Below are positions 1 through 64,000 of a DNA stretch of 64,000 bases, piece by piece. This DNA comes from Centipeda artemidis DSM 19719 (GTDB lineage: Bacteria; Bacillota; Negativicutes; Selenomonadales; Selenomonadaceae). Position numbers and translations under genes: made by a program. The stretch spans positions 62,001 through 126,000 of the forward strand of contig NZ_AUFU01000007.1 in assembly GCF_000426665.1 (NCBI RefSeq). The letters run 5' to 3'. Under the pieces are notes generated by a model that saw only the letters and a program-made list of their open reading frames with translations, was not told where the DNA came from and did not search any database. Numbering within the stretch: the stretch's first letter is position 1; the number at the start of each line of letters is the position of its first letter.

Positions 1-182
1 TTTTGGAACTTCTCGATGCGTCCGCCCGCCTGAACGTCGCGCTGACGTCCCGTGAAGAACGGATGGCATTTCGAGCAGACATCGACGCGGAGATCGCCCT
101 TGGTCGAGCCGGTCTTGAACGTGTTGCCGCAGCCGCACGTCACCGTCGCCTCAAAGAACTCCGGATGGATACCCTCTTTCAT
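1..182 (-). CDS. rpmE: Ribosomal protein L31 (partial, zinc-binding form)
   Basis: Large-subunit ribosomal protein L31. The left window edge cuts it after 60 codons, so the C-terminus is missing. The start reads [10 protein letters not shown]. Cysteines at about 16, 18, 36 and 39 give the CxC...CxxC zinc set of the C+ form, followed by the family signature CHPFFTG. A GAGG ribosome site lies about 9 bases before the ATG. The gene has its own promoter and a folded leader (separate entries), so it is probably transcribed independently of ndh upstream. Confidence 0.95.
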
Positions 183-300
183 TCCGATACACCTCGTTTC
201 TTTTGCCGGATACAAGCCCGCTTGTGCGCGCTTGGTTGAACTCGACGAAGCCGTCGAGAACGAGTCTTGGAAACGGACGCCCTGCGTCCATTACCGCCGT
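183..300 (-). promoter_or_regulatory. Structured 5' leader of rpmE, candidate L31 autoregulatory RNA
   Basis: The untranslated leader between the rpmE promoter and its ATG holds three perfect hairpins: GGACGC/GCGTCC at 275-289 (3-base loop), CTCGACG/CGTCGAG at 241-258 (4-base loop) and ACAAGC/GCTTGT at 212-225. Ribosomal protein leaders of this kind are known to bind the protein they encode, and L31 leader classes have been described. Assigning this one to such a class is inference. Confidence 0.55.
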
Positions 301-329
301 AGTATAACACAAACGCACGCGGTGCGCAA
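301..329 (-). promoter_or_regulatory. Sigma-A type promoter for rpmE
   Basis: TTGCGC (324-329), 17-base spacer, TATACT (301-306) on the minus strand, starting just after the ndh stop codon. A short GC inverted repeat (GCGCAC/GTGCGT) overlaps it and might also weakly end ndh transcription. Confidence 0.65.
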
Positions 330-332
330 GTC

Positions 333-1613
333 CTACTCCATCTTCGTAAGGATGATGCGCGCGAGGCGTTTGCCCAAAATATAATTCCAAATCCACTTCA
401 TCATGACGGTGAAGTTTGCATATTTCCCCGCCAGACGCATGAGATGGACGAACATCCACGCCGTCCACGCGATAAAACCGCTCGCCTTCATATTGATGCC
501 GATCACAGGGATGGGACCGTTCATGACCGCCTCGCCGCGCGCGATCGTCGCCATCGCGCCGAGATCTTGATAGACGAATCGTCCAAGCTCTTCCGGCTTT
601 TTCCCATGAATCAGTGCCATGATGTTCCGCCCCACCTGCAGAGCCTCCTGCGTTGCCACGGGCGCGACGGTCGGGAGTGGGCGCTCCGTGCCGTGCTGGA
701 AGTTCGCGCAGTCGCCGATGGCAAAGACGCAGTCGCTGCCGCGTACGAGCAGGTTCTCCTCGACAATGATGCGCCCCGCGCGGTCGACCTCGCCGCCGCA
801 GTCTTTGATGAAGTCCTGCGCGCGCACGCCCGCCGCCCAGATCACAGTCTTGGTCGGGATCACGTCGCCGCCCTTGAGGCTGAGCGTTGATCCGTCATAG
901 TCCGTCACGGCGGTATTGAGCCGGACATCAACGCCCTTTTTCCGCAGAACATCGATGGTTTTCTGTTGGAGGTCGGGCGGTACCATCGGCAGGACGGAGC
1001 CCATCGCCTCGAGCAGGATCACGTGAACTCTGCTGAAATCAAGACTATGGTATTCCTTCTTAAACACATCGATAAGTTCGATGATGGCGCCCGCCAGCTC
1101 AATGCCCGTCGCGCCGCCGCCGACGATGACGAAGTTGAGATGACGCTGACGTTCGTCATCGTCGGTCTCATTCACTCTTGCCGCTCGTTCAAATTCATGA
1201 ACGAGATGGCTGCGCAGCGCGATCGCCTCTTGGAGGCTCTTCATCGGATAGGAGTTCTGTGCGACGCTCTCGTTGCCGAAGAAATTCGTCGTTGCGCCCG
1301 CCGCGAGTACGAGGTAATCGTACGCGATCTCACCGTGATTGGTCAGGAGTACCTTGCGTTCCTGATCGACCCCCTCCGCCGAGGCGAGTTGGAACTCCAC
1401 ATTCTTGTTGTGCTTGAAGAATGCGCGCGTCGGATATGCAATTTCCGGCACGGCGAGCACAGCGGTCGCTACCTGATAGAGGAGCGGCTGAAAAAGATGA
1501 TAGTTGTGCCGATCGACAAGCGTGATGCGGACATTTTCTTTTGCGAGTTCCTTGGCGAGACAAACCCCTCCAAAACCGGCGCCGACAATAACAACGTGCT
1601 TCTGCTCCGCCAT
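333..1613 (-). CDS. ndh: Type II NADH dehydrogenase (NAD(P)/FAD-dependent oxidoreductase)
   Basis: Single-subunit, non-proton-pumping NADH:quinone oxidoreductase working at the inner face of the membrane; 426 residues, normal for the family. The FAD-binding motif GAGFGG is at 11-16, the second Rossmann motif VGGGATG at 164-170 and the FAD-contacting FAIGDCA near 297. The C-terminal 60 residues are hydrophobic and basic, as in the membrane-anchoring helices of NDH-2. It is monocistronic. A promoter lies about 100 bases upstream, and two palindromes sit between promoter and start, one resembling a Rex (NADH/NAD sensor) operator. The quinone substrate is inferred from the family. Confidence 0.9.
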   Translation of the reverse strand: MAEQKHVVIVGAGFGGVCLAKELAKENVRITLVDRHNYHLFQPLLYQVATAVLAVPEIAYPTRAFFKHNKNVEFQLASAEGVDQERKVLLTNHGEIAYDYLVLAAGATTNFFGNESVAQNSYPMKSLQEAIALRSHLVHEFERAARVNETDDDERQRHLNFVIVGGGATGIELAGAIIELIDVFKKEYHSLDFSRVHVILLEAMGSVLPMVPPDLQQKTIDVLRKKGVDVRLNTAVTDYDGSTLSLKGGDVIPTKTVIWAAGVRAQDFIKDCGGEVDRAGRIIVEENLLVRGSDCVFAIGDCANFQHGTERPLPTVAPVATQEALQVGRNIMALIHGKKPEELGRFVYQDLGAMATIARGEAVMNGPIPVIGINMKASGFIAWTAWMFVHLMRLAGKYANFTVMMKWIWNYILGKRLARIILTKME

Positions 1614-1637
1614 GATATTCCCCTCTCATTGACATAA

Positions 1638-1655
1638 TAGTGAAAAAAATCACAT
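1638..1655. promoter_or_regulatory. Rex-like operator in the ndh leader
   Basis: Exact GTGA-N6-TCAC core with flanks close to the Bacillus-type Rex consensus TTGTGA-AnnnnT-TCACAA (11 of 14 specified positions by my count). It lies about 25 bases before the ndh ATG and downstream of the predicted transcription start. NADH dehydrogenase genes are classic Rex targets. Binding is inferred. Confidence 0.4.
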
Positions 1656-1683
1656 AGTTGAATCAAATGATCCTATAAATCCA

Positions 1684-1695
1684 TCTCATATGAGA
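1684..1695. promoter_or_regulatory. Perfect 12-base palindrome in the ndh leader
   Basis: TCTCATATGAGA, a perfect palindrome about 20 bases downstream of the ndh -10 element, so close to the start of the transcript. Size and place suit a repressor site; the factor is unknown. Confidence 0.35.
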
Positions 1696-1715
1696 AAGTT
1701 TATCTCACAGCGTTT

Positions 1716-1743
1716 ATCATACCACGTTTCAGGAGAATTTCAA
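1716..1743 (-). promoter_or_regulatory. Sigma-A type promoter for ndh
   Basis: TTGAAA (1738-1743), 16-base spacer, TATGAT (1716-1721) on the minus strand, in the gap after the MATE gene. Confidence 0.6.
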
Positions 1744-1776
1744 TATTGATTTTTTTCATAAGCAGCGGCAATATGT

Positions 1777-3156
1777 CTATACTTCGGATATCGCCGCATT
1801 TCTCTCGTTTTCCCGCCGCATCCGGTTCTCGATGACGCGCAGGCGGATCATGAGACAGACGGCGCCAAAGATGATGCCGCCGTTGAGCCCCGCCCAGTAG
1901 CCGTATGGTCCCAGCTCCGTCATCCGTGCGAGCAGGTATCCTGCAGGCAGTCCGATCCCCCAGAAGGAAAGGACGGCGAGCCAGAATGTAACCGTGACAT
2001 CCTTATAGCCGCGCAGCGCCCCTTGGAGCGGCGCGTTGACGCAGTCGCAGAACTGCATAACGAGTGCATAGAGAAGGAAGACACGCAGAAGTTCCTGCAC
2101 TTCCGGATTCGTCGAATAGAGCGCGGCGACATGGTCGCGCATGGCGGCAAGCGCAAGAGCAATGATGCCGACGAAGGCAAGCGTCAGCACGCGGCTCAGG
2201 CGGATGTATGCGCGTGCACCGTTTTCGCGCCCCGCGCCGACCTCGTATCCAACGAGGATGGTAATTGCCATAGAGACGGAAAGCGGCAGCATATAGACGA
2301 TGGTCGTAAAGTTCATCGCCGCCTGATGCGCAGCAAGCACGGTTGTACCGTATGCCGCCATAAGCAGACCGACCGCACCGAAGATGCTCTGCTCGCAGAA
2401 CACCGTCATGCCGATGGGAATGCAGATCTTCAGCTGTGCCCGCCAGTCGGAGATCACGGGGCGCGGGAATCCCGAAAAGACATGATAGCGTTTGAACTGT
2501 TCCATGCGCAAAACAACAATGATGGTGAGCAGCAGGAACACGGTATAGCTCAGCGCGGCGCCGAGTCCCGCGCCTGCACCGCCGAACGGCGCAATTCCAA
2601 ACGCACCGTACATGAATATGTAATTGAGGACAATGTTGATCGGCACAACGGTCACGGTGATAAACATCGTGAGCCGCGTTTTCCCATGTGCATCCATGAG
2701 GTTGCGCAGAACGCTCGCAGGCGCGATCGGGATCATGCCAAACGCGATGTAGGACAGATACTCCATCGTGATATTTTCGACGACAGGCTCGAGATCGAGC
2801 GCCCGCACAAGCATCGGAACAGTGAGTGCGCCCAGCGCCAAGAGAAGCGCGCCAAAAAGCGTCGCCCAGTAGAATCCCTGCCGGACGACGCTCCTGATCT
2901 CCCTCCGCTCCTGCGCACCGTAATGATGTGCAATCACCGGAGTCAGCCCCGAGATCAGCCCGACAAACGCGCCGAATACGGGGAAGAAGATGCTCGCGCC
3001 GACAGCGACGCCGGCGAGATCCTCCTTGCTGATATGTCCCGCCATGACGGTGTTGAAGAATCCGGGTGCCATGAGCGAGAGCTGCGTGATGAGAATCGGA
3101 AGGAGCACAATGAAGAACTGGCGGGCACGCGCCCGGTAGCCATGAACTTCCTGCAA
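1777..3156 (-). CDS. MATE family multidrug/Na+ antiporter
   Basis: Inner-membrane exporter of the MATE (NorM/DinF) family, 459 residues, with about twelve hydrophobic segments in two similar halves. The first half has a typical MATE start (QLSLMAPGFFNTVMAGHIS near residues 25-43). MATE proteins expel cationic drugs or metabolites in exchange for Na+ or H+; the substrate cannot be read from sequence. Start: TTG at 3156, six bases after a strong GGAGGG. The gene begins 24 bases after the amidase stop, so the two are probably cotranscribed. Confidence 0.9.
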   Translation of the reverse strand: MQEVHGYRARARQFFIVLLPILITQLSLMAPGFFNTVMAGHISKEDLAGVAVGASIFFPVFGAFVGLISGLTPVIAHHYGAQERREIRSVVRQGFYWATLFGALLLALGALTVPMLVRALDLEPVVENITMEYLSYIAFGMIPIAPASVLRNLMDAHGKTRLTMFITVTVVPINIVLNYIFMYGAFGIAPFGGAGAGLGAALSYTVFLLLTIIVVLRMEQFKRYHVFSGFPRPVISDWRAQLKICIPIGMTVFCEQSIFGAVGLLMAAYGTTVLAAHQAAMNFTTIVYMLPLSVSMAITILVGYEVGAGRENGARAYIRLSRVLTLAFVGIIALALAAMRDHVAALYSTNPEVQELLRVFLLYALVMQFCDCVNAPLQGALRGYKDVTVTFWLAVLSFWGIGLPAGYLLARMTELGPYGYWAGLNGGIIFGAVCLMIRLRVIENRMRRENERNAAISEV

Positions 3157-3180
3157 GTCATCCCTCCTCTTCTCATTCTT

Positions 3181-4326
3181 TTATCCGAAATAATCCGCAA
3201 TGCCGTCCGCAATGCCGCGGGCAATCTTCTTGATGCCCGCCTCACTGTTCATCATACGCTCCTCGTCTGCATTTGAAATGAAAGAGATCTCAACGAGAAT
3301 GGACGGCATATCCGTATGTTTTACCACGTAAAAATTGCTGGTCTGCGTACCGCGGTCAAGCGTGCCGATAGAGTCGATGAGGGCAGTGCGCACACTGTCG
3401 GCAAGGCGCCTCGACTGCGGCGAGCCCTTTGTGTAGTAGTAGGCAGTCGTCCCCTTGACCTCACGATTCGTAAAGGCGTCCGCATGGATGGAAATGAAGA
3501 TATCTGCGTTCGCTTTGTTTGCAATCTCACAGCGTGCCTCAAGCTCCTCGACAGCGGTTGCTTGTGCGCCCTTTGGCGAGACCTCGGTATCCCCCGTACG
3601 CGTGAGGATCACGGTCGCTCCCTCCGCTTCGAGCAGGCGCTTGACCTCCTTGCTCACGCGGATCGTCACAGATTTTTCCATGACGCCTGTGGGGCCGATC
3701 GCCCCCGAATCGCTGCCGCCGTGTCCGGGATCGATGGCGATCTTGCGCCCCTTCAGCCCGATGATCTTGGAGATATCCCGATTAACGTCACTGCTGCCGC
3801 GCGGCTGTTCGTTCTCGTCCTCCTCCTGCTCACCCTGCTGCGGAAGCTGCACAGGCGGCTGTACCTGCGGTGCGGGCTTCTTGGGTATGCTACCCGGCGC
3901 GCGTCCAAAGTCCATGACGATACGCGGCTTGTCGCCGCCCAAGGCAAAGACCTTGTACCCGTCCTTGCCCACGGAAGTCTCCACCACGATGCGGACAGTT
4001 GTTTGGTCGAACTGCGCGACACGTACGGCAGAGGCAATTGAGGAGTCGATGCCGACTGAACGCTTTACGTCTGCGGAAATCCATGCGTTCTGCACATCAA
4101 CCACAACGCGCGTGGGATTTGCAAGGACATTCTGCCGATAGGTTACGGGACGGTCGGCATCCACGACGATGCGGACATTGCCGTCCGCTTTCCCGATGCG
4201 AATCCCCGTGATCTTCGCCATGTCATGCGCACGATCGCTGAATGCTGCCTCCGCATGTCCTGCGGCGCCGATGATTCCAAAAAATCCGATGAGCAGAAGG
4301 CTCATCAGTAAAACAATACGCCGCAA
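3181..4326 (-). CDS. N-acetylmuramoyl-L-alanine amidase with AMIN domain
   Basis: Periplasmic zinc amidase that cuts the bond between muramic acid and the stem peptide; 381 residues. Order: signal peptide (first about 30 residues), AMIN domain (about 40-130; septal or wall targeting), a Pro/Gln/Glu-rich linker, then Amidase_3 (about 200-381). Zinc and catalytic residues are seen in DPGHGG, the E of GVMEKS, the H of ISIHAD and the E of LVEISF. The frame stays open to 4407, but TTG at 4326 lies 8 bases after GGGAGG and starts directly at the signal peptide, so I choose it. An intrinsic terminator ends immediately before this ribosome site. Confidence 0.88.
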   Translation of the reverse strand: MRRIVLLMSLLLIGFFGIIGAAGHAEAAFSDRAHDMAKITGIRIGKADGNVRIVVDADRPVTYRQNVLANPTRVVVDVQNAWISADVKRSVGIDSSIASAVRVAQFDQTTVRIVVETSVGKDGYKVFALGGDKPRIVMDFGRAPGSIPKKPAPQVQPPVQLPQQGEQEEDENEQPRGSSDVNRDISKIIGLKGRKIAIDPGHGGSDSGAIGPTGVMEKSVTIRVSKEVKRLLEAEGATVILTRTGDTEVSPKGAQATAVEELEARCEIANKANADIFISIHADAFTNREVKGTTAYYYTKGSPQSRRLADSVRTALIDSIGTLDRGTQTSNFYVVKHTDMPSILVEISFISNADEERMMNSEAGIKKIARGIADGIADYFG

Positions 4327-4340
4327 GGGCACCACCTCCC

Positions 4341-4379
4341 AAAAAACCTGCGAAATAGGCTTTGCATCTACTTCGCAGG
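4341..4379 (-). terminator. Intrinsic terminator at the end of the flgB-motE operon
   Basis: Stem CCTGCGAA/TTCGCAGG with a loop of about 17 bases, followed by six Ts on the minus strand. The T run touches the GGGAGG of the amidase gene, so amidase expression needs read-through or a start within the stem region. Confidence 0.75.
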
Positions 4380-4410
4380 CTCTTCTTTTTCGTGTAAATA
4401 TGCACATTCG

Positions 4411-5025
4411 CTACTGCTGTGAGGTTTCTGCGGGCGCTTCGTCCGCTGTCCCCGGTACGGGAGCATGGGCGGCTGCACTGCGTGCTGCCGCCCCTTTGCG
4501 CGGGACGCCCTCGTAGATGATCTGCGTGATCTCAGCGGCACGTTCCGGTTCGAACGCTGCCATGATCTTCGCCGCATTGCCCTCGTCCATACGCTGGAGG
4601 ATCGCAATGCAGAGATCAATATCGAGAGCCTCCATCACCTTAGCAGCATCCGCCGCCTTCATATCATTGTAGAGACGTGCAAGTTTCGTGACGCGCTTTT
4701 TTTCCGCCGCCTCGCGCTCTGCCTGCTGCTTGGCGATCTCCTCTTTCGTGATCTTTACGCTCTCAGATACCTTTTTCGGCGTGCCTGCGGCGGCAGGTTT
4801 TGCAGATGACGTCTGCGCGCTCTGCGTCCCCGTCGTCTGTGTCTCTTCGGCACTGCCCGCAGGCGGGACGAAGTATTCGCCGACAATCGGAAGCTCGTGC
4901 AGATGATATTCCTCGTTCAGTGCCTGCGTGTCAAAGAGACGCAGGTAGACGCCAAGGGCAAAACCGCCCGCAACAATCACGAGGAGTAAGATCAGACCGA
5001 ATAGGATCTTTAGTTTCTTCCGCAT
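4411..5025 (-). CDS. MotE/YlxF-like protein with MgtE N-terminal-like domain
   Basis: 204 residues. One N-terminal membrane helix (about 5-27), a Thr/Ser/Ala linker, a coiled-coil (about 85-115, rich in K, E and A) and a helical domain (about 112-172) with the pattern of the MgtE intracellular domain found in MotE and YlxF. MotE family proteins act as periplasmic chaperones or supports of the flagellar stator. It is the last gene of the flgB operon and ends at an intrinsic terminator. The exact role here is inferred from family and place. Confidence 0.75.
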   Translation of the reverse strand: MRKKLKILFGLILLLVIVAGGFALGVYLRLFDTQALNEEYHLHELPIVGEYFVPPAGSAEETQTTGTQSAQTSSAKPAAAGTPKKVSESVKITKEEIAKQQAEREAAEKKRVTKLARLYNDMKAADAAKVMEALDIDLCIAILQRMDEGNAAKIMAAFEPERAAEITQIIYEGVPRKGAAARSAAAHAPVPGTADEAPAETSQQ

Positions 5026-5052
5026 AGAATCCCCATCCCTCTTTCTCTTCCC

Positions 5053-5661
5053 TCACCGATAAATATCGAGTACACGGTTCACGTAGTCCTGCGTCTCCGC
5101 GTACGGAGGAACGCCGCCGTATGCCTTAACGGCACTCGCTCCCGCATTGTAGGCGGCAACCGCCTTGCGGACATCCCCGCCAAACGTGCCGAGGAGCTCG
5201 CTCAGATATTTCGTGCCGCCCTCGACGTTGCTCTTCATATCGTAAGGATTGACGCCAAGTTCCGCAGCCGTTCCCGGCATGAGCTGCATGACGCCGATTG
5301 CCCCCGCGTCCGAGACGGCGTCCTGCCGCCCCCCCGACTCGACCTCCGCAACGGCGGAGACAAGTTTCGGGTCGACCGCGTATTTCTGCGCAGCGGCATG
5401 AATCGTACGCGCGAGATCGGGCTGAGCAGCGTCTGTCGGTGCAGTCCGCTCTGCCCGTGCCGTTTCTTGAACGGCGGCCGGTGGAGCTGCGGCTTGCACT
5501 GTGTGTGCCTTCTCTGCCGCTCCTGCGGCGCTGCGATCAATCTCCGCACGCAGCCGTGCCGCAAAATCTGCACCCGGAAGCTGTGCCTGCGGCAGGTTAA
5601 ACTGTCCCTCAATCTCGGCGATGCGTGCCTGTATCTGCCGTATGGCGGAAAGATCCATCAT
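5053..5661 (-). CDS. Flagella-associated lytic transglycosylase (SLT domain)
   Basis: 202 residues. The N-terminal 25 residues look like a coiled-coil, then an Ala/Pro-rich linker, then an SLT domain (about 92-202) that cleaves peptidoglycan glycan strands. The catalytic Glu is in AEVESGG, followed by the motifs GAIGVMQLMP and AAYNAG. No signal peptide is evident, so it may be exported by the flagellar apparatus, like the FlgJ muramidase that opens the wall for the rod. It overlaps the fliJ stop by four bases (ATGA); Met1 or Met2 may be used. A run of seven Gs sits at the catalytic site codons. Confidence 0.85.
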   Translation of the reverse strand: MMDLSAIRQIQARIAEIEGQFNLPQAQLPGADFAARLRAEIDRSAAGAAEKAHTVQAAAPPAAVQETARAERTAPTDAAQPDLARTIHAAAQKYAVDPKLVSAVAEVESGGRQDAVSDAGAIGVMQLMPGTAAELGVNPYDMKSNVEGGTKYLSELLGTFGGDVRKAVAAYNAGASAVKAYGGVPPYAETQDYVNRVLDIYR

Positions 5662-6125
5662 ACCGCTTCCTCCATTTCCCTGTTTCTCATCGTGAGCTGC
5701 AGGCCGATCTCGTCGAGCATTTTCTGCTCTTCCTGCAGTGCCTCCGCCTTGTATTCCGCAAGACGTTTTTCCCTCAGTTTTTCAATGCTCTTGAGCGCGC
5801 TCATCTGCTCCATCAGGACTTTGAGCCGCTTTTGCCGCTCTGCATTTGCACGCAGGACAACCTGCTGCTGCTCCTCGATCTGCTGCCGCTTCCATGCAAA
5901 GAAGCGGTTAAAGCTCATGAGCCGCCCAATCTTGATGCGCGTGCCCGTTTTAGAGAGTTCTTCGTAATCATGCTGCCCCTGCTGCATCTCTTCGAGCAGC
6001 CGGCGCTGGTATGCACGCGCCTCCTCCAGTTTTCGCACGGCTTCGGCAAAGGCGACTTCCGCCTTTTCCTTTTTCATGCGCGTCACCTTAAGGAGGGTTT
6101 CAAGCTGAAATCGAAATTTTTTCAT
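5658..6125 (-). CDS. fliJ: Flagellar export chaperone FliJ
   Basis: 155 residues, almost wholly alpha-helical coiled-coil (rich in K, E, Q, R and L), starting MKKFRFQLETLL, the usual FliJ opening. FliJ sits inside the FliI hexamer as a central stalk and cycles export chaperones. It overlaps fliI by four bases (ATGA) and the transglycosylase gene by four, so translation is coupled. Confidence 0.88.
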   Translation of the reverse strand: MKKFRFQLETLLKVTRMKKEKAEVAFAEAVRKLEEARAYQRRLLEEMQQGQHDYEELSKTGTRIKIGRLMSFNRFFAWKRQQIEEQQQVVLRANAERQKRLKVLMEQMSALKSIEKLREKRLAEYKAEALQEEQKMLDEIGLQLTMRNREMEEAV

Positions 6126-7498
6126 GTGAGTTCTTCAGCGGATGCGGGCTGCTTCCCCGTCAGCTCCACGAGCCGCCGCTCCGTATCCTCGTAAGAGGTC
6201 ACTTCGAAGATATCCTGACAAAGAAAATCGTTGATGCCCTCGATTTTTTGGATCGCAGCGTCGATCTTTGGACTTGAGCCTTTGACATAGGCACCGATAT
6301 GGATAAGATCCTCCGCTTCGCTGTAGACCGCCATGAGCTGGCGCATTTCCTGCGCCGCTTCAAGATGTTCTTTGGGAACGACCTCGTACATAACGCGGCT
6401 GACACTGCCGAGAACGTCGATCGCCGGAAAGTGATTCTGCGCAGCAATCCGGCGAGAGAGCACGATATGTCCGTCGAGAATCGAACGCACGGCATCGGCG
6501 ATCGGCTCATTCATGTCGTCGCCGTCAACGAGGACGGTGTAGATGCCCGTAATCGACCCGTGCTCGCTCGTGCCTGCACGCTCGAGGAGCCGCGGCAGCA
6601 TGGCAAAGACGGACGGTGTATAGCCGCGCGTTGCGGGAGGCTCGCCGATGGTGAGTCCAACTTCGCGCTGCGCCATAGCAAAGCGCGTCACGGAGTCCAT
6701 CATGAGGACGACCTTGTGCCCGCGATCTCGGAAATACTCGGCAATCGCCGTTCCCGTCATCGCGCCCTTAATGCGGACGAGCGCCGGCTGATCCGAGGTC
6801 GCAACGACGACGACGGAGCGTTTGAGCCCCTCCTCACCAAGATCCCGCTCGATAAAGTCGCGTACCTCACGTCCGCGCTCGCCGACGAGGGTGATGACGC
6901 TGATATCCGCCTCCGTATTGCGCGCAATCATGGAGAGCAGCGTGGACTTGCCGACACCCGAGCCCGCCATGATGCCGATGCGCTGTCCGTCACCGAGCGT
7001 GATGAGCCCGTCGATGGCACGCACACCGACATAGAGGTTTTCACTGATGCGCGGACGAGAGAGTGGTGACGGCGGCGGCGCCTGCAGGGGATACTCTTCC
7101 TTTGTAAGGATGGGACCCTTGCCGTCGATGGGGTTGCCGAGCCCGTCGAGCACGCGCCCGAGGAGTTCCTCCCCGACCTTCACACGCAGGCGTCGTCCCG
7201 TTGCCGTAACCTCGCAGCCGGGGCCAATGCCCTGCATCTCGCCGACCGGCATGAGCAGGACGCTCCCCTCCCGGAATCCGACGACCTCTGCGGGCACTGC
7301 CGGCATCCCGGTGAAATGGGATCTGACATAGCACAGCTCGCCGACCGTCACCGTGGGTCCCTGCGACTCGATGACGAGACCGATGATCTGCGTGACCTTC
7401 CCCGTGAGCTTCATCGGTGACGCTGCGTGCAGGGCATCCTTAAATTTCCGGACATCTATGGAAAATGGGGGATTTCCCCCCGTTTCACTCATATTCAT
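6122..7498 (-). CDS. fliI: Flagellum-specific ATPase FliI
   Basis: 458 residues. ATPase of the flagellar type III export machine, at the cytoplasmic face. The Walker A GSGVGKST is near residue 180, Walker B VVLMMDSVTRFA near 265 and the F1/T3SS signature PPATRGYTPSVFA near 300. The N-terminal beta-barrel shows VGELCYV and related strands. It works with FliH and FliJ, which flank it; start and stop overlap both neighbours by four bases. Confidence 0.96.
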   Translation of the reverse strand: MNMSETGGNPPFSIDVRKFKDALHAASPMKLTGKVTQIIGLVIESQGPTVTVGELCYVRSHFTGMPAVPAEVVGFREGSVLLMPVGEMQGIGPGCEVTATGRRLRVKVGEELLGRVLDGLGNPIDGKGPILTKEEYPLQAPPPSPLSRPRISENLYVGVRAIDGLITLGDGQRIGIMAGSGVGKSTLLSMIARNTEADISVITLVGERGREVRDFIERDLGEEGLKRSVVVVATSDQPALVRIKGAMTGTAIAEYFRDRGHKVVLMMDSVTRFAMAQREVGLTIGEPPATRGYTPSVFAMLPRLLERAGTSEHGSITGIYTVLVDGDDMNEPIADAVRSILDGHIVLSRRIAAQNHFPAIDVLGSVSRVMYEVVPKEHLEAAQEMRQLMAVYSEAEDLIHIGAYVKGSSPKIDAAIQKIEGINDFLCQDIFEVTSYEDTERRLVELTGKQPASAEELT

Positions 7499-8286
7499 AG
7501 CATTACTTCCCGCACAGCCTTTTTGAGCTGTTCGATCTGCGTCTGAAGGCGTGCGTCCACGCTGCCGTTCGGCGTCTCCACAAGGCAGTCGCCCGGCTTC
7601 ATTGCCTCGTCGGAGGTAATCGTGAGATTCGTATCCCCCGCCGTGAGGAGTCCTCGCAGTTCGTCGCGTGCCATGAGGACAAAATCATAGCTGTCCGGCG
7701 GCACATGGACGATGACTTCCTTTTGGTCTTTGACCCGGAGGATCGCGTCGCGGACGATGGGCAGAACCATCTGCGGCACATCAATGAAATGCTGCGGGAG
7801 AATGCGCTCCACTGCCGTCATGGCAATGGAAACAATATCCTCCTCTGCCTGCATGAGATAATCGCGCATGGCGTCGTGTGCGTCGCGCAGTGTCTTTTCC
7901 GCCTGCGCGTTGGTCGTGCGGATGAGCTCCGCCATCTCTTCGCGCACGGCGGCTTCGCCTTCGGCATGGCCTGCGGCAAAGCCCTCTGCATGCCCTGCGG
8001 CACGCGCCTCTGCACGGTCGTTTTCGATCTGTGTCTGCGCCTCACTGAGAAGTCGGTCGCGCTCTTCCTCGGCTTCCCCGTGGAGTACGGCGACCTGTAT
8101 TTCCGCCTCTTTGACGCGTTCGTCCATCGCCTGTTCGCGCTCGGCGATGCGGGCGAGGAGGTTCTGCACCGCCTCTTCGCTTAAGGCTTCCGCCTCCCCC
8201 TCTTCGCGGGGCGGGGGCGGTGGGGGCGGTACGTCTATGAGGTGCGGATTCTCTTCCCAGACGGCTGCCTTGATAACCCTAGACAA
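7495..8286 (-). CDS. fliH: Flagellar assembly protein FliH
   Basis: 263 residues. A short N-terminal region with a run of seven prolines near residue 20, a long Glu/Ala-rich helix (about 40-150), and a C-terminal FliH/HrpE domain (about 150-262) that binds FliI and restrains its ATPase. Start TTG at 8286, within the last codons of fliG (8-base overlap), about 9 bases after AAGGGAG. Longer than Bacillus FliH mainly in the helix. Confidence 0.88.
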   Translation of the reverse strand: MSRVIKAAVWEENPHLIDVPPPPPPPREEGEAEALSEEAVQNLLARIAEREQAMDERVKEAEIQVAVLHGEAEEERDRLLSEAQTQIENDRAEARAAGHAEGFAAGHAEGEAAVREEMAELIRTTNAQAEKTLRDAHDAMRDYLMQAEEDIVSIAMTAVERILPQHFIDVPQMVLPIVRDAILRVKDQKEVIVHVPPDSYDFVLMARDELRGLLTAGDTNLTITSDEAMKPGDCLVETPNGSVDARLQTQIEQLKKAVREVML

Positions 8287-9298
8287 TCATCTCGTCTCCC
8301 TTGCCGCGCGAAATCACGATTTCGCCCTTGTCCTCGAGCACGCGGATGACACCGACAACCTTCTGCTGCGCCTCTTCGACGTCGCGAATCTTGACGGGTC
8401 CCATGAACTCGATCTCCTCGCGCAGCATATCTGCCGCACGCGTGGACATATTCTTGAACACCTTTTCCGCAACTTCCTGCGGCGTCGCCTTGAGCGCGAG
8501 GGAGAGATCCTTCGTCTCGACCTGACGCAGGACGAGCTGGAGCGAACGGTCGTCGATCTGCACGATGTCCTCGAACACGAACATGAGCTTTTTGATCTCT
8601 TCGGCGAGTTCGGGATTGTCGACCTCGAGGGTCTCGACGATCGCCTTCTCCGTCGTACGGTCGACGCGGTTGAGCACCTCGACGATCGCCTTGATGCCGC
8701 CTGCCGTAGTAAAGTCCTGTGTAACCATAGAAGAGAGTTTCCGTTCGAGCACGCGCTCTACCTCGCGGATGAAATCCGGCGACGTACGATCCATCGTCGC
8801 AACACGCTTTGTGACCTCGACCTGCGATTCGGGAGGGAGCGATCCCAGGACGATCGCCGCCTGATCCGGATCGAGATACGCCATGACGAGCGCGATGGTC
8901 TGCGGATGCTCGTTCTGTATGAAGTTGAGGAGCTGCGCGGGATCGGTCTTGCGCAGGAAGTCGAAGGGACGCACCTGCAGGCTCGTCGTAAGACGGTTGA
9001 TGATCTCGAGCGCCTTGTCGGGGCCGAGCGCCTTCTCGAGGACGTTCTGCGCATATTGGAGACCGCCCGAAGAGATGTAATCCTGTGCCATGCACATGGA
9101 GTAGAATTCTGCGATGATCTCCGCCTTGAGCGAAGAGGATACCTGTTTTTGGTTCGCGATCTCGAGCGTTAGCTGCTCAATCTCGTCGTCATCCATATGC
9201 TGAAAGAGCTTTGCGGAGTATTCAGGCCCAAGCGCGATAAAGAGAATCGCCGCTTTTTGCTGATTCGTCATGTCTCCGCTGCCATACATGTCCGGCAT
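8279..9298 (-). CDS. fliG: Flagellar motor switch protein FliG
   Basis: 339 residues from the chosen start. Rotor protein of the C-ring; its C-terminal domain meets the stator. The middle EHPQTIALVMAYL and C-terminal charged helix (about 275-320, with DDRSLQLVLR) match FliG torque domains. The frame opens at 9322, but GGAGGGGGAG lies just before ATG 9298 (MPDMYGSG), two bases after the fliF stop, which fits a FliG of usual length. Confidence 0.95.
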   Translation of the reverse strand: MPDMYGSGDMTNQQKAAILFIALGPEYSAKLFQHMDDDEIEQLTLEIANQKQVSSSLKAEIIAEFYSMCMAQDYISSGGLQYAQNVLEKALGPDKALEIINRLTTSLQVRPFDFLRKTDPAQLLNFIQNEHPQTIALVMAYLDPDQAAIVLGSLPPESQVEVTKRVATMDRTSPDFIREVERVLERKLSSMVTQDFTTAGGIKAIVEVLNRVDRTTEKAIVETLEVDNPELAEEIKKLMFVFEDIVQIDDRSLQLVLRQVETKDLSLALKATPQEVAEKVFKNMSTRAADMLREEIEFMGPVKIRDVEEAQQKVVGVIRVLEDKGEIVISRGKGDEMIV

Positions 9299-9300
9299 GG

Positions 9301-10881
9301 TCACTCCCCCTCCGAAAGCCACGTCTTAACGAGGAGCGCAACCTCTTCCGGCTTCGCATCGATGAGCGCAAGCAGCGCCTGTTTCTGATTCATCTGCTGC
9401 TGCTCTTCTTCGGAGAGGTCTTCCTCTTCGACCTGACCCGCCGCGATTGCTGCGGCGCGCTCCTCTGCGATGCGCTCTTCTTCGATACGCTGCGCCTCTT
9501 CCGCCGCTTCGCGTTCAAGACGTTTCTTGCGGCGATACATGAGGATTCCTCCAACGATGAGGGCGATGATGAGCAGGACGATGCCGACCTGCGCGTAGAA
9601 AATGCGATCCTGACGATCCTTTTCCGCCTGTTCTTCTGCCGCGCGGCGCTCCGCCGCCTCTTTGCTGAACGGCAGGGGTTCGACGGAGATCGTGTCGCCG
9701 CGCGCCTGATTGATGCCCGCCGCACTGCTGACCGTGCGCAGGATGCTCTCCTGCTGCGGCTGCGTCACGTCGTCATTGACGAGAACGGCAACCGTCAGCC
9801 GACGGATCGATCCGGGCGATGCGATGACGTGCTGGCGCTCTTCGTTGATCTCATAGTTCTTTGTGGATTCTTTTTTCTCGTACTGCGCGTTGGCGTTGCT
9901 CTCCTGCTCCACATAACCGGGCACGTTGCTCTGTACGCCCGCCGGTCCTCCCGGATTCGTCGAGCTCCCGGTGTAGTTCTCGGAAATATCTTGCTGACTG
10001 CGAATGATGCCTGCGTCGTCCACAACGGGGGTAAATGTCTGCTTATCCGTCAGGCGGTCGTCAAAGTCGAGTTCGACGCTGACGCGTGCAACGGCACGTC
10101 CTTCTCCAAGCGTTTGATCGAGGAGCGACTGCACCTTTTTCTCAATATTGTCCTGTACCTTGCGGGTCATATCGAGCTGTGTAAGCGTCTTGACCCCGAC
10201 CGACTTTTCGTCCTGGTCGTCCGGATCGTTGAGGATTTTCCCTGTGTCGTCAACGATCGTGATATTTTCAGGCGTTAAGCCCTTGACGCTGTGCGCGGCA
10301 AGGTTGACAATGCCCTTAATTTCCTTTTTGGTCAGTTCCGTGCCCGGCTTCAGGCGCAGCATAATAGACGCCGTGGCGGGCTTTTCCTCTTTTTTGTAGA
10401 GGCTGTCCTCCGGCAGCACGATGTGTACGCGCGCCTTTTCAACGGCATCGATCTGCTCAATGGTTCGCGTCAATTCGCCCTGCAGCGCCTGGAGATAGTT
10501 GACACGATTCTGAAACTCGGTCACACCGAGTTTACTGTCGTCAAAGATCTCAAACCCCTTGTTTCCGCGCGGAAGCCCCTGTGTGGCGAGATTGAGGCGC
10601 GCCTCATGGACATTCGTCGTCGGCACAAGAATGGTCGTCCCATTCTTGCCGTCCTGCACCTCATAGCTGATCTTCGCTTCACGCAGCTGATTGGCGACCT
10701 CGCCCGCATCCTTGGTCTCCATATCGGTAAAGAGCGGCACCATATCCGGTTTGCTGCCATACCAAAAACTGAGTCCAAAGATGAGTGCAAGAATCGCGAG
10801 TGCGGAGCCAAGCATGATATAGCGTTGGCGCTTGTCAAAGCGTTCCCACATGGCAAGGCCGCGCTCTTTCCACTCTCCCAT
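9301..10881 (-). CDS. fliF: Flagellar MS-ring protein FliF
   Basis: 526 residues. Forms the membrane/supramembrane ring. Membrane helices lie near 26-45 and 437-458; between them are the periplasmic ring-building motifs of the YscJ/FliF family. The cytoplasmic tail after 460 is a Glu-rich helix ending in KPEEVALLVKTWL, the FliG-binding segment. Sits between fliE and fliG, as in most flagellated bacteria. Confidence 0.96.
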   Translation of the reverse strand: MGEWKERGLAMWERFDKRQRYIMLGSALAILALIFGLSFWYGSKPDMVPLFTDMETKDAGEVANQLREAKISYEVQDGKNGTTILVPTTNVHEARLNLATQGLPRGNKGFEIFDDSKLGVTEFQNRVNYLQALQGELTRTIEQIDAVEKARVHIVLPEDSLYKKEEKPATASIMLRLKPGTELTKKEIKGIVNLAAHSVKGLTPENITIVDDTGKILNDPDDQDEKSVGVKTLTQLDMTRKVQDNIEKKVQSLLDQTLGEGRAVARVSVELDFDDRLTDKQTFTPVVDDAGIIRSQQDISENYTGSSTNPGGPAGVQSNVPGYVEQESNANAQYEKKESTKNYEINEERQHVIASPGSIRRLTVAVLVNDDVTQPQQESILRTVSSAAGINQARGDTISVEPLPFSKEAAERRAAEEQAEKDRQDRIFYAQVGIVLLIIALIVGGILMYRRKKRLEREAAEEAQRIEEERIAEERAAAIAAGQVEEEDLSEEEQQQMNQKQALLALIDAKPEEVALLVKTWLSEGE

Positions 10882-10964
10882 AATCTCTTTCCCTTCAAGT
10901 CATCATGGATGTACTTCCCGTTCCCCCATGCGGGCGCCGCCGCATAGTGCAAACTAGGAAGCGA

Positions 10965-11267
10965 TCAAACCTGCATTCGCATGATTTCCTGATAGGCAGA
11001 AACAGCGCGGTTGCGCAGCTGCAGCGTCAGCTGAAGCGCGATCTCGGCTTTCTGCCCTGCCACGATGACCTGAGAGACATCCTGGACTTCTCCCGCCGCC
11101 AGCAGTGCATCCTGATGTTCAGAGTCGAGCTGGAGCCGGTTCACCTCGGAGAGCGCATCTTTCAGATAGGTCCCGAAGCTTTTTGTCTCCGCCCTGTCAA
11201 CTGTCTCCCCAAGATGACTGGTCGCGCGCATCGTTACGGGGGTCATTTGCAGTGCTTGTATTTCCAT
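10965..11267 (-). CDS. fliE: Flagellar hook-basal body protein FliE
   Basis: 100 residues, the usual length. Two helices with SFGTYLKDALSEVNRLQ and the C-terminal family motif LTLQLRNRAVSAYQEIMRM. FliE joins the MS-ring/export gate to the rod. Lies between flgC and fliF in the basal-body operon. Confidence 0.93.
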   Translation of the reverse strand: MEIQALQMTPVTMRATSHLGETVDRAETKSFGTYLKDALSEVNRLQLDSEHQDALLAAGEVQDVSQVIVAGQKAEIALQLTLQLRNRAVSAYQEIMRMQV

Positions 11268-11301
11268 GTAAATCGATCTCCCTTATCAATGAGCGCTGAA
11301 A

Positions 11302-11757
11302 TTAGCTGCCGCTGCCGATGCGCAGTGCTGCATTTACCATGGATTTCGCGGCATTGATGGTCGTTGTGTTTGCCTCGTAGCCGCGCGATGCCGAGATCAT
11401 ATCCACCATCTCGGAGACGATATTGACGTTCGGGCGTTCAACATAGCCCTCCGCGTTCGCATCCGGATGTCCCGGCTCGTAGACGAGCACGCCCGGCGAC
11501 CGATCCGTCTCGATTGAGAGCGCACGAACGCCGTCCCCCGGGCGCATCCGCTCGGATGCACGTGCGAGGAACGACTCAAAACCGATTCCATTGCCCTTTT
11601 CACGCGGCTGAAAGACCACATAGCGGCGATGATAAGCGCCGCCGCCTTGTGCGCGTGTCGTATTCGCATTCGCAATATTATTCGAGATAACGTCCATGCG
11701 CAGACGTTCTGCCGTAAGTCCGGATGCCGCTGCGTCAATTCCCAAAAACATGCCCAT
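11302..11757 (-). CDS. flgC: Flagellar basal-body rod protein FlgC
   Basis: 151 residues. Proximal rod subunit exported by the type III gate. The N-terminal rod/hook motif ISNNIANANTTRAQGG and C-terminal helix DMISASRGYEANTTTIN are clear. GGGAGG lies seven bases before the first ATG. Second gene of the flgB operon. Confidence 0.95.
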   Translation of the reverse strand: MGMFLGIDAAASGLTAERLRMDVISNNIANANTTRAQGGGAYHRRYVVFQPREKGNGIGFESFLARASERMRPGDGVRALSIETDRSPGVLVYEPGHPDANAEGYVERPNVNIVSEMVDMISASRGYEANTTTINAAKSMVNAALRIGSGS

Positions 11758-11775
11758 ACCGTTCCCTCCCTATAT

Positions 11776-12198
11776 TCAGCTGCCCTGATTGCTGTTGATA
11801 ATACTCTTTATCTTACTCACATAACCGCCCATACGGTTTGCTAAGGCGCTGTAATAGAGCTGGTTTTTCGCGACCTCCGCCATCTCGATGTCAATGTCCA
11901 CATTGTTCCCGTCAAGACGCATGTTCGTCGTACTGTCCTGCTCGATCACGCCGTGCGCCTTCCCGCGGAAGGCCAGCGGAAAATGCCGGTCATGCGTGCG
12001 CACAACCTTCATCAGCGGATCTTCGGCAAGCCCCAGCTCTTTTTGCAGAAGATCTTCAAACCGGACATGGCTTCGCCTAAAGTTCGGTGTATTCACGTTG
12101 GCAATATTGTTGCTGAGCACCTCATGCCGCAGGGATGCCGCGGCCAGTGCGCGGCTGCCGATGTCGAGCGTTGAGGAACTAACGAGCTGTTCCAGCAT
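11776..12198 (-). CDS. flgB: Flagellar basal-body rod protein FlgB
   Basis: 140 residues, first structural gene of the operon. Proximal rod subunit; the motif SNNIANVNTPNFRR near residue 30 and the C-terminal helix NQLYYSALANRMGG are diagnostic. An AAAGGA site lies 12 bases before the ATG. The promoter is about 95 bases upstream. Confidence 0.95.
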   Translation of the reverse strand: MLEQLVSSSTLDIGSRALAAASLRHEVLSNNIANVNTPNFRRSHVRFEDLLQKELGLAEDPLMKVVRTHDRHFPLAFRGKAHGVIEQDSTTNMRLDGNNVDIDIEMAEVAKNQLYYSALANRMGGYVSKIKSIINSNQGS

Positions 12199-12293
12199 GA
12201 AACGTCACATTCCTTTCCCCATTTCCTTGCATCAAAAAAACTGCATAGGAAAACATATTTATTATTTCTACATCCCCGAAAAAAATCCTTTTC

Positions 12294-12322
12294 ATTCTAG
12301 CACTTTTCCCCCAAAAAGTGAA
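12294..12322 (-). promoter_or_regulatory. Extended -10 promoter for the flgB operon
   Basis: TTCACT (12317-12322), 17-base spacer ending TGC, TAGAAT (12294-12299) on the minus strand. It starts just after the stop of the P-loop/Asp23 gene. It looks like housekeeping sigma, not the flagellar sigma-28 form. Confidence 0.65.
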
Positions 12323-12330
12323 GAAGGCTT

Positions 12331-13179
12331 TTATGCGGGTGCTGCCGCCGGAGCAACATGCAGACTTTTAACCAGAATATTGACCTCATGCACGACCATC
12401 CCCGTCATGCGTTCGATCTCATAGCACAGCTCGCTTCGAAGCGTTTCCATAGTGTTTGTAATCTCATGCCCGTAGGAGAATACGAGCTCGGTTGAAACCG
12501 TAATCCCAAGATCGTCGTCTCCATTGACCACATGCTGTACATGGGTACTCCCGACACCATATACTTCGTCAATTTTTTCTGCGACGATGTGCACAATATT
12601 TTTGATCACGGAGTCGTCGATGACGAGTTTTCCGTAATAACTGAATACGGGTCGTACGATCGAACGCTCCCCGAGGCGGCGCCGCTTCGATGAGGAGGTC
12701 TTGAAAAAAGATTTAATTGGATCAATGAGGTAGCCGGAAAAATGAGGTTTTAGTTCAATGCTCGGCACGGGAATAATGTGCTCGCCTTTCTTGAGGCGAT
12801 GGTACTGCGCGATTTCCATATCTTTTTTCGAGGCGATATCCTCAATGCGGATGATCTTGCTGATCGTACCGATGCGCAGCGTCTTGGCAATCTTCTGCAC
12901 CATGTTCTCGGAGGTGCCGAGCACGAGAATGCGGCGCGGCGCGGCGGCGGCGATTGCCTCGCGCACCATTGAAGCGTGTCCCGCCAAAACGAAAATCGCA
13001 CGCCGAACCGCCATGATGCGGTTCTTCTCCTTCTTCGCGGAAATGCCGCCGATAACCTTACCGTCTTTGATGAGAATGCCGTCGTCGATGATGGCGTCCG
13101 CGCCGTTCTTTTGGGCGACCCACAGCGCGCGGTGGCTTTTTCCCGTGCCGCTGGGGCCGACAAGGGCGATCACGTCCAT
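12331..13179 (-). CDS. P-loop NTPase fused to Asp23/Gls24-like domain
   Basis: 282 residues, function unknown. Residues 8-15 (GPSGTGKS) are a Walker A loop, followed by an ATPase-like half to about 150 with DAIIDDGILI and a second strand RRILVLGTSE. The C-terminal part (about 165-275) has the pattern of Asp23/Gls24 envelope stress proteins (GKLVIDDSVIKNIV, IDEVYGVGSTHVQ, VVHEVNILVKSL). It lies between the PHP gene and the flgB promoter. An alternative view is one unusual NTPase family; the Asp23 call rests on pattern only. Confidence 0.7.
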   Translation of the reverse strand: MDVIALVGPSGTGKSHRALWVAQKNGADAIIDDGILIKDGKVIGGISAKKEKNRIMAVRRAIFVLAGHASMVREAIAAAAPRRILVLGTSENMVQKIAKTLRIGTISKIIRIEDIASKKDMEIAQYHRLKKGEHIIPVPSIELKPHFSGYLIDPIKSFFKTSSSKRRRLGERSIVRPVFSYYGKLVIDDSVIKNIVHIVAEKIDEVYGVGSTHVQHVVNGDDDLGITVSTELVFSYGHEITNTMETLRSELCYEIERMTGMVVHEVNILVKSLHVAPAAAPA

Positions 13180-13210
13180 GCGTGTCCCTCCTCTTTATGA
13201 TTCCAAGCCG

Positions 13211-14044
13211 TTATGCGCCGTGCGGCGGCCGGTAGAAATTTTCCGCGTAGACATCCTCGATGGTAAACTGACCGAGTTCGCCCGGCTCGCGCCCTGTAAA
13301 GCCGCGGTAGTCCGAACCGCCCGAAACGAAAAGCCCGTGCCGCTGCGCGATTTCAAGATAGTGCTGCGTGTCCTGCATGTCGTAGCTTGGATAAAACACC
13401 TCGATGCCGCCGATGCCACGCTCGATGAGATCCGTGACCACCGCTTCGTCACCGATGGATTTCGGATTGGCGAGCACAGGCACACCGCCTGCCCCCTTGA
13501 TGATGTCGATGAGTTCGTCGGGCGCGAGGCGAAAATGCGGCACATAGGCAGGTCTGCCGCGCATAAGGAGCTGCTCGAAACAGGGACGTATGGCGTCGAA
13601 ATAGCCTTTTTTGACGAGTACGCGCGCCACATGGGAGCGGCCGATAGCCTTGCACATTCCCTCGTCGGTCAGCACCTCTGTCTCACCGATCTCGTAACCA
13701 AGCCCTTTGAGTTTATCCACAATTTCAGTAAACCGTGTCCACCGTGCTTCGCTGAGTTCTTCGAGTTTTTCTTGGAGTCCTGCGTTATAGATATCGATCC
13801 CATAGCCGAGAATGTGCACCGTCCGATCCGGATAATCGGCACTGAATCCGACGCCCGGAATGATGCGCAGCTGACTTCCTGCCGGGCAGCGGCCGCTCTC
13901 ATAGAGTTCGGTCACGCCCTCCACACTGTCGTGGTCGGTAATCGATATATAGCGAAGTCCCGCAGCCTTTGCCGCTTCTACGATCTCCTCCGGGGTATCC
14001 CTCCCATCGGAAAAGGTCGTATGGATATGCAAATCGCTTGCCAT
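13211..14044 (-). CDS. PHP domain phosphoesterase (YciV/RNase AM-like)
   Basis: 277 residues. A single PHP metal-dependent phosphoesterase domain: DLHIHTTFSDG at 4-14 and ITDHDSVEG near 36 supply metal ligands, with further histidines near ANPKSIGD and SGGSDYRG. Relatives act on 3',5'-nucleoside bisphosphates or trim RNA 5' ends (YciV/RNase AM). Twelve bases from ymdB and near rny, which supports a role in RNA turnover; substrate is inferred. Confidence 0.82.
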   Translation of the reverse strand: MASDLHIHTTFSDGRDTPEEIVEAAKAAGLRYISITDHDSVEGVTELYESGRCPAGSQLRIIPGVGFSADYPDRTVHILGYGIDIYNAGLQEKLEELSEARWTRFTEIVDKLKGLGYEIGETEVLTDEGMCKAIGRSHVARVLVKKGYFDAIRPCFEQLLMRGRPAYVPHFRLAPDELIDIIKGAGGVPVLANPKSIGDEAVVTDLIERGIGGIEVFYPSYDMQDTQHYLEIAQRHGLFVSGGSDYRGFTGREPGELGQFTIEDVYAENFYRPPHGA

Positions 14045-14055
14045 GTAAAATCTCC

Positions 14056-14847
14056 CTAAGTTTGAGGCTGTTCGTTCCGAATTAATACACGTTCAATGGT
14101 CGTACGGCGCCTTTGCACGTCGTCGATATCCACGATGACGGCAGCATACTCCGCCGCCCCCTCCGCCATCTCGAAGCGTACAGGCATCCCCGACAGAAAC
14201 TTCCTCAAAACGAGATCCGTACGCACGCCGAGAATGGAATCCTGCACCCCGACCATACCGAGATCCGTGATGTACGCCGTACCGTGCGGCAAAATCCGCT
14301 CGTCCGCCGTCTGTACGTGTGTATGCGTGCCGACGACAACATCCGCACGCCCGTCAAGATAATAGCCCATCGCGAGCTTTTCGGAGGTCGTTTCCGCATG
14401 AAAGTCAAGGACGAAAATATCTGCGCGGTCGCCGATCTCTGCGATCAGCTCCTCCGCCTTTTGAAACGGGCAGTCCATCGGCGGCATAAAGGAGCGTCCC
14501 GACAGATTCATGACCGCAATGTTCCGCGCCTTGAACGGAAAAATGCAGTACCCCTGCCCCGGTGTCCCCTCCGGATAGTTGGCGGGACGCACGAGAAACG
14601 GCTCGTCGTCGATGAAGTCGAAGACTTCTTTTTTATCCCACACATGGTTGCCGGAGGTCACAATATCCGCACCGCCCGCATAGAGCTCATCCAACGCCTT
14701 GCGCGTAAAGCCCTTGCCCCCGGCGCAGTTCTCTCCGTTGACAATCACGACGTCTATTTTTCGCTCCGTGCGGAGCCGCGGCGTATGCGCGCGGAAGGCG
14801 CGGCGCCCCGCACGTCCGACGACATCTCCGACCAACATGATGCGCAC
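14056..14847 (-). CDS. ymdB: YmdB family metallophosphoesterase
   Basis: 263 residues, standard for the TIGR00282/YmdB family. Metal ligands are seen in VGDVVGRAGR, NGENCAGG, SGNHVWDKK and the late GTHTHVQTAD. Bacillus YmdB hydrolyses 2',3'-cyclic nucleotides and influences biofilm versus motility choices, and is a neighbour of rny, as here. Start GTG at 14847, six bases after AGGAGA. Confidence 0.92.
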   Translation of the reverse strand: MRIMLVGDVVGRAGRRAFRAHTPRLRTERKIDVVIVNGENCAGGKGFTRKALDELYAGGADIVTSGNHVWDKKEVFDFIDDEPFLVRPANYPEGTPGQGYCIFPFKARNIAVMNLSGRSFMPPMDCPFQKAEELIAEIGDRADIFVLDFHAETTSEKLAMGYYLDGRADVVVGTHTHVQTADERILPHGTAYITDLGMVGVQDSILGVRTDLVLRKFLSGMPVRFEMAEGAAEYAAVIVDIDDVQRRRTTIERVLIRNEQPQT

Positions 14848-14885
14848 GCGATTTCTCCTTTACAGCAGCACGATAAATAATCTGC

Positions 14886-15446
14886 TCACGAACGATTGTA
14901 AACAACGACCTGATCATGCTCGCGAATACCGACCAGACGGTCATGCAGCGGAATATCCCGCACGGCAACGAGCATCCGCTCGAGGGTCTCGTGCTGGAGG
15001 CTGCTGAACTCTGTATCGAGCACATCCATATTGTGCGGATCGACGAGGAGCTGATCCCCAAACTTGTCCGTCATAAGGCGCACAATGAGACTTAGCTCAC
15101 GTTCAGTCAGTTCCGTCATGGGGCGCAGGAGATGCAGCATCGTGAGTGCATCGTACCGCTCATATGCCGTCTGCGACTCGCACAGAATCCCGTCCTCCAG
15201 TGCGTGATAAGTCTCAATGCTCTCGATCAAAAATGACGAAAACGTATCCATTTCCGCGTCGGACACTGCCGCGCGAATGGTAAAATCAAGGGTCAGCCCG
15301 CCGCCGGCGGGATCATATGACACGGAAGCGATCTCCGGGAAACAAACGAGCATGGAGGCAAGCAGCTGCACGCCGGGGCGTGCCTGTTCGCGCGCCTGTC
15401 TGCCGTTTTTTCGCGGAGCGAAATGCCTGCGCAAAAAATCAAACAT
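14886..15446 (-). CDS. Conserved hypothetical protein
   Basis: 186 residues, no family recognised. A basic N-terminus (residues 1-22), no membrane helix, then an acidic, Leu-rich alpha/beta body. GGGGAGAG precedes the ATG. It lies between ymdB and the diguanylate cyclase in the same direction, so it is probably part of the rny-ymdB transcript. It may be a small cytoplasmic partner; I cannot say more. Confidence 0.75.
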   Translation of the reverse strand: MFDFLRRHFAPRKNGRQAREQARPGVQLLASMLVCFPEIASVSYDPAGGGLTLDFTIRAAVSDAEMDTFSSFLIESIETYHALEDGILCESQTAYERYDALTMLHLLRPMTELTERELSLIVRLMTDKFGDQLLVDPHNMDVLDTEFSSLQHETLERMLVAVRDIPLHDRLVGIREHDQVVVYNRS

Positions 15447-15478
15447 GGTATGCTCTCCCCATCACACTAATTTCTTTT

Positions 15479-17254
15479 CTATTCACCCTGCCGTACTTTC
15501 CCCAGGCCAAGGCAGTAGACCGCGTTGCGCCCCTCTTTCTTTGCCCTGTAGAGCGCTTCGTCCGCATTCTTAAAGAGCTGCAGCTCGTTGTCACGCTCCG
15601 GATCAAAATGGGCGACGCCGATACTGACCGTCACATTGCCGTCAAACGCCATCTTTGCCGCCTCGACGCGCCGGCGGATTCGTTCGCCCACGCGCCCCGC
15701 AAGCTCGAGCGTGGCGCCCTGCAGGATGACAAAGAACTCGTCTCCGCCCCAACGGCAGCCCGCATCCGAGCCGCGGATGGTGCCCGAAATGGCGTCTGCA
15801 ACCGTCAGCAGCACTTTGTCCCCAACATCATGCCCATAGGTATCGTTGACGCCCTTAAAGTGATCGATATCCATCAGCATGACGGTCAGCAGCGTCCGAT
15901 TCTCCTGTGCGTCGCGCACTGCCTCTTGGAGCAGCCGCTCCATCTCACGGCGATTGAGCAGGTTCGTCAGCGCATCGCGGCTTGCCAGCTGGCTCAGCCG
16001 ACGGTTGGCACTGTTCAGTTCCTCCTCCGTAACGCGGACAAAATGCGACATGAAGGCAATCATCTTGCGGTTGTAGGAGAGCTGCGCCACGCGTTTGGGA
16101 TGCAGCTCTACATCGCAGACGCCCTCGGCGTTCTCCTTCATGCCGACCAGCATGACATTCAGCTGTGCGGCGACAATTTTTCTCCCCGCGCGGCGCACCT
16201 CGCCAAACATGAAGGATGCTGCGGCGGGAAACGCCGCACATGCGCCAAGCTCACTCGTCACATCATCACCGAGCAGAAGATAATGCCCGACACACGCCGC
16301 CCCCATAACTACCTGCGGCGAAAAATCCGCCATGTGATGCGCGTTCTTCGCCGCCGTCGAGAGAATTGCATAGGGATCACCATATGCAAGGCGCAGCTTC
16401 GTCCCCTTTGCAATAGGAACGCCAAAGGTCAGCTCTCCGCTGCCCTCCTCGATTTTAATCGGTACACGCGCGGAGATCGACCCATCCTCCTCTTCAAAGC
16501 AGAGGGGAAAGAGCGCGGCGTCCGCGCCGAAATTATCGTCGCCCTTAATACCGAAATACCGTTCGTAAATTTTAAGCGGCATATCGCCGTCGAGTTCTTT
16601 AATCGTGCAGCCGTCCACGTGGGTCGCCACGATCTCACGCCCGAGCATGTTCCAGCCAAAATTGCGCGTCACACACGCCGCAAGAGTCTCCCCTCCAAAG
16701 ACGACGGCGAGCGTTCCCCGAGTCATTTCCTCATCGTCCGCAAGGATATAACCGCGTGCCTGCATCGGCGCGGCATCGACAAACGCCCCGAACACCTCGA
16801 TACGCTCGTCAATATCCGAAAACGACGCAAGAATATCGTCAATCCGATCCATCATACCGACGACAAAAAAACCTGCCAGTTTCGTATGGGGACGCTCTGC
16901 CACAAAATCTACAAAGTGCCTTTTCGTCGCTTCGTCCGCAGTCTCTGAGCGGATCATGAGGAAATCCGCCTGTGAGGACTCGAACGTGAGGAACACGAGC
17001 ATAATTCCGTCGTTATCAAGGTGCATCTCCGCCATTTTGAGTGCGGACGTATGAACGAGAATCCGCGCCGCAGGAAAGAGTTCCCTCATGCTGTCCCTCA
17101 GGGCGCGGGCATCCTCAATCGGCACTGAACACGGCAGCACCGCCGTGATGAGGAGTGTTTCTATATGAGGGAGCCGGTCAAGTTTTTCCTTTGCCTTCTC
17201 CGCCGTCCGGCGGACATCCTCCGCCCTTGCGGCAATATATGATAGTTGCTGCAT
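15479..17254 (-). CDS. FIST-domain sensor diguanylate cyclase (GGDEF)
   Basis: 591 residues, cytoplasmic. Residues about 30-225 look like FIST_N and about 230-380 like FIST_C, a small-molecule sensor pair. A short helical linker leads to a GGDEF domain (about 430-591) with intact GGDEF at 503-507 and an RxxD inhibitory site (RGSD) exactly five residues before it. It should make c-di-GMP from two GTP and be product-inhibited. Downstream of rny. The PilZ protein at 31365 is a likely effector. Ligand of the FIST module unknown. Confidence 0.85.
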   Translation of the reverse strand: MQQLSYIAARAEDVRRTAEKAKEKLDRLPHIETLLITAVLPCSVPIEDARALRDSMRELFPAARILVHTSALKMAEMHLDNDGIMLVFLTFESSQADFLMIRSETADEATKRHFVDFVAERPHTKLAGFFVVGMMDRIDDILASFSDIDERIEVFGAFVDAAPMQARGYILADDEEMTRGTLAVVFGGETLAACVTRNFGWNMLGREIVATHVDGCTIKELDGDMPLKIYERYFGIKGDDNFGADAALFPLCFEEEDGSISARVPIKIEEGSGELTFGVPIAKGTKLRLAYGDPYAILSTAAKNAHHMADFSPQVVMGAACVGHYLLLGDDVTSELGACAAFPAAASFMFGEVRRAGRKIVAAQLNVMLVGMKENAEGVCDVELHPKRVAQLSYNRKMIAFMSHFVRVTEEELNSANRRLSQLASRDALTNLLNRREMERLLQEAVRDAQENRTLLTVMLMDIDHFKGVNDTYGHDVGDKVLLTVADAISGTIRGSDAGCRWGGDEFFVILQGATLELAGRVGERIRRRVEAAKMAFDGNVTVSIGVAHFDPERDNELQLFKNADEALYRAKKEGRNAVYCLGLGKVRQGE

Positions 17255-17327
17255 AATGTCCCTTTTTCAAACAAGAGGTGCATGCCTCCCCCACACGCCC
17301 CCCTCGGGCGCCATAACGCTAGTCCCG

Positions 17328-18872
17328 TTATTTTGCGTAGTCAACGACACGGGTCTCACGGATCACCGTGGCCTTGATCTGTCCCGGATATTCGAGATCC
17401 CCCTCGATCTTCTTTACGATATTATGAACAAGCACTGCGGCGCCCGCATCGTCCACCTTGTCCGGCTGAACCATGACGCGAATCTCACGCCCCGCCTGAA
17501 TGGCAAAGCAACGCTCCACGCCATCAAACGACTCGGCGATCTCCTCGAGTGCCTTGAGCCGTTTGATATAGGACTCAAGGCTCTCGCGACGCGCGCCCGG
17601 CCGTGCCGCAGAGACGGCATCCGCCGCTGCAACAAGAACAGCTTCGACGGTCGTCGCCTCGACATCGCCGTGATGCGATGCGATGATGTTGATGACTTCC
17701 TTCGACTCACGGTACTTGCGTGCGAGATCGGCGCCGACCGTCACATGGGGTCCCTCTACTTCATGGCTGACCGCCTTGCCGATGTCGTGCAGCAGGCCGC
17801 CGCGTTTCGCGAGCATAACGTCGCATTCGAGTTCCGCCGCCATGAGTCCCGCCAGATGGGCAACCTCAATGGAGTGGGCAAGAACGTTCTGTCCGTAGCT
17901 TGTACGGTAGCGCATACGTCCGAGCAGACGCACGAGCTCAGGATGAATGCCATGGACGCCCGTTTCGAACGTCGCCTGTTCGCCCGCATCCTTGATGCGC
18001 TGATCGACTTCGCGCCGCGCCTTCTCAATCATCTCTTCGATGCGGGCGGGATGGATCCGCCCGTCCTGAATGAGTTTTTCGAGCGCGATGCGCGCAATCT
18101 CGCGGCGCACAGGGTCGAAGCCCGAGAGGATCACCGCTTCAGGCGTATCATCGATGATGAGATCAATGCCTGTAAGCGTCTCAATCGTGCGAATATTTCG
18201 TCCCTCACGTCCGATGATGCGCCCCTTCATCTCATCGTTCGGGAGCGCAACGACGGATACTGTCGTCTCTGCGACATGATCCGCCGCACAGCGCTGAATG
18301 GCAACGCTTAGAATCTCGCGCGCTGCCTTATCGGACTCCTCCTTCGTCTCGCGGATGTACTCCTTGATCTTGCGCGCCTTCTCATGCTTTAGCTCTTCTT
18401 CCGCCTCCGCCATGAGCACGGTACGTGCATCCTCGGATGTCAGCCCCGAGATGCGCTCGAGTTCCGCACGCTGATTTTCATAAAGTGCGTCAACTTCCGC
18501 CTGCGCCTTTTCAATGCGTGCCTCCTTGCGGGAAAGCCCTTCCTCTTTCTTCTCGATCGATTCGAGCTTGCGGTCGAGATTCTCTTCCTTTTGTATCGCA
18601 CGGCGCTCGAGACGCTGGAGCTCGCTCCGGCGTTCCTTGGCGTCGCGTTCAATGTCCTGCTGGCGGCGCTGAATCTCCTCCTTCGCCTCTAACAGGGCTT
18701 CCTTCTGCTTTGTCTCGGCGCGCTTTTCCGCGTCCTCAACAATGCGTTTTGCTTCGTTCTCGGCTGATCCTATTTTAGCTTCCGCCGTACGCATACGCGC
18801 ATAGTATCCTGCGCCTGCACCGACGATAACAGCAATAATTACCGCTAATAGTTCAGTAACGATAACGGCCAC
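17328..18872 (-). CDS. rny: Ribonuclease Y
   Basis: 514 residues. Membrane-anchored endoribonuclease that starts mRNA decay. Order: membrane helix (about 3-23), long coiled-coil (about 30-200), KH domain with [15 protein letters not shown] near 215, HD domain with [12 protein letters not shown] near 350. First gene of an RNA-turnover transcript. The start is odd: the only canonical start is the GTG at 18872, but it lies inside the AGGAGG ribosome site. An ATC eight bases after it (18863) fits the spacing better. Confidence 0.95.
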
Positions 18873-18920
18873 CTCCTCGTTTTCAAAGTTCCAATTTATT
18901 GCTAGAAAATACTCCCATTC

Positions 18921-18949
18921 ATTTTAATAGTTTTTGACAATAGTGTCAA
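18921..18949 (-). promoter_or_regulatory. Sigma-A promoter for rny, with palindrome over the -35
   Basis: TTGACA (18944-18949), 17-base spacer, TAAAAT (18921-18926) on the minus strand. The -35 is one arm of TTGACA-N4-TGTCAA (18934-18949), a possible repressor site. Confidence 0.75.
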
Positions 18950-19028
18950 GAATGCAATCCATGCTCTTATCGCTCCGGCCGCCCACGATATTTTAATCTT
19001 TCTCGTAAAAAAAATGACGTTTCTACTA

Positions 19029-19058
19029 TAGACAATTACATGGGAATTTGTTTATACT
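19029..19058 (+). promoter_or_regulatory. Sigma-A type promoter for the M48 protease gene
   Basis: TAGACA (19029-19034), 18-base spacer, TATACT (19053-19058), about 30 bases before the start codon and divergent from the rny promoter. Confidence 0.65.
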
Positions 19059-19090
19059 TTATTCATGTGTTCACAGGAAAAGGAGGGAAT

Positions 19091-20170
19091 ATGATGCGGA
19101 AAAATAAGTTTCTGCACGGCGGTGTGACGCTCGCCGTCTCGCTCTCTATGGCGGCGGGCGTGACGCTCGGCACGCCTGCGGTGGCCGAGGCAGGCATCGG
19201 CAATATCATCGGCGCCGTCATAGGCGGTACGATCGCAGCGTCCGAAATGAACAAACAAATCAAGTACTACAATACGACGGAGGAGGGGCGCCAGGCACTC
19301 TTTGGAGAGCTGCAGGAGAAATACGGCGTCTATTACGGTACGGCGCGCAACGAGCAGCTGCACCGTATTTTTTCAAATCTCACCGCAGCGATCGGCGCAA
19401 CGGATCCCACGATTTACGACCGCCCGTACAATTACTTCATCAACAATGACGAGAGCTTCAACGCATTCTGCACGCTCGGACACAATATGAGCGTCAACGT
19501 TGGTCTCTACGACTATCTGACGAACGAGGACGAGATTGCCGTCGTCCTCGCACACGAGATGGGTCACGGACAGAAGGATCATCCCGCGAAAGGGATGAAG
19601 AGCTCCCTCGGTCCCGCCATCCTTGCCAGCGCAACGGGCACAGTACTCGGAGCCATCGCTGCGAACATTTGGAGCGGACAAGGACTCACAAAACCGATGG
19701 AATGGGAAGCGGACAATCTTGCTTTTGAGTATCTGTCGCACTCAAACTACAATCCGGGTGCGACCGCAGCCGTTTGGCAGCGCATGATCGATCTGCAGGG
19801 AAACAATCCTGCAAACGTGTTCAAGATCATGTCCGGTGCCGCCGATCATCCGTCAAATGTAGCGCGCCGCGACAACTATGCGAAAAAACTGACGGCGATG
19901 AGCGGCGGTCATGTTGCTATGGATAATGGTACCGTTCAGATCAACAAAAAGGAGTTCATCGCTCCCGCCGCTGCCGGAGACATGACCTCCGCCGAGCGTG
20001 CCTACTTCGTTATGGGCAATCTTGCCGCCGCGTATAAGAACGGACATGCCCGCTCCGAAGCATATGCCAGCGGCAATACCGTCATGCTCGGCGCACAGCC
20101 CATCATGACGGCGACCGGTAATGACCGCAGTGCAGCAGAGATCGCCACACTTTTGAATCAAATTAAGTAA
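19091..20170 (+). CDS. M48 family metalloprotease, exported
   Basis: 359 residues. Signal peptide with a basic start (MMRKNK) and hydrophobic core to about residue 35, cleaved near AEA. The zinc motif HEMGH (in LAHEMGHGQKDHP near 150) and the downstream EADNLAFEYL supply ligands of M48 peptidases, which act in envelope protein quality control. AGGAGG lies four to seven bases before the double ATG; either Met may be used. The rest of the protein is periplasmic with no extra membrane helix except a weak one near 190. Confidence 0.88.
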   Translation: MMRKNKFLHGGVTLAVSLSMAAGVTLGTPAVAEAGIGNIIGAVIGGTIAASEMNKQIKYYNTTEEGRQALFGELQEKYGVYYGTARNEQLHRIFSNLTAAIGATDPTIYDRPYNYFINNDESFNAFCTLGHNMSVNVGLYDYLTNEDEIAVVLAHEMGHGQKDHPAKGMKSSLGPAILASATGTVLGAIAANIWSGQGLTKPMEWEADNLAFEYLSHSNYNPGATAAVWQRMIDLQGNNPANVFKIMSGAADHPSNVARRDNYAKKLTAMSGGHVAMDNGTVQINKKEFIAPAAAGDMTSAERAYFVMGNLAAAYKNGHARSEAYASGNTVMLGAQPIMTATGNDRSAAEIATLLNQIK

Positions 20171-20187
20171 ATCCGTAAAACGGCATC

Positions 20188-20227
20188 AAAAAAGAGACGA
20201 TTGCAGCGTGCAGTCGTCTCTTTTTTT
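20188..20227. terminator. Bidirectional intrinsic terminator
   Basis: GAGACGA/TCGTCTC stem with a 13-base loop, flanked by A and T runs on both sides, so it can end the M48 gene (plus) and leftward transcripts from the floA group (minus). Confidence 0.8.
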
Positions 20228-20543
20228 GATCGTCCGGCGCAGGATTTTCGCGCCTAACATTGTCATTTCCTCGCCGCGCCAAGAACGCTCCCACGATGCG
20301 TGGATATACAACAGCGTACGCGCACAACATGTGTATCGCGCCGTATGACGTACGGCGAGAGGCATATTATCGCAGCCGCGGAGCATTCCCCCCAACGGGG
20401 CGGTACGGCACGGAGGCTTTCAAGGTCGGACAATGTAAGACCGCCGCTTTGCAGTCCATGGTGCGCAGCGGCAAGAAATATACCCCAAGCCGTGCTAAAA
20501 CGCTAGCCCCATATAATACACAGCGAGGCGCCAAGATAGGGTG
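20228..20543. other. Gap of 316 bases with no convincing gene
   Basis: Between the shared terminator and the stop of the 150-residue gene. Read on the minus strand it holds several short hairpins, such as GCCGTA/TACGGC near 20350 and GGCGC/GCGCC near 20245, and ends at a good terminator. It may be a long 3' region or contain a small RNA. I see no tRNA, tmRNA or clear 6S RNA. Confidence 0.4.
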
Positions 20544-20996
20544 TCATCGCCGTCGAAGTGACAGCGGTTTGCCCAGCACCTCCGCCATCACCACCGCCTG
20601 CTGCATCGCGGCAGGCGTTATCTGCGGCAGGATGCGGTGCGGGACGCGCCGCCGTGCAGACACTGCTGCTGCCTTCTCTGCGGCAGCGCGGCGCTGTTCT
20701 TCTTCTCTGCGGCGGCGTCTCTGCCGCTCCTCTTCGCGCCGTGCTGCCTCCCATGCCGCACGCATCTCTTCCTGCGCGCGCAGGACACCGGTATCTATTG
20801 CGGGCTGTACTTCCTGCGGCACATTGCGCATCGGCGGGATTTCAAATCGCGCCCCCTCTTCCCGACGCTCCACCTTCGTCGTTGGCTTTGGAATTTCATG
20901 CGGGAGTGTCGGCGGGGGCACTTTTTTCTTTCCACGAATCCTATCATCAAGCAGTGATGCGATAACCGCGATCACAATGAGCAGAAGATACTCCAT
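20544..20996 (-). CDS. Hypothetical membrane-anchored protein, Arg/Glu-rich
   Basis: 150 residues. One N-terminal hydrophobic helix (about 1-17), a Pro-rich stretch (27-45) and a strongly charged helix of alternating Arg and Glu (about 80-120), then a C-terminal tail with PAAMQQAVVMAEVLGKPLSLRRR. GAGGAG precedes the ATG. Eleven bases after floA, so likely cotranscribed; possibly a partner of the flotillin-like system, but no family is recognised. Confidence 0.7.
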   Translation of the reverse strand: MEYLLLIVIAVIASLLDDRIRGKKKVPPPTLPHEIPKPTTKVERREEGARFEIPPMRNVPQEVQPAIDTGVLRAQEEMRAAWEAARREEERQRRRRREEEQRRAAAEKAAAVSARRRVPHRILPQITPAAMQQAVVMAEVLGKPLSLRRR

Positions 20997-21006
20997 CTCG
21001 ATCTCC

Positions 21007-22005
21007 TCACTTCACGGGCGGCGTTGGATGTTTCTCATCGGTCTTGCCCGCCGTGCTGATGGCGTGACGCATATCCGTATCCGACTGGATGTTGTTGAGC
21101 TGATAGTAGTCCATGACGCCGAGCTTGCCTTCGCGCAGCGCCTGTGCCATCGCGTGCGGCACTTCTGCCTGTGCCTCGACGACCTTGGCCTCCATCTCCT
21201 GCGTATAGGCCTTCATCTCCTGCTCGCGTGCGACCGCCATCGCGCGGCGCTCCTCCGCCTTTGCCTGCGCGATGCGCTTATCCGCCTCGGCTTGATCGGT
21301 CTGGAGCTCCGCACCGATGTTCCGCCCGACGTCGACGTCCGCAATATCAATGGAAAGGATCTCAAATGCCGTGCCCGCATCGAGCCCTTTGTCCAGCACG
21401 GTCTTGGAGATGTCGTCGGGGTTCGCGAGCACGTCGTTGTGGCTCTCCGAGGAGCCAACCGTCGTAACGATACCCTCGCCGACGCGCGCGATGATGGTCG
21501 GCTCGCCCGCACCGCCGACGAGACGGTCGATGTTTGCGCGCACGGTGACGCGTGCTTTGATCTTCAGCTCGATGCCGTTCGCGGCGACCGCAGAGACAAT
21601 CGGCGTCTCAATGACCTTCGGATTGACGCTCATCTGCACGGCGTCAAGCACGTCGCGCCCCGCGAGATCGATCGCCGCCGCCCGTTCAAAGGGGAGAGCG
21701 ATCTGTGCGCGGTGCGATGCGATGAGCGCGTCGACAACCTTGTCCACGTTGCCGCCCGCAAGGTAATGCGCCTCAAGCTGATTGACGCTGACATCAAGCC
21801 CCGCCTTGTTTGCCTTGATGAGCGGCAGCACGATGCGGCTCGGCGGCACGCGGCGCAGACGCATTCCAATGAGCGACATGATGCCGACGGATACGTTTGC
21901 CGAGATGGCGGATACCCAAAGTCCAAGCGGTACAAAGTGAAGGAAGATCGATACCGCAAGAACGACGATGATAATGAGGAATGCTCCTCCGAACAGTGAT
22001 CCCAT
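21007..22005 (-). CDS. floA: Flotillin-like protein FloA
   Basis: 332 residues. Integral membrane hairpin at about 5-45, then an SPFH-type domain and a C-terminal coiled-coil rich in A, E and Q (about 230-300). FloA organises functional membrane microdomains and membrane fluidity in Firmicutes. The start is ATG 22005 (MGSLFGG), five bases after CAGGAGG. Follows nfeD, its usual partner. Confidence 0.92.
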
Positions 22006-22043
22006 AAAAACCTCCTGAACAATACCGTCATACAATGCGTGCG

Positions 22044-22676
22044 CTATACAGGGCGCACGACAACGCGGCTGCCGCTGACGGACAGAACGACAACCTGCGT
22101 TCCCTTCTTGATAAACACGCCCTCGGAAACGACGTCAATGGGACGCCCATCGATGCGCACGGTTCCGGAAGGACGCAGCTCCGTGATGACCTCGCCGATC
22201 TTGCCAACGAGTTCGGTATGCTCCTCTGCACTGACAAAGCCGCGCTCAGACCGCGAGCTGTCGTGCAGCACGACCTTGTTCCAAAGTCTGCTCGAGGGCA
22301 GGCGCGAGACGATGAGCATGAAAGCGGCGATGGAGATGAGGAGCGCGATCCCAAGTGCCGCGAGTGCGCCGATATCGCCGCCGAGCGCGAGCACGATGCT
22401 GTAAAGCATCGCCGCGACGCCGAGCCCTGCAAGCAGTCCCACCGTAGGCAGCAGGATCTCCACAATGATCATCAGGACACCCGCAAGGAACACCGCGATA
22501 TGATAGAACTCTACGAGTCCGCGGGTATAATGGCTGCCCCAAAATACGCCCGCCGCAACAAGTCCTAGAAGTACGCCGACGCCGAGTCCCCCCGTCTTGA
22601 CCTCCACCATGACAGAGAGAAACATGACGGCGACGAGAAGCACCTGTACTGCACCGATATCGACAATAAAATCCAT
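22044..22676 (-). CDS. NfeD family membrane protein
   Basis: 210 residues. Four or five membrane helices (about 5-125) followed by a small OB-fold domain (about 140-208), the short NfeD form without a protease part. NfeD proteins pair with SPFH proteins such as FloA, the next gene. AAAGGAGG precedes the ATG. Confidence 0.88.
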
Positions 22677-22715
22677 GGGATCGCCTCCTTTTTCTGCCCA
22701 TGTGCTTTCTATAAC

Positions 22716-22744
22716 AAAAAAGCTCCGCGCAGCCCCGCGCGGAG
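22716..22744 (-). terminator. Intrinsic terminator after tRNA-Pro
   Basis: CTCCGCGC/GCGCGGAG stem, six-base loop, then C and six Ts on the minus strand, 17 bases after the tRNA. Confidence 0.85.
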
Positions 22745-22760
22745 TCCCTATGCAGAAAAA

Positions 22761-22837
22761 TGGTCGGAACGACGAGATTTGAACTCACGACCTCTTCCAC
22801 CCCAAGGAAGCGCTCTACCAAACTGAGCTACGTCCCG
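22761..22837 (-). tRNA. tRNA-Pro (anticodon GGG)
   Basis: 77 bases with encoded CCA. Acceptor stem CGGGACG/CGTTCCG (one G-U), D-arm with AGCTCAGTTTGGTAGAGC, anticodon stem CTTCC/GGAAG around loop TTGGGGT, T-arm with GTTCAAATC. Own promoter and terminator. Confidence 0.95.
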
Positions 22838-22847
22838 AACGAATGAT

Positions 22848-22876
22848 ATTATAGCCGTATTTCGCCTTTTTGTCAA
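22848..22876 (-). promoter_or_regulatory. Consensus promoter for tRNA-Pro
   Basis: TTGACA (22871-22876), 17-base spacer, TATAAT (22848-22853): a full consensus match. The -35 overlaps the stop codon end of the upstream SwrB-like gene. Confidence 0.9.
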
Positions 22877-23784
22877 TCCCTTGCAGTCATTTGCTTCATC
22901 AGGCGCAGCGCACCGATCTCAACGCCCGTCTCGCGTGCCACCTGCTCGATCGTACGTCCCGCGCGCAGGAGAGCGCGGGCCTTGCCGATCGCCTCGTCCT
23001 CGGGCGGCAGTGGTTCCTCTGCCGGAGCTGCTGCGCTCGGCTCTGCGGTCTGCATTGCCTGCACCCGTGCGGTAAGGACGGCATCGTCATGCGGGCGTCC
23101 GCTGCTCTCGGGCATCTGACGCAGATACGCATCCGCACGGCTGCGCGGAGAGAGCGGCACCGGCTGCATGGGCGGCGGCTGAATTGCCGGCGTATTCTGC
23201 TGCACTACAGGCGATGCGGCTGTCTGTACCGTGACGGGAGGCATCGTCTCCGCCGTACCGCGCGCCTGCTCGCGCAGGATCGACTGATGAAGCACTGCAG
23301 CGAAGTCATCTCCGTCCACACGCTGCGCGGAGGCTTCTCCGACGGGCGGCAAGGGCATGGTCTGCATCGCCTGCTGCGGCACTGTCATCTGTGCTGCCGT
23401 CTGCTGTACGGGTATTTGCGCCGACGTCTGCGGCACAGGCTGCGCGTTTTGTCCCAAATCGCGCAGACGCCGCTCAAGCTCTTCGATACGCTGGCGCAGT
23501 GCCCACTCGAGCCGCTGCGCGTCCGCAACACGCGTCTCAAGGCGCACACGCCGATCGTCAGCCTCGCGCAGAAGCCCTTCGAGCTTTGTCACATGACTTC
23601 CCAGCCGCTTGATGATGGTATCCGCAGACTGTTGGAGTTCTTTTTTCAGCTTCTCGATCGAAACGGCAAGATCCTCCTCGTCCTCTTCGCTGCGCTGACG
23701 GCGATGGATGACGAAGCGGACGATGAGCAGGAGGACGGCGCCGAGTATGATGAGCGCGCCGAGGATTTCAGTAATGGAAATGAT
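22873..23784 (-). CDS. SwrB-like membrane-anchored flagellar assembly protein, probable non-AUG start
   Basis: As drawn, 303 residues: membrane helix (about 5-25), basic/acidic region, coiled-coil (about 35-95), long Gln/Pro-rich linker and a C-terminal helix-turn-helix-like motif (KARALLRAGRTIEQVARETGV). This architecture, just downstream of the flagellar sigma gene, matches SwrB of Bacillus, which helps FliF/FliG and export-gate maturation. No ATG, GTG or TTG exists between the in-frame TAA at about 23796 and the membrane helix. A GGGAGG site points to ATC (23784) or ATT (23781). The first canonical start is GTG 23592, which would drop the membrane helix. Confidence 0.65.
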   Translation of the reverse strand: MISITEILGALIILGAVLLLIVRFVIHRRQRSEEDEEDLAVSIEKLKKELQQSADTIIKRLGSHVTKLEGLLREADDRRVRLETRVADAQRLEWALRQRIEELERRLRDLGQNAQPVPQTSAQIPVQQTAAQMTVPQQAMQTMPLPPVGEASAQRVDGDDFAAVLHQSILREQARGTAETMPPVTVQTAASPVVQQNTPAIQPPPMQPVPLSPRSRADAYLRQMPESSGRPHDDAVLTARVQAMQTAEPSAAAPAEEPLPPEDEAIGKARALLRAGRTIEQVARETGVEIGALRLMKQMTARD

Positions 23785-23812
23785 GACCGGACGCCTCCCT
23801 TATCCGTATGTG

Positions 23813-24148
23813 TTAGAAACTGATGTCAAGATGCACGCCGCGGCTCGGATCGGCGGCAAGCCGCTGCAAAAGCTCGACTCCTTGATCTTCACCGCCGTCT
23901 CTGCGGCGCCGCCCGTCACCGCCGCGCCCCTGACGCCGCTCGCGCTCAGGGTCGTCCTTTACACGCGCGTCTGCGCTCGCCTCTTCCTTGGCGCGTACCT
24001 GCTTTCGGGCAAGCTCCGCGTCCTCCTTTTGCCGGATGGACTCAAAGCTCTGCTGGATGTTGACCTGATTCTGCATGTTGCTCTGGACATTCCCTGCCTC
24101 GTTGGACTGCGGGAACATCATCTGCATACTGATAGGAGTGACATTCAT
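23813..24148 (-). CDS. Small conserved hydrophilic protein of the fliA-fapA cluster
   Basis: 111 residues, no membrane helix. An N-terminus rich in Met, Gln and Asn (MNVTPISMQMMFPQ), then a strongly charged middle rich in Lys, Glu, Arg and Asp, and the end GVHLDISF. I do not recognise a described family. Similar small charged proteins starting with a conserved ...I.MQ..FP.S motif occur next to fapA and fliA in flagellar clusters, to my knowledge without a function. Between fapA and the SwrB-like gene. Confidence 0.7.
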   Translation of the reverse strand: MNVTPISMQMMFPQSNEAGNVQSNMQNQVNIQQSFESIRQKEDAELARKQVRAKEEASADARVKDDPERERRQGRGGDGRRRRDGGEDQGVELLQRLAADPSRGVHLDISF

Positions 24149-24165
24149 AGCGGCACCTGCCTCTC

Positions 24166-25782
24166 TTAAAGGATCGCTGTAACGATTTCTCCATCCACCA
24201 TGCGCATCTTCGTATGCCGAAGTTCCTCCTCAACCTTACGCTTGACACCGTTGAGCGAGATGTTGACCCCGGGGAAAATCGTGTCCGTCGCGGAGACGCT
24301 GCCCTGCTTCATCTCGTCCAGCTCCACGCGCATAGCGGCAAGTTCCTCCTGCATCTGCTTGATCTTCCCTGCAAGCGGGAACTGCACTTTCGTCAATTGC
24401 AGCATCTGCTCTTTGCGCTTATCCGAGAGCTTCGACATATCCTGCTTCTTAAGGGTTTCAAGGGACAGCTTGATCTCGGTCAGCCGCTTCTCATCCTCTT
24501 TGCACTCTTTTTCAAGTGCGTCATAGCGCTGCTGAAGATTGGGATCAATGCCGACAAAAATATTGGTCTGCACATAGAAGTTATTGCCGAATACGCTCGC
24601 GTGTACGGATTCCCCGGCACCCACCGAGCCGCCCGTGATGATGCCGCGCTTGCCCTCGACGGTGACGTGATGTCCCGCGCGCATCTCCGAATGGAGAACC
24701 ACGTCATTGACAAAGATGTCGCGCCCGGCGGAGATGTTCGCATTCTCGACAAAGGAGATGCTGACATCTTCTTCCGCCCGGATCTTTCCGATGTTCATGC
24801 CGCGGATGCCGCCGTGGACGATGACGTTGCGCCCTGTGACCTCCGCACCGCCGACCATGCCCTTGATCTCGATATCGCCCGCCGCCTTGACAACGAATCC
24901 GCTTTCCACGTCGCCGCGAATCTCAACGCTTCCGGCAAAATCAATATTTCCCGTGCCGACGTCAACGCTCGAATCGATCACAAGATGCGGGTCGATGCTG
25001 ATCTTGCCGTCATCCACGATCTGACCGTCGATCATAGCGACGAGTTCATGGTCGTTGACGATCTTTGTGTTCTTGCCCTGCGGCAGCTGTGCGGGCTTGC
25101 CCGGCTTCGGCGCGATATCCTCCCCGAATACGTTCTTCCCCGGAATACCCAGCGTCTCCGGGATGCGAACGGCAACAACATCGCCGATCTGCGCCCGGAT
25201 AAAGATATTCATATCCTTGTAGTCGACGCGGTCATAGGCACGCGCGGCAGGACGCCCCTTCTCCCCCATGTCGAATTTCTTTTCGATGCGTGCATCCGTC
25301 CCTGCCTCGGGTGCTGTACCGCGCGCTGCCATAAAGGGTGTCATGCGCGATACGCCGCGGCTGATTGCCTCGCGGTCGATCCCGTAAACGATTTTCTTCT
25401 CCGCCAGCGCTTCAAGGATGTCGGCCGTGCTCGGCGGAATGTTCCCCTGTTTATCGTCGAACCGGACGGCGGCGGACATCGCGTCGCGCGCGATTTCAAT
25501 GGTGAAGGGAATGATCTTATTCTCCTCCCCCTCTTCCTCCTCCGGCGCAGGGTCGAGCTTCGTCTCCGTTCCGTCCGCCGCACGCACAAGGCGCGCAAGC
25601 TGAAGGACATCGTAATCCGTTATGCCCGCGGAATCAAGGTGTTGGCGGATATCCGCCAGCTCGATGATTGCACTGTCCTCCCCCTCCGGATAGACGGTCA
25701 GATAGTTTCCATCCGCTTTCAGCGCGAGCAAAAAGCCCTCGCGCTTGCTCCCAACGGTTTTGTCCACAGGACCACGCTCCAT
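24166..25782 (-). CDS. fapA: FapA family protein (DUF342, flagellar assembly protein A)
   Basis: 538 residues. N-terminal regulatory part (about 1-190), a repeated beta-helix part with many Gly/Asp turns (about 190-400) and a C-terminal coiled-coil (about 410-490). FapA proteins are widespread in Firmicutes motility clusters and affect flagellar assembly, mechanism unclear. The ATG at 25782 overlaps its GAAGG site; GTG at 25767 (residue 6) is a possible alternative start. Follows fliA. Confidence 0.85.
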   Translation of the reverse strand: MERGPVDKTVGSKREGFLLALKADGNYLTVYPEGEDSAIIELADIRQHLDSAGITDYDVLQLARLVRAADGTETKLDPAPEEEEGEENKIIPFTIEIARDAMSAAVRFDDKQGNIPPSTADILEALAEKKIVYGIDREAISRGVSRMTPFMAARGTAPEAGTDARIEKKFDMGEKGRPAARAYDRVDYKDMNIFIRAQIGDVVAVRIPETLGIPGKNVFGEDIAPKPGKPAQLPQGKNTKIVNDHELVAMIDGQIVDDGKISIDPHLVIDSSVDVGTGNIDFAGSVEIRGDVESGFVVKAAGDIEIKGMVGGAEVTGRNVIVHGGIRGMNIGKIRAEEDVSISFVENANISAGRDIFVNDVVLHSEMRAGHHVTVEGKRGIITGGSVGAGESVHASVFGNNFYVQTNIFVGIDPNLQQRYDALEKECKEDEKRLTEIKLSLETLKKQDMSKLSDKRKEQMLQLTKVQFPLAGKIKQMQEELAAMRVELDEMKQGSVSATDTIFPGVNISLNGVKRKVEEELRHTKMRMVDGEIVTAIL

Positions 25783-25838
25783 CCTTCAAAATTGCGCTGC
25801 TGTTTCAACGATTCAACGCAATATTCCCTACAACATCC

Positions 25839-26579
25839 CTATTCTTCGTCATTCATCCGTGCAAGCGAGCCCCGCATTCGGAAGATTGCTTTTGTATGGA
25901 GCTGCGATATGCGCGCCTCGGAAAGGTGCAGTATCGCGGCGATTTCCTTCAGTGTCATCTCGTCGTAATAGTAAAGTGCAACGACGGTACGTTCTTTTTC
26001 CGGGAGATTTTCAATGGCGGCGGCAAGGGTTTCCTTGACCTCCGTCCACTCCGCATGTTCAACCGGTCCGTCCTCAAGAGAGACCGGGCTGTCCGTACGA
26101 AGATATTCCTCCAGCGGGATCACGGTTGCGGCGCTGACTTGACTCTCCAAATGCCGCAGCCCCTCGCGCGTAAGCCCGAGTTCTGCTGCAAGCTCCTCGT
26201 CCGTTGCTGTGCGGCCGAGTTTCCCTTCGAGACTTGCCACAGCCTTTTCATATTTCTTGATGTTTTGGCGTACGCTGACGGGAATCCAGTCTTTCGATCG
26301 CAGATGATCGAGCATCGCGCCCCGCACACGCACACCCGCATAGGTTTCGAATTTATTGCCGCGTGTCAGTTCATAGCGCTCAATGGCGTCAAGAAGTCCA
26401 AAAAAACCGCTGCTGAGAAGATCCTCTCGATCCACATGCTGCGGCAGACTGATGGCAATCCGCCCGGCAACAAGACGAACGAGCGGCAAATAATATTCTG
26501 CAATGCGGTTGCGCACCTCCACGGTCTTTTCCGTGCCGTACGCCTGCCACAGTGCCTCGATGTCCTCCGTCTGCGCCAT
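25839..26579 (-). CDS. fliA: RNA polymerase sigma factor for flagellar operons (FliA/SigD/WhiG)
   Basis: 246 residues, the usual sigma-28 size. Region 2 includes DREDLLSSGFFGLLDAIERYE and region 4 has LKEIAAILHLSEARISQLHTKA, the helix-turn-helix that reads -35. It should direct late flagellar and chemotaxis genes; I do not see clear sigma-28 promoters inside the window. GAGGGGG precedes the ATG. No flgM anti-sigma gene is nearby. Confidence 0.93.
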   Translation of the reverse strand: MAQTEDIEALWQAYGTEKTVEVRNRIAEYYLPLVRLVAGRIAISLPQHVDREDLLSSGFFGLLDAIERYELTRGNKFETYAGVRVRGAMLDHLRSKDWIPVSVRQNIKKYEKAVASLEGKLGRTATDEELAAELGLTREGLRHLESQVSAATVIPLEEYLRTDSPVSLEDGPVEHAEWTEVKETLAAAIENLPEKERTVVALYYYDEMTLKEIAAILHLSEARISQLHTKAIFRMRGSLARMNDEE

Positions 26580-26615
26580 CTGATCGCCCCCTCACGCCAT
26601 GCTTCCGGTTCCCAT

Positions 26616-27017
26616 TTATGCCGGTGCCGGCATCGGTTCCCCTTCCTCCGCTGCGGCTTCTTCCGGTGTCTTCATGTGAACGAGCTCTTCTTCCACGAGC
26701 GGCTTAAACGCCATAGGCTCTGCAAAGTCCTGCGGAGCCCCGTCCGCCGCGCCCACGGAGTCAAAATCGATGTCGTCCGCATTGTAGAGTACGCTCTGCA
26801 TGTCCGACATGCGCTGCTCTGCGGTCTTATCAAACGCAGCCCAGCCCTTTGCCTCAAGGATAAATACTGTAAGATAAGTAAATGCGCCGGCACAGATAAA
26901 GCCCACAAGACTCCGCAGACACGCGGTCGAGAGCCGTACGCCGCCGATCAGTCCGGTCAGGAATATCACGAGCGCCGCAATCACGGCAAAGACAAGCGCC
27001 ATACCGAGTTTGAACAT
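26616..27017 (-). CDS. Hypothetical membrane protein between cheD and fliA
   Basis: 133 residues. Two membrane helices (about 5-27 and 33-55) and a cytoplasmic acidic tail (about 60-133) ending in a Pro/Ala/Glu-rich segment. No family recognised. Strictly in line with cheD (16 bases) and fliA (36 bases), so it is part of the chemotaxis-sigma transcript. Confidence 0.75.
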   Translation of the reverse strand: MFKLGMALVFAVIAALVIFLTGLIGGVRLSTACLRSLVGFICAGAFTYLTVFILEAKGWAAFDKTAEQRMSDMQSVLYNADDIDFDSVGAADGAPQDFAEPMAFKPLVEEELVHMKTPEEAAAEEGEPMPAPA

Positions 27018-27033
27018 AGATCTTCACCTGCCC

Positions 27034-27519
27034 CTATATCGTTTTATCTCCCTTGCTGACGGTCTTGACCGTATAGGTGCCGTCGTTTAAGTCAATCGCG
27101 ACCGTGCGTCCGTAATTGAGTCCGGTGTCCTCCGCAATGAGGCGGATCCCATGCTGTGCCAAGAGCTCCTTTGCCGCCTGTGCATTGCGCTCTCCGACGC
27201 GCATAACGCTTGTCGTATTCGAGAACGCAAACATCTGCGCGCCGCCCGCAATCTTTGCCACAAGGCGTGATTTAACTGCGCCAAGTTTCAAAACATCGGC
27301 CAGCATCAGGGGAAATCCCGTGTCGATAAATTTTGCCGGCGTGTCGGACGCACGCGCCTGCTTGCTGTCCGGCAGCATGTAGTGGAGCAGTCCGCCGACT
27401 TTTGCCTTCGGGTCATACAGGGAAAGTCCGATGCACGAGCCCAATCCATAGCTGATGAGGGTGGATGGAGCCGCGCCGACTTTGTAGTCGGCCATACCGA
27501 CTTTTATCAAATCCGGCAT
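27034..27519 (-). CDS. cheD: Chemoreceptor glutamine deamidase CheD
   Basis: 161 residues. Deamidates receptor Gln to Glu and also binds CheC. Family motifs: LISYGLGSCIGLSLYD with the catalytic Cys, LHYMLPDS with the His, and a late KIAGGAQMF. The first in-frame start is TTG 27528, but TAGGAG lies nine bases before ATG 27519, two bases beyond the cheC stop, so ATG is preferred. Confidence 0.93.
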   Translation of the reverse strand: MPDLIKVGMADYKVGAAPSTLISYGLGSCIGLSLYDPKAKVGGLLHYMLPDSKQARASDTPAKFIDTGFPLMLADVLKLGAVKSRLVAKIAGGAQMFAFSNTTSVMRVGERNAQAAKELLAQHGIRLIAEDTGLNYGRTVAIDLNDGTYTVKTVSKGDKTI

Positions 27520-27520
27520 A

Positions 27521-28144
27521 TCATCCAACTCCTACCGCATTCATTATGCTGCCGAGAGATCCGGGATCCGGCACAAGGAAGAAATGTCCGCTGATGGTGC
27601 GGTCCTCAGCCTGAAAATTTGTCTCGATGAGGAGGGCATGATCCCCCATCTCGCCGAGCTGAACAAGCACCACATTGAGAATTGCTCCCGCCATATCGAC
27701 GGCCAGCGCCGGAACGGACGGCAGCATACTCATGCCCGTGAACGTATAGAACGCGTTCAAATAGGAACCGGCAAGGATGTTGCCGATCTCCATAAGCGCG
27801 GATTCATCCATCGCGTCGAGTTCAGGTGTCTCGCCGCGCTCCCGGCCGAGCAGCGTATCCGCAAGTGCAAATGCGCTTTCCTGCGGGATGAGGAAGAGAA
27901 TGTTGCTCGGCGCCTTTCCGTAAACGCGCAGAAAAATACCGACGACAACCAGTTCCGGGCCGCCGACAAATTCCGGTACGTCTTCGATTTTAACGAGAGC
28001 CACATGGGGCACATTCATTTCAATGCGGTGCTGTATGAGACGGGAAAGTGCCGTCGCGGAGTTGCCCGCGCCGACGTTTCCGATCTCCTGCAGCACATCC
28101 AACTGGAGTTCCGACAGTTGGGTCAGATCATCGTCTACTGACAT
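27521..28144 (-). CDS. cheC: CheY-P phosphatase CheC
   Basis: 207 residues. Dephosphorylates CheY-P, helped by CheD encoded next. Both phosphatase motifs are present: LQEIGNVGAGNSATAL near 19-34 and LMEIGNILAGSYLNAF near 115-130, each with the Glu and Asn pair. FliY in this window carries a similar domain, so the cell has two CheY-P phosphatases. Confidence 0.94.
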   Translation of the reverse strand: MSVDDDLTQLSELQLDVLQEIGNVGAGNSATALSRLIQHRIEMNVPHVALVKIEDVPEFVGGPELVVVGIFLRVYGKAPSNILFLIPQESAFALADTLLGRERGETPELDAMDESALMEIGNILAGSYLNAFYTFTGMSMLPSVPALAVDMAGAILNVVLVQLGEMGDHALLIETNFQAEDRTISGHFFLVPDPGSLGSIMNAVGVG

Positions 28145-28180
28145 TATTAGCCCTACCTCTTCCCGTAGAGAAAAGACGCG

Positions 28181-28654
28181 TTATTTCACTTCTTTCGGAA
28201 GCCCGACGATCTCCTCAAGATTGAGGAGCACGATGAGTCTCCCGTTGATGTTGCCAATGCCGCTGAGGAACCGGCTGCTCTCACGTGCATTCGTCGCCTT
28301 CTTCGTATCGACGGGCTCGTTCTCAAGGCTGAGCACTTCCGTCACAGCATCGACGAGCATACCGACATGCACATCGTCAACGGAAACGGTGACAATACGG
28401 GTGCGGTCTGTGTACGGCGTCTCCGCGAGCCCCAAGCGCTGCTTGAGGTCAATGACAGGGAGCACCGAGCCGCGCAGATTGATGACGCCCTTGATAAAAT
28501 CCGCGGCAAACGGTACGCGCGTAATATCCGTGAGGTTGCGGATCTCCTGCACGTTCAGAATGCTGACGCCGTATTCTTCATCGCGGAGGTTGAACGCCAC
28601 ATACTGGTTGTTCTGCGGCATCCCCGTCTCCGTCTGATTCATTTCTTCTGCCAT
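28181..28654 (-). CDS. cheW: Chemotaxis coupling protein CheW
   Basis: 157 residues, one CheW domain (about 15-155) with ILNVQEIRNLTDITRVP, FIKGVINLRGSVLPVIDL and GMLVDAVTEVL, all typical. Couples chemoreceptors to CheA. Lies between cheA and cheC. Confidence 0.95.
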   Translation of the reverse strand: MAEEMNQTETGMPQNNQYVAFNLRDEEYGVSILNVQEIRNLTDITRVPFAADFIKGVINLRGSVLPVIDLKQRLGLAETPYTDRTRIVTVSVDDVHVGMLVDAVTEVLSLENEPVDTKKATNARESSRFLSGIGNINGRLIVLLNLEEIVGLPKEVK

Positions 28655-28672
28655 TTCTTTGCCCTCCCCTGC

Positions 28673-30724
28673 TTACTGCTGTATCATCGTTGCGACATCG
28701 AGAATCAGCGCGACCTTGCCGTCGCCGAGCACCGTAGCGCCGCCGAAAAGCTTGAGCCCTGCAAAGAGGTTCCCGAGCGTCTTGATAACGATTTCCTGCT
28801 GTCCGATGAGATTGTCCACGACAATGCCCGCCTTTGCTTCGCCCGCGTGCACGACGACGACGAAGAGTTCGTCGGAGTCCTTTGTATGCGGTACCTGCAA
28901 AGCCTCCTCCATGCGGATGATCGGGATAATCTCGCCGCGCAGGACAATGACCTCCTTGTTCTGGACGGTCTGAATATCCGACGGTTCAATGTTGATGGTA
29001 CTGTCAATGGAGCCGAGCGGGATGGCGTACATCTCGTCCTGCACCTGCACGAGCATCGCCTGAATGATGGCGAGTGTCAGCGGCAGTTTGATCTTAAAGA
29101 CCGAACCTTCGTCGATATGCGTCTCAACATCGACATGACCCGAGAGCGCTTCGATCTTGCTGCGCACGACGTCCATACCGACGCCGCGCCCCGAAATATC
29201 GGTGATTTGCTCCGCCGTGGAAAAGCCGGGCAGGAAGATGAGACGAACGGCATCCGCATCGTCGAGACGATCCGCTTCATCCTGCGAGATCATGCCCTTT
29301 TCCACCGCCTTGCGGCGGATGACGTCGGCGTTGATGCCCGCACCGTCGTCCGTGATCATGATGACGACGTTATTGCCCTCATGACGCGCAATAAGCCCCA
29401 CCTCACCGACGCGCGGCTTCCCTTTTGCCTCGCGCTTGTCGGGACTCTCGACACCGTGGTCGAGTGAGTTGCGGAGAAGATGCATAATCGGATCGCCGAT
29501 CTCGTCGATAACGGTACGGTCAAGTTCCGTCTCCTCACCCTCGATAGTGAGGTTGATCTCTTTTCCGAGTTCCTTCGATACGTCGCGCACCATGCGCGGG
29601 AAGCGGTTGAACACAGCACTGACAGGAACCATGCGCACCTTCATAACGATGTTCTGCAGGTCGCCCGTCACGCGATCCATCTGCTCGAGCGTCTCCATGA
29701 GATCGCTCATGCGGTGCGTCTGGCCAATCTGCTCGAGACGCACCTTATTGATCACCAGCTCGCCCATGAGGTTCATCAGCGTATCGAGCTTTTCGATATC
29801 GACGCGGACGCTCTGGCTCTGGTGCTGTTTTTTCGCAGGTGCTGCCGCGGGTTTGGCGGCTGCCGGCGCGGCCTTCTTTGCCGGCTCCGCAGCTGCGGGT
29901 GCGGCAGCTGCGGCGGGTGTAGCCGCAGGCGCCGCTTCCGCCGCCTTGCCGAACTGGTCGGGATCCAGCTCCTCGACGGCAATGTCCTCGATCTCCGAAA
30001 CCGTATCGACGGCGTTCTGCACTGCCTCCGCGTCGTTCGCCGTGGTGACGACAACGTCAAAACTGCGCTCAAACTTTTCCTGCTCGAGGTCTTCCGCCGC
30101 AGGGATGCTCTTAATGACATCGCCGACCTCGTCGAGGGCATGCATGACCATGACGGATCGTGCAGCCTTGAGGACACAGGTCTCCATCAGCGTCACCTTG
30201 ACGTGATAGATATGCAGCCCGGCCTCTTTCGCCTTTTTCATGACGTCGAGATCAATCTCATCGATGTCAAGTTCGCTGCCTGCCGCAGCTGCTTCGGCCG
30301 CTGCAGGCGCTGCTGCGGCGGGAGCTGCCGCAGCAGGCGGCGGCGTCCCTTTGGAGATGGAGCTGAGTTTAGCGACAAGATCCGTTACGTCGACAACGTC
30401 CTCCGCTTCGCCGTTACCGACGCTGTCCACCATCTGCTCGAGCGAATCCAGACATTTGAACAGCGTGTCCATAATATCCTCATTCAGCTTGAGCTGTTCT
30501 TTGCGGACGAGATCGAGTACATCCTCCATCTCATGCGTGAGCTCGGCAATTTTGGCAAATCCCATCGTCGCCGACATCCCCTTGAGTGTATGTGCGTTGC
30601 GGAAGATGTCGTTGACGGCGCCGATCTCCTCCATGTTCTCCTCAAGGCGCAGCAAGCCTTCGTTGAGGGACTGCAGATGCTCGTGCGACTCGTCCAGGAA
30701 CATGTCCATATACTGGTTATCCAT
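28673..30724 (-). CDS. cheA: Chemotaxis histidine kinase CheA
   Basis: 683 residues, full domain set: Hpt with His45 in NAHTLKGMS, P2 CheY/CheB-docking domain (about 165-250), an Ala/Pro/Lys linker (about 255-300), dimerisation helices (about 305-365), ATPase domain with HLLRNSLDHG and DDGAGI (about 365-540) and a C-terminal CheW-like domain (to 683). The linker DNA is low-complexity GC repeat. Signals to CheY (40080); its other usual target, a CheB receiver, is absent here. Confidence 0.97.
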   Translation of the reverse strand: MDNQYMDMFLDESHEHLQSLNEGLLRLEENMEEIGAVNDIFRNAHTLKGMSATMGFAKIAELTHEMEDVLDLVRKEQLKLNEDIMDTLFKCLDSLEQMVDSVGNGEAEDVVDVTDLVAKLSSISKGTPPPAAAAPAAAAPAAAEAAAAGSELDIDEIDLDVMKKAKEAGLHIYHVKVTLMETCVLKAARSVMVMHALDEVGDVIKSIPAAEDLEQEKFERSFDVVVTTANDAEAVQNAVDTVSEIEDIAVEELDPDQFGKAAEAAPAATPAAAAAPAAAEPAKKAAPAAAKPAAAPAKKQHQSQSVRVDIEKLDTLMNLMGELVINKVRLEQIGQTHRMSDLMETLEQMDRVTGDLQNIVMKVRMVPVSAVFNRFPRMVRDVSKELGKEINLTIEGEETELDRTVIDEIGDPIMHLLRNSLDHGVESPDKREAKGKPRVGEVGLIARHEGNNVVIMITDDGAGINADVIRRKAVEKGMISQDEADRLDDADAVRLIFLPGFSTAEQITDISGRGVGMDVVRSKIEALSGHVDVETHIDEGSVFKIKLPLTLAIIQAMLVQVQDEMYAIPLGSIDSTINIEPSDIQTVQNKEVIVLRGEIIPIIRMEEALQVPHTKDSDELFVVVVHAGEAKAGIVVDNLIGQQEIVIKTLGNLFAGLKLFGGATVLGDGKVALILDVATMIQQ

Positions 30725-30742
30725 TGATATTCCCCCTATTTC

Positions 30743-31372
30743 CTATCTTCTCACAGCCGCCTCGATCGCCTCGGCGATACGCGGCAATGGGCATATCTCA
30801 TCGGCAAGCCCGGCGTCGATCACAGATTTTGGCATTCCGTAAACAACACAGGTCTCTTCATCCTGCGCAATGCAGTAGCCGCCCTTATCCTTAATTTGAT
30901 GCATCCCATCCCGGCCGTCGTGCCCCATTCCCGTGAGAATAACTGCGACGATATCCTTGCCGAGGTGTGCGACGGATTCATACATCACATTGACGGCGGG
31001 GCGATGGTTGCCGACGGGCGGCTCGTCGCTGAGTGCGATGCGGCGCCCTCCCGCGTCATGCAGAATCCGCAAGTGATAATTGCCCGGCGCGATATAAACA
31101 CAACCCGGCACTAGAATCTCTCCATCGTGTGCCTCCTTTACGGAAACGGCAGCAATGCTGTCGAGCCGCGAGGCAAGCGCTGCGGTAAATCCGGCAGGCA
31201 TGTGCTGAACGACGACGATGGGACATGGAAAGTCTTTCGAAAGTCCCATGATGACGGTCTGCAGCGCCTGCGGGCCGCCCGTCGAAGACCCGATCACAAC
31301 CAAACGTGACCGCGTGCGTGCATCGGGTGCGCCCCGATTGCCGGACTGCCGGCTGCGATCCTGTTTAGTCAT
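30743..31372 (-). CDS. cheB: CheB methylesterase domain protein without receiver
   Basis: 209 residues: only the catalytic half of CheB. The Ser of GSSTGGPQAL, the His of QHMPAGF and the Asp of GMGHDGRDG form the triad. The receiver domain that normally restrains and phospho-activates CheB is missing; the first 22 residues are a basic tail. Starts within the last codons of the PilZ gene (8-base overlap) and precedes cheA. No cheR occurs in this window. Confidence 0.9.
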   Translation of the reverse strand: MTKQDRSRQSGNRGAPDARTRSRLVVIGSSTGGPQALQTVIMGLSKDFPCPIVVVQHMPAGFTAALASRLDSIAAVSVKEAHDGEILVPGCVYIAPGNYHLRILHDAGGRRIALSDEPPVGNHRPAVNVMYESVAHLGKDIVAVILTGMGHDGRDGMHQIKDKGGYCIAQDEETCVVYGMPKSVIDAGLADEICPLPRIAEAIEAAVRR

Positions 31373-32057
31373 TGGTTTCGCGTCCTACCTGTGCCCGCTG
31401 TACTTGGAAGAGATAGCGAACGATCTTATCCCGCAGAGCGCGCGACAGGCTTTGGAACTGCACCCCAACGTGATACACGGGCAGATCGTCCTCCCGTGCA
31501 ATGCGCGTGCAGCGCATGATACGCGACATAAGTTCCAGTGTCCCGACCCCCGGGATATCGTTGATCTCAAGCGCAGCATCCGAGTTGAGCGGAACTTGCT
31601 TCGGCCAAACGAACGCCATGCCGCTGCCGCTGAGATCAACGACGCGGACACGAACCGGCGCGTCAATCTGTCCCTCCCGGTCAACGAGGCGCACAGTGAC
31701 GATAAGGTTTACCTTCACACGGAAGAGACCGCGCTTTTGGAACCGCTCGGCAATCTCAGGGATGGACATATGCAGAACGGGGAGGCGCCCGTCGATCCGC
31801 CCGTGTTTCCGGTAGGTGCTGAAAAAGCGAAAGTGACACCCGTCGCCTGCCGCGAGGACATAGAGGTTCTCGCGGGCACGCGGGATGACCGGAACATGGC
31901 GCTCATCCACCGGCATGGCAACAACGAGATCGTCTCCGACGATGTCCTCCACACGACTGCTGTAGCCGCTGGTTCCTTCCTCGCTGTTTTCAAAAAATAT
32001 TTCGAGCCGCTGCCCAATGGCCAAAATATTCCTTGCCTGTACCAATTCGCCCGCCAT
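31365..32057 (-). CDS. YcgR-like PilZ protein, c-di-GMP-controlled flagellar brake
   Basis: 230 residues. N-terminal YcgR-type domain (about 1-95) and C-terminal PilZ domain (about 98-220). The PilZ c-di-GMP signature is intact: RxxxR in RGLFR and DxSxxG in DLSGSGM. Such proteins slow or bias the motor when c-di-GMP is high. GGGAGG is followed nine bases later by ATG 32057. The diguanylate cyclase at 15479 is a plausible c-di-GMP source. Confidence 0.88.
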   Translation of the reverse strand: MAGELVQARNILAIGQRLEIFFENSEEGTSGYSSRVEDIVGDDLVVAMPVDERHVPVIPRARENLYVLAAGDGCHFRFFSTYRKHGRIDGRLPVLHMSIPEIAERFQKRGLFRVKVNLIVTVRLVDREGQIDAPVRVRVVDLSGSGMAFVWPKQVPLNSDAALEINDIPGVGTLELMSRIMRCTRIAREDDLPVYHVGVQFQSLSRALRDKIVRYLFQVQRAQVGRETND

Positions 32058-32075
32058 CAAAAATATCCTCCCTGT

Positions 32076-32990
32076 TCAGGTTGAAAACTTAAAAATTTGT
32101 TGCAAAAAACCTTTCCATCCGCGCTGAACTTTCATTTCCGTTCCTGTAACGAGCGCCTTTGCCAGCGCCTCAATGCAGCGTGCGGCGGCGCTGCCCGGCT
32201 CCGCCTCAATGATCGGGGTCTGCCGCCGCACTGCCTTGGTAACGGCGGTATCCTCAAAGACATAGCCGAGACATGCAACAGGCATATGCAGGAATTTTTC
32301 CGCTGCACGCTCGAGTTTCGCCATCACTTCGCGGCTCTCTTTCGGCTCGTAGACACGGTTGATGATGAGCCGCAAATTTTTCTGCACGGCATAGATGCTG
32401 TATGCCTTCATAACCGCGTAGGCGTCCGTGAGTGATGTCGGCTCTGGCGTCGTGACGAGCAGCACCTCGTCTGCAGCGAGGATAAAGTCCATCACGTTGC
32501 GCCCGAGCCCCGCGCCTGTGTCCACGATGATGATGTCTGCGTGTGCGGCGCAGTCCGCAAGCTTTTGCTGAAGCAGTAATTTTTCGGCATGATCGTAATC
32601 CATCGCTTTTTCGATGCCGGATCCGCCGGAGATGTATCGGATGCCGTACGGCGTCTCCACCATGACGTCCGTGAGGCCGACGTCCGGTCGGAGAAGATCC
32701 AGCAAATGCTTGCGTGACGCAGCGCCGAGCAGGACATCCACGTTCGCCATGCCGAGATCCGCATCGATGACAAGAACGCGATGCCCCATGCGCTTGATCG
32801 CGATGGCAAGGTTGACCGCAATATTTGTCTTGCCGACCCCGCCTTTGCCGCTGGTAATGGCGATCACGCGCACATTTGCCCATGCCTCCGCCTGTGCGGG
32901 TGCGAGCGGCGCCGGTGTCTGCACGGGAGCCGGCGTCTGCGCCCCGTCGACACCTGCCATTTGGCGCAGGCGCGTTGCCTGATCTGTCAT
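32076..32990 (-). CDS. flhG: FlhG/YlxH, MinD-like ATPase for flagellar number
   Basis: 304 residues. Deviant Walker A GKGGVGKTN near 50 (with the signature Lys), switch motifs DADLGMANVD and DTGAGLG, and a basic C-terminal membrane-targeting helix (RGWKGFLQQIFKF). It works with FlhF, the gene before it, to set the number and place of flagella. The start is one base after the flhF stop. Confidence 0.93.
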   Translation of the reverse strand: MTDQATRLRQMAGVDGAQTPAPVQTPAPLAPAQAEAWANVRVIAITSGKGGVGKTNIAVNLAIAIKRMGHRVLVIDADLGMANVDVLLGAASRKHLLDLLRPDVGLTDVMVETPYGIRYISGGSGIEKAMDYDHAEKLLLQQKLADCAAHADIIIVDTGAGLGRNVMDFILAADEVLLVTTPEPTSLTDAYAVMKAYSIYAVQKNLRLIINRVYEPKESREVMAKLERAAEKFLHMPVACLGYVFEDTAVTKAVRRQTPIIEAEPGSAAARCIEALAKALVTGTEMKVQRGWKGFLQQIFKFST

Positions 32991-32991
32991 G

Positions 32992-34410
32992 TCATTCCCT
33001 CAACAAGAGTTCCGCCAGACGCTGTGCCGTCGCCGGAATGATATCGTCCGGCACGCTCTGACCGTTCGAAAGGAACGACAGCGGCAGCTCCTTGCCCGCG
33101 AGAAGGTTCAGTACCACACCGACGCTGCGTGTTTCGTCCGTCTTGGTAAAGATGATGCGGTCGGGCTTGCAGGCGGAAAACCGCGCCATGATCTCGGCTG
33201 CATCCTGCTCCTTCGTCGTGGCGCTCACGACAAGATGTTTTTCCATACGGGGATGTGCGGCGAGCAGCTGCTTGAGCTCGTCCATTTGGAAGTCGTTGTA
33301 CTGGCTCCGCCCCGCCGTATCGACGAGAATAAAATCTTTGCTGCGGTGGCGGGCAATCGCCTTTTTGAGATCTGCAGCGGAATAGACAACCTCGACGGGG
33401 AGTCCTAGAATCTCCGCATATTTTTTGAGCTGCTCCACGGCGGAGATGCGGTAGGTATCCGCCGTGATGAGCGCCCCCTTGAGGTTCTGCTCGAGAACGA
33501 AATGCGCCGCCACTTTAGCAAGCGTCGTCGTCTTGCCGACGCCCGTTGTGCCGATGAAGGCAACGACACGCGAGCCGTGCGCACCGAGTCTCAGCCCGTC
33601 GGTGAACTTCATCACCTGTGAGAGATACCCCGCCAGAACCTCCTTAGCTCGTGGGCTGAGACTGTCGAGGTTAATATCGGCGACGGGCACTTTCGCGGCA
33701 AGCTCTTCGCGAAGCTCCTTCCGCACATCCTGCCGCTTGAGCGCATCTCGGATGGAGACAATCTCTTTGGGCTGCGACGCGGCCATCATCGCGGCAAGCA
33801 TCGTCTTCATCTGCGCCAGTTCGTCCTCAAGCAGACGAATCCGCGCGGCAGACGCATCGTCCTCCTCATGTTCGGCATGAGGTTCCGCGAGCGGCTCAGG
33901 CTGTGTCGCAGGGGGTGGTACGTGCTGCGTATAGGACGGCGGTGCAGGCTGCTCCACCGGCTGCGGCTGCAGCGGCGCGGTTTGCTGCACCGGTGCCGCA
34001 GCGGGGGGGGACTGCAGGTTCATTGCGGCCGCGGTCCCGTATCCATCCGCTGCATACATTGATTCCTGAGACTGATACGCGGGTGCATAGGTATCATACC
34101 CCTGCGGCACCGCGGCAGGAGCCACACCGACGGTTCCCCCTGCGAAGGCTTCTTCGTTCATGCGGTACCGCTCCGCCGCATTCGTTGGGAGAATTGGTGC
34201 AGGCGGCGGTGTATATGCCGCTGCAGAACGCGGCACACGAGACTGTGTCTCATCCACCGCCGCCGTCACCTCGATCATCTCCGCGCCGCCGAGCATACCG
34301 CCTTCACGATATTTTTTTGTATGAAGGAGTACGGCATCGCTGCCGAGCTCGTCCTTGATCTGCTCCATCGCTTCCTTCACCGAGGAAGCGCGTACGGTCT
34401 TGACCTGCAC
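32992..34410 (-). CDS. flhF: Flagellar SRP-like GTPase FlhF
   Basis: 472 residues. N-terminal B domain (about 1-60), a Pro/Gln/Ala-rich linker (about 60-190) and an SRP-type NG domain (about 200-472) with GTTGVGKTTT, DTAGRSQ and TKTDE. Marks the site for a new flagellum. Start GTG at 34410, directly after the flhA stop (TAAGTG), with a weak ribosome site, so it is likely translationally coupled. The linker contains an 8-base C run on the coding strand (34003-34010), a possible slippage site. Confidence 0.95.
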   Translation of the reverse strand: MQVKTVRASSVKEAMEQIKDELGSDAVLLHTKKYREGGMLGGAEMIEVTAAVDETQSRVPRSAAAYTPPPAPILPTNAAERYRMNEEAFAGGTVGVAPAAVPQGYDTYAPAYQSQESMYAADGYGTAAAMNLQSPPAAAPVQQTAPLQPQPVEQPAPPSYTQHVPPPATQPEPLAEPHAEHEEDDASAARIRLLEDELAQMKTMLAAMMAASQPKEIVSIRDALKRQDVRKELREELAAKVPVADINLDSLSPRAKEVLAGYLSQVMKFTDGLRLGAHGSRVVAFIGTTGVGKTTTLAKVAAHFVLEQNLKGALITADTYRISAVEQLKKYAEILGLPVEVVYSAADLKKAIARHRSKDFILVDTAGRSQYNDFQMDELKQLLAAHPRMEKHLVVSATTKEQDAAEIMARFSACKPDRIIFTKTDETRSVGVVLNLLAGKELPLSFLSNGQSVPDDIIPATAQRLAELLLRE

Positions 34411-36507
34411 TTAGATTCTCACCACCCCAAGGATTTGTATTTCAACATTCTGTTCAATTTCCGCATGGGAAAGGACGATGAGTCCGGAAATAGAGCGCTC
34501 GACAAGATTGCGGAAATAGGGACGCACGGTCGGGCTCGTGAGAACAATGGGCTGATACCCCTGATCCGTGAGCTTGTTGAGCTCTTCCTGCAAAACCGTG
34601 AGCAGTTTCTGCATAGAGTCCGGATCGAGGCTGACATATGATCCGTGCTCTGTGCGCTGCACCCCGCCCGCGATCTTGTTCTCGAGTGCGGGGTCGAGCG
34701 TGATGCACGGCAGTATGCCGTTCTGCACGTTCTGCTGGGTGATATGCCGCGCCATCGTATGGCGGACGTACTCGGTGAGGATGTCCGTATCCTTCGTCGC
34801 CGCGCCGTAATCGGCAAGAACTTCGAGGATCGTACTCATATCGCGGATGGAGATGCGCTCGTGCAGGAGATTTGCAAGTACCTTCTGCACTTCGCCGACG
34901 GTAAGCAGATTCGGGACGACCTCGTCCACAAGTGCACCGTTGGTCTTGCGCAGATTATCGAGAAGGTTCTGCGTCTCCTGACGCCCTAGGATCTCATCGG
35001 CATGCTGCTTGATGATCTCCGTGAGATGCGTTGCGAGCACGGAAACGGCATCGACGACAGTGTATCCGTTGAGTTCCGCCTGCTCGCGCTCGTTCTCCGA
35101 GATCCAAAGGGCAGGCAGTCCAAACGCCGGCTCAACCGTCTCAATGCCCGGCACTTCCTCAAAGACCGTGCCAGAGTTCATCGCGAGATAATGGTCGAGC
35201 ATCAGCTCGCCGCGCGCAATCTCAATGCCTTTGAGCTTGATGATATAGGCATTGGGCTTGATCTGGATGTTGTCGCGGATACGGATGGTCGGGACGACAA
35301 GCCCGAGTTCAAGCGCACACTGCCGCCGAATCATGACGATGCGGTCGAGCAGATCGCCGCCCTGTCCCGTATCGACGAGCGGGATGAGGCTGTAGCCGAT
35401 CTCGAGTTCCATCGGATCGACCTGCAGGAGCGAGACGATGTTCTCGGGCGTCGTTGCTTCTTTTTTCGCCTTTGCCTTCTGCTCGACCTTCTGGACTTCC
35501 TGCACCGCCGTTTGACCGCGGTGGAGGTTCCACGCAATGAACGCGCAGGTACAGGCAAGCGCAAAGAACGGGATGCCCGGAAGCCCGGGCATAACGGCAA
35601 GGAAGAGCAGGACGCCCGAAAGGATCATAAAGATGCGATCGTTGCGGAAGAGCTGCTTGACGAGGTCGCTGCCGAGGTTCCCCTCCGCTGCCGAACGGGT
35701 CACGATGATACCGGTCGCCGTCGAGATGAGCAGTGCCGGAATCTGCGCGACGAGTCCCTCGCCGACGGTGAGCAGCGTGTAGGTCTGGAGTGCCTGTGCC
35801 GCGTCCATGTTGCGCTGGAGCATGCCGATGACGAAGCCGCCGCCGATGTTGATCATCATGATGACGATCGCCGCGATCGCATCGCCCTTGACGAACTTTG
35901 AGGCACCGTCCATCGCGCCGAAGAAGTCGGATTCGCGCTGTACTTTCTCACGGCGCCGTTTTGCCTCGGCATCCGAAATAGCGCCTTGGTTGAGGTCGGC
36001 GTCGATTGCCATCTGTTTCCCCGGCATCGCGTCGAGCGTGAATCGCGCCGAGACTTCGGCGACGCGCTCGGATCCTTTGGTGATGACGATGAAGTTGACG
36101 ATGACAAGGATAACGAACACGATGAAGCCGACGACCGCGTTGCCGCCGACAACGAAATTGCCGAATGCGGTGATGACCTCGCCTGCATAGCCGTTGAGCA
36201 GGATAAGACGCGTTGAGGAGATGTTGAGTGCCAATCGGAACAGCGTTGTGATGAGGAGCAGCGACGGGAATACGGAAAGGTCGAGCGCCTCCACATTATA
36301 GATTGCCGACATGACGACGAGCAGGGCAATCGTGATATTGAGACAGATGAGTATGTCCAGGATGATGGTCGGCAGCGGAATGATCATCATAATGACAATC
36401 GTCACAATGGCGACAGCGATCAGAACATCACTATACCGTTGTATGAGGTTGCCGGATGAAAGCGGATTGATGCTGCCGGACTGCGATGCTGCCATGCCCT
36501 CACTCAC
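34411..36507 (-). CDS. flhA: Flagellar export gate protein FlhA
   Basis: 698 residues. Eight membrane helices in the first 330 residues, with the conserved FHIPEP segment (RFTLDAMPGKQMAIDADL near 145), then the cytoplasmic ring domain (about 350-698) that docks chaperone-substrate complexes. Start GTG at 36507, or ATG four codons later. The gene has its own promoter and perhaps a short upstream reading frame that overlaps its start by four bases. Confidence 0.97.
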   Translation of the reverse strand: MSEGMAASQSGSINPLSSGNLIQRYSDVLIAVAIVTIVIMMIIPLPTIILDILICLNITIALLVVMSAIYNVEALDLSVFPSLLLITTLFRLALNISSTRLILLNGYAGEVITAFGNFVVGGNAVVGFIVFVILVIVNFIVITKGSERVAEVSARFTLDAMPGKQMAIDADLNQGAISDAEAKRRREKVQRESDFFGAMDGASKFVKGDAIAAIVIMMINIGGGFVIGMLQRNMDAAQALQTYTLLTVGEGLVAQIPALLISTATGIIVTRSAAEGNLGSDLVKQLFRNDRIFMILSGVLLFLAVMPGLPGIPFFALACTCAFIAWNLHRGQTAVQEVQKVEQKAKAKKEATTPENIVSLLQVDPMELEIGYSLIPLVDTGQGGDLLDRIVMIRRQCALELGLVVPTIRIRDNIQIKPNAYIIKLKGIEIARGELMLDHYLAMNSGTVFEEVPGIETVEPAFGLPALWISENEREQAELNGYTVVDAVSVLATHLTEIIKQHADEILGRQETQNLLDNLRKTNGALVDEVVPNLLTVGEVQKVLANLLHERISIRDMSTILEVLADYGAATKDTDILTEYVRHTMARHITQQNVQNGILPCITLDPALENKIAGGVQRTEHGSYVSLDPDSMQKLLTVLQEELNKLTDQGYQPIVLTSPTVRPYFRNLVERSISGLIVLSHAEIEQNVEIQILGVVRI

Positions 36508-36551
36508 CCCTTCTTTCCCATTTCCCTGTGGAGTGCAACGGTTGCCGTCAC
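36504..36551 (-). CDS. Possible 15-residue leader reading frame before flhA
   Basis: GTG start just after AAGGAG, 15 codons (MTATVALHREMGKKG), stop TGA overlapping the flhA GTG start as GTGA. A coupling overlap of this form is typical of operon genes. It may be chance; no family or conserved function is known. Confidence 0.25.
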   Translation of the reverse strand: MTATVALHREMGKKG

Positions 36552-36563
36552 GATCTCCTTAAT

Positions 36564-36591
36564 ATTATATCAAATATTCCAAACACGTCAA
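36564..36591 (-). promoter_or_regulatory. Internal sigma-A promoter before flhA
   Basis: TTGACG (36586-36591), 16-base spacer, TATAAT (36564-36569) on the minus strand, between flhB and flhA. It lets flhA and the downstream chemotaxis genes be made apart from the fliL transcript. Confidence 0.75.
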
Positions 36592-36616
36592 ATGCTAATA
36601 TGACTTTTGTCACGGA

Positions 36617-37741
36617 TTATGCGCCGCGCCTTGCATGTTTGAGCCGGTAGACGTAGGCAAGCACCTCTGCAACTGCTTGATAGAGCTCCTGCGGCACGGC
36701 ATCGCCTACCTGCACGGCGGCATACAGGGTGCGTGCGAGCGGCTTGTTCTCGACGATGGGAACGCGCGCCTCGCGTCCGAGTTCCTTGATGCGCTGCGCG
36801 ACGAGATCCTGTCCTTTGGCCAGGACTGTCGGTGCGACCATTCCTTTTTCATAGGCAAGCGCCACTGCGTAATGCGTCGGGTTCGTGATGATGACGTCCG
36901 CCTTCGGCACTTCCTTCATCATGCGTGCCATTGCCATCTGCCGCTGCTTCTGCCGGATCTTCCCCTTGATCTGCGGATCGCCCTCGGTTTGCTTCATCTC
37001 ATCCTTGACTTCCTGTTTCGTCATCTTGAGATCCTGCGTCGTCTGCCAGTTCTGGTAGCCGTAGTCTGCGACCGCCATGATCATGATCACGCCGATGACG
37101 ATGAACGCCATCTGGAAGATGATCTCGGCGACAAGCGCAAGACTCGTCGTCAGGTCAAAGAACATGAACTGCGGCATTGCAATGATTTGCTCGTGGATGA
37201 AGCGGTAGAGGAAAAATCCTATGACGAGGATCTTAAAAAAGGACTTCGCCAGCTCCACGAGGGAGCGTTTTGAAAAGATACGTCCAAATCCGTTGATGGG
37301 ATTGAGCTTATCGAGTTTGAACTCGATGGCCTCCGTGTTAAAGTTGAGACCCACCTGAAAGAAATTAACGGCAAGCCCAATGAGCATAATGAAGAGCATG
37401 ATCGGCAGCGCGGTCTTGGCAAGGATCTCCATAATCCCGATGAAGAGCCGTACGATGTTTTCCGTATCAACCGGTTGATTGAGATTTGCGAACACGTAGG
37501 TCGTGTACGATGCGATCGCAAGGTAGATAGAATCCCAGAGAAGCTTCAGCGAAAAGAAACCGATGAGGAGGACAAACGCCGTATTCAGCTCTTGACTGCG
37601 CCCGACCTGCCCTTTTTTGCGGGCGTCGGCGCGCTTCTTTGCAGTTGGTTCTTCCGTCTTTTCCCCGCCCGCGAAACGCTGGAGGTCGAAGACGAATGCG
37701 CGCTTATTGCAGGGCGCGTATCGCAAGCGATATATTTCCAT
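36617..37741 (-). CDS. flhB: Flagellar export switch protein FlhB
   Basis: 374 residues from ATG 37741. Four membrane helices (about 60-255) and the cytoplasmic FlhBC domain with the self-cleaving NPTH site (ITNPTHYAVAL near 300), which switches export from hook to filament. The FDLQRFAGGEKTEEPT motif near 20 is the common FlhB opening. The frame opens at 37777 inside fliR and no convincing ribosome site precedes any start, so coupling to fliR is likely and the first residue uncertain. Confidence 0.93.
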   Translation of the reverse strand: MEIYRLRYAPCNKRAFVFDLQRFAGGEKTEEPTAKKRADARKKGQVGRSQELNTAFVLLIGFFSLKLLWDSIYLAIASYTTYVFANLNQPVDTENIVRLFIGIMEILAKTALPIMLFIMLIGLAVNFFQVGLNFNTEAIEFKLDKLNPINGFGRIFSKRSLVELAKSFFKILVIGFFLYRFIHEQIIAMPQFMFFDLTTSLALVAEIIFQMAFIVIGVIMIMAVADYGYQNWQTTQDLKMTKQEVKDEMKQTEGDPQIKGKIRQKQRQMAMARMMKEVPKADVIITNPTHYAVALAYEKGMVAPTVLAKGQDLVAQRIKELGREARVPIVENKPLARTLYAAVQVGDAVPQELYQAVAEVLAYVYRLKHARRGA

Positions 37742-38486
37742 ACATTTCATTGAACAGCACATCCAGGAATAAGACATAAAACGGCATGATCATCGAAAGT
37801 ACAAAAAGCCCGATCATGAGCTGCATGGGAATACCGACGACAAAGATATTCATCTGCGGCATCGTCCGGGAGAGGATACCGAGTCCGACGTTCGTCAGCA
37901 GAATCGCGAATGTGATCGGCATCGCAATCTTCATGCCTGTGAGGAAAATTGTCCCCGTAAAATTCGCAATGATGAGCGCGAGGGAAATATTTGCCTCCAG
38001 ACCCGCGAGCGGGACGGCACGAAAGCTTTCCACAAGCGCCGCGATGAGCATGTGGTGCCCGTTCGTGACGAGCAGAATGATCACCGCCAGATTATAAAGA
38101 AAACTTCCGATGAGCGGGATCTGCTGACCGGAAGTCGGATCTACAACATTGACGACGGCAAAGCCCACCTGCATGTCCATGACCTTGCCCGCCATTGTGA
38201 TGGCGGCAAACGATATGTAAGCCACAAAACCGATCAGCCAGCCGATGAACAGTTCTCCGAGTACCGCTGCGCCAAACATAATAATGCTTGGCGGCGTTTC
38301 GGGCGTGCCGAGTCCGTCGACCACGGGAAAGAGGACAACGCTCATTGCGAGCGCGATGCCGACGCGAAAGAACATAGGAATATTCATGCTGCCGAAAAAA
38401 GGCGATATGAGAAAGATGCCGCTGATGCGCGTCAGCATGAGCAGGAACGCCGCGATATGACCTTGGAGCAGCTCATAGAGATCCAT
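37704..38486 (-). CDS. fliR: Flagellar export gate protein FliR
   Basis: 260 residues with six membrane helices, part of the FliPQR export pore. The motifs MDMQVGFAVVNVVDP near 105 and GLFVLSMIMPFYV near the end are typical. Its 3' end overlaps the start of flhB. Confidence 0.95.
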   Translation of the reverse strand: MDLYELLQGHIAAFLLMLTRISGIFLISPFFGSMNIPMFFRVGIALAMSVVLFPVVDGLGTPETPPSIIMFGAAVLGELFIGWLIGFVAYISFAAITMAGKVMDMQVGFAVVNVVDPTSGQQIPLIGSFLYNLAVIILLVTNGHHMLIAALVESFRAVPLAGLEANISLALIIANFTGTIFLTGMKIAMPITFAILLTNVGLGILSRTMPQMNIFVVGIPMQLMIGLFVLSMIMPFYVLFLDVLFNEMYGNISLAIRALQ

Positions 38487-38498
38487 GTGCCCCTCCTC

Positions 38499-38768
38499 TT
38501 ACCGCAGGTATTGCGGCAGATTGACGAAAACATTGGTCACATATTCCACCATGATCCGCAGCATCCACGGACCAAAGATGAGAATCGCGACAAAGACCGC
38601 CACGATCTTTGGAATAAAGGCCAGCGTCTGTTCCTGAATGGAGGTTGTCGCCTGAAACACCGCGACCAAGAGACCGACGATGAGTCCGAGCCCAAGCATC
38701 GGGGCGGATACCAAGAGCACGATCATGAGCGCTTCTTGGGCAAGCTGGATGACCAAATCTCCGGACAT
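38499..38768 (-). CDS. fliQ: Flagellar export gate protein FliQ
   Basis: 89 residues, two membrane helices (about 13-36 and 48-72), normal for FliQ. The frame opens at 38825 in fliP, but ATG 38768 (MSGDLVIQLAQEAL) follows GGGGGG and gives the family length. Confidence 0.95.
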   Translation of the reverse strand: MSGDLVIQLAQEALMIVLLVSAPMLGLGLIVGLLVAVFQATTSIQEQTLAFIPKIVAVFVAILIFGPWMLRIMVEYVTNVFVNLPQYLR

Positions 38769-38782
38769 CGCTTCGCCCCCCG

Positions 38783-39550
38783 TCAGCGGAAGCTCATGAT
38801 GAGCGACTGGATCAGCAGATGCCACCCGTCGACCATCACGAACAGCAGTATTTTGAACGGCAGCGAAATCATGACCGGCGGCAGCATCATCATGCCCATC
38901 GACATCAGCGTACTTGCCACAATCATATCGATGACAATGAACGGAATATAGATCATAAAACCGATTTGGAACGCGGTCTTGAGCTCACTGATGATGAACG
39001 CGGGGATGAGCGTAAATGTCGAAACGTCGTCCGGCGAATTGGGACGCTCCGCATCCGAGAGGTTCACAAAGAGCGCGAGATCCGATTCCCTCGTTTGACG
39101 GAACATAAAATCACGCATGGGCTCTACGACATTTTCAAGGGCTTGTTCCTGTGTGATCTGCCCGTCGAGATAGGGTCGGATGCCGTTCTCGTTCGCCTGT
39201 CCCCAATAGGGCGCCATGATGTAGAACGTGAGGAAGAGCGACAGAGCGAGTACCACCTGATTCGGCGGGACGTTCTGCGTCGAGAGTGCATTGCGCAAAA
39301 AACCGATGACAACGACGATGCGTACGAAGGACGTCGTCATGATGAGCATTGCCGGCGCAAGCGAAAGCACCGTAAGCACCGCGAGGAGCTGCATACTCGC
39401 GGCAACATCCTGCGGATTCTCCGACGTCCCCACGTCGAGACTTACGGTTGGAATGAGCGGCGCGGCGCTTGCATGTCCCGCAAGACAAAGCAAGAGCGCC
39501 GCTCCCGCAAGAGCAAGCAAACTGCGCCGTTGCAAAGCTGTCCCCCCCAT
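38783..39550 (-). CDS. fliP: Flagellar export gate protein FliP
   Basis: 255 residues. Cleavable signal peptide (about 1-28, ending AGHASA), then four membrane helices with SFVRIVVVIGFLRNAL and PFIVIDMIVASTLMSMGMM, the FliP signatures. Start choice: ATG 39550, nine bases after GAGGGGG; GTG 39568, overlapping the fliO stop, is the alternative. Seven Gs run from the ATG into codon 3. Confidence 0.94.
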   Translation of the reverse strand: MGGTALQRRSLLALAGAALLLCLAGHASAAPLIPTVSLDVGTSENPQDVAASMQLLAVLTVLSLAPAMLIMTTSFVRIVVVIGFLRNALSTQNVPPNQVVLALSLFLTFYIMAPYWGQANENGIRPYLDGQITQEQALENVVEPMRDFMFRQTRESDLALFVNLSDAERPNSPDDVSTFTLIPAFIISELKTAFQIGFMIYIPFIVIDMIVASTLMSMGMMMLPPVMISLPFKILLFVMVDGWHLLIQSLIMSFR

Positions 39551-39564
39551 TCCTCTCAGCCCCC

Positions 39565-40080
39565 TCACCTGCGAAAGATCGGAGGTATCTTTTGAACGAA
39601 ATCCGAGAGCGAGCCGAACTGCTCGCTGAAAACGCCCGTCCCTCCCGCAGCGGCGTTCGCGCGAATCTCCTCCAGTGTCTCCGGATCGTCAATCTCCGTA
39701 ATGAGGCGGATGCTCTGATCCGTTACCCCCAACACAAAAACGCGCCCGAAGAGCTCCACAACGCAGACCGCGCGGTTCGGTCCGAGCGGCAGCTGCATAT
39801 AGACCTGTCCCCCGCGTGCCGCAAGCGTTCGCATAGAGCTTTTCCCATAGGCGCGCGCAACAAAATAGGCAAGGATGACGACGAACGCGAAAACAGCAAA
39901 AAGGCTGACCACATAGGCGACCGTCGACCACCATGATACGGCCGACGGGCGCGGGTCAGCCTGTTCATAACCGGCTAGGTATCCGCCGCCCGTCTCACCT
40001 GCGGCGGACACATCCCCTGCATATAGTGCAAGAAGCGTGCATCCGAGCAGTAAGGACAGAAAAAATATCCGTTCTTTCAT
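39565..40080 (-). CDS. fliO: Flagellar biosynthesis protein FliO/FliZ
   Basis: 171 residues. Signal peptide (1-24), a short periplasmic part, one membrane helix (about 48-70) and a cytoplasmic FliO domain with LPLGPNRAVCVVEL and VFVLGVTDQSIRLI. Chaperone for assembly of the FliP pore. ATG 40080 shares one base with the cheY stop (TGATG). Confidence 0.9.
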   Translation of the reverse strand: MKERIFFLSLLLGCTLLALYAGDVSAAGETGGGYLAGYEQADPRPSAVSWWSTVAYVVSLFAVFAFVVILAYFVARAYGKSSMRTLAARGGQVYMQLPLGPNRAVCVVELFGRVFVLGVTDQSIRLITEIDDPETLEEIRANAAAGGTGVFSEQFGSLSDFVQKIPPIFRR

Positions 40081-40442
40081 CAGCCGACGGCTTTGCGAAT
40101 AGCCTCCAGCACGCGATCCGCTTGGAACGGCTTCACAATGAAGTCGCGTGCGCCCGCCTGGATCGCCTCGATGACCATCGCCTGCTGCCCCATGGCACTG
40201 CACATAACAACCTTTGCCGCAGGATCGACTTTCTTGATTTCCTTGACGGCGGTAATGCCGTCCATTTCCGGCATCGTGATATCCATGGTCACGAGATCCG
40301 GTTTAAGTTCCTGATATTTCTCGAGTGCCTTCATCCCGTTTTCTGCCTCACCGACGATTTCATAGCCGTTTTTTGACAGGATGTCCTTGACCATCATTCG
40401 CATAAATGCTGCATCATCAACGACCAAAACGCGAGTTGCCAT
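40080..40442 (-). CDS. cheY: Chemotaxis response regulator CheY
   Basis: 120 residues, single receiver domain. Acid pair Asp9-Asp10, phospho-acceptor Asp54 in VTMDITMPEMDG, switch Ser in MCSAMGQ and Lys in FIVKPF. Carries the CheA signal to FliM/FliY. The ribosome site GGAGAG and spacing point to ATG 40442. Driven by its own promoter at 40533. Confidence 0.95.
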   Translation of the reverse strand: MATRVLVVDDAAFMRMMVKDILSKNGYEIVGEAENGMKALEKYQELKPDLVTMDITMPEMDGITAVKEIKKVDPAAKVVMCSAMGQQAMVIEAIQAGARDFIVKPFQADRVLEAIRKAVG

Positions 40443-40532
40443 TTTCTCATCTCTCCTTACACTTGACTCAGAGCATCCCCATCCAAAGGGCACTGAACGC
40501 GCACACCGTGATGTTGGGTTTAATCGCTACCC

Positions 40533-40561
40533 ATTATAACGAAAAGTGCCGCCTGTGACAA
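40533..40561 (-). promoter_or_regulatory. Internal sigma-A promoter before cheY
   Basis: TTGTCA (40556-40561), 17-base spacer, TATAAT (40533-40538) on the minus strand, in the 160-base gap between fliY and cheY. Confidence 0.8.
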
Positions 40562-40602
40562 GGACTTTCTATGCTTCTTTCAAAAGATCGCCGCTCTCCC
40601 CG

Positions 40603-41793
40603 CTATTGGAGACGCGCGGCGCGTTCCAGCGGACTGACAATCTCCGTGATGCGAACGCCGAAATTCTCGTCAATGACGACAACTTCGCCCTTCGCCAGAT
40701 ACTTGCCGTTGACCATGATGTCCACGGGTTCGCCGGCAAGCTTGTCGAGTTCCACAATCGATCCTTTTGTAAGATCGAGAATGTCCTTGATGGACTTCTT
40801 GGTTCGGCCGAGCTCCACGTTCACCTGAAGAGGTACGTCGAGAATCAGGCCGATATTCGCGTCGTTGACCTGTACGGGAACGCTGCTCAGCGGAGTGAAC
40901 TGCGCGGACTGCACAGGGACGTTCGATGCTACATGCGGCTGCATAGGCGGTGCTCCATATCCATAGTTTGCGGGTGCGGCAGGTGCGGCGGGCGCCGCTG
41001 CCATAGGCGCGGGCGCTGCCGCGGGCGGGGGTGCCGCCTGTGCCGCTTCGATCTCCGCTCCTTCGTTCTCCACGTCGGGCTGCTGATTCATCAGTGCGTC
41101 AACCATGCCCTTTGCGACATCAAGCGGCAGAAGCTGCATGATCTCGCTGTCAATGAGACCGTCGACTTCCATGCGGAACGACGCCTGCACGATCGGATCA
41201 GCCTTATCAAGCAGTTTTGAGACGACTTCTTCCGTTCCGAGGTCAACAAGCGTCACAACGGGCGGGGTGATATCCACCTTCTTGTTAAACATGGAGGAAA
41301 GCGAGGTCGCGACGCTGCCCATCATCTGATTCATGGACTCGCTGACCGCGCTCATATGGATTTCGCTGAGTTCTTCGTCGGGATTCGTCCCGTCATTCCC
41401 CATCATGAGATCGGCAATGATCGCCGCGTCGCGCGCTTGGATGCAGAGGACATTGTTCCCCTCAATGCCGATGCTGTAACCGACTTCGACGACGAGGAAC
41501 GGAATGGGGTACTTCTCCTTCAGCTGGCGGAGGTTCGAGATCGATACCGTCGGCGTTGTGATGGAGACCTTGCGTCCCAAGAGGACAGACAGCGTAGTCG
41601 CCGCTCCGCCCATGGATATATTGCCGATTTCCCCGAGCGCGTCGCGCTCCATATCGGTAACGCCCGCATCCTCGGCAGAGGATGTGCCTGCATCGCCGGA
41701 CGGTGCTTCCTCCGCGGGCGCTGCTGCGTCGCCGACCGATCCGCCGCTGAGGAGGGCATCTATTTCCTCCTGCGAGATCATTTCATCGCTCAT
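40603..41793 (-). CDS. fliY: Flagellar switch phosphatase FliY
   Basis: 396 residues. N-terminal CheY-P-binding peptide (ISQEEIDALLSGG), a CheC-like phosphatase region (about 55-255, with DALGEIGNISMGGAATTL and a second ExxN set in EIHMSAVSESMNQMMG), a Pro/Ala linker (about 260-310) and a C-terminal FliN/SpoA domain (about 315-396). FliY forms the lower C-ring in place of FliN and removes CheY phosphate at the motor. Overlaps the fliM end; ATG 41805 is an alternative start. Confidence 0.95.
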   Translation of the reverse strand: MSDEMISQEEIDALLSGGSVGDAAAPAEEAPSGDAGTSSAEDAGVTDMERDALGEIGNISMGGAATTLSVLLGRKVSITTPTVSISNLRQLKEKYPIPFLVVEVGYSIGIEGNNVLCIQARDAAIIADLMMGNDGTNPDEELSEIHMSAVSESMNQMMGSVATSLSSMFNKKVDITPPVVTLVDLGTEEVVSKLLDKADPIVQASFRMEVDGLIDSEIMQLLPLDVAKGMVDALMNQQPDVENEGAEIEAAQAAPPPAAAPAPMAAAPAAPAAPANYGYGAPPMQPHVASNVPVQSAQFTPLSSVPVQVNDANIGLILDVPLQVNVELGRTKKSIKDILDLTKGSIVELDKLAGEPVDIMVNGKYLAKGEVVVIDENFGVRITEIVSPLERAARLQ

Positions 41794-42787
41794 TCGCGTC
41801 TTCATCCCCTTCTATAATGCCGGATATCTGCACGGCCATCCGTTTCCCCGCCGTGCCCGGATGCGCACGGAACTTTGCGTTCGTACCGACGTAACAGACG
41901 AGTTCATCTTTTGCCAGCGTATCGAGCTGAAGCACATCGCCGAAGCCGAGTGTGAGGAACTCGTTGATCGTGATATCCACGGTTCCAAGCTCAACCGAAA
42001 ACGGCACCCACGTCCGCTCGATCTTGCGTTGGAGATCCGCCACCTGGTCGGGCGAGCTTTCCCTGTCGACGGATGCCGCCACCCAGAACGATGTTGTGAG
42101 TTTGGACATGACCGGCTCGAGTACTAGATAGGGAATGCAGATATTCATCATTCCCTCGACGTCTCCGAGCTTCATGTGGATCGTGACCAGAACGACCATG
42201 TCGCTGGGCGGTACAATCTGCGCAAACTGCGGATTTGTCTCCATCGTCTCGAAGTTCGGGCGGAACTCCACGACGTTGCTCCACGCCTCACGGAAATAGT
42301 TGATCACCGTGTCGATGAAGCGCCGCATTACCGCGCTCTCAATATCCGTCAGCGCGCGCGACTTGACACTTGGCTTCCCCTCTCCGCCAAAGACGCGGTC
42401 GACGTATGCAAACGCAATATCCGGCCCCACCTCAATGATGATGTTTCCCTTGAGCGGCGGCAGCGCAATGATGCCGATCACCGCCGGGTTCGCCATCGAT
42501 TGGACAAATTCCTGATAGGTCATCTGCTCAACCGAAAGCACCTCGATGTTGACCATCGTCCGCAGACTTGCCGACAGATAGGTGTTCAAGAGACGCGAAA
42601 AACTCTCGTGCAGCATGAAGAGCGTGCGAATCTGATCTTTCGAGAACTTATCCGGTCGTTTGAAGTCATATACCTTGACTTTACGCTCTTCTTCCTCCGC
42701 CTTGACTTCCTCGGCGGAAACCGAGCCGTCCGAAAGTGCCGAAAGCAGCTTGTCTATTTCGGATTGAGACAGTACGTCCTCAGCCAA
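41783..42787 (-). CDS. fliM: Flagellar motor switch protein FliM
   Basis: 334 residues. N-terminal CheY-P peptide LSQSEIDKLLSAL at 5-17, middle CheC-like fold with the GGEGK segment, and a C-terminal SpoA domain that meets FliY. Start TTG at 42787 after GGGGGAAGGG. Between fliL and fliY. Confidence 0.96.
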   Translation of the reverse strand: MAEDVLSQSEIDKLLSALSDGSVSAEEVKAEEEERKVKVYDFKRPDKFSKDQIRTLFMLHESFSRLLNTYLSASLRTMVNIEVLSVEQMTYQEFVQSMANPAVIGIIALPPLKGNIIIEVGPDIAFAYVDRVFGGEGKPSVKSRALTDIESAVMRRFIDTVINYFREAWSNVVEFRPNFETMETNPQFAQIVPPSDMVVLVTIHMKLGDVEGMMNICIPYLVLEPVMSKLTTSFWVAASVDRESSPDQVADLQRKIERTWVPFSVELGTVDITINEFLTLGFGDVLQLDTLAKDELVCYVGTNAKFRAHPGTAGKRMAVQISGIIEGDEDANER

Positions 42788-42826
42788 GACCCTTCCCCCT
42801 TCCCTTTGTGCAGTGTTTCATGTTGC

Positions 42827-43345
42827 TTACTGCAGCAGGAAGCTGGTGATGTAAACATCGTAGACGGAGCCTTGACCCAAACGATCGTTCAGCGCGTCTT
42901 TCAGCTGCTTCTTCAGTTCATCCTGCTTTGAGGCGTCGAACTCCTCGAGCGGTGCGGCTCGCAGGAACTGCATCGTCGTATCGAGAATCTTTGTCTCGGC
43001 GACGGAGCCGACCTTGCCGTCGACCACGTTGTCCTTTTTGCCGGGATTTAGTTCCAACACAATGCCGGCCTTGAGGAATTTGCCCGCACGACCGCCGCCG
43101 ACATTGACAAGAACGCCCTCTTTCGCATCGCCGAGCTTGTAGAATACGCCCGGATCATGGTGCGACGCGCCGCTCCCCGATTCCTCCGCGTGAGACGGAG
43201 ACTCCGCCTGCGAAAAGATATAATACGAGATACCGCCGGCTGCCGCCACTGCGACAAGAACCGCCACAACGACCACGACGATCATCATGAGCATCGGCGA
43301 TTTTTGCTTCGGCTCCGCTGCCAGTTCTTCCTTTTCCTCCGCCAT
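42827..43345 (-). CDS. fliL: Flagellar basal-body-associated protein FliL
   Basis: 172 residues. One membrane helix (about 17-40), then a periplasmic FliL domain (about 65-172) with the C-terminal LKDALNDRL...VYDVYITSFLLQ pattern. FliL supports the stator at high load. GGGAGG lies nine bases before the ATG. First gene after the fliL promoter. Confidence 0.93.
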   Translation of the reverse strand: MAEEKEELAAEPKQKSPMLMMIVVVVVAVLVAVAAAGGISYYIFSQAESPSHAEESGSGASHHDPGVFYKLGDAKEGVLVNVGGGRAGKFLKAGIVLELNPGKKDNVVDGKVGSVAETKILDTTMQFLRAAPLEEFDASKQDELKKQLKDALNDRLGQGSVYDVYITSFLLQ

Positions 43346-43418
43346 GAGTAAATTCCCTCCCTAAAAATGACCACGAAGTCATACGGACTCCACATTGGGG
43401 CACTCCCTTGCCGCATGA

Positions 43419-43433
43419 AAGAACATTGTTCTT
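43419..43433. promoter_or_regulatory. Operator-like palindrome at the fliL transcription start
   Basis: AAGAACA-T-TGTTCTT, 7-base perfect arms, two bases downstream of the fliL -10 element, so covering the expected transcription start. A repressor site is likely; the factor is unknown. Confidence 0.5.
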
Positions 43434-43435
43434 CC

Positions 43436-43464
43436 ATTATAGCAAAGGAATGGAAATTCGCCAA
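43436..43464 (-). promoter_or_regulatory. Extended -10 promoter before fliL
   Basis: TTGGCG (43459-43464), 17-base spacer ending TGC, TATAAT (43436-43441) on the minus strand, directly after the flbD stop. Probable main promoter of the fliL-fliM-fliY block. Confidence 0.8.
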
Positions 43465-43665
43465 CTAATTTTGATGAAGTGCACGGCGATATTTGATGGT
43501 ACGCCGCACAATTTCCTCCATCGGCTCCTCGACGATCAGCTTTTTGCCGTTGGTGAGCGTCACCACGGTATCCGGCGTCTCCTCAATGCTCTCGATGATT
43601 TCGGCATTGAGTACAAACTCCCCTTTTTTGTTCGTCTTGGAGTTGAACTTCGTCAGCATGATCAT
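43465..43665 (-). CDS. flbD: FlbD family flagellar protein
   Basis: 66 residues, the usual size. Reads MIMLTKFNSK, then FVLNAEIIESIEETPDTVVTL and the NGKKLIVEEP motif, all typical of the small FlbD family found in flagellar operons of Firmicutes and others. Role uncertain, perhaps C-ring or export linked. GGAGGGGAA precedes the ATG by eight bases or more. Confidence 0.9.
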   Translation of the reverse strand: MIMLTKFNSKTNKKGEFVLNAEIIESIEETPDTVVTLTNGKKLIVEEPMEEIVRRTIKYRRALHQN

Positions 43666-43705
43666 GACAGGCTTCCCCTCCGTTCCCCTCTTCAGTCACT
43701 CGTAA

Positions 43706-43731
43706 ATTTGCATATAAAAATACATGCAAAT
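43706..43731. promoter_or_regulatory. Perfect inverted repeat upstream of flbD
   Basis: ATTTGCAT-N10-ATGCAAAT, with 8-base arms in an AT-rich gap, 41 bases before the flbD start. Centre spacing of about 18 bases suits a dimeric regulator; it could also fold in RNA. I see no clear promoter for flbD in the gap. Confidence 0.45.
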
Positions 43732-43818
43732 GACTACCTGTATATTTTCGCCGTCGTCTTCTCTTTTCCTTTTTTTATGAGCGTTTTTTTCATGATAGCC
43801 TAAATATTTCCGTCCGCG

Positions 43819-44547
43819 TTATGTCAGCTGCGTTAAAAAATCAAGGGATCGCAGGGGATGCCCCGTCAGTTCCTGCACATGGGCGAGCACAATGCGCTCC
43901 GCCGCCATGAGCGTCGCGCCGCGCACGGAAAGGGGCGCAGGATGCGCCCAATTGAGCGCCGAAAGCCCCGTGAGCAGTTCCCGCAGTTCCGCCGGAAAGT
44001 CCGCCGCATCCGCCGTGCGGCACGAGGGACAGAGCGCGCCGCCCTCGCCTGCATGAAAGAACGCGTCGCCTGTAATCTCTGTGCCGCAGTGCAGACAGCG
44101 TTCATAGGTCTGACGAAGCCCCGCCGCAGAAAGAATTTGAAGCACGGCGGCAAGTGCGGCAACACGCGGATTGCGCCTCTCAAACGCCGTAAGAATCTCT
44201 GCGAGCCGGTCAAAGAACTGCTCGTCCGGTACCCCCTCGGGCAGGAACTCGCGCACGACCTCGGCGACAAAGGTTGCGTAGGCAAGCGCGGTGAGATCCG
44301 CCGAGAGTTTCGCATGATGCGCGCGGACAACTGCCGTCTTGACGGTCTCAAGCCGCGGTCCCTCCGCGAGCTGGAAATCGGCGTGGACAAACATCTGCAT
44401 CGCGCCTGCAAGTGCGCTGCGCGGTCTGCGGCAGCCGAATGCGGCGGCACGCAGCATCCCGCGCTCGCGCGTGAACACGGTCATCACCTTATCTGCCTCG
44501 CCCCAGTTCTTTGCGCCGAGTATGATACCCTCCGCCGTGTAGAGCAC
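43819..44547 (-). CDS. recO: DNA repair protein RecO
   Basis: 242 residues. N-terminal OB fold (about 1-80) and helical domain with a zinc knuckle CLHCG...CPSC (about 148-175). Loads RecA at gaps with RecR. Start GTG at 44547. Follows the DUF502 gene by three bases, after era, a common order. Confidence 0.93.
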   Translation of the reverse strand: MLYTAEGIILGAKNWGEADKVMTVFTRERGMLRAAAFGCRRPRSALAGAMQMFVHADFQLAEGPRLETVKTAVVRAHHAKLSADLTALAYATFVAEVVREFLPEGVPDEQFFDRLAEILTAFERRNPRVAALAAVLQILSAAGLRQTYERCLHCGTEITGDAFFHAGEGGALCPSCRTADAADFPAELRELLTGLSALNWAHPAPLSVRGATLMAAERIVLAHVQELTGHPLRSLDFLTQLT

Positions 44548-44550
44548 CGG

Positions 44551-45237
44551 CTATTCCTCCCGTGCCGCACGCTGTGCGGCCGCCTGCTCCGCTGCCTGCG
44601 CCGTCAGCTGCTCCATTTTTTTCTGCACCGCCTTCTGCGCCGCCGTCACGCGCGCGTCCGAGAGCGGCATCACCGCACCTGCCGTGAGCATGTACTGCAG
44701 CGCTTCTTCCTTTGGAATGTCGAGATCAACGACATCCTCTTCCGGTACGAGGATCGTCGTCCCCGAGGTCATATTGAGGCTCCACGGCACAAAGACGCAG
44801 ATGTATTTCGTCTCGCCCATCGCCTGCTGAAACCGCGGCGGGAGGTCGGACATGACGAACCCGAGCGCACGTGCCCCTTGGAACGGCACATGCACGACGC
44901 GCTTGAAGTTGCTGCTCGAGTCAAGCACCGCCTCGGAGAGTCGCTTTACACTCGTGTAGACGAATTTCACAAACGGAATCGTCCCGATCATATTCTCGCC
45001 GAAGGAGATGACAGAGGCGATCACCCAGTTCGTCGACGCCCAGCCGACCGCATAGATAACGGCGACGAGCGTAATGATGCCCATGCCCGGGAAGTAGAAC
45101 GGCAGATACTGCCCGAGCACGCCCTCGGTGAAGCGCAGCGTCCACTCGATGACAAAGACCGTGATGATGAGCGGCACAATGACCAAAAGCCCGTTGACAA
45201 AGCGGCGCGAGGCTCTGTTTACCGCTTTGCGGTACAT
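44551..45237 (-). CDS. DUF502 family membrane protein
   Basis: 228 residues. Two membrane helices (about 15-37 and 50-72) and a cytoplasmic domain of the DUF502 family (IPFVKFVYTSVKRLSEAV, PFQGARALGFVMS). Function unknown; it often sits beside era and recO. The Ala/Gln-rich C-terminus is probably a disordered helix. Confidence 0.85.
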   Translation of the reverse strand: MYRKAVNRASRRFVNGLLVIVPLIITVFVIEWTLRFTEGVLGQYLPFYFPGMGIITLVAVIYAVGWASTNWVIASVISFGENMIGTIPFVKFVYTSVKRLSEAVLDSSSNFKRVVHVPFQGARALGFVMSDLPPRFQQAMGETKYICVFVPWSLNMTSGTTILVPEEDVVDLDIPKEEALQYMLTAGAVMPLSDARVTAAQKAVQKKMEQLTAQAAEQAAAQRAAREE

Positions 45238-45273
45238 GCGGTTCAGCGTAATTTTCCTCTCCTCCCCTCTTCC

Positions 45274-46170
45274 CTAATCGTCTCCCGAAAGACCGAACTC
45301 CCGCAGCGCGCTTTCGCGATTGCGCCAGTCCCTGCGCGTCTTAACCCAAAGGTCGAGGTAGACCTTCGCGCCGAGCAGCGTCTCGATGTCCGCGCGCGCC
45401 CGCGCGCCGATTGTCCGCAGGAGCGCCCCGCGCGCGCCGATGACGATCCCCTTCTGCGACTCGCGTTCGACATAGATAACGGCGCGGACGTAGACATCGC
45501 CCTTCGCGCGCGTCGTGATCTCCTCGATGTCCACGGCAACGGCGTGCGGGATCTCGTCCCGCGTCAGCTCGAGTGCCTTTTCCCGCACGAGTTCGGCGAT
45601 GATGAGACGCTCCGGCTGATCCGTGACCATATCCTCCGGGTAGTAGCGCGGTCCCTCGGGCAGATGTTTTTTGATCTCGTCGAGGAGCGCCGCGAGATTT
45701 TCCTCCGCCCGTGCCGAGATGGGAACGATCCCTGCAAAGTCGTACGTTTTGGCATAGCTCGCAATGATCGGCAGTGTCTCTTCGCGGCGCAGGAGGTCGA
45801 TCTTATTCACCGCGAGGAGCACCGGGACGCGGACTTTTTCGAGCTGTTTGAGAATGTACTGCTCGCCTGTGCCCATTTTCTCAGTCGCGTCCACAACGAA
45901 CACAACGACGTCCACGCCGTGAAGCGCCCCCTCGGTTGCCTTTGCCATATGGCTGCCGAGCTTGTGCTTCGGCTTGTGTACGCCGGGCGTGTCGAGGAAG
46001 ATGACCTGTGCGTCCTCCTGCGTCAGGATGCAGAGGATGCGGCTGCGCGTCGTCTGCGGCTTGTCGCTCATGATGGCGATCTTTTGCCCGATGAGCGCGT
46101 TGATGAGTGTGGACTTGCCGACGTTCGGACGCCCGATGACGGCGGCAAAGCCCGATTTATAATGATTCAT
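45274..46170 (-). CDS. era: GTPase Era
   Basis: 298 residues. G1 GRPNVGKST near 14, G3 DTPGVHKPK near 60, G4 NKID, and a C-terminal KH domain with [22 protein letters not shown]. Matures the 30S subunit by binding the 16S 3' end. Overlaps the ybeY stop by four bases. Confidence 0.96.
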
Positions 46171-46631
46171 CGCCCTATCCCCAATGCCTCCATGACATGC
46201 CGCTGCTCCTCCTCCATCTCCGCGCGCTCGGCGTCCTCCATATGGTCGTAGCCGAGGAGGTGCAGCATCCCGTGCACGGTGAGAAAGGAGAGCTCGCGCA
46301 GATAGCTGTGCCCGTATTCCTCCGCCTGCGCCCGCGCACGCTCGAGCGAGATCACGAGATCGCCGAGCACATCGCCCGCAGGATCGTCTAAAATCTCCGG
46401 CTCTTCGCTCTCCATGAGGGCAAAGGAAATGACGTCGGTCGGGCGGTCAACACCACGGTACTGCCTGTTGATCTCATGAATATAGGCGTCGTTCGTGAGC
46501 GTCACGCTCACCTCCGCGCCCTCGGTGCCGTAGAGACGTCCGACCGTTTCGACCGCACGGCGCACGGCGGCTTCGTCCCCGGGCGCGATGCACAGTCCTT
46601 CCGGCTGTGCGGAAATCGTAATCTCCATCAT
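46167..46631 (-). CDS. ybeY: Endoribonuclease YbeY
   Basis: 154 residues. Zinc motif [11 protein letters not shown] near 120 is diagnostic of YbeY, which trims 16S rRNA 3' ends and acts in ribosome quality control. ATG 46631 overlaps the phoH stop (ATGA); the frame is open further upstream, but without a site. Pairs with phoH, its usual partner. Confidence 0.94.
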
Positions 46632-47599
46632 ACGCGCTCCCGTCTCTTCTCCCATGCACCATATGCCTCAACGATGCGCGTCACGACCTCGTGCCGGATG
46701 ATGTCGACCGGCTCGAGTTTTACGATACCGACGCCCTTCACCCCGCGCAGGATTCTGCACGCCTGTTTCAGCCCCGATGCCGTGCCGCGCGGCAGATCGA
46801 CCTGCTCGAGGTCGCCCGTGACCACCATTCGGGAACCGAACCCGAGGCGCGTGAGGAACATCTTCATCTGCGCACCCGTCGTATTCTGCGCCTCGTCGAG
46901 AATGATGAACGCATCCTCGAGCGTTCGTCCGCGGATGTATGCGAGCGGCGCGACCTCGATGAGTCCGCGGCTCATCATCTTCTGGTACGCTTCCGCGCCG
47001 AGGATGTCTTGAAGCGCATCGTAAAGCGGGCGCAGGTAGGGATTGATCTTCTCCGTGAGATCGCCGGGCAAAAAGCCCAAATGCTCCCCGGCCTCGACGG
47101 CGGGGCGCGTAAGGATGATGCGGCTCACCTCGCGACTCCTGAGCGCCGCCACCGCCATAACGACGGCGAGATACGTCTTGCCTGTCCCCGCGGGACCGAC
47201 GCCGAGCGTCACGGCATTTCTGCGAATCGTACTCAGGTAGTCGCGCTGCCCTGCAGTCTTGGCGCGTACCGACTTCCCCTTTGCCGTCACAAGGAGCACC
47301 TCGGCGAAGAGACGGTGCAGCTCCTCTATGCGCCCTTCCTTGATGAGGCGCGCGCCGTACACCGCCTCATGCGTCGTTGGCTTTGTCCCCTGCTTATGAA
47401 GGAACAGCATCTCATCGACGAGTGTACGCACCGCCGCGACCTCCGCAGGTGCGCCCGTCACTGCAAGAGACATTCCCCTGCTGACGAACCCACAGTCAAA
47501 ATTCTCCTCCATGCTGCGCAGAACGGCATCGCGGTCGCCGAGTACGGCATACGCCTCCTCCTTGTTCTTGAACACAATCTCTGCTGTTGTTTCCTGCAA
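46628..47599 (-). CDS. phoH: PhoH family ATPase
   Basis: 323 residues. A KH-like N-terminal part and a PhoH domain with [11 protein letters not shown] near 135 (Walker A), [16 protein letters not shown] and VFLDEAQN-type Walker B ([10 protein letters not shown]). Thought to be an RNA helicase-like ATPase, often joined with YbeY. Start TTG at 47599, seven bases after GGAGG. Confidence 0.93.
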
Positions 47600-47638
47600 G
47601 TAGTATCCTCCCCGGCATCCCGTATTTTCAAGGTTTTC

Positions 47639-48268
47639 CTAAATAAAATATTCGATCGTATCGCCCGGCTCTCTGCGTGTCCGTGCGTCAAAGAGCAGCA
47701 CCGCCTCGCGGTCATCCGGTGCACCGAGTGCGTAGAGCTCGCGCGTCTCCCTGTTGAGACAGGAATACGGCACGATACGGTTGTATGCGTGCGGGTGCGC
47801 GCAGGTCACCGTCACGCCGTCACGCACGAACTCCGGCTCCGCTTCCTCCAAATAATAAGGATCAAAGAGGTAGATCCGATCCTCCTCCGCTCCCGTGATG
47901 AGCGCATAATGCTCCACCTCATAGAAGAGACGCACGACCGCCACACCACCGCGCACGAGGGCATCGTTGATGTCGCTGTCCCGCCCGACGCGGACACGGC
48001 ATCCCGCGATATAACGGCACGAGAGCGGGAACTCGGTCGCGCGGCTGAACCCCTCCAGCCAATTGGAGAGATACATCATCGCCATGCGCGACGTGCCCGC
48101 CTTGCACGCACGCCCATCCATACCGTAGCAGTCGAGCGAGTACAGCATAACGCTGCGGATGATCTCGGGCGGGATCTCCGCACGGTCAAAGAGGAAGCTC
48201 ATCGCATTCAGCAGCGCCGTCGGGCCGCAGTCATACTCCGACATCTGATAGCGCAGTGGGATCTTCAT
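47639..48268 (-). CDS. C39-like cysteine peptidase family protein
   Basis: 209 residues. Papain-like C39 pattern: catalytic Cys14 in YDCGPTALLNAM, His in EHYALITG near 123, and Asp in YLFDPYYLEE. No signal peptide, no ABC transporter part, no double-glycine cargo in the neighbourhood. Overlaps the EamA gene by four bases. It may be a housekeeping peptidase or an intracellular peptide processor; target unknown. Confidence 0.75.
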   Translation of the reverse strand: MKIPLRYQMSEYDCGPTALLNAMSFLFDRAEIPPEIIRSVMLYSLDCYGMDGRACKAGTSRMAMMYLSNWLEGFSRATEFPLSCRYIAGCRVRVGRDSDINDALVRGGVAVVRLFYEVEHYALITGAEEDRIYLFDPYYLEEAEPEFVRDGVTVTCAHPHAYNRIVPYSCLNRETRELYALGAPDDREAVLLFDARTRREPGDTIEYFI

Positions 48269-49170
48269 GCGGCTCTCCTCTTCTTTTGCAGATTCGGCAC
48301 GGCAATCGCCGCTACGACAAGGAAAATACCGAGCACCTGCATCGGTACAAAATGCGTGTCAAAGATAATATACGCAAAGAGCACGCTCGCCACTGGCTCG
48401 ATCGTCGCCGTGATCGCCGCCTCCTCGGGCGAGAGCCAGCGCAGCCCCGCGTTGAACGTAAAGAACGCCACTACCGTACCAAGCACCACGATGACAAAGA
48501 GATCAAGCGTCGTCTGCGGCGTAAAGAAACTTGGAATCTCCGTCACCGCATGTGTGACGGGGAGCAGCGACAGCCCGCCCATCAGCATACAGACGGCGAG
48601 CAGGAAGAATCGGTCAAAGAGATGCAGCAGATGCACGGGGTAAATCATTGCAAACGTGAACGTCACCGCCGAAGCAAGACTCCACAGAACGCAGGCAATC
48701 GGCACGGACAGTCGTTCGGGATTGCCGCCCGTCACGAGCAGGAACACGCCCGTGACCGCCGCCGCAACCGTCACCATTTCCATATGCGATGGGATACGGT
48801 GATGCCGTAGCGCCATATAGAGGATCATGATGACGGGCGACGTATAGGTGATGACCGTCGTCGCCGCTGCGTCGCCCGCCGCGATCCCCTCAAAATACGT
48901 ATACTGTACCGACATGATGCCGATGACGCCAAAGATCGCAAGTTTGATCAAAATCCGCGGATTGCGCCGCAGAGAGCGCAAACCGCGCCTAAGCCCCCCG
49001 CTCCACCATGCAAGCAGGAAAAACAGACTGCTCGAGAGGAACAGCCGCACCTGCGTCAGTTCAAGAGGAGCATGCGTTGACTGCGTATAGAAATGCTGCG
49101 CCGCCGTACCGCTCGCCGCCCACATGACACCGGCGATGAGTACGAACAGAATCGCCGTGACATGTGGCAT
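48265..49170 (-). CDS. EamA/DMT superfamily transporter
   Basis: 301 residues with ten membrane helices in two EamA repeats (about 5-140 and 150-290). Drug/metabolite exporter fold; the substrate is not readable. Between glmM and the C39-like gene and translationally coupled to the latter, which may mean that they act on the same peptide or metabolite, though that is weak inference. Confidence 0.87.
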   Translation of the reverse strand: MPHVTAILFVLIAGVMWAASGTAAQHFYTQSTHAPLELTQVRLFLSSSLFFLLAWWSGGLRRGLRSLRRNPRILIKLAIFGVIGIMSVQYTYFEGIAAGDAAATTVITYTSPVIMILYMALRHHRIPSHMEMVTVAAAVTGVFLLVTGGNPERLSVPIACVLWSLASAVTFTFAMIYPVHLLHLFDRFFLLAVCMLMGGLSLLPVTHAVTEIPSFFTPQTTLDLFVIVVLGTVVAFFTFNAGLRWLSPEEAAITATIEPVASVLFAYIIFDTHFVPMQVLGIFLVVAAIAVPNLQKKRRAA

Positions 49171-49176
49171 AATGCG

Positions 49177-50532
49177 TTACGCCTCCCCCTGCTCCCGCAA
49201 TACAACATCTGCGATCGCGCCGCAGATCTCCTCAAGCTGTTTTTGATCCGTCCCCTCCGCCATCACGCGGATGAGCGGCTCCGTCCCCGAGGGACGCACG
49301 AGCACGCGCCCGTCCGCGCCGAGGCGTTCCTCTCCCGCACGGATCGCCGCGCGGATCGCCGTGTTCTCCGACCAGCCTTCCTTTGTCTTTACCCGCACGT
49401 TGACGAGGAGCTGCGGATAGGTCGTCATGAGCGCATTCAGCTCGGATGCCTTTTCCCCGCTGCGTTTGAGCGCTGCAAGCACCTGCAGCGCCGTCACAAG
49501 GCCGTCGCCCGTCGTGCCGTAGTCGGCAAAGATGATATGCCCCGACTGCTCGCCGCCGATGGTATAGCCGCTGCGGCGCATCGCCTCGAGCACATAGCGG
49601 TCGCCGACCTGCGTCACCTCGACGTGCCCGCCGAGCGCCTCGATTGCCTTATGAAATCCGATATTCGCCATGACCGTTGAGACCACGGTCTTATGCGGAA
49701 GTCTCCCGGCACGCAGCATCTCTCCCGCGCACGCCACAAGGATGTGGTCACCGTCGATGAGCGCCCCTGTTTCATCGAGACAGAGACAGCGATCCGCGTC
49801 GCCGTCGTGGGCGATGCCGATGTCCGCGCCTGTTTCAAGCACCGTACGGCGCAGGGAGTCCAAATGTGTCGAGCCGCAGTTGTCGTTGATGTTGACACCG
49901 TTCGGGAGCGCATGAATGACCTTAAGCTCCGCGCCGAGCGCGCGCAGCACCTTCGGCATTGCCTCATATGCCGCGCCGTTCGCGCAGTCGAGTACGATCT
50001 TCATGCCGTCGAGCCGCTGCGGGCAGGTGCCGACGACATAGTCCACATACTGATTGACGAGATCGTTCCGGCGCTCTACCGTACCGACATGCCGCCCTGT
50101 AGGACGCGCTGCGTCGTCGCCCGCTTCGATCCGCCGAACGAGCGCCTCGAGTTCGTCCTCCACTGCATCCGGGAGCTTATAGCCGTCGCCGCCAAAGAAC
50201 TTGATGCCGTTGTCGCCGAACGGATTGTGCGACGCCGAGATCACAATGCCCGCCTGCGTCCGGTGTTTGTGCGCAAGGTAGGCGATGGCAGGCGTCGGAA
50301 CAATGCCCGCAAGGATCGCAACACCGCCCGCCGAGCAGATGCCCGCCGTGAGCGCCGCCTCGAACATCTCGCCCGAGATGCGCGTATCCCGACCGATCAG
50401 GATGCGCGGACGCGCCTCTTCATGCGCGCCGAAGTAAAGCGTCGCCGCGCGCCCGAGCCGATATGCCAGCTCCGGTGACAGCTCCGTATTTGCCTCGCCG
50501 CGCACGCCGTCCGTCCCAAATAATCTCAACAT
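49177..50532 (-). CDS. glmM: Phosphoglucosamine mutase GlmM
   Basis: 451 residues. Active-site Ser in ISASHNPFGDNG near 103, metal loop DGDADR near 243, sugar loop GGEQSGH and phosphate loop RPSGTEPLIRVM near the end. Makes glucosamine-1-phosphate for peptidoglycan and LPS. In Firmicutes GlmM also binds and inhibits CdaA, encoded upstream in this group. Confidence 0.96.
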   Translation of the reverse strand: MLRLFGTDGVRGEANTELSPELAYRLGRAATLYFGAHEEARPRILIGRDTRISGEMFEAALTAGICSAGGVAILAGIVPTPAIAYLAHKHRTQAGIVISASHNPFGDNGIKFFGGDGYKLPDAVEDELEALVRRIEAGDDAARPTGRHVGTVERRNDLVNQYVDYVVGTCPQRLDGMKIVLDCANGAAYEAMPKVLRALGAELKVIHALPNGVNINDNCGSTHLDSLRRTVLETGADIGIAHDGDADRCLCLDETGALIDGDHILVACAGEMLRAGRLPHKTVVSTVMANIGFHKAIEALGGHVEVTQVGDRYVLEAMRRSGYTIGGEQSGHIIFADYGTTGDGLVTALQVLAALKRSGEKASELNALMTTYPQLLVNVRVKTKEGWSENTAIRAAIRAGEERLGADGRVLVRPSGTEPLIRVMAEGTDQKQLEEICGAIADVVLREQGEA

Positions 50533-50574
50533 TAACAGCCCCTTATTCTCAGGTTATGATTGCTCTTCCATAAT

Positions 50575-52179
50575 CTACTGTATCTGCGTCAAAAAAGCAA
50601 GCGCGGCTTTCATTCCATCGAGCGCCGCGCTCATGATGCCGCCCGCGTAGCCCGCCCCCTCGCCGATCGGGTACAGCCCTGCCGTCCCCTCCGCCTGCAT
50701 CGTGCATGCATCGCGCAGGATGCGGCAGGGCGCGGAAGAGCGCGACTCAACGCCCGTCAGGGGAATGTCCGCCGCGCCAAAGCCCGGGATGCGACGCTCC
50801 CAATGTACGAGTGCGCGCGCAAGCGCGCCCGCGGCGAACGCGGGCAGCACCTCATGCAGATCGGCGGGGCGCACGCCCGGCGCATAGGTCGGCGCGACGG
50901 CAAAGTCACGCGTCCCCGTCCGCCCCGCGAGGAAATCCCCGACGGACTGCACAGGGGCGCAATAATCGCCGCTGCCCGCACGGAACGCACTACGTTCAAG
51001 TTCACGCTGCAATCGGATACCGCCGAGCACGTCGCCGTTCCAATCCGCAGGACTTACCTGCACGAGAAGCGCACTGTTCGCCGTCCCGGAGTTGCGGCGG
51101 TAATTGCTCATGCCGTTCGTCGCGAGCATTCCCTGTTCCGATGCCGCCGCGACCACCATGCCGCCCGGGCACATGCAGAACGAGTAGACGCCGCGTCCGG
51201 CCGTATCGTCGCGGTAGGTCAGCGCATAGTCGGCGGCGGGCAGCAGTTCATAGTCCGCCGCGCCGTACTGCATCCGATCGATAAACGCCTGCGGATGCTC
51301 GATGCGCACGCCGACGGCGAACGGCTTTGCCGTCATGGCAAGTCCCGCCGCATGGAGCATCGCATAGGTATCGCGTGCCGAATGCCCGATGCCGAGGAAT
51401 ACCGTGTCCGCCGGGATGCGCTCCGCTTCGTTCACGACGACAGCCGCAATGCGCCCGTCCTTTCGCTCAACACCTGTCACCTGCGTCTCAAATCGCACTG
51501 TGCCGCCGCATCGTATGATTTCGGCGCGCAGATTTTTCACGACCGTACGCAGGATGTCCGTCCCGATGTGCGGTTTTTGGAGCACACGGATTTCCTCGGG
51601 TGCGCCCGCCGCGATAAACGCCTCGATGATGGCACGCATCCGCGGATCGCCGCTGCGTGCCGTGAGCTTCCCGTCGGAGAACGTCCCCGCGCCGCCCTCG
51701 CCGAACTGCACGTTGGACAGAGGATCAAGCCGCCCCGTTTTCCAAAACACCGCCACGTCCTGCGTACGGCGGTCGACGTCGCGCCCGCGTTCGAGGACAA
51801 TCGGCGCCGCCCCCGCTTGTGCAAGCACCCACGCGGCAAAGATACCCGCGGGGCCAAATCCCACAACGACAGGGCGATGCGCACTGCGCACCGTAAAAAT
51901 GCCCGGCGGCAGGAGCTCCATAGGATTCTCATCCGGCGCAGGAGCAATATCCTTATCTTTTCTATGTTTCCGGAGAACGGCGCGCTCGTCGTCCACCTGC
52001 ACGTCGAGCATATAGACCCACACGATCGGCGCGCCGCGGTAACAGCGTGCGTCAAGCGCCTTATGAGCGACAAACACCCCGCGCACAGCTCGGGTCGGCA
52101 GCGAAAGCCGCTCTGCCGCAATCATTGCGAGGGGCTGCGCTGCATCGTAGGGAACGCGCAGATTTTTGATGCGGATCAT
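50575..52179 (-). CDS. FAD-dependent oxidoreductase in the cdaA-glmM group
   Basis: 534 residues. N-terminal region (about 1-90) of alpha/beta type, then a Rossmann FAD-binding motif VGFGPAGIFAAWVL near 105-118, E near 127, and a second dinucleotide region later with GIGHSARDT and GEGAGYAGG near the C-terminus. It belongs to the uncharacterised FAD-dependent dehydrogenase group (COG2509 type). It begins inside the cdaR stop and lies before glmM, an insertion into a usually compact operon. Substrate unknown. Confidence 0.85.
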   Translation of the reverse strand: MIRIKNLRVPYDAAQPLAMIAAERLSLPTRAVRGVFVAHKALDARCYRGAPIVWVYMLDVQVDDERAVLRKHRKDKDIAPAPDENPMELLPPGIFTVRSAHRPVVVGFGPAGIFAAWVLAQAGAAPIVLERGRDVDRRTQDVAVFWKTGRLDPLSNVQFGEGGAGTFSDGKLTARSGDPRMRAIIEAFIAAGAPEEIRVLQKPHIGTDILRTVVKNLRAEIIRCGGTVRFETQVTGVERKDGRIAAVVVNEAERIPADTVFLGIGHSARDTYAMLHAAGLAMTAKPFAVGVRIEHPQAFIDRMQYGAADYELLPAADYALTYRDDTAGRGVYSFCMCPGGMVVAAASEQGMLATNGMSNYRRNSGTANSALLVQVSPADWNGDVLGGIRLQRELERSAFRAGSGDYCAPVQSVGDFLAGRTGTRDFAVAPTYAPGVRPADLHEVLPAFAAGALARALVHWERRIPGFGAADIPLTGVESRSSAPCRILRDACTMQAEGTAGLYPIGEGAGYAGGIMSAALDGMKAALAFLTQIQ

Positions 52180-53108
52180 CTCATCGCTCCGACCTTAATC
52201 TCTACGGTCACATTCGGATCCGTCACCGTAACCCCTGCGGGCAGGCGAAGCTGCACGCGGCGCGTCTCGTTTTCCTTGACATCCGCGAGCGAGATCTCCT
52301 CCGTATCGATGCTCGTGATGGATTTGAGCACGTCTTCTGCGCCTGCAATCTCGATGCGCGTCGGCGCGGCGGTGATGCTTTCGAGCTTCAGATTCGGTGA
52401 GAGATCGCTCTGCGCTTTGACCTTGATCTCTACCACCTTGCGCGTGAGGCCGCGCGCAAGCTTCACCGCGATCTCCGTTTGGCTCGGCGAGACGACGACC
52501 TCGGAGGACTCACGCCCGTCGCTGTTCATCGCAAGAAGCGGTGCTGCCACGGAAAAATCCTGCCCCTGCCCGCCGAGATTCACATGTGCCACGATACGTG
52601 TCACACGATCCACCTCGGAGCGCGGCCCTTCGACCGTCGCCGCCGCAACGGTCTGTGAAATCTTGTCTACGGCGACGCCGCTTGCCGGCGTGCCGCTCGT
52701 CATCACATCCACCTTAAACGACTTCTGCACAATACGGTCAAGAGAGACCGTAATTTTATCGGGCGACGTGCTGATGAGCTCAAACCCGTATGGGATTGTC
52801 GTCTCCACCGGATAATTTTTATCTCCCTCCGCGTAGTCCGCGAAATTCAACTTGGCGTGGAAATCGCCGCGATCCGCCGCGACAAATGCCGAACGCGGCG
52901 CACGCACACGGATCGTTACCGTTTCGGCGGAGGCATGCATACGATACCCGTCGGGCGCATCCGCCATGGATACGGGAATCGAATAGCTGCCCTCGATCGC
53001 CGGATTTTGATCGTTCATCACATAGAGCCAAAGCAAAATGGCAATGACGAGCGCACAGATTTTCACGAGCAAATTGTGCTGCACTATATCTCGCAGAGCG
53101 TTCATCAT
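52176..53108 (-). CDS. cdaR: CdaA regulator CdaR (YbbR-domain protein)
   Basis: 310 residues. One membrane helix (about 15-32), then three YbbR repeats outside (about 40-300). CdaR modulates the diadenylate cyclase CdaA, whose gene ends four bases inside this start. GGAGG precedes a double ATG (53108/53105). Confidence 0.9.
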   Translation of the reverse strand: MMNALRDIVQHNLLVKICALVIAILLWLYVMNDQNPAIEGSYSIPVSMADAPDGYRMHASAETVTIRVRAPRSAFVAADRGDFHAKLNFADYAEGDKNYPVETTIPYGFELISTSPDKITVSLDRIVQKSFKVDVMTSGTPASGVAVDKISQTVAAATVEGPRSEVDRVTRIVAHVNLGGQGQDFSVAAPLLAMNSDGRESSEVVVSPSQTEIAVKLARGLTRKVVEIKVKAQSDLSPNLKLESITAAPTRIEIAGAEDVLKSITSIDTEEISLADVKENETRRVQLRLPAGVTVTDPNVTVEIKVGAMR

Positions 53109-53944
53109 TTCTTCCTCCAGCCCCGAACCAGTTCAAAGATCGACGAGCGCGCGCTGTAGGCAAAAGCGGGTGTGAGAATGTGCGTAAGCTGATCCTCATC
53201 CAGATGCCGGTGGATCCTCCCGTTCTCAGCGATCGAGATTGTTCCCGTCTCCTCGCTGACAACGACGATGAGCGCGTCGCACTGCTCCGAAAGCCCGATT
53301 GCGGCACGATGGCGCGTACCGAGCTCGCTCGAGAGTGTACGGTTCTCCGTCAGCGGCAGGAGACAGCCCGCAGCGATGAGCCGCTTCCCGCGAATGACCG
53401 CCGCGCCGTCATGGAGCGGCGTATTTGGAATAAACACGTTGATAAGAAAATCCGAGGTGATGAGCCCGTCAATCTGTATCCCCGTTGCGCTGATGTCGTT
53501 CAGTCCCATATTTCGCTCAATGACGAGCAGCGCGCCGATTTTATTGGTCGAAAGGATCTTCACGGCATTCCGGATCTCGCGAATCGTACTCTGCGCCTCC
53601 TCATCGTCGAGAAGCCCTCCCGCACCGAGGAAGCGCCCCTGGCCGAGATGTTCGAGCGCGCGGCGCAGCTCCGGCTGAAAGACGATGGGCAGCGCGACAA
53701 AGAGCAGTGTCACGGATTTTTGCAGCAGCCACGAGATGACATGCAGATCAAACCAGCTCGCCACCACCGTGATACCGAGCAGCACAAGGATACCCTTGCC
53801 AAGCGTAATGGCGCGGGTATCCTCGAGCATGATATAGACGCGGTAGAGAATGACCGCCACGATGAGAATATCGAGTACATCGAGCGGTGTGATGGTCGAC
53901 AGAATGCCGCGAAACTGCGTCGGCATCGTAAAATCAAACGGCAT
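53105..53944 (-). CDS. cdaA: Diadenylate cyclase CdaA
   Basis: 279 residues. Three membrane helices (about 15-85) and a DAC domain (about 100-260) with DGA in LHDGAAVI and RHR in LGTRHRAAIG, the c-di-AMP synthase residues. GGGGG lies five bases before ATG 53944. c-di-AMP controls potassium and wall homeostasis. Confidence 0.95.
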   Translation of the reverse strand: MPFDFTMPTQFRGILSTITPLDVLDILIVAVILYRVYIMLEDTRAITLGKGILVLLGITVVASWFDLHVISWLLQKSVTLLFVALPIVFQPELRRALEHLGQGRFLGAGGLLDDEEAQSTIREIRNAVKILSTNKIGALLVIERNMGLNDISATGIQIDGLITSDFLINVFIPNTPLHDGAAVIRGKRLIAAGCLLPLTENRTLSSELGTRHRAAIGLSEQCDALIVVVSEETGTISIAENGRIHRHLDEDQLTHILTPAFAYSARSSIFELVRGWRKK

Positions 53945-54098
53945 ATGAACCCCCAAGCGTTAAACTTCCCTCTCCGTCTCTCCCGTTTCCGTGCGCCCCG
54001 CCTTCCCTACGAATCTGCGCACACAAATCCAAACCGATGCTATATTTAAGAAATTCTCTGAGACCGCCCAAAATCCTTTTTGTCTTTCTTTTCTTTTC

Positions 54099-54156
54099 AA
54101 AAAAATTTGGGACTGCCGCCCTGCCCAATATGTTTGGGCGCAATGGCGGCAATCCC
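54099..54156 (-). terminator. Intrinsic terminator after ilvE
   Basis: Outer stem GGGATTGCCGCC/GGCGGCAGTCCC (one G-U) with an inner GCCC/GGGC hairpin, then AAA and seven Ts on the minus strand, a few bases after the ilvE stop. Confidence 0.85.
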
Positions 54157-54161
54157 GTTGC

Positions 54162-55187
54162 TTAACAAATTTTACGGATCCATCCCTCGGGCGCAGGCAC
54201 GGTGCCGAGCTGGATACCGCGCAGCGTATCGTACAGCTTTTGCAGCACCGGTCCCATATGATCGGAACTGTCCGGGAACACGATCGTGCGGTCGTCGTGC
54301 GTCACTGAGCCGACGGGAGAGATGACCGCCGCCGTCCCGCAGAGTCCGCACTCGGAAAAAGACGCGAGTTCTTCGAACGGCACGGGACGATGCTCCACCT
54401 TCATCCCGAGGATATGCTCGGCGATATGGACGAGAGAGCGGCGCGTGATCGACGGCAGAATGGAATCTGATTTCGGCGTCACGATCGTTCCGTCTCCCGT
54501 GACGAAGAGGAAATTCGCACCGCCCGTCTCCTCGACATAGGTGCGCGTCGCCGCATCAAGGAACATATTCTCGTCGAATCCCGCCGCATGTGCTGTCATA
54601 TAGGCATGGAGACTCATCGCGTAGTTCAGCCCCGCCTTGATGTGCCCCGTCCCGTGCGGTGCTGCACGGTCGAACGCGCTCACGCAGAGCCGTACGGACT
54701 TTACCCCGCCCTTAAAATAAGCCCCCACGGGCGTGCCGAAGAGCCGAAACTCATACGCATCTGCCGGCTTTACCCCGATCACCTCGCCCGATGCGAACAT
54801 GAAGGGACGCAGATAAAGCGATGCATCCGAGCCGTACGGGGGCACATAGTCGCGGTTTGCCGTGACCACCGCGTCGACCGCCGTGAGGAAGCGCTCTTTC
54901 GGAAAGGACGGCATCTCAAGATATGCCGCCGAATCGTACATGCGCTCCGCGTTGAGATCCGGGCGGAACGCAACGATGTGTCCGTCAACGGTCTCATACG
55001 CCTTCAACCCTTCGAAAACCTCCTGACAGTATTGCAGAATGCCCGCACATTCGCTGATCGCAACCGTCGCCTCGGAGGAAAGACCTCCCTCATCCCATTT
55101 TCCGTCCGCATAATGCGCCACATAGCGCTGCGGCAGAGTGCGGTAGGAAAACTCGAGATGCTCCCAGTCAATATCCGCCTTTGCCAT
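54162..55187 (-). CDS. ilvE: Branched-chain amino acid aminotransferase
   Basis: 341 residues, class IV PLP enzyme. The PLP Lys is in GHIKAGLNYA near 188, and EETGGANFLFV with the phosphate loop SILPSITRRSL follows. Makes and breaks Val, Leu and Ile with glutamate. ATG 55187 (MAKADIDW) follows AGAGG by nine bases. Monocistronic with its own promoter and terminator. Confidence 0.94.
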   Translation of the reverse strand: MAKADIDWEHLEFSYRTLPQRYVAHYADGKWDEGGLSSEATVAISECAGILQYCQEVFEGLKAYETVDGHIVAFRPDLNAERMYDSAAYLEMPSFPKERFLTAVDAVVTANRDYVPPYGSDASLYLRPFMFASGEVIGVKPADAYEFRLFGTPVGAYFKGGVKSVRLCVSAFDRAAPHGTGHIKAGLNYAMSLHAYMTAHAAGFDENMFLDAATRTYVEETGGANFLFVTGDGTIVTPKSDSILPSITRRSLVHIAEHILGMKVEHRPVPFEELASFSECGLCGTAAVISPVGSVTHDDRTIVFPDSSDHMGPVLQKLYDTLRGIQLGTVPAPEGWIRKIC

Positions 55188-55252
55188 AAATAGACGCCTC
55201 TTTCCTAATGGAGAGGGCACGAGAACGCCCTTCCGTTCAAAATGTATTCCTT

Positions 55253-55281
55253 ATCATAGTACCGCGCGTTTATCTTGTCAA
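55253..55281 (-). promoter_or_regulatory. Sigma-A promoter for ilvE
   Basis: TTGACA (55276-55281), 17-base spacer, TATGAT (55253-55258) on the minus strand; the -35 lies in the last codons of the nnr gene. Confidence 0.85.
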
Positions 55282-56817
55282 CTCCTTGCGTGCTTTCGGA
55301 AGCTTCATCAGAATATCGCGTGCCATCAGACCGTTTCCTTTACGCTCGTAGGTGAGATCGCCCGCGCGTCCGTGCAGATATACACCGGCGATCGGCGTCA
55401 TGCCGCTCTCCATCTGGCGCATCAGCCCCGCAATCGTCCCTGCGAGCACGTCGCCGCTCCCTGCCGTCGCCATACCCGGGTTGCCGCAGGTCGTAAAGAA
55501 CGCGTCCCCGTCCGGATAGACGACAATCGTACACTCGCTCTTCACCACAAAGACTGCCTGGCAGTCGCGCGCCGCATTCCGTGCTGTTTGCAGGAGGTTC
55601 GCACGCACCTCCTCCGCAGATTTTCCAAGGAGATGGGCGAACTCCCCGATATGCGGCGTGAGGATCGGCACCTGCGGCAGATCCCGGAGCGCCGTGAGCT
55701 GACCCGCAAATGCCCAAATCGCATCCGCATCCATCACGAGCGGAGCCTTGACGTCGGCAGCAAAGAGCCGAACGAACTCCGCCGTCTCCGCCGCACGACC
55801 AAGCCCCGGACCAATCAACACGGCATCTGCCGACGCCGCAAGCGAAAGAGATTTTTGCAGCGCCTCCATGCCGCCGAAGCAGCCCTTGCCCTCGTCCGGG
55901 ATCGGCACAACCATGACCTCGTTCAGTTTCGCCGCAAGGATCTCATAGATGCGCTCCGGCACAGCAAGCGTTACAAGTCCCGCGCCGATGCGCAGTGCCG
56001 CCTCCGCCGCCATCGCCGCCGCGCCCGTCATACCGACCGATCCCGCAAGGATAAGGATGCGCCCACAGTCTCCCTTATGCACATCGCGGCGGCGCACCGG
56101 CAGCAGTTTCGTCACCGTTTCCTGCGTGATGAGCGACTGACGCAGACTCTCGCCCGTGAGAAGCGCCCGCGGAATGCCGATGTCGTCCACAAGCAGCTCT
56201 CCGGTATAATTTGCGCCCTGCCCGATGAAATGCCCAACTTTCGGCAGTCCGAGCGCAAGCGTCCGATGTGCCTGTACCGCAAGCGAAACGATCCGCCCCG
56301 TATCCGCCTCCACGCCGCTCGGCACATCAATGGAGAGCGTCTTTTTCCCGGCCGCATTCATCTCCTCAATGAGACGGATCACGGGCTTGCGAAGTTCCCC
56401 CTGCACACCCGTGCCGAGGATGCCGTCCACAACGCCGTCTGCAAAGCGCAGCGCAACGCGCAGGCGATCCCAGTCTCGATCGCTCTCAAGCGGACGCACC
56501 TCCACGCCCATCGCCCGAACGGCATCGTGCATCGCACGTGCCGCATCGCCAAGACGCTCCTCATTTCCGGTAAAAAACAGCTTCACGCGCGCGCCCATAT
56601 TCATCAGATGCCGTGCGGCAGCAAAGGCATCGCCGCCGTTGTTGCCGCCGCCCGCAAAGACGCAGACGGACTTCCCTCGTGCGCTTCCGATGAGAGACAC
56701 CGTTTCCTCCGCTGTGCGCCGTCCCGCATTCTCCATGAGAGCAAGTGCCGGGAGACCGTACTCCCCGACAACGCGTTCGTCAATCGTCCGCATATCCGAT
56801 GCAAATGCGATATTCAT
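55270..56817 (-). CDS. nnr: Bifunctional NAD(P)H-hydrate repair enzyme (epimerase and dehydratase)
   Basis: 515 residues. Epimerase half (about 1-215) with ENAGRRTAEE and GGGNNGGDAF; ADP-dependent dehydratase half (about 225-515) with LIGPGLGR and the signature GNPGMATAGSGDVLAG. Repairs damaged NADH and NADPH. ATG 56817 overlaps the acpS stop (ATGA). Confidence 0.94.
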   Translation of the reverse strand: MNIAFASDMRTIDERVVGEYGLPALALMENAGRRTAEETVSLIGSARGKSVCVFAGGGNNGGDAFAAARHLMNMGARVKLFFTGNEERLGDAARAMHDAVRAMGVEVRPLESDRDWDRLRVALRFADGVVDGILGTGVQGELRKPVIRLIEEMNAAGKKTLSIDVPSGVEADTGRIVSLAVQAHRTLALGLPKVGHFIGQGANYTGELLVDDIGIPRALLTGESLRQSLITQETVTKLLPVRRRDVHKGDCGRILILAGSVGMTGAAAMAAEAALRIGAGLVTLAVPERIYEILAAKLNEVMVVPIPDEGKGCFGGMEALQKSLSLAASADAVLIGPGLGRAAETAEFVRLFAADVKAPLVMDADAIWAFAGQLTALRDLPQVPILTPHIGEFAHLLGKSAEEVRANLLQTARNAARDCQAVFVVKSECTIVVYPDGDAFFTTCGNPGMATAGSGDVLAGTIAGLMRQMESGMTPIAGVYLHGRAGDLTYERKGNGLMARDILMKLPKARKELTR

Positions 56818-57191
56818 AATGATCCCTCCAAAACACAATATGCCGTCGCATATTCTTTTTCATGACTAAGCGTGATCCATACGCGTATGACACCCATTGC
56901 CGCCGCGCGCGCTGCAAACGCACCTGTGAGCCCCGCCTGCGGCGCCCCAAGCGCATCGGGCAGGATCTCGATGTCGAGCAGCGTTCCGTCGCGCAGCCCC
57001 GTGCCGAACGCTTTCATCACCGCCTCTTTGCCTGCGAACCGTGCGGCAAAGCTTGCGGCGGCGCCGGCACCTCGCCCCCGCGCATAAGCGATTTCTCCCG
57101 CCGTATAGACGCGCGCCACAAAGCGCGGGTTCTCAATCGCCTTCGCAATGCGCGGAATATGAATGATATCGCTGCCAACACCTAGGATCAT
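56814..57191 (-). CDS. acpS: Holo-[acyl-carrier-protein] synthase
   Basis: 125 residues, the AcpS size. VGSDIIHIPRI at 5-15 with the metal Asp and FAARFAGKEAVMKAFG near 50 are diagnostic. Transfers 4'-phosphopantetheine from CoA to acyl carrier protein. AGAGGTGG precedes the ATG. Coupled to nnr, a frequent pair. Confidence 0.94.
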   Translation of the reverse strand: MILGVGSDIIHIPRIAKAIENPRFVARVYTAGEIAYARGRGAGAAASFAARFAGKEAVMKAFGTGLRDGTLLDIEILPDALGAPQAGLTGAFAARAAAMGVIRVWITLSHEKEYATAYCVLEGSL

Positions 57192-57221
57192 GGAATGTCC
57201 ACCTCTGCCGATTCATGATAC

Positions 57222-57252
57222 AAAAAGGAGCCATTGCCCCCGCAACAGCCCC
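57222..57252 (-). terminator. Intrinsic terminator after motB
   Basis: Eleven-base stem GGGGCTGTTGC/GCAATGGCTCC (three G-U pairs), GGGG loop, then five Ts on the minus strand. Confidence 0.7.
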
Positions 57253-57273
57253 TTTCAATCTCTCTTTGTATTT

Positions 57274-57299
57274 CCCCTGCACGATCAGTGCTGCAGGGG
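57274..57299 (-). other. Hairpin across the motB stop codon
   Basis: CCCCTGCA/TGCAGGGG, 8-base perfect stem whose left arm holds the last MotB codons. No T run follows; it may protect the 3' end or slow termination of translation. Confidence 0.4.
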
Positions 57300-58217
57300 A
57301 GCCGGAACAACGCCCGGCGTCGTCTGCGTCGGACGCTGCTCCGCGCCCATCGGTGCGGTTCCCACGCTCATATTCGCCGACGATTCTCCTGCCGCCGATT
57401 TTGGCATGGACGTTGACGGCGCATTTGCATTTGACACGACCTTGCCGTCTGAGGATGTACTCGAATCCTCTTGGCTAAAGCGCATACTGCGTGCAATGAA
57501 CACCTCGACGCGGCGATTCTGCGCACGCCCCTCCTCCGTATCGTTGCTCGCGATCGGACGATACTCGCTGTAGCCGAGCGCGCTGAACCGCGCCGGATTC
57601 AGCGAGGGCTGCGCCCCCATCAGACCGCGCATGAGACTCACCGCACGCGCGGAACTCAGCTCCCAGTTCGACGGGAACTGAGACGTTGCGATCGGCACAT
57701 TATCCGTATGCCCGGAGATCGTCACGCGCTCCGGCAGCGAGGTAAGGAGCGCCGCGATCACGGGTACAATCTGCTCCGCCTGCCCTTGGAGAGCCGCGGA
57801 ACCGGAGTCGAACAGCGCTTTCTCCTTCAGGCGGATCATCAAACCGTCCTCGGAGAGCTCCGTGCTCACCTGATCCTGCAAATCGTGTTCCTTGATGTAT
57901 TGTTCGAGCTTCTCCTGCGCCTCCGAGAGGTTCTCATTCTCCTTCATATAGGCGCCGTTGCCGTTGTCATTGCCGCTGATCGACGGCGCAGTCTGCGATG
58001 TCGACGGGCCCATGCCGGAGAAGAACGACGGCCCGCCCATATTGAACGCCGCCGTAAACGCCTGTGCAAGCGCCTGCATCTTCGACGCGTCCGTTTGGGA
58101 CATCGCAAAGAGTGCGATAAAGAGCGCCAAGAGCAGCGTCATCAGATCGGAATAGGGCAGCAGCCAAGCCTCGCCCGCTTCCTCCTCATGCGGCTTCGCA
58201 TGTTTTTTACGCGCCAT
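57285..58217 (-). CDS. motB: Flagellar stator protein MotB
   Basis: 310 residues. One membrane helix (about 23-43) preceded by the proton- or ion-binding Asp in LLPYSDLMTLL, a plug/linker, and an OmpA-like peptidoglycan-binding domain (about 125-250) with TISGHTDNVPI. The C-terminal tail (about 255-310) is Ser/Pro/Thr-rich and low complexity. Starts one base after motA. Confidence 0.94.
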   Translation of the reverse strand: MARKKHAKPHEEEAGEAWLLPYSDLMTLLLALFIALFAMSQTDASKMQALAQAFTAAFNMGGPSFFSGMGPSTSQTAPSISGNDNGNGAYMKENENLSEAQEKLEQYIKEHDLQDQVSTELSEDGLMIRLKEKALFDSGSAALQGQAEQIVPVIAALLTSLPERVTISGHTDNVPIATSQFPSNWELSSARAVSLMRGLMGAQPSLNPARFSALGYSEYRPIASNDTEEGRAQNRRVEVFIARSMRFSQEDSSTSSDGKVVSNANAPSTSMPKSAAGESSANMSVGTAPMGAEQRPTQTTPGVVPAPLQH

Positions 58218-58218
58218 A

Positions 58219-58995
58219 TCAGCCCTCTCCCTTCAGCGCCTCACGCTCCGTCTGCGGGATAAAGACCATGAGCTTTGCCTCAATCGCCGTCGGCGAATCG
58301 CCTGCCTGCAGCGAAAGAATGCCCTCAATGATCATGCGTTTTTGACTGACTTCCTGTTCGGACATGATCTTGAGCTTGTTTGCAAACGGCATCCACAGAA
58401 CGTATCCCGTGAAGATACCGAGAATCGTTGCAACGAATGCCGCGGCAATGGAGTGACCGAGCTTATCAATGTCGTTGAGGTTTCCGAGTGCCGCGATCAG
58501 ACCGACAACGGCGCCGAGAACGCCCAGTGTCGGCGCATACGTGCCTGCCTGCGTGAACATCGAGCGCCCTTCGGCGTGACGTTCCTGCATGATGGCAAGC
58601 TCCGCATCGAGCACATCACCGACGAAGTCGGGATCCATACCGTCGATGACCATACCGAGACCCGTGCGGAAGAACGGATCCTCTATCTCCTGCGCCTTGC
58701 TCTCAAGTGCGAGGATACCTTCGCGGCGCGCGATCTGCGACAGCTCGATGAATTGCTGTACCAGCTGTCCCTTTTCCTGGAGCTGCGGCACCTGGCATGT
58801 CTTCTTAATCAGATTGACAAAGTTCCCCAGCTGTTCCATGCGGAACCCGATAAAGAGACACGAGAACGTGCCGCCGATAATGATAAGGAACGCCGCCGGG
58901 TTGTTCAGTGCCGAAAGCGGCGCTCCTTTTAGGATCATACCAACAAAGATCGAGATGATACCCATGATGATCCCGATGACCGTTGATTTTTCCAA
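58219..58995 (-). CDS. motA: Flagellar stator protein MotA
   Basis: 258 residues. Four membrane helices and the cytoplasmic loop with charged residues that drive FliG; FRTGLGMVIDGMDP and TLGVLGAVVGLIAALGN are typical. Start TTG 58995 (LEKSTVIGIIMG), eight bases after GGGGG; an upstream ATG (59085) would add a poor extension. The motAB promoter is not clear. Confidence 0.94.
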   Translation of the reverse strand: MEKSTVIGIIMGIISIFVGMILKGAPLSALNNPAAFLIIIGGTFSCLFIGFRMEQLGNFVNLIKKTCQVPQLQEKGQLVQQFIELSQIARREGILALESKAQEIEDPFFRTGLGMVIDGMDPDFVGDVLDAELAIMQERHAEGRSMFTQAGTYAPTLGVLGAVVGLIAALGNLNDIDKLGHSIAAAFVATILGIFTGYVLWMPFANKLKIMSEQEVSQKRMIIEGILSLQAGDSPTAIEAKLMVFIPQTEREALKGEG

Positions 58996-59208
58996 CGCAA
59001 AAGCCCCCAATCCATTTCTCTCGGTCGCCGGACGCGTATATCTCGCGGCTGCCCCATACAGCAAAAAGGAGACACACGTCCACATCTTCCTATATTATTC
59101 CATAAACCCCGCGAAAATCCTACCTGTTTTTTAAAAAAACTCTCAAAAATTCCCGAAAATTTTTCAATAAATTTACATTATAGAACCATATATTCATTGA
59201 AAGTATGG

Positions 59209-59214
59209 TATAAT
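59209..59214 (+). promoter_or_regulatory. Extended -10 promoter for the LysR gene
   Basis: TG-G-TATAAT with no good -35 at the usual place, 39 bases before the start codon, in an AT-rich gap. Confidence 0.55.
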
Positions 59215-59253
59215 AGAAGCCATATAAAAAATAATTATTAGGAGGATGGTCTT

Positions 59254-60150
59254 ATGGAACTACGGCAGTTGGAGTATTTCCAAATGGCAAGCCGCTTGAA
59301 AAACATCACGCGTGCCGCCGAACGCCTTCGCGTTTCTCAGCCGAACATCACCGTTGCCATCAAGAAACTGGAAAGCGAGCTTGGCATCCAACTCTTTGAT
59401 CGGAGTCAGAAACAGCTCTCCCTTACCCCCGAAGGTGCTGTCTTCCTCGGACGCGTCGAAGTCGCGCTCCGCAGCATCCAAGACGCTGTGCTTGAAGTCA
59501 ACGACTACAAGCAGCTGCAAAAGGGGACGATCAAGATCGGCATCCCGCCGATGATGGGCGCCTATCTCTTCCCGAAGATTTTTTCGAGTTTCCAGCGCCG
59601 CTATTCCCATCTGGACGTCTACCTCCACGAGGAAGGCTCCGTTGCCATCCGCGAACAGCTCGAGCGCGATGAGCTTGACTTCGGCATCATCATCATCCCC
59701 GAAGCCGCGCCCAATCTGCAGCTCCTGCCTATGGCACGCAGTCAGATTGTCTGCTGCGTACAGGAGGACAGCCCGCTCGCCGCGCGCAAGGCGATCACGA
59801 TGCAGGACATCGAGGACAGCAGCCTCATCATGCTCAAGGAAGGCTCCTTCCTCCGGCAGATCATGCTGCAAAAGATGAAGACGGCGGACATCACGCCGAA
59901 TATTGTCCTCGAGTCCAATCAGGTCGTCACCATCATGGGGCTCGTAGCGAGCGGCGTCGGCATCGCATTCCTGCTCGATATGGTCGTCCGCGATGTCCCC
60001 GGGATCCGCGCGATCCCGCTCGCAACGCCGACGCATGTTGACGTTGGTCTCGCGTGGAAACGCGACCGCTACATCTCGCGTGCAGCGCAGTCCTTCATCG
60101 ATTTCAGCAAGGACATCCTCAGCCGCAGTGCCGAGCATAGTATACTCTGA
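59254..60150 (+). CDS. LysR family transcriptional regulator
   Basis: 298 residues. N-terminal winged helix-turn-helix (about 1-60: MELRQLEYFQMA, AAERLRVSQPNITVAIKKLE) and a periplasmic-binding-like effector domain (about 90-290). TAGGAGG precedes the ATG. Convergent with the Dcu gene, so that carrier is a plausible target, and its promoter region has inverted repeats. Effector unknown. Confidence 0.92.
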   Translation: MELRQLEYFQMASRLKNITRAAERLRVSQPNITVAIKKLESELGIQLFDRSQKQLSLTPEGAVFLGRVEVALRSIQDAVLEVNDYKQLQKGTIKIGIPPMMGAYLFPKIFSSFQRRYSHLDVYLHEEGSVAIREQLERDELDFGIIIIPEAAPNLQLLPMARSQIVCCVQEDSPLAARKAITMQDIEDSSLIMLKEGSFLRQIMLQKMKTADITPNIVLESNQVVTIMGLVASGVGIAFLLDMVVRDVPGIRAIPLATPTHVDVGLAWKRDRYISRAAQSFIDFSKDILSRSAEHSIL

Positions 60151-60177
60151 ATCACCACAACATACAATATGCACATC

Positions 60178-60213
60178 AAAACTCCCGAAGCATCAACGCC
60201 TCGGGAGTTTTTT
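60178..60213. terminator. Intrinsic terminator between LysR and dcu genes
   Basis: ACTCCCGA/TCGGGAGT stem with a 12-base loop, As before and six Ts after on the plus strand; can act in both directions. Confidence 0.85.
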
Positions 60214-60229
60214 AGATGCATTTTAATCA

Positions 60230-61573
60230 TCAGTACAGCAGATGCGCCACAACATAGCCGACGCAGCAGCCCGAGCTGACGCCGATGAGTCCCGGGATCA
60301 TGAACGAGTGGTTCAATATATACTTGCCGATGCGCGTTGTCCCCGAGCGGTCAAACCCGATGCACGCAAGGTCGGATGGATATGTCGGCAGGAAGAAGTA
60401 GCCGTAACACGCCGACACAAACGACAGAATCATCACGGGATCCATCCCCACGTTGATCGCCATCGGCACCACGATCGCGATTGCCGCGCCCTGCGAATTC
60501 ACGAGCTTCGACGTGAGGAAGGCGAGCACCGCATATGCCCACGGATAGGTCTGCACCGCGGTGCCGAGGAACTGCTTGAGGAACGCGATATGGTTCATAA
60601 AGTAGGTATCCGCCATCCACGCGACGCCGTAGACGGAGACGAGCGCGACAACGCCCGAGCGGAACACCTGCGAATTGCCGACATCCTTTGCCTTCATTTT
60701 GCAGGTAATGAGGATCACAGCGCCCACGAGCAGCATGACCATCTGAATGACCACAACCATCGAGATGGGCTTCGGCGCCGCTCCCTCCTTTGCCGCAAAT
60801 TTCGGCAGGAGTTCGGGGAAGTTGCCGAGCACGGCAATCGCGATGATGCCGACAAAGAAGATGTACATCGCACGGTAGTATTCCTTCGGCAGCTCCTTAT
60901 CGAGCAGCGTCTCGGAATCACCGTAGACATACTGCTTGTTCTCCGGGTCGCGGATGAACTCCTGGAAGCGCTCGTCGTCCTCAAGATCCTTGCCGCGGCG
61001 ATAGCTCCACAGCGCCGCAAAAAGGACACCGCAGAACGTCGCCGGGATCGACACGGAGAGCACTTGGAACACCGTAAACTCATGCCCCGACGCAGAGAGG
61101 AACGCAACGAGCGATACGACCGCGACCGAGACCGGCGATGCGCAGATCGCCATCTGTGAAGCAACGGATGCCACCGCCATCGGACGCTCCGGACGGATGC
61201 CCTGCTTGATGGCAATATCGTAGATGATCGGGAACATCGTGTAGACGACGTGTCCCGTCCCGCAGAGCACCGTGAGGAACCACGTTGTCAGCGGTGCGAG
61301 GATCGTGACATGCTTCGGATTGTTCCGGAGGAACTTCTCCGCGTACTTCAGCATGACCGTGAGACCGCCCGACGTCTGCAGGAAGCCCGCGCAGGTCACG
61401 ACCGCAAGGATGATCAGCATGACGTCGACGGGCGGCTTGCCCGGCTGATAGCCGAATCCGAACGTGTAGATCACGAGACCGATTCCGCTGATCACCGCGA
61501 GTCCAAGTCCGCCGTGCCGTACGCCGACAATGAGGCAGACGAGGAGCACAACGAATCCTAACAACATTTCCAT
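60230..61573 (-). CDS. Anaerobic C4-dicarboxylate transporter, DcuA/DcuB family
   Basis: 447 residues with about eleven membrane helices. Family motifs include GGLTVMLKYAEKFLRNNPK, LCGTGHVVYTMFPII and QMAICASPVSVAVVSL. Exchanges fumarate, malate or aspartate with succinate in fermenting cells. ATG 61573 (MEMLLGF) follows GGAGG by ten bases. Promoter upstream at 61663; the LysR gene beyond the shared terminator may control it. Confidence 0.92.
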   Translation of the reverse strand: MEMLLGFVVLLVCLIVGVRHGGLGLAVISGIGLVIYTFGFGYQPGKPPVDVMLIILAVVTCAGFLQTSGGLTVMLKYAEKFLRNNPKHVTILAPLTTWFLTVLCGTGHVVYTMFPIIYDIAIKQGIRPERPMAVASVASQMAICASPVSVAVVSLVAFLSASGHEFTVFQVLSVSIPATFCGVLFAALWSYRRGKDLEDDERFQEFIRDPENKQYVYGDSETLLDKELPKEYYRAMYIFFVGIIAIAVLGNFPELLPKFAAKEGAAPKPISMVVVIQMVMLLVGAVILITCKMKAKDVGNSQVFRSGVVALVSVYGVAWMADTYFMNHIAFLKQFLGTAVQTYPWAYAVLAFLTSKLVNSQGAAIAIVVPMAINVGMDPVMILSFVSACYGYFFLPTYPSDLACIGFDRSGTTRIGKYILNHSFMIPGLIGVSSGCCVGYVVAHLLY

Positions 61574-61662
61574 GAATATAATTCCTCCATTCTTAGAAAG
61601 TACCGCTCCGGCGGCGCTTTCCACACAAGCCCCTCATCATATACAGTTCTCATAACGGCTTT

Positions 61663-61691
61663 ATTATACATCATATTATTTTATAGGTAAA
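61663..61691 (-). promoter_or_regulatory. Promoter for the dcu gene
   Basis: TTTACC (61686-61691), 17-base spacer ending in TG, TATAAT (61663-61668) on the minus strand. Confidence 0.7.
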
Positions 61692-61695
61692 GCAT

Positions 61696-61751
61696 TACGC
61701 ATATAAATAAAAGTTATATTTACTATCAATAAAGTTTCTATAATATGCGTA
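61696..61751. repeat. Inverted repeat upstream of the dcu promoter
   Basis: TACGCATAT (61696-61704) and ATATGCGTA (61743-61751), 9-base arms with a 38-base AT-rich gap between them. The gap holds near-direct copies AATAAAAGTT and AATAAAGTT about two helical turns apart. Its place just upstream of the -35 suits an activator such as a LysR protein. Confidence 0.45.
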
Positions 61752-61789
61752 CCGTTAAGTTCCACTGCCCCGCAAGCGCAAAGGCGCAC

Positions 61790-61825
61790 AAAAAAGCAAG
61801 CCTGCCGCATATGCGATAGGCTCGC
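61790..61825 (-). terminator. Intrinsic terminator after flgE
   Basis: GCGAGCCTATCGCAT/ATGCGGCAGGCTTGC imperfect stem with six Ts after it on the minus strand, about 20 bases after the flgE stop. Confidence 0.8.
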
Positions 61826-61844
61826 CTGTAGATCCTATAAAATT

Positions 61845-63911
61845 TTACCGCTTCATGTTAATCAGCGTCTCGAGCATCTCGTCGGAGACGGTGATGATCT
61901 TCGAGTTGGACTGGAATCCGCGCTGGGTAATGATCATGTCCGAGAACTGATCGGCGATGTCGACGTTGGACATCTCAAGCGCAGAGGTCGTCAGCTCCGA
62001 ACCGATATCCGCCGCACCGCTGATCGTACGCGTGCCGGAGTTGTTCGACTCCTGATAGAGATTGCCGCCCATCTTCGTGAGACCCGAGGGGTTGTTGAAC
62101 TGCGCCATCGCGATCTGCGCCTCTTTCTGACGCACACCGTTCGTGTAGGTGCCCGTGATCACGCCCGCACTGTCGATCTCAACCTTCGAGAGTGTCCCTG
62201 CCGCATTGCCGTCCGTCGTCCCGGCGGCAGTGCTTGTCCCCGAATACTGCGTGAGGGCGGCGAGATTCATCGTCAGCTGTTGTGCCGCGGCACCATTCGT
62301 ATAGGTCATATTGAGCGATGCCGACCCGCTTACATAGGCGCCTGTAGCGTCAAATTTCAAGTCGGTTTTCGAGAGTGCAACTGTCGTCGTCGTTCCGTCT
62401 TCCTCGGTGATGTTATAGGTATCTCCGCCGGTACCGAGGGAAAGCGTCCACGTGTTGTTCGACGACTTCGTGAAGACCACGGGAACGGAATGGCTCTTGC
62501 CAAGCGAATCGTAGACCGTAATGAGAGACGTGAACGACGGATAGAACGTATCCCCTGCGGCATAGCTCTTGCCGACAAGACCATCAACAGAGGTGCCCGT
62601 CTTTGTATTCAGCGTCACGCTTGATACTGTCTTGCCGCCGTATGTATAGGTGGACTCACGCGTGATTGCCGTGATCTTTCCATCTGCTGCACTTCCCGTA
62701 TGTGGATAACTCTGCGTCGCAGACGCAACAGTCAGGTTGCTAGTAAGCTGGGCTCTGTTACCGTCGGCCGTCGTTACCGTTGCGCCACCGTCGTTGGCAG
62801 TGCCACGAGCCGTAATTTTTGAAATTTTGAGCTGTCCTGTATACTTATCTCCCTGTTTATAAGTGAAACTCGCTGGATTAGGAACGACTACTTCAACAGT
62901 ATGTCCCTTGTTGATATTATTATCCGTGTCAAGTGTCAACTTCACTGTTGGAGGTGGTCCAGCCTGTGTTTGTGCCGTCTTAATAGTCCCACTAATCGTA
63001 TAGCTATCTCCATAGGCATAAGTACCCGTCTCCAATTTTTCAACATCCACTGTCGTCGCACCGGCAATTGACTTCGGGCTGGACGGATTAGAGGTATCTA
63101 TATCAAGCTTTAAATCTACATTGCCTTCAGCTGGTGAGCCTGATTTTGATGCCGTGATACTGGTTATATTGGATGTATAGAGCACTCCCTGAGGGGCATG
63201 GTCGAGTTCCTGCACAGCAGCAGCCGCCGCATCGCTAATGCGGATCTTCTTCCCCGTATCGGTCGTCAGAACATAGCTGCCGGACTCTGTCGGCGTATAG
63301 GAGCTGACCGTTCCCGTCGTACCGTCCGCATAGCGCACAAGAGTATTTGCCACCTCATATCCCGGCGTCGTCGCATTGAGGTTCTTCGTAAAGGACGCTG
63401 TGGTCGTCGTCGTTGCCTTCATGGACTTACCCGCCGGGACTTGAATATTCGTCGTATTTGCTCCGCCATTGGAGATCACGCCATTGTTCGCCATATAGCC
63501 CTGTACATAGAGCCCCGTGCTCGGGATCGTAAGGTTGCCCTGCGCGTCGAACTCGAACGCACCGTTGCGGGTGTAGTACTTCTCATTTCCGCGCGATACC
63601 ACAAAGAGCCCATCGCCGCGCGAGATGGCGATATCGGTGTTCTTGCCCGTCGACTGAACGGAACCGTTCGTATAGAGCAGGTCGGTACTTGCAACCGACA
63701 TGCCGAGACCGATCTGCTTCGGATTCACGCCGCCAATCGTCCCCTGCGGTGCGGACGCCCCCGAAAGGTTCTGCGAAATCATATCCGCAAACGTCACGCG
63801 GCTCGCCTTAAAGCCCGTCGTGTTGACGTTTGCAATGTTGTTGCCAATGACATCCATGCGGGTCTGATGACCCTTCAGCCCGGAAACGCCCGAGAACATG
63901 GAACGCATCAT
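61845..63911 (-). CDS. flgE: Flagellar hook protein FlgE
   Basis: 688 residues, long for a hook protein (about 400 in enterics). N-terminal MFSGVSGLKGHQTRMDVIGNNIANVNTTG-type rod/hook start is clear (key residues within 5-33), as is the C-terminal helix ending ISDEMLE-like VSDEMLETLINMKR. The middle (about 150-600) is a Ser/Thr/Gly-rich surface region. DNA for about residues 245-365 (62821-63180) is only about 44% G+C by my count and uses different codons. Monocistronic end with its own terminator; the upstream partners (flgD, fliK) would lie beyond the window. Confidence 0.95.
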   Translation of the reverse strand: MMRSMFSGVSGLKGHQTRMDVIGNNIANVNTTGFKASRVTFADMISQNLSGASAPQGTIGGVNPKQIGLGMSVASTDLLYTNGSVQSTGKNTDIAISRGDGLFVVSRGNEKYYTRNGAFEFDAQGNLTIPSTGLYVQGYMANNGVISNGGANTTNIQVPAGKSMKATTTTTASFTKNLNATTPGYEVANTLVRYADGTTGTVSSYTPTESGSYVLTTDTGKKIRISDAAAAAVQELDHAPQGVLYTSNITSITASKSGSPAEGNVDLKLDIDTSNPSSPKSIAGATTVDVEKLETGTYAYGDSYTISGTIKTAQTQAGPPPTVKLTLDTDNNINKGHTVEVVVPNPASFTYKQGDKYTGQLKISKITARGTANDGGATVTTADGNRAQLTSNLTVASATQSYPHTGSAADGKITAITRESTYTYGGKTVSSVTLNTKTGTSVDGLVGKSYAAGDTFYPSFTSLITVYDSLGKSHSVPVVFTKSSNNTWTLSLGTGGDTYNITEEDGTTTTVALSKTDLKFDATGAYVSGSASLNMTYTNGAAAQQLTMNLAALTQYSGTSTAAGTTDGNAAGTLSKVEIDSAGVITGTYTNGVRQKEAQIAMAQFNNPSGLTKMGGNLYQESNNSGTRTISGAADIGSELTTSALEMSNVDIADQFSDMIITQRGFQSNSKIITVSDEMLETLINMKR

Positions 63912-64000
63912 AATGAATCTCTCCTTTGCGTATGTGACAGTGCAAAGGAAGAGCCGTTATCCTGATATAGTGCGCAGTCCCCCATGGTATCCTGCGCGCC
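63912..64000. other. Upstream of flgE to the window edge
   Basis: 89 bases. CAAAGGAG ribosome site at 63922-63930 for flgE. No promoter or other gene can be supported; an upstream flagellar gene probably ends beyond the edge. Confidence 0.4.

Follow-up and report, generated by a model that had tools for sequence, protein, structure and literature searches.

A conserved protein of the Negativicutes and many Clostridia that joins a P-loop head to an Asp23-like tail

Although Asp23 proteins abound throughout the Gram-positive bacteria, what they do at the molecular level is unclear. In S. aureus, Asp23 forms filaments and is attached to the membrane through the anchor AmaP (PMC6954212); the B. 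subtilis family member YqhY has been connected with acetyl-CoA carboxylase and with lipid synthesis (PMC5437119). Such standalone proteins are about 130-150 amino acids long and lack a P-loop domain. Here we describe a protein of an oral Selenomonas, encoded in a 64,000-nucleotide stretch of DNA that we call the window, in which a P-loop head is joined to an Asp23-superfamily tail. While the Asp23 family is known, this architecture appears to be undescribed: a literature search limited to open-licence papers found no paper on it, in keeping with the earlier note on this DNA, whose author knew of no function for the pairing. Databases presumably name these proteins after their Asp23 tail. An Asp23-like protein with a conserved head of nucleotide-binding type offers a testable biochemical handle, namely an enzymatic activity whose loss could be connected with a phenotype in the envelope or in metabolism.

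The gene and its parts are as follows.

12331..13179, minus strand: P-loop/Asp23 fusion gene, 282 amino acids with an ATG start (open reading frame, Pfam Asp23, orthologues)
13187..13192, minus strand: Shine-Dalgarno-like AGGAGG, 7 nt before the ATG of the fusion gene (sequence)
12787..13179, minus strand: P-loop domain, residues 1-131 (AF2 pLDDT, weak Foldseek matches)
13135..13158, minus strand: Walker A motif GPSGTGKS, residues 8-15 (conservation)
13078..13086, minus strand: DDG, residues 32-34, at the end of strand 2 (invariant in 32 sequences and in 21 divergent ones)
13033..13041, minus strand: SAK, residues 47-49 (conservation)
12637..12786, minus strand: linker, residues 132-181, with HxIPxPxxExK and VRPxFS motifs (identity, dN/dS, pLDDT)
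12355..12636, minus strand: Asp23-like domain, residues 182-275 (Pfam, hhalign, alignment, fold)

The fusion gene and its two-domain product are confirmed. An AlphaFold model built from a 51-sequence alignment contains two separate domains, residues 1-131 and 187-274, mostly with good confidence. Residues 182-272 match Pfam Asp23 (PF03780) with E=4.6e-11 and 43.5 bits (cut-off 28), and in a profile-profile comparison by hhalign the tails of the fusion family align with 21 standalone Asp23 proteins at 98.4% probability (E=5.9e-15). The earlier note, which had read this chain as an ATPase half followed by an Asp23-like half, was thus right about the architecture; the finding it had named as fatal to that reading, a single NTPase fold with no Asp23-like domain, was not what emerged, because the second domain is Asp23-like by both Pfam and HMM comparison. 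The tail is modelled as a ferredoxin-like fold resembling the C-terminal domains of CDF transporters, which Foldseek also placed near it (TM-score to target up to 0.77). All 51 aligned members gave a Pfam Asp23 match at E<=0.1. Among very divergent members, several tails score under the Pfam cut-off, and at two loci (L162, positions 377-1162, and L163, 6454-7254) Pfam does not recognize the tail at all, while the head motifs and overall length are kept. That the tail fades from Pfam while the head motifs stay argues that the head is the better constrained part.

The protein begins with MDVIALVGPSGTGKSH, in which residues 8-15 form the Walker A motif. In an AF2 run on the N-terminal domain (81 sequences), pLDDT exceeds 90 over most of residues 1-120, and the model has a strand at 2-7 followed by a helix from 14, so that Walker A ends the first strand. 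We assessed conservation in four alignments of 32, 51 and 81 sequences and a deliberately divergent set of 21. The Walker A consensus across them is GxSGTGKS, as expected of the P-loop NTPase superfamily, and G8, G11, G13, K14 and S15 are invariant even among the most divergent members. Across the family, the P-loop, DDG, SAK, GTS, Arg and HxIP motifs are invariant or nearly so: K14, S15, D32-D33, K49, T89-S90, R128, H134 and P137 are unchanged in all four alignments, and SAK is invariant in the 51- and 81-sequence alignments, with K49 invariant and S47 and A48 at least 90% conserved in the divergent set. The P-loop, DDG, K49, T89-S90, R128 and H134 persist even where the Asp23 part drops below Pfam detection. 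No classical Walker B acid follows the third core strand of the head, as strand 83-88 ends in GTS, which lacks an acid, and the invariant acidic pair at 32-33 ends strand 2. This acidic pair of DDG is a candidate magnesium or substrate site.

The segment between the two domains is the most constrained part of the protein. Mean pairwise identity is 0.56 for the linker (132-181), 0.51 for the head (1-131) and 0.30 for the tail (182-275), and in the divergent set R176-P177 become VRP- or VKP-like. Within the genus, dN/dS is 0.015 for the linker, 0.042 for the head, 0.089 for the tail and about 0.05 for the whole gene, all rough values because dS is near saturation, and they indicate purifying selection on all three parts. 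The AlphaFold model gives residues 132-186 a pLDDT below 50, with no confident fold, and the 81-sequence run reproduced this picture. Strong constraint on a segment that looks disordered points to folding induced by the binding of a nucleotide, a partner or another subunit.

The union of a Walker A head with an Asp23-like tail is not peculiar to this genome. A search with the protein found it in 40 of 41 relatives, and among the Negativicutes it is present in 247 of 250 genomes (232 of the 234 of high quality), including genomes of only 1.3-1.4 Mb; full-length orthologues on this scale mean that the fusion is not a chance event. In a sample of 299 Bacillota genomes, a profile of the head matched in 129 at E<=0.001. 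All but two of these matches reached E<=1e-49, the exceptions being a 30-residue contig fragment and a match at 8.6e-4, which leaves 127 of 299 genomes, more than 40%, with the fusion. Every one of these 127 heads sits in an open frame of 269 amino acids or more, so that no head in the sampled genomes lacks room for a tail. One genome alone carries a second copy, on another contig and with an identical score. Apparent extra fusions in frames of 489-557 amino acids in one genus were set aside; the one that we read (L142) appears to owe its extra length to read-through from upstream in GC-rich DNA.

Named loci include those of Selenomonas, Pectinatus, Anaerovibrio, Megasphaera and Phascolarctobacterium, and beyond these Alkaliphilus, Geosporobacter, Tepidanaerobacter and three Atribacterota bins. 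A tree of the family, made by a quick method and weak in its deep forks, agrees broadly with taxonomy: Atribacterota, Veillonellaceae and Selenomonadaceae mostly fall into the groups one would expect. No relative was found in viral contigs, and PADLOC returned no defence-family match. The fusion is ancient, vertically inherited and essentially single-copy in Negativicutes and many Clostridia, and its presence in nearly all Negativicutes and in so many sampled Bacillota means that it probably does a basic cellular job. Because it is near-universal in Negativicutes, is kept in 1.3 Mb genomes and has a head that matches no curated family above threshold, it is a promising candidate for a housekeeping function that has been overlooked. 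PF03780 itself matches in 293 of the 299 Bacillota genomes, in a handful of which the sole match may be the fusion. The genome studied here also encodes a separate standalone Asp23 of 139 amino acids, which makes the fusion an additional paralogue and not a replacement. The neighbors of this standalone gene, as we read their sequences, are presumably efp, an AmaP-like gene and nusB.

As to function, we tentatively favor, at somewhat below even probability, an NTP-dependent enzyme or switch in which the linker couples a catalytic head to a module of the Asp23 type that serves in assembly or docking. The head would bind an NTP and probably hydrolyze it or transfer its phosphate, using the P-loop, D32-D33, K49 and R128. 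The linker, from H134 to R176-P177, may close on the nucleotide or relay its state. The Asp23-like domain could self-assemble, or dock on an Asp23-type or membrane-associated partner, and assembly and nucleotide turnover would thereby be coupled. Nucleotide dependence is plausible from the invariant P-loop residues; an envelope role is possible, its basis being analogy with other proteins of the Asp23 family. The role is likely to be a housekeeping one, related to envelope or lipids and not to motility. We also considered, as a rather doubtful proposal, that the head represents an undescribed family of P-loop kinases or transferases that works only when joined covalently to an Asp23-like module, and that the two form an assembly, driven by nucleotide and either cytoplasmic or located at the membrane, which is a core function in Negativicutes and many Clostridia.

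Alternatively, the protein may be a metabolic enzyme, either a small-molecule kinase or a transferase like IPT or MiaA, with a tail that serves only for oligomerization and has no envelope role. In favor of this, the head is conserved far better than the tail, and its weak Foldseek matches (E of 0.014 and worse) include, as well as FtsY, gluconate kinase, CMP kinase, adenylate kinase and isopentenyltransferase, the best E for a small-molecule kinase being 0.017. Of the divergent members, three (L159, L152 and L147) score above the Pfam IPT cut-off and a fourth (L161) just reaches it, and the head aligns with MiaA in hhalign over 99 columns at 86.5%. However, the window protein scores 13.9 bits against the IPT cut-off of 20, no match to MiaA, IPT or a kinase runs end to end, most profile matches cover the P-loop only, and there is no fixed metabolic neighbor; we consider this alternative somewhat unlikely. 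Searches of Pfam and NCBIfam gave no family above threshold for the head, and sequence searches of the PDB gave nothing above noise. The hhalign profiles of Cmk, shikimate kinase, ABC, RecA, Ffh and EF-G aligned over 50 columns or fewer, mostly at the P-loop; those of MiaA, DnaC and RadA were the exceptions to this limit.

The surroundings of the gene bear on two further alternatives, and they include the following.

13211..14044, minus strand: PHP-domain gene, directly upstream of the fusion gene across a 31 nt gap (Pfam PHP, synteny)
12199..12330, no strand: 132 bp between the fusion gene and flgB, containing an extended -10 promoter-like site at 12322-12294 on the minus strand

On the same strand, the PHP gene, ymdB and rny lie upstream and flgB lies downstream, so the gene does sit between RNA-decay genes and flgB, as had been noted. 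In most Negativicutes loci examined the PHP gene is directly or closely upstream, usually with ymdB and rny farther upstream, and its product could be a functional partner of the fusion. In many uncultured Clostridia the adjoining genes include cmk, a PlsC-like acyltransferase, EF-G and a trmR-like gene, and clostridial loci also have rpsA and pnp, several of these labels being our own reading. The neighbors thus differ by lineage (PHP/ymdB/rny, cmk/EF-G or dnaD/dnaC), with no consistent envelope theme.

We made several other observations in these loci. The PHP protein best resembles models of 3',5'-nucleoside bisphosphate phosphatase and RNase RNM, far below their cut-offs. Primosome genes like dnaD, dnaC or both adjoin the fusion in eight loci from several clostridial lineages, in either orientation (L143, L148, L149, L151, L171, L172, L174 and L175). 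In the window, a FIST_N, FIST_C and GGDEF chain at 15479-17254 (minus strand), a predicted sensor diguanylate cyclase, lies between rny and ymdB; it also occurs in S. noxia (L057) and was not found at this place in the other Selenomonadaceae loci examined. A 186-aa open reading frame at 14886-15446 (minus strand), with no Pfam or NCBIfam match, is kept beside rny and ymdB in 17 related loci. In loci of the S. ruminantium type (L058, L059 and L061) ymdB is separated from the PHP gene by spoVS; the window has no spoVS there, and the two genes are 11 bp apart (14045-14055).

The Negativicutes neighbors rny, ymdB and the RNase-like PHP gene, together with the clostridial set of cmk, rpsA, EF-G, trmR-like gene and pnp, would suit a role in RNA metabolism or translation, with an Era-like P-loop domain followed by an alpha/beta RNA-binding module, and Era heads the Foldseek list for the full model. 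The match to Era is nevertheless poor (TM-score 0.24, rmsd 15.9 A), no good Foldseek match to the whole chain was found, and the C-domain is closer to CDF C-terminal domains in fold and to Asp23 in sequence. Housekeeping clusters make such neighbors common, and we regard this role as improbable. Control of flagellar gene expression or assembly, at which the earlier note had hinted, is very improbable: flgB lies 132 bp downstream on the same strand and adjoins the fusion in 14 of 14 genomes of the window genus, but in no other lineage examined, and flagellar rod proteins occur in only 150 of the 250 Negativicutes of which 247 carry the fusion, genomes that lack rod genes included, with Megasphaera, Colibacter and Phascolarctobacterium keeping the fusion and two of the three Negativicutes that lack it (G371 and G537) having rod proteins, so that synteny and distribution together rule out flagella as a general function. 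The extended -10 site is a consensus match only; the scanned region held three such sites, with 1.5 expected. It would fit a flagellar operon that is transcribed on its own.

The fusion resembles several known systems and differs from each of them. Era likewise combines a P-loop head with a small alpha/beta tail, but the Era tail is a KH RNA-binding domain, whereas that of the fusion is Asp23-like by sequence. HPr kinase (PF07475) or a PEPCK-like protein was considered for the head because of the IIDDG...SAK pattern and was rejected, since hhalign, against a profile of two HprK sequences only, gave 31% over just 29 columns and no such structure appears in the Foldseek list. MiaA and IPT (PF01715, PF01745) share with the head the P-loop and an Asp at the end of strand 2; the likeness spans only about 100 residues, and the fusion head is joined to an Asp23-like domain. 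The gluconate, CMP and shikimate kinases share the P-loop and the order of a short core, and the conserved Arg after the fourth strand of the head could act like a LID residue; unlike in these kinases, to which the structural likeness is weak and no sequence match runs end to end, in the head a beta-hairpin and the SAK motif come after an acidic DD pair. The fusion is also related to Asp23, Gls24, YqhY and YloU (PF03780), with which the C-terminal 90 residues of the fusion are homologous and share the same pattern of strands and helices. The 21 aligned standalone Asp23 proteins have a Gly-rich segment, GMSGGIAGGIAEMLGRKN (GMSGG...GRKN), which is absent from all 17 fusion tails aligned with them, so that the two halves of the fold are joined by a short turn. 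Because of this absence we do not file the fusion as an orthologue of Asp23, YqhY or YloU but, judging by its sequence, as a protein with an Asp23-superfamily domain, whose tail may assemble or bind in a manner different from that of the standalone proteins.
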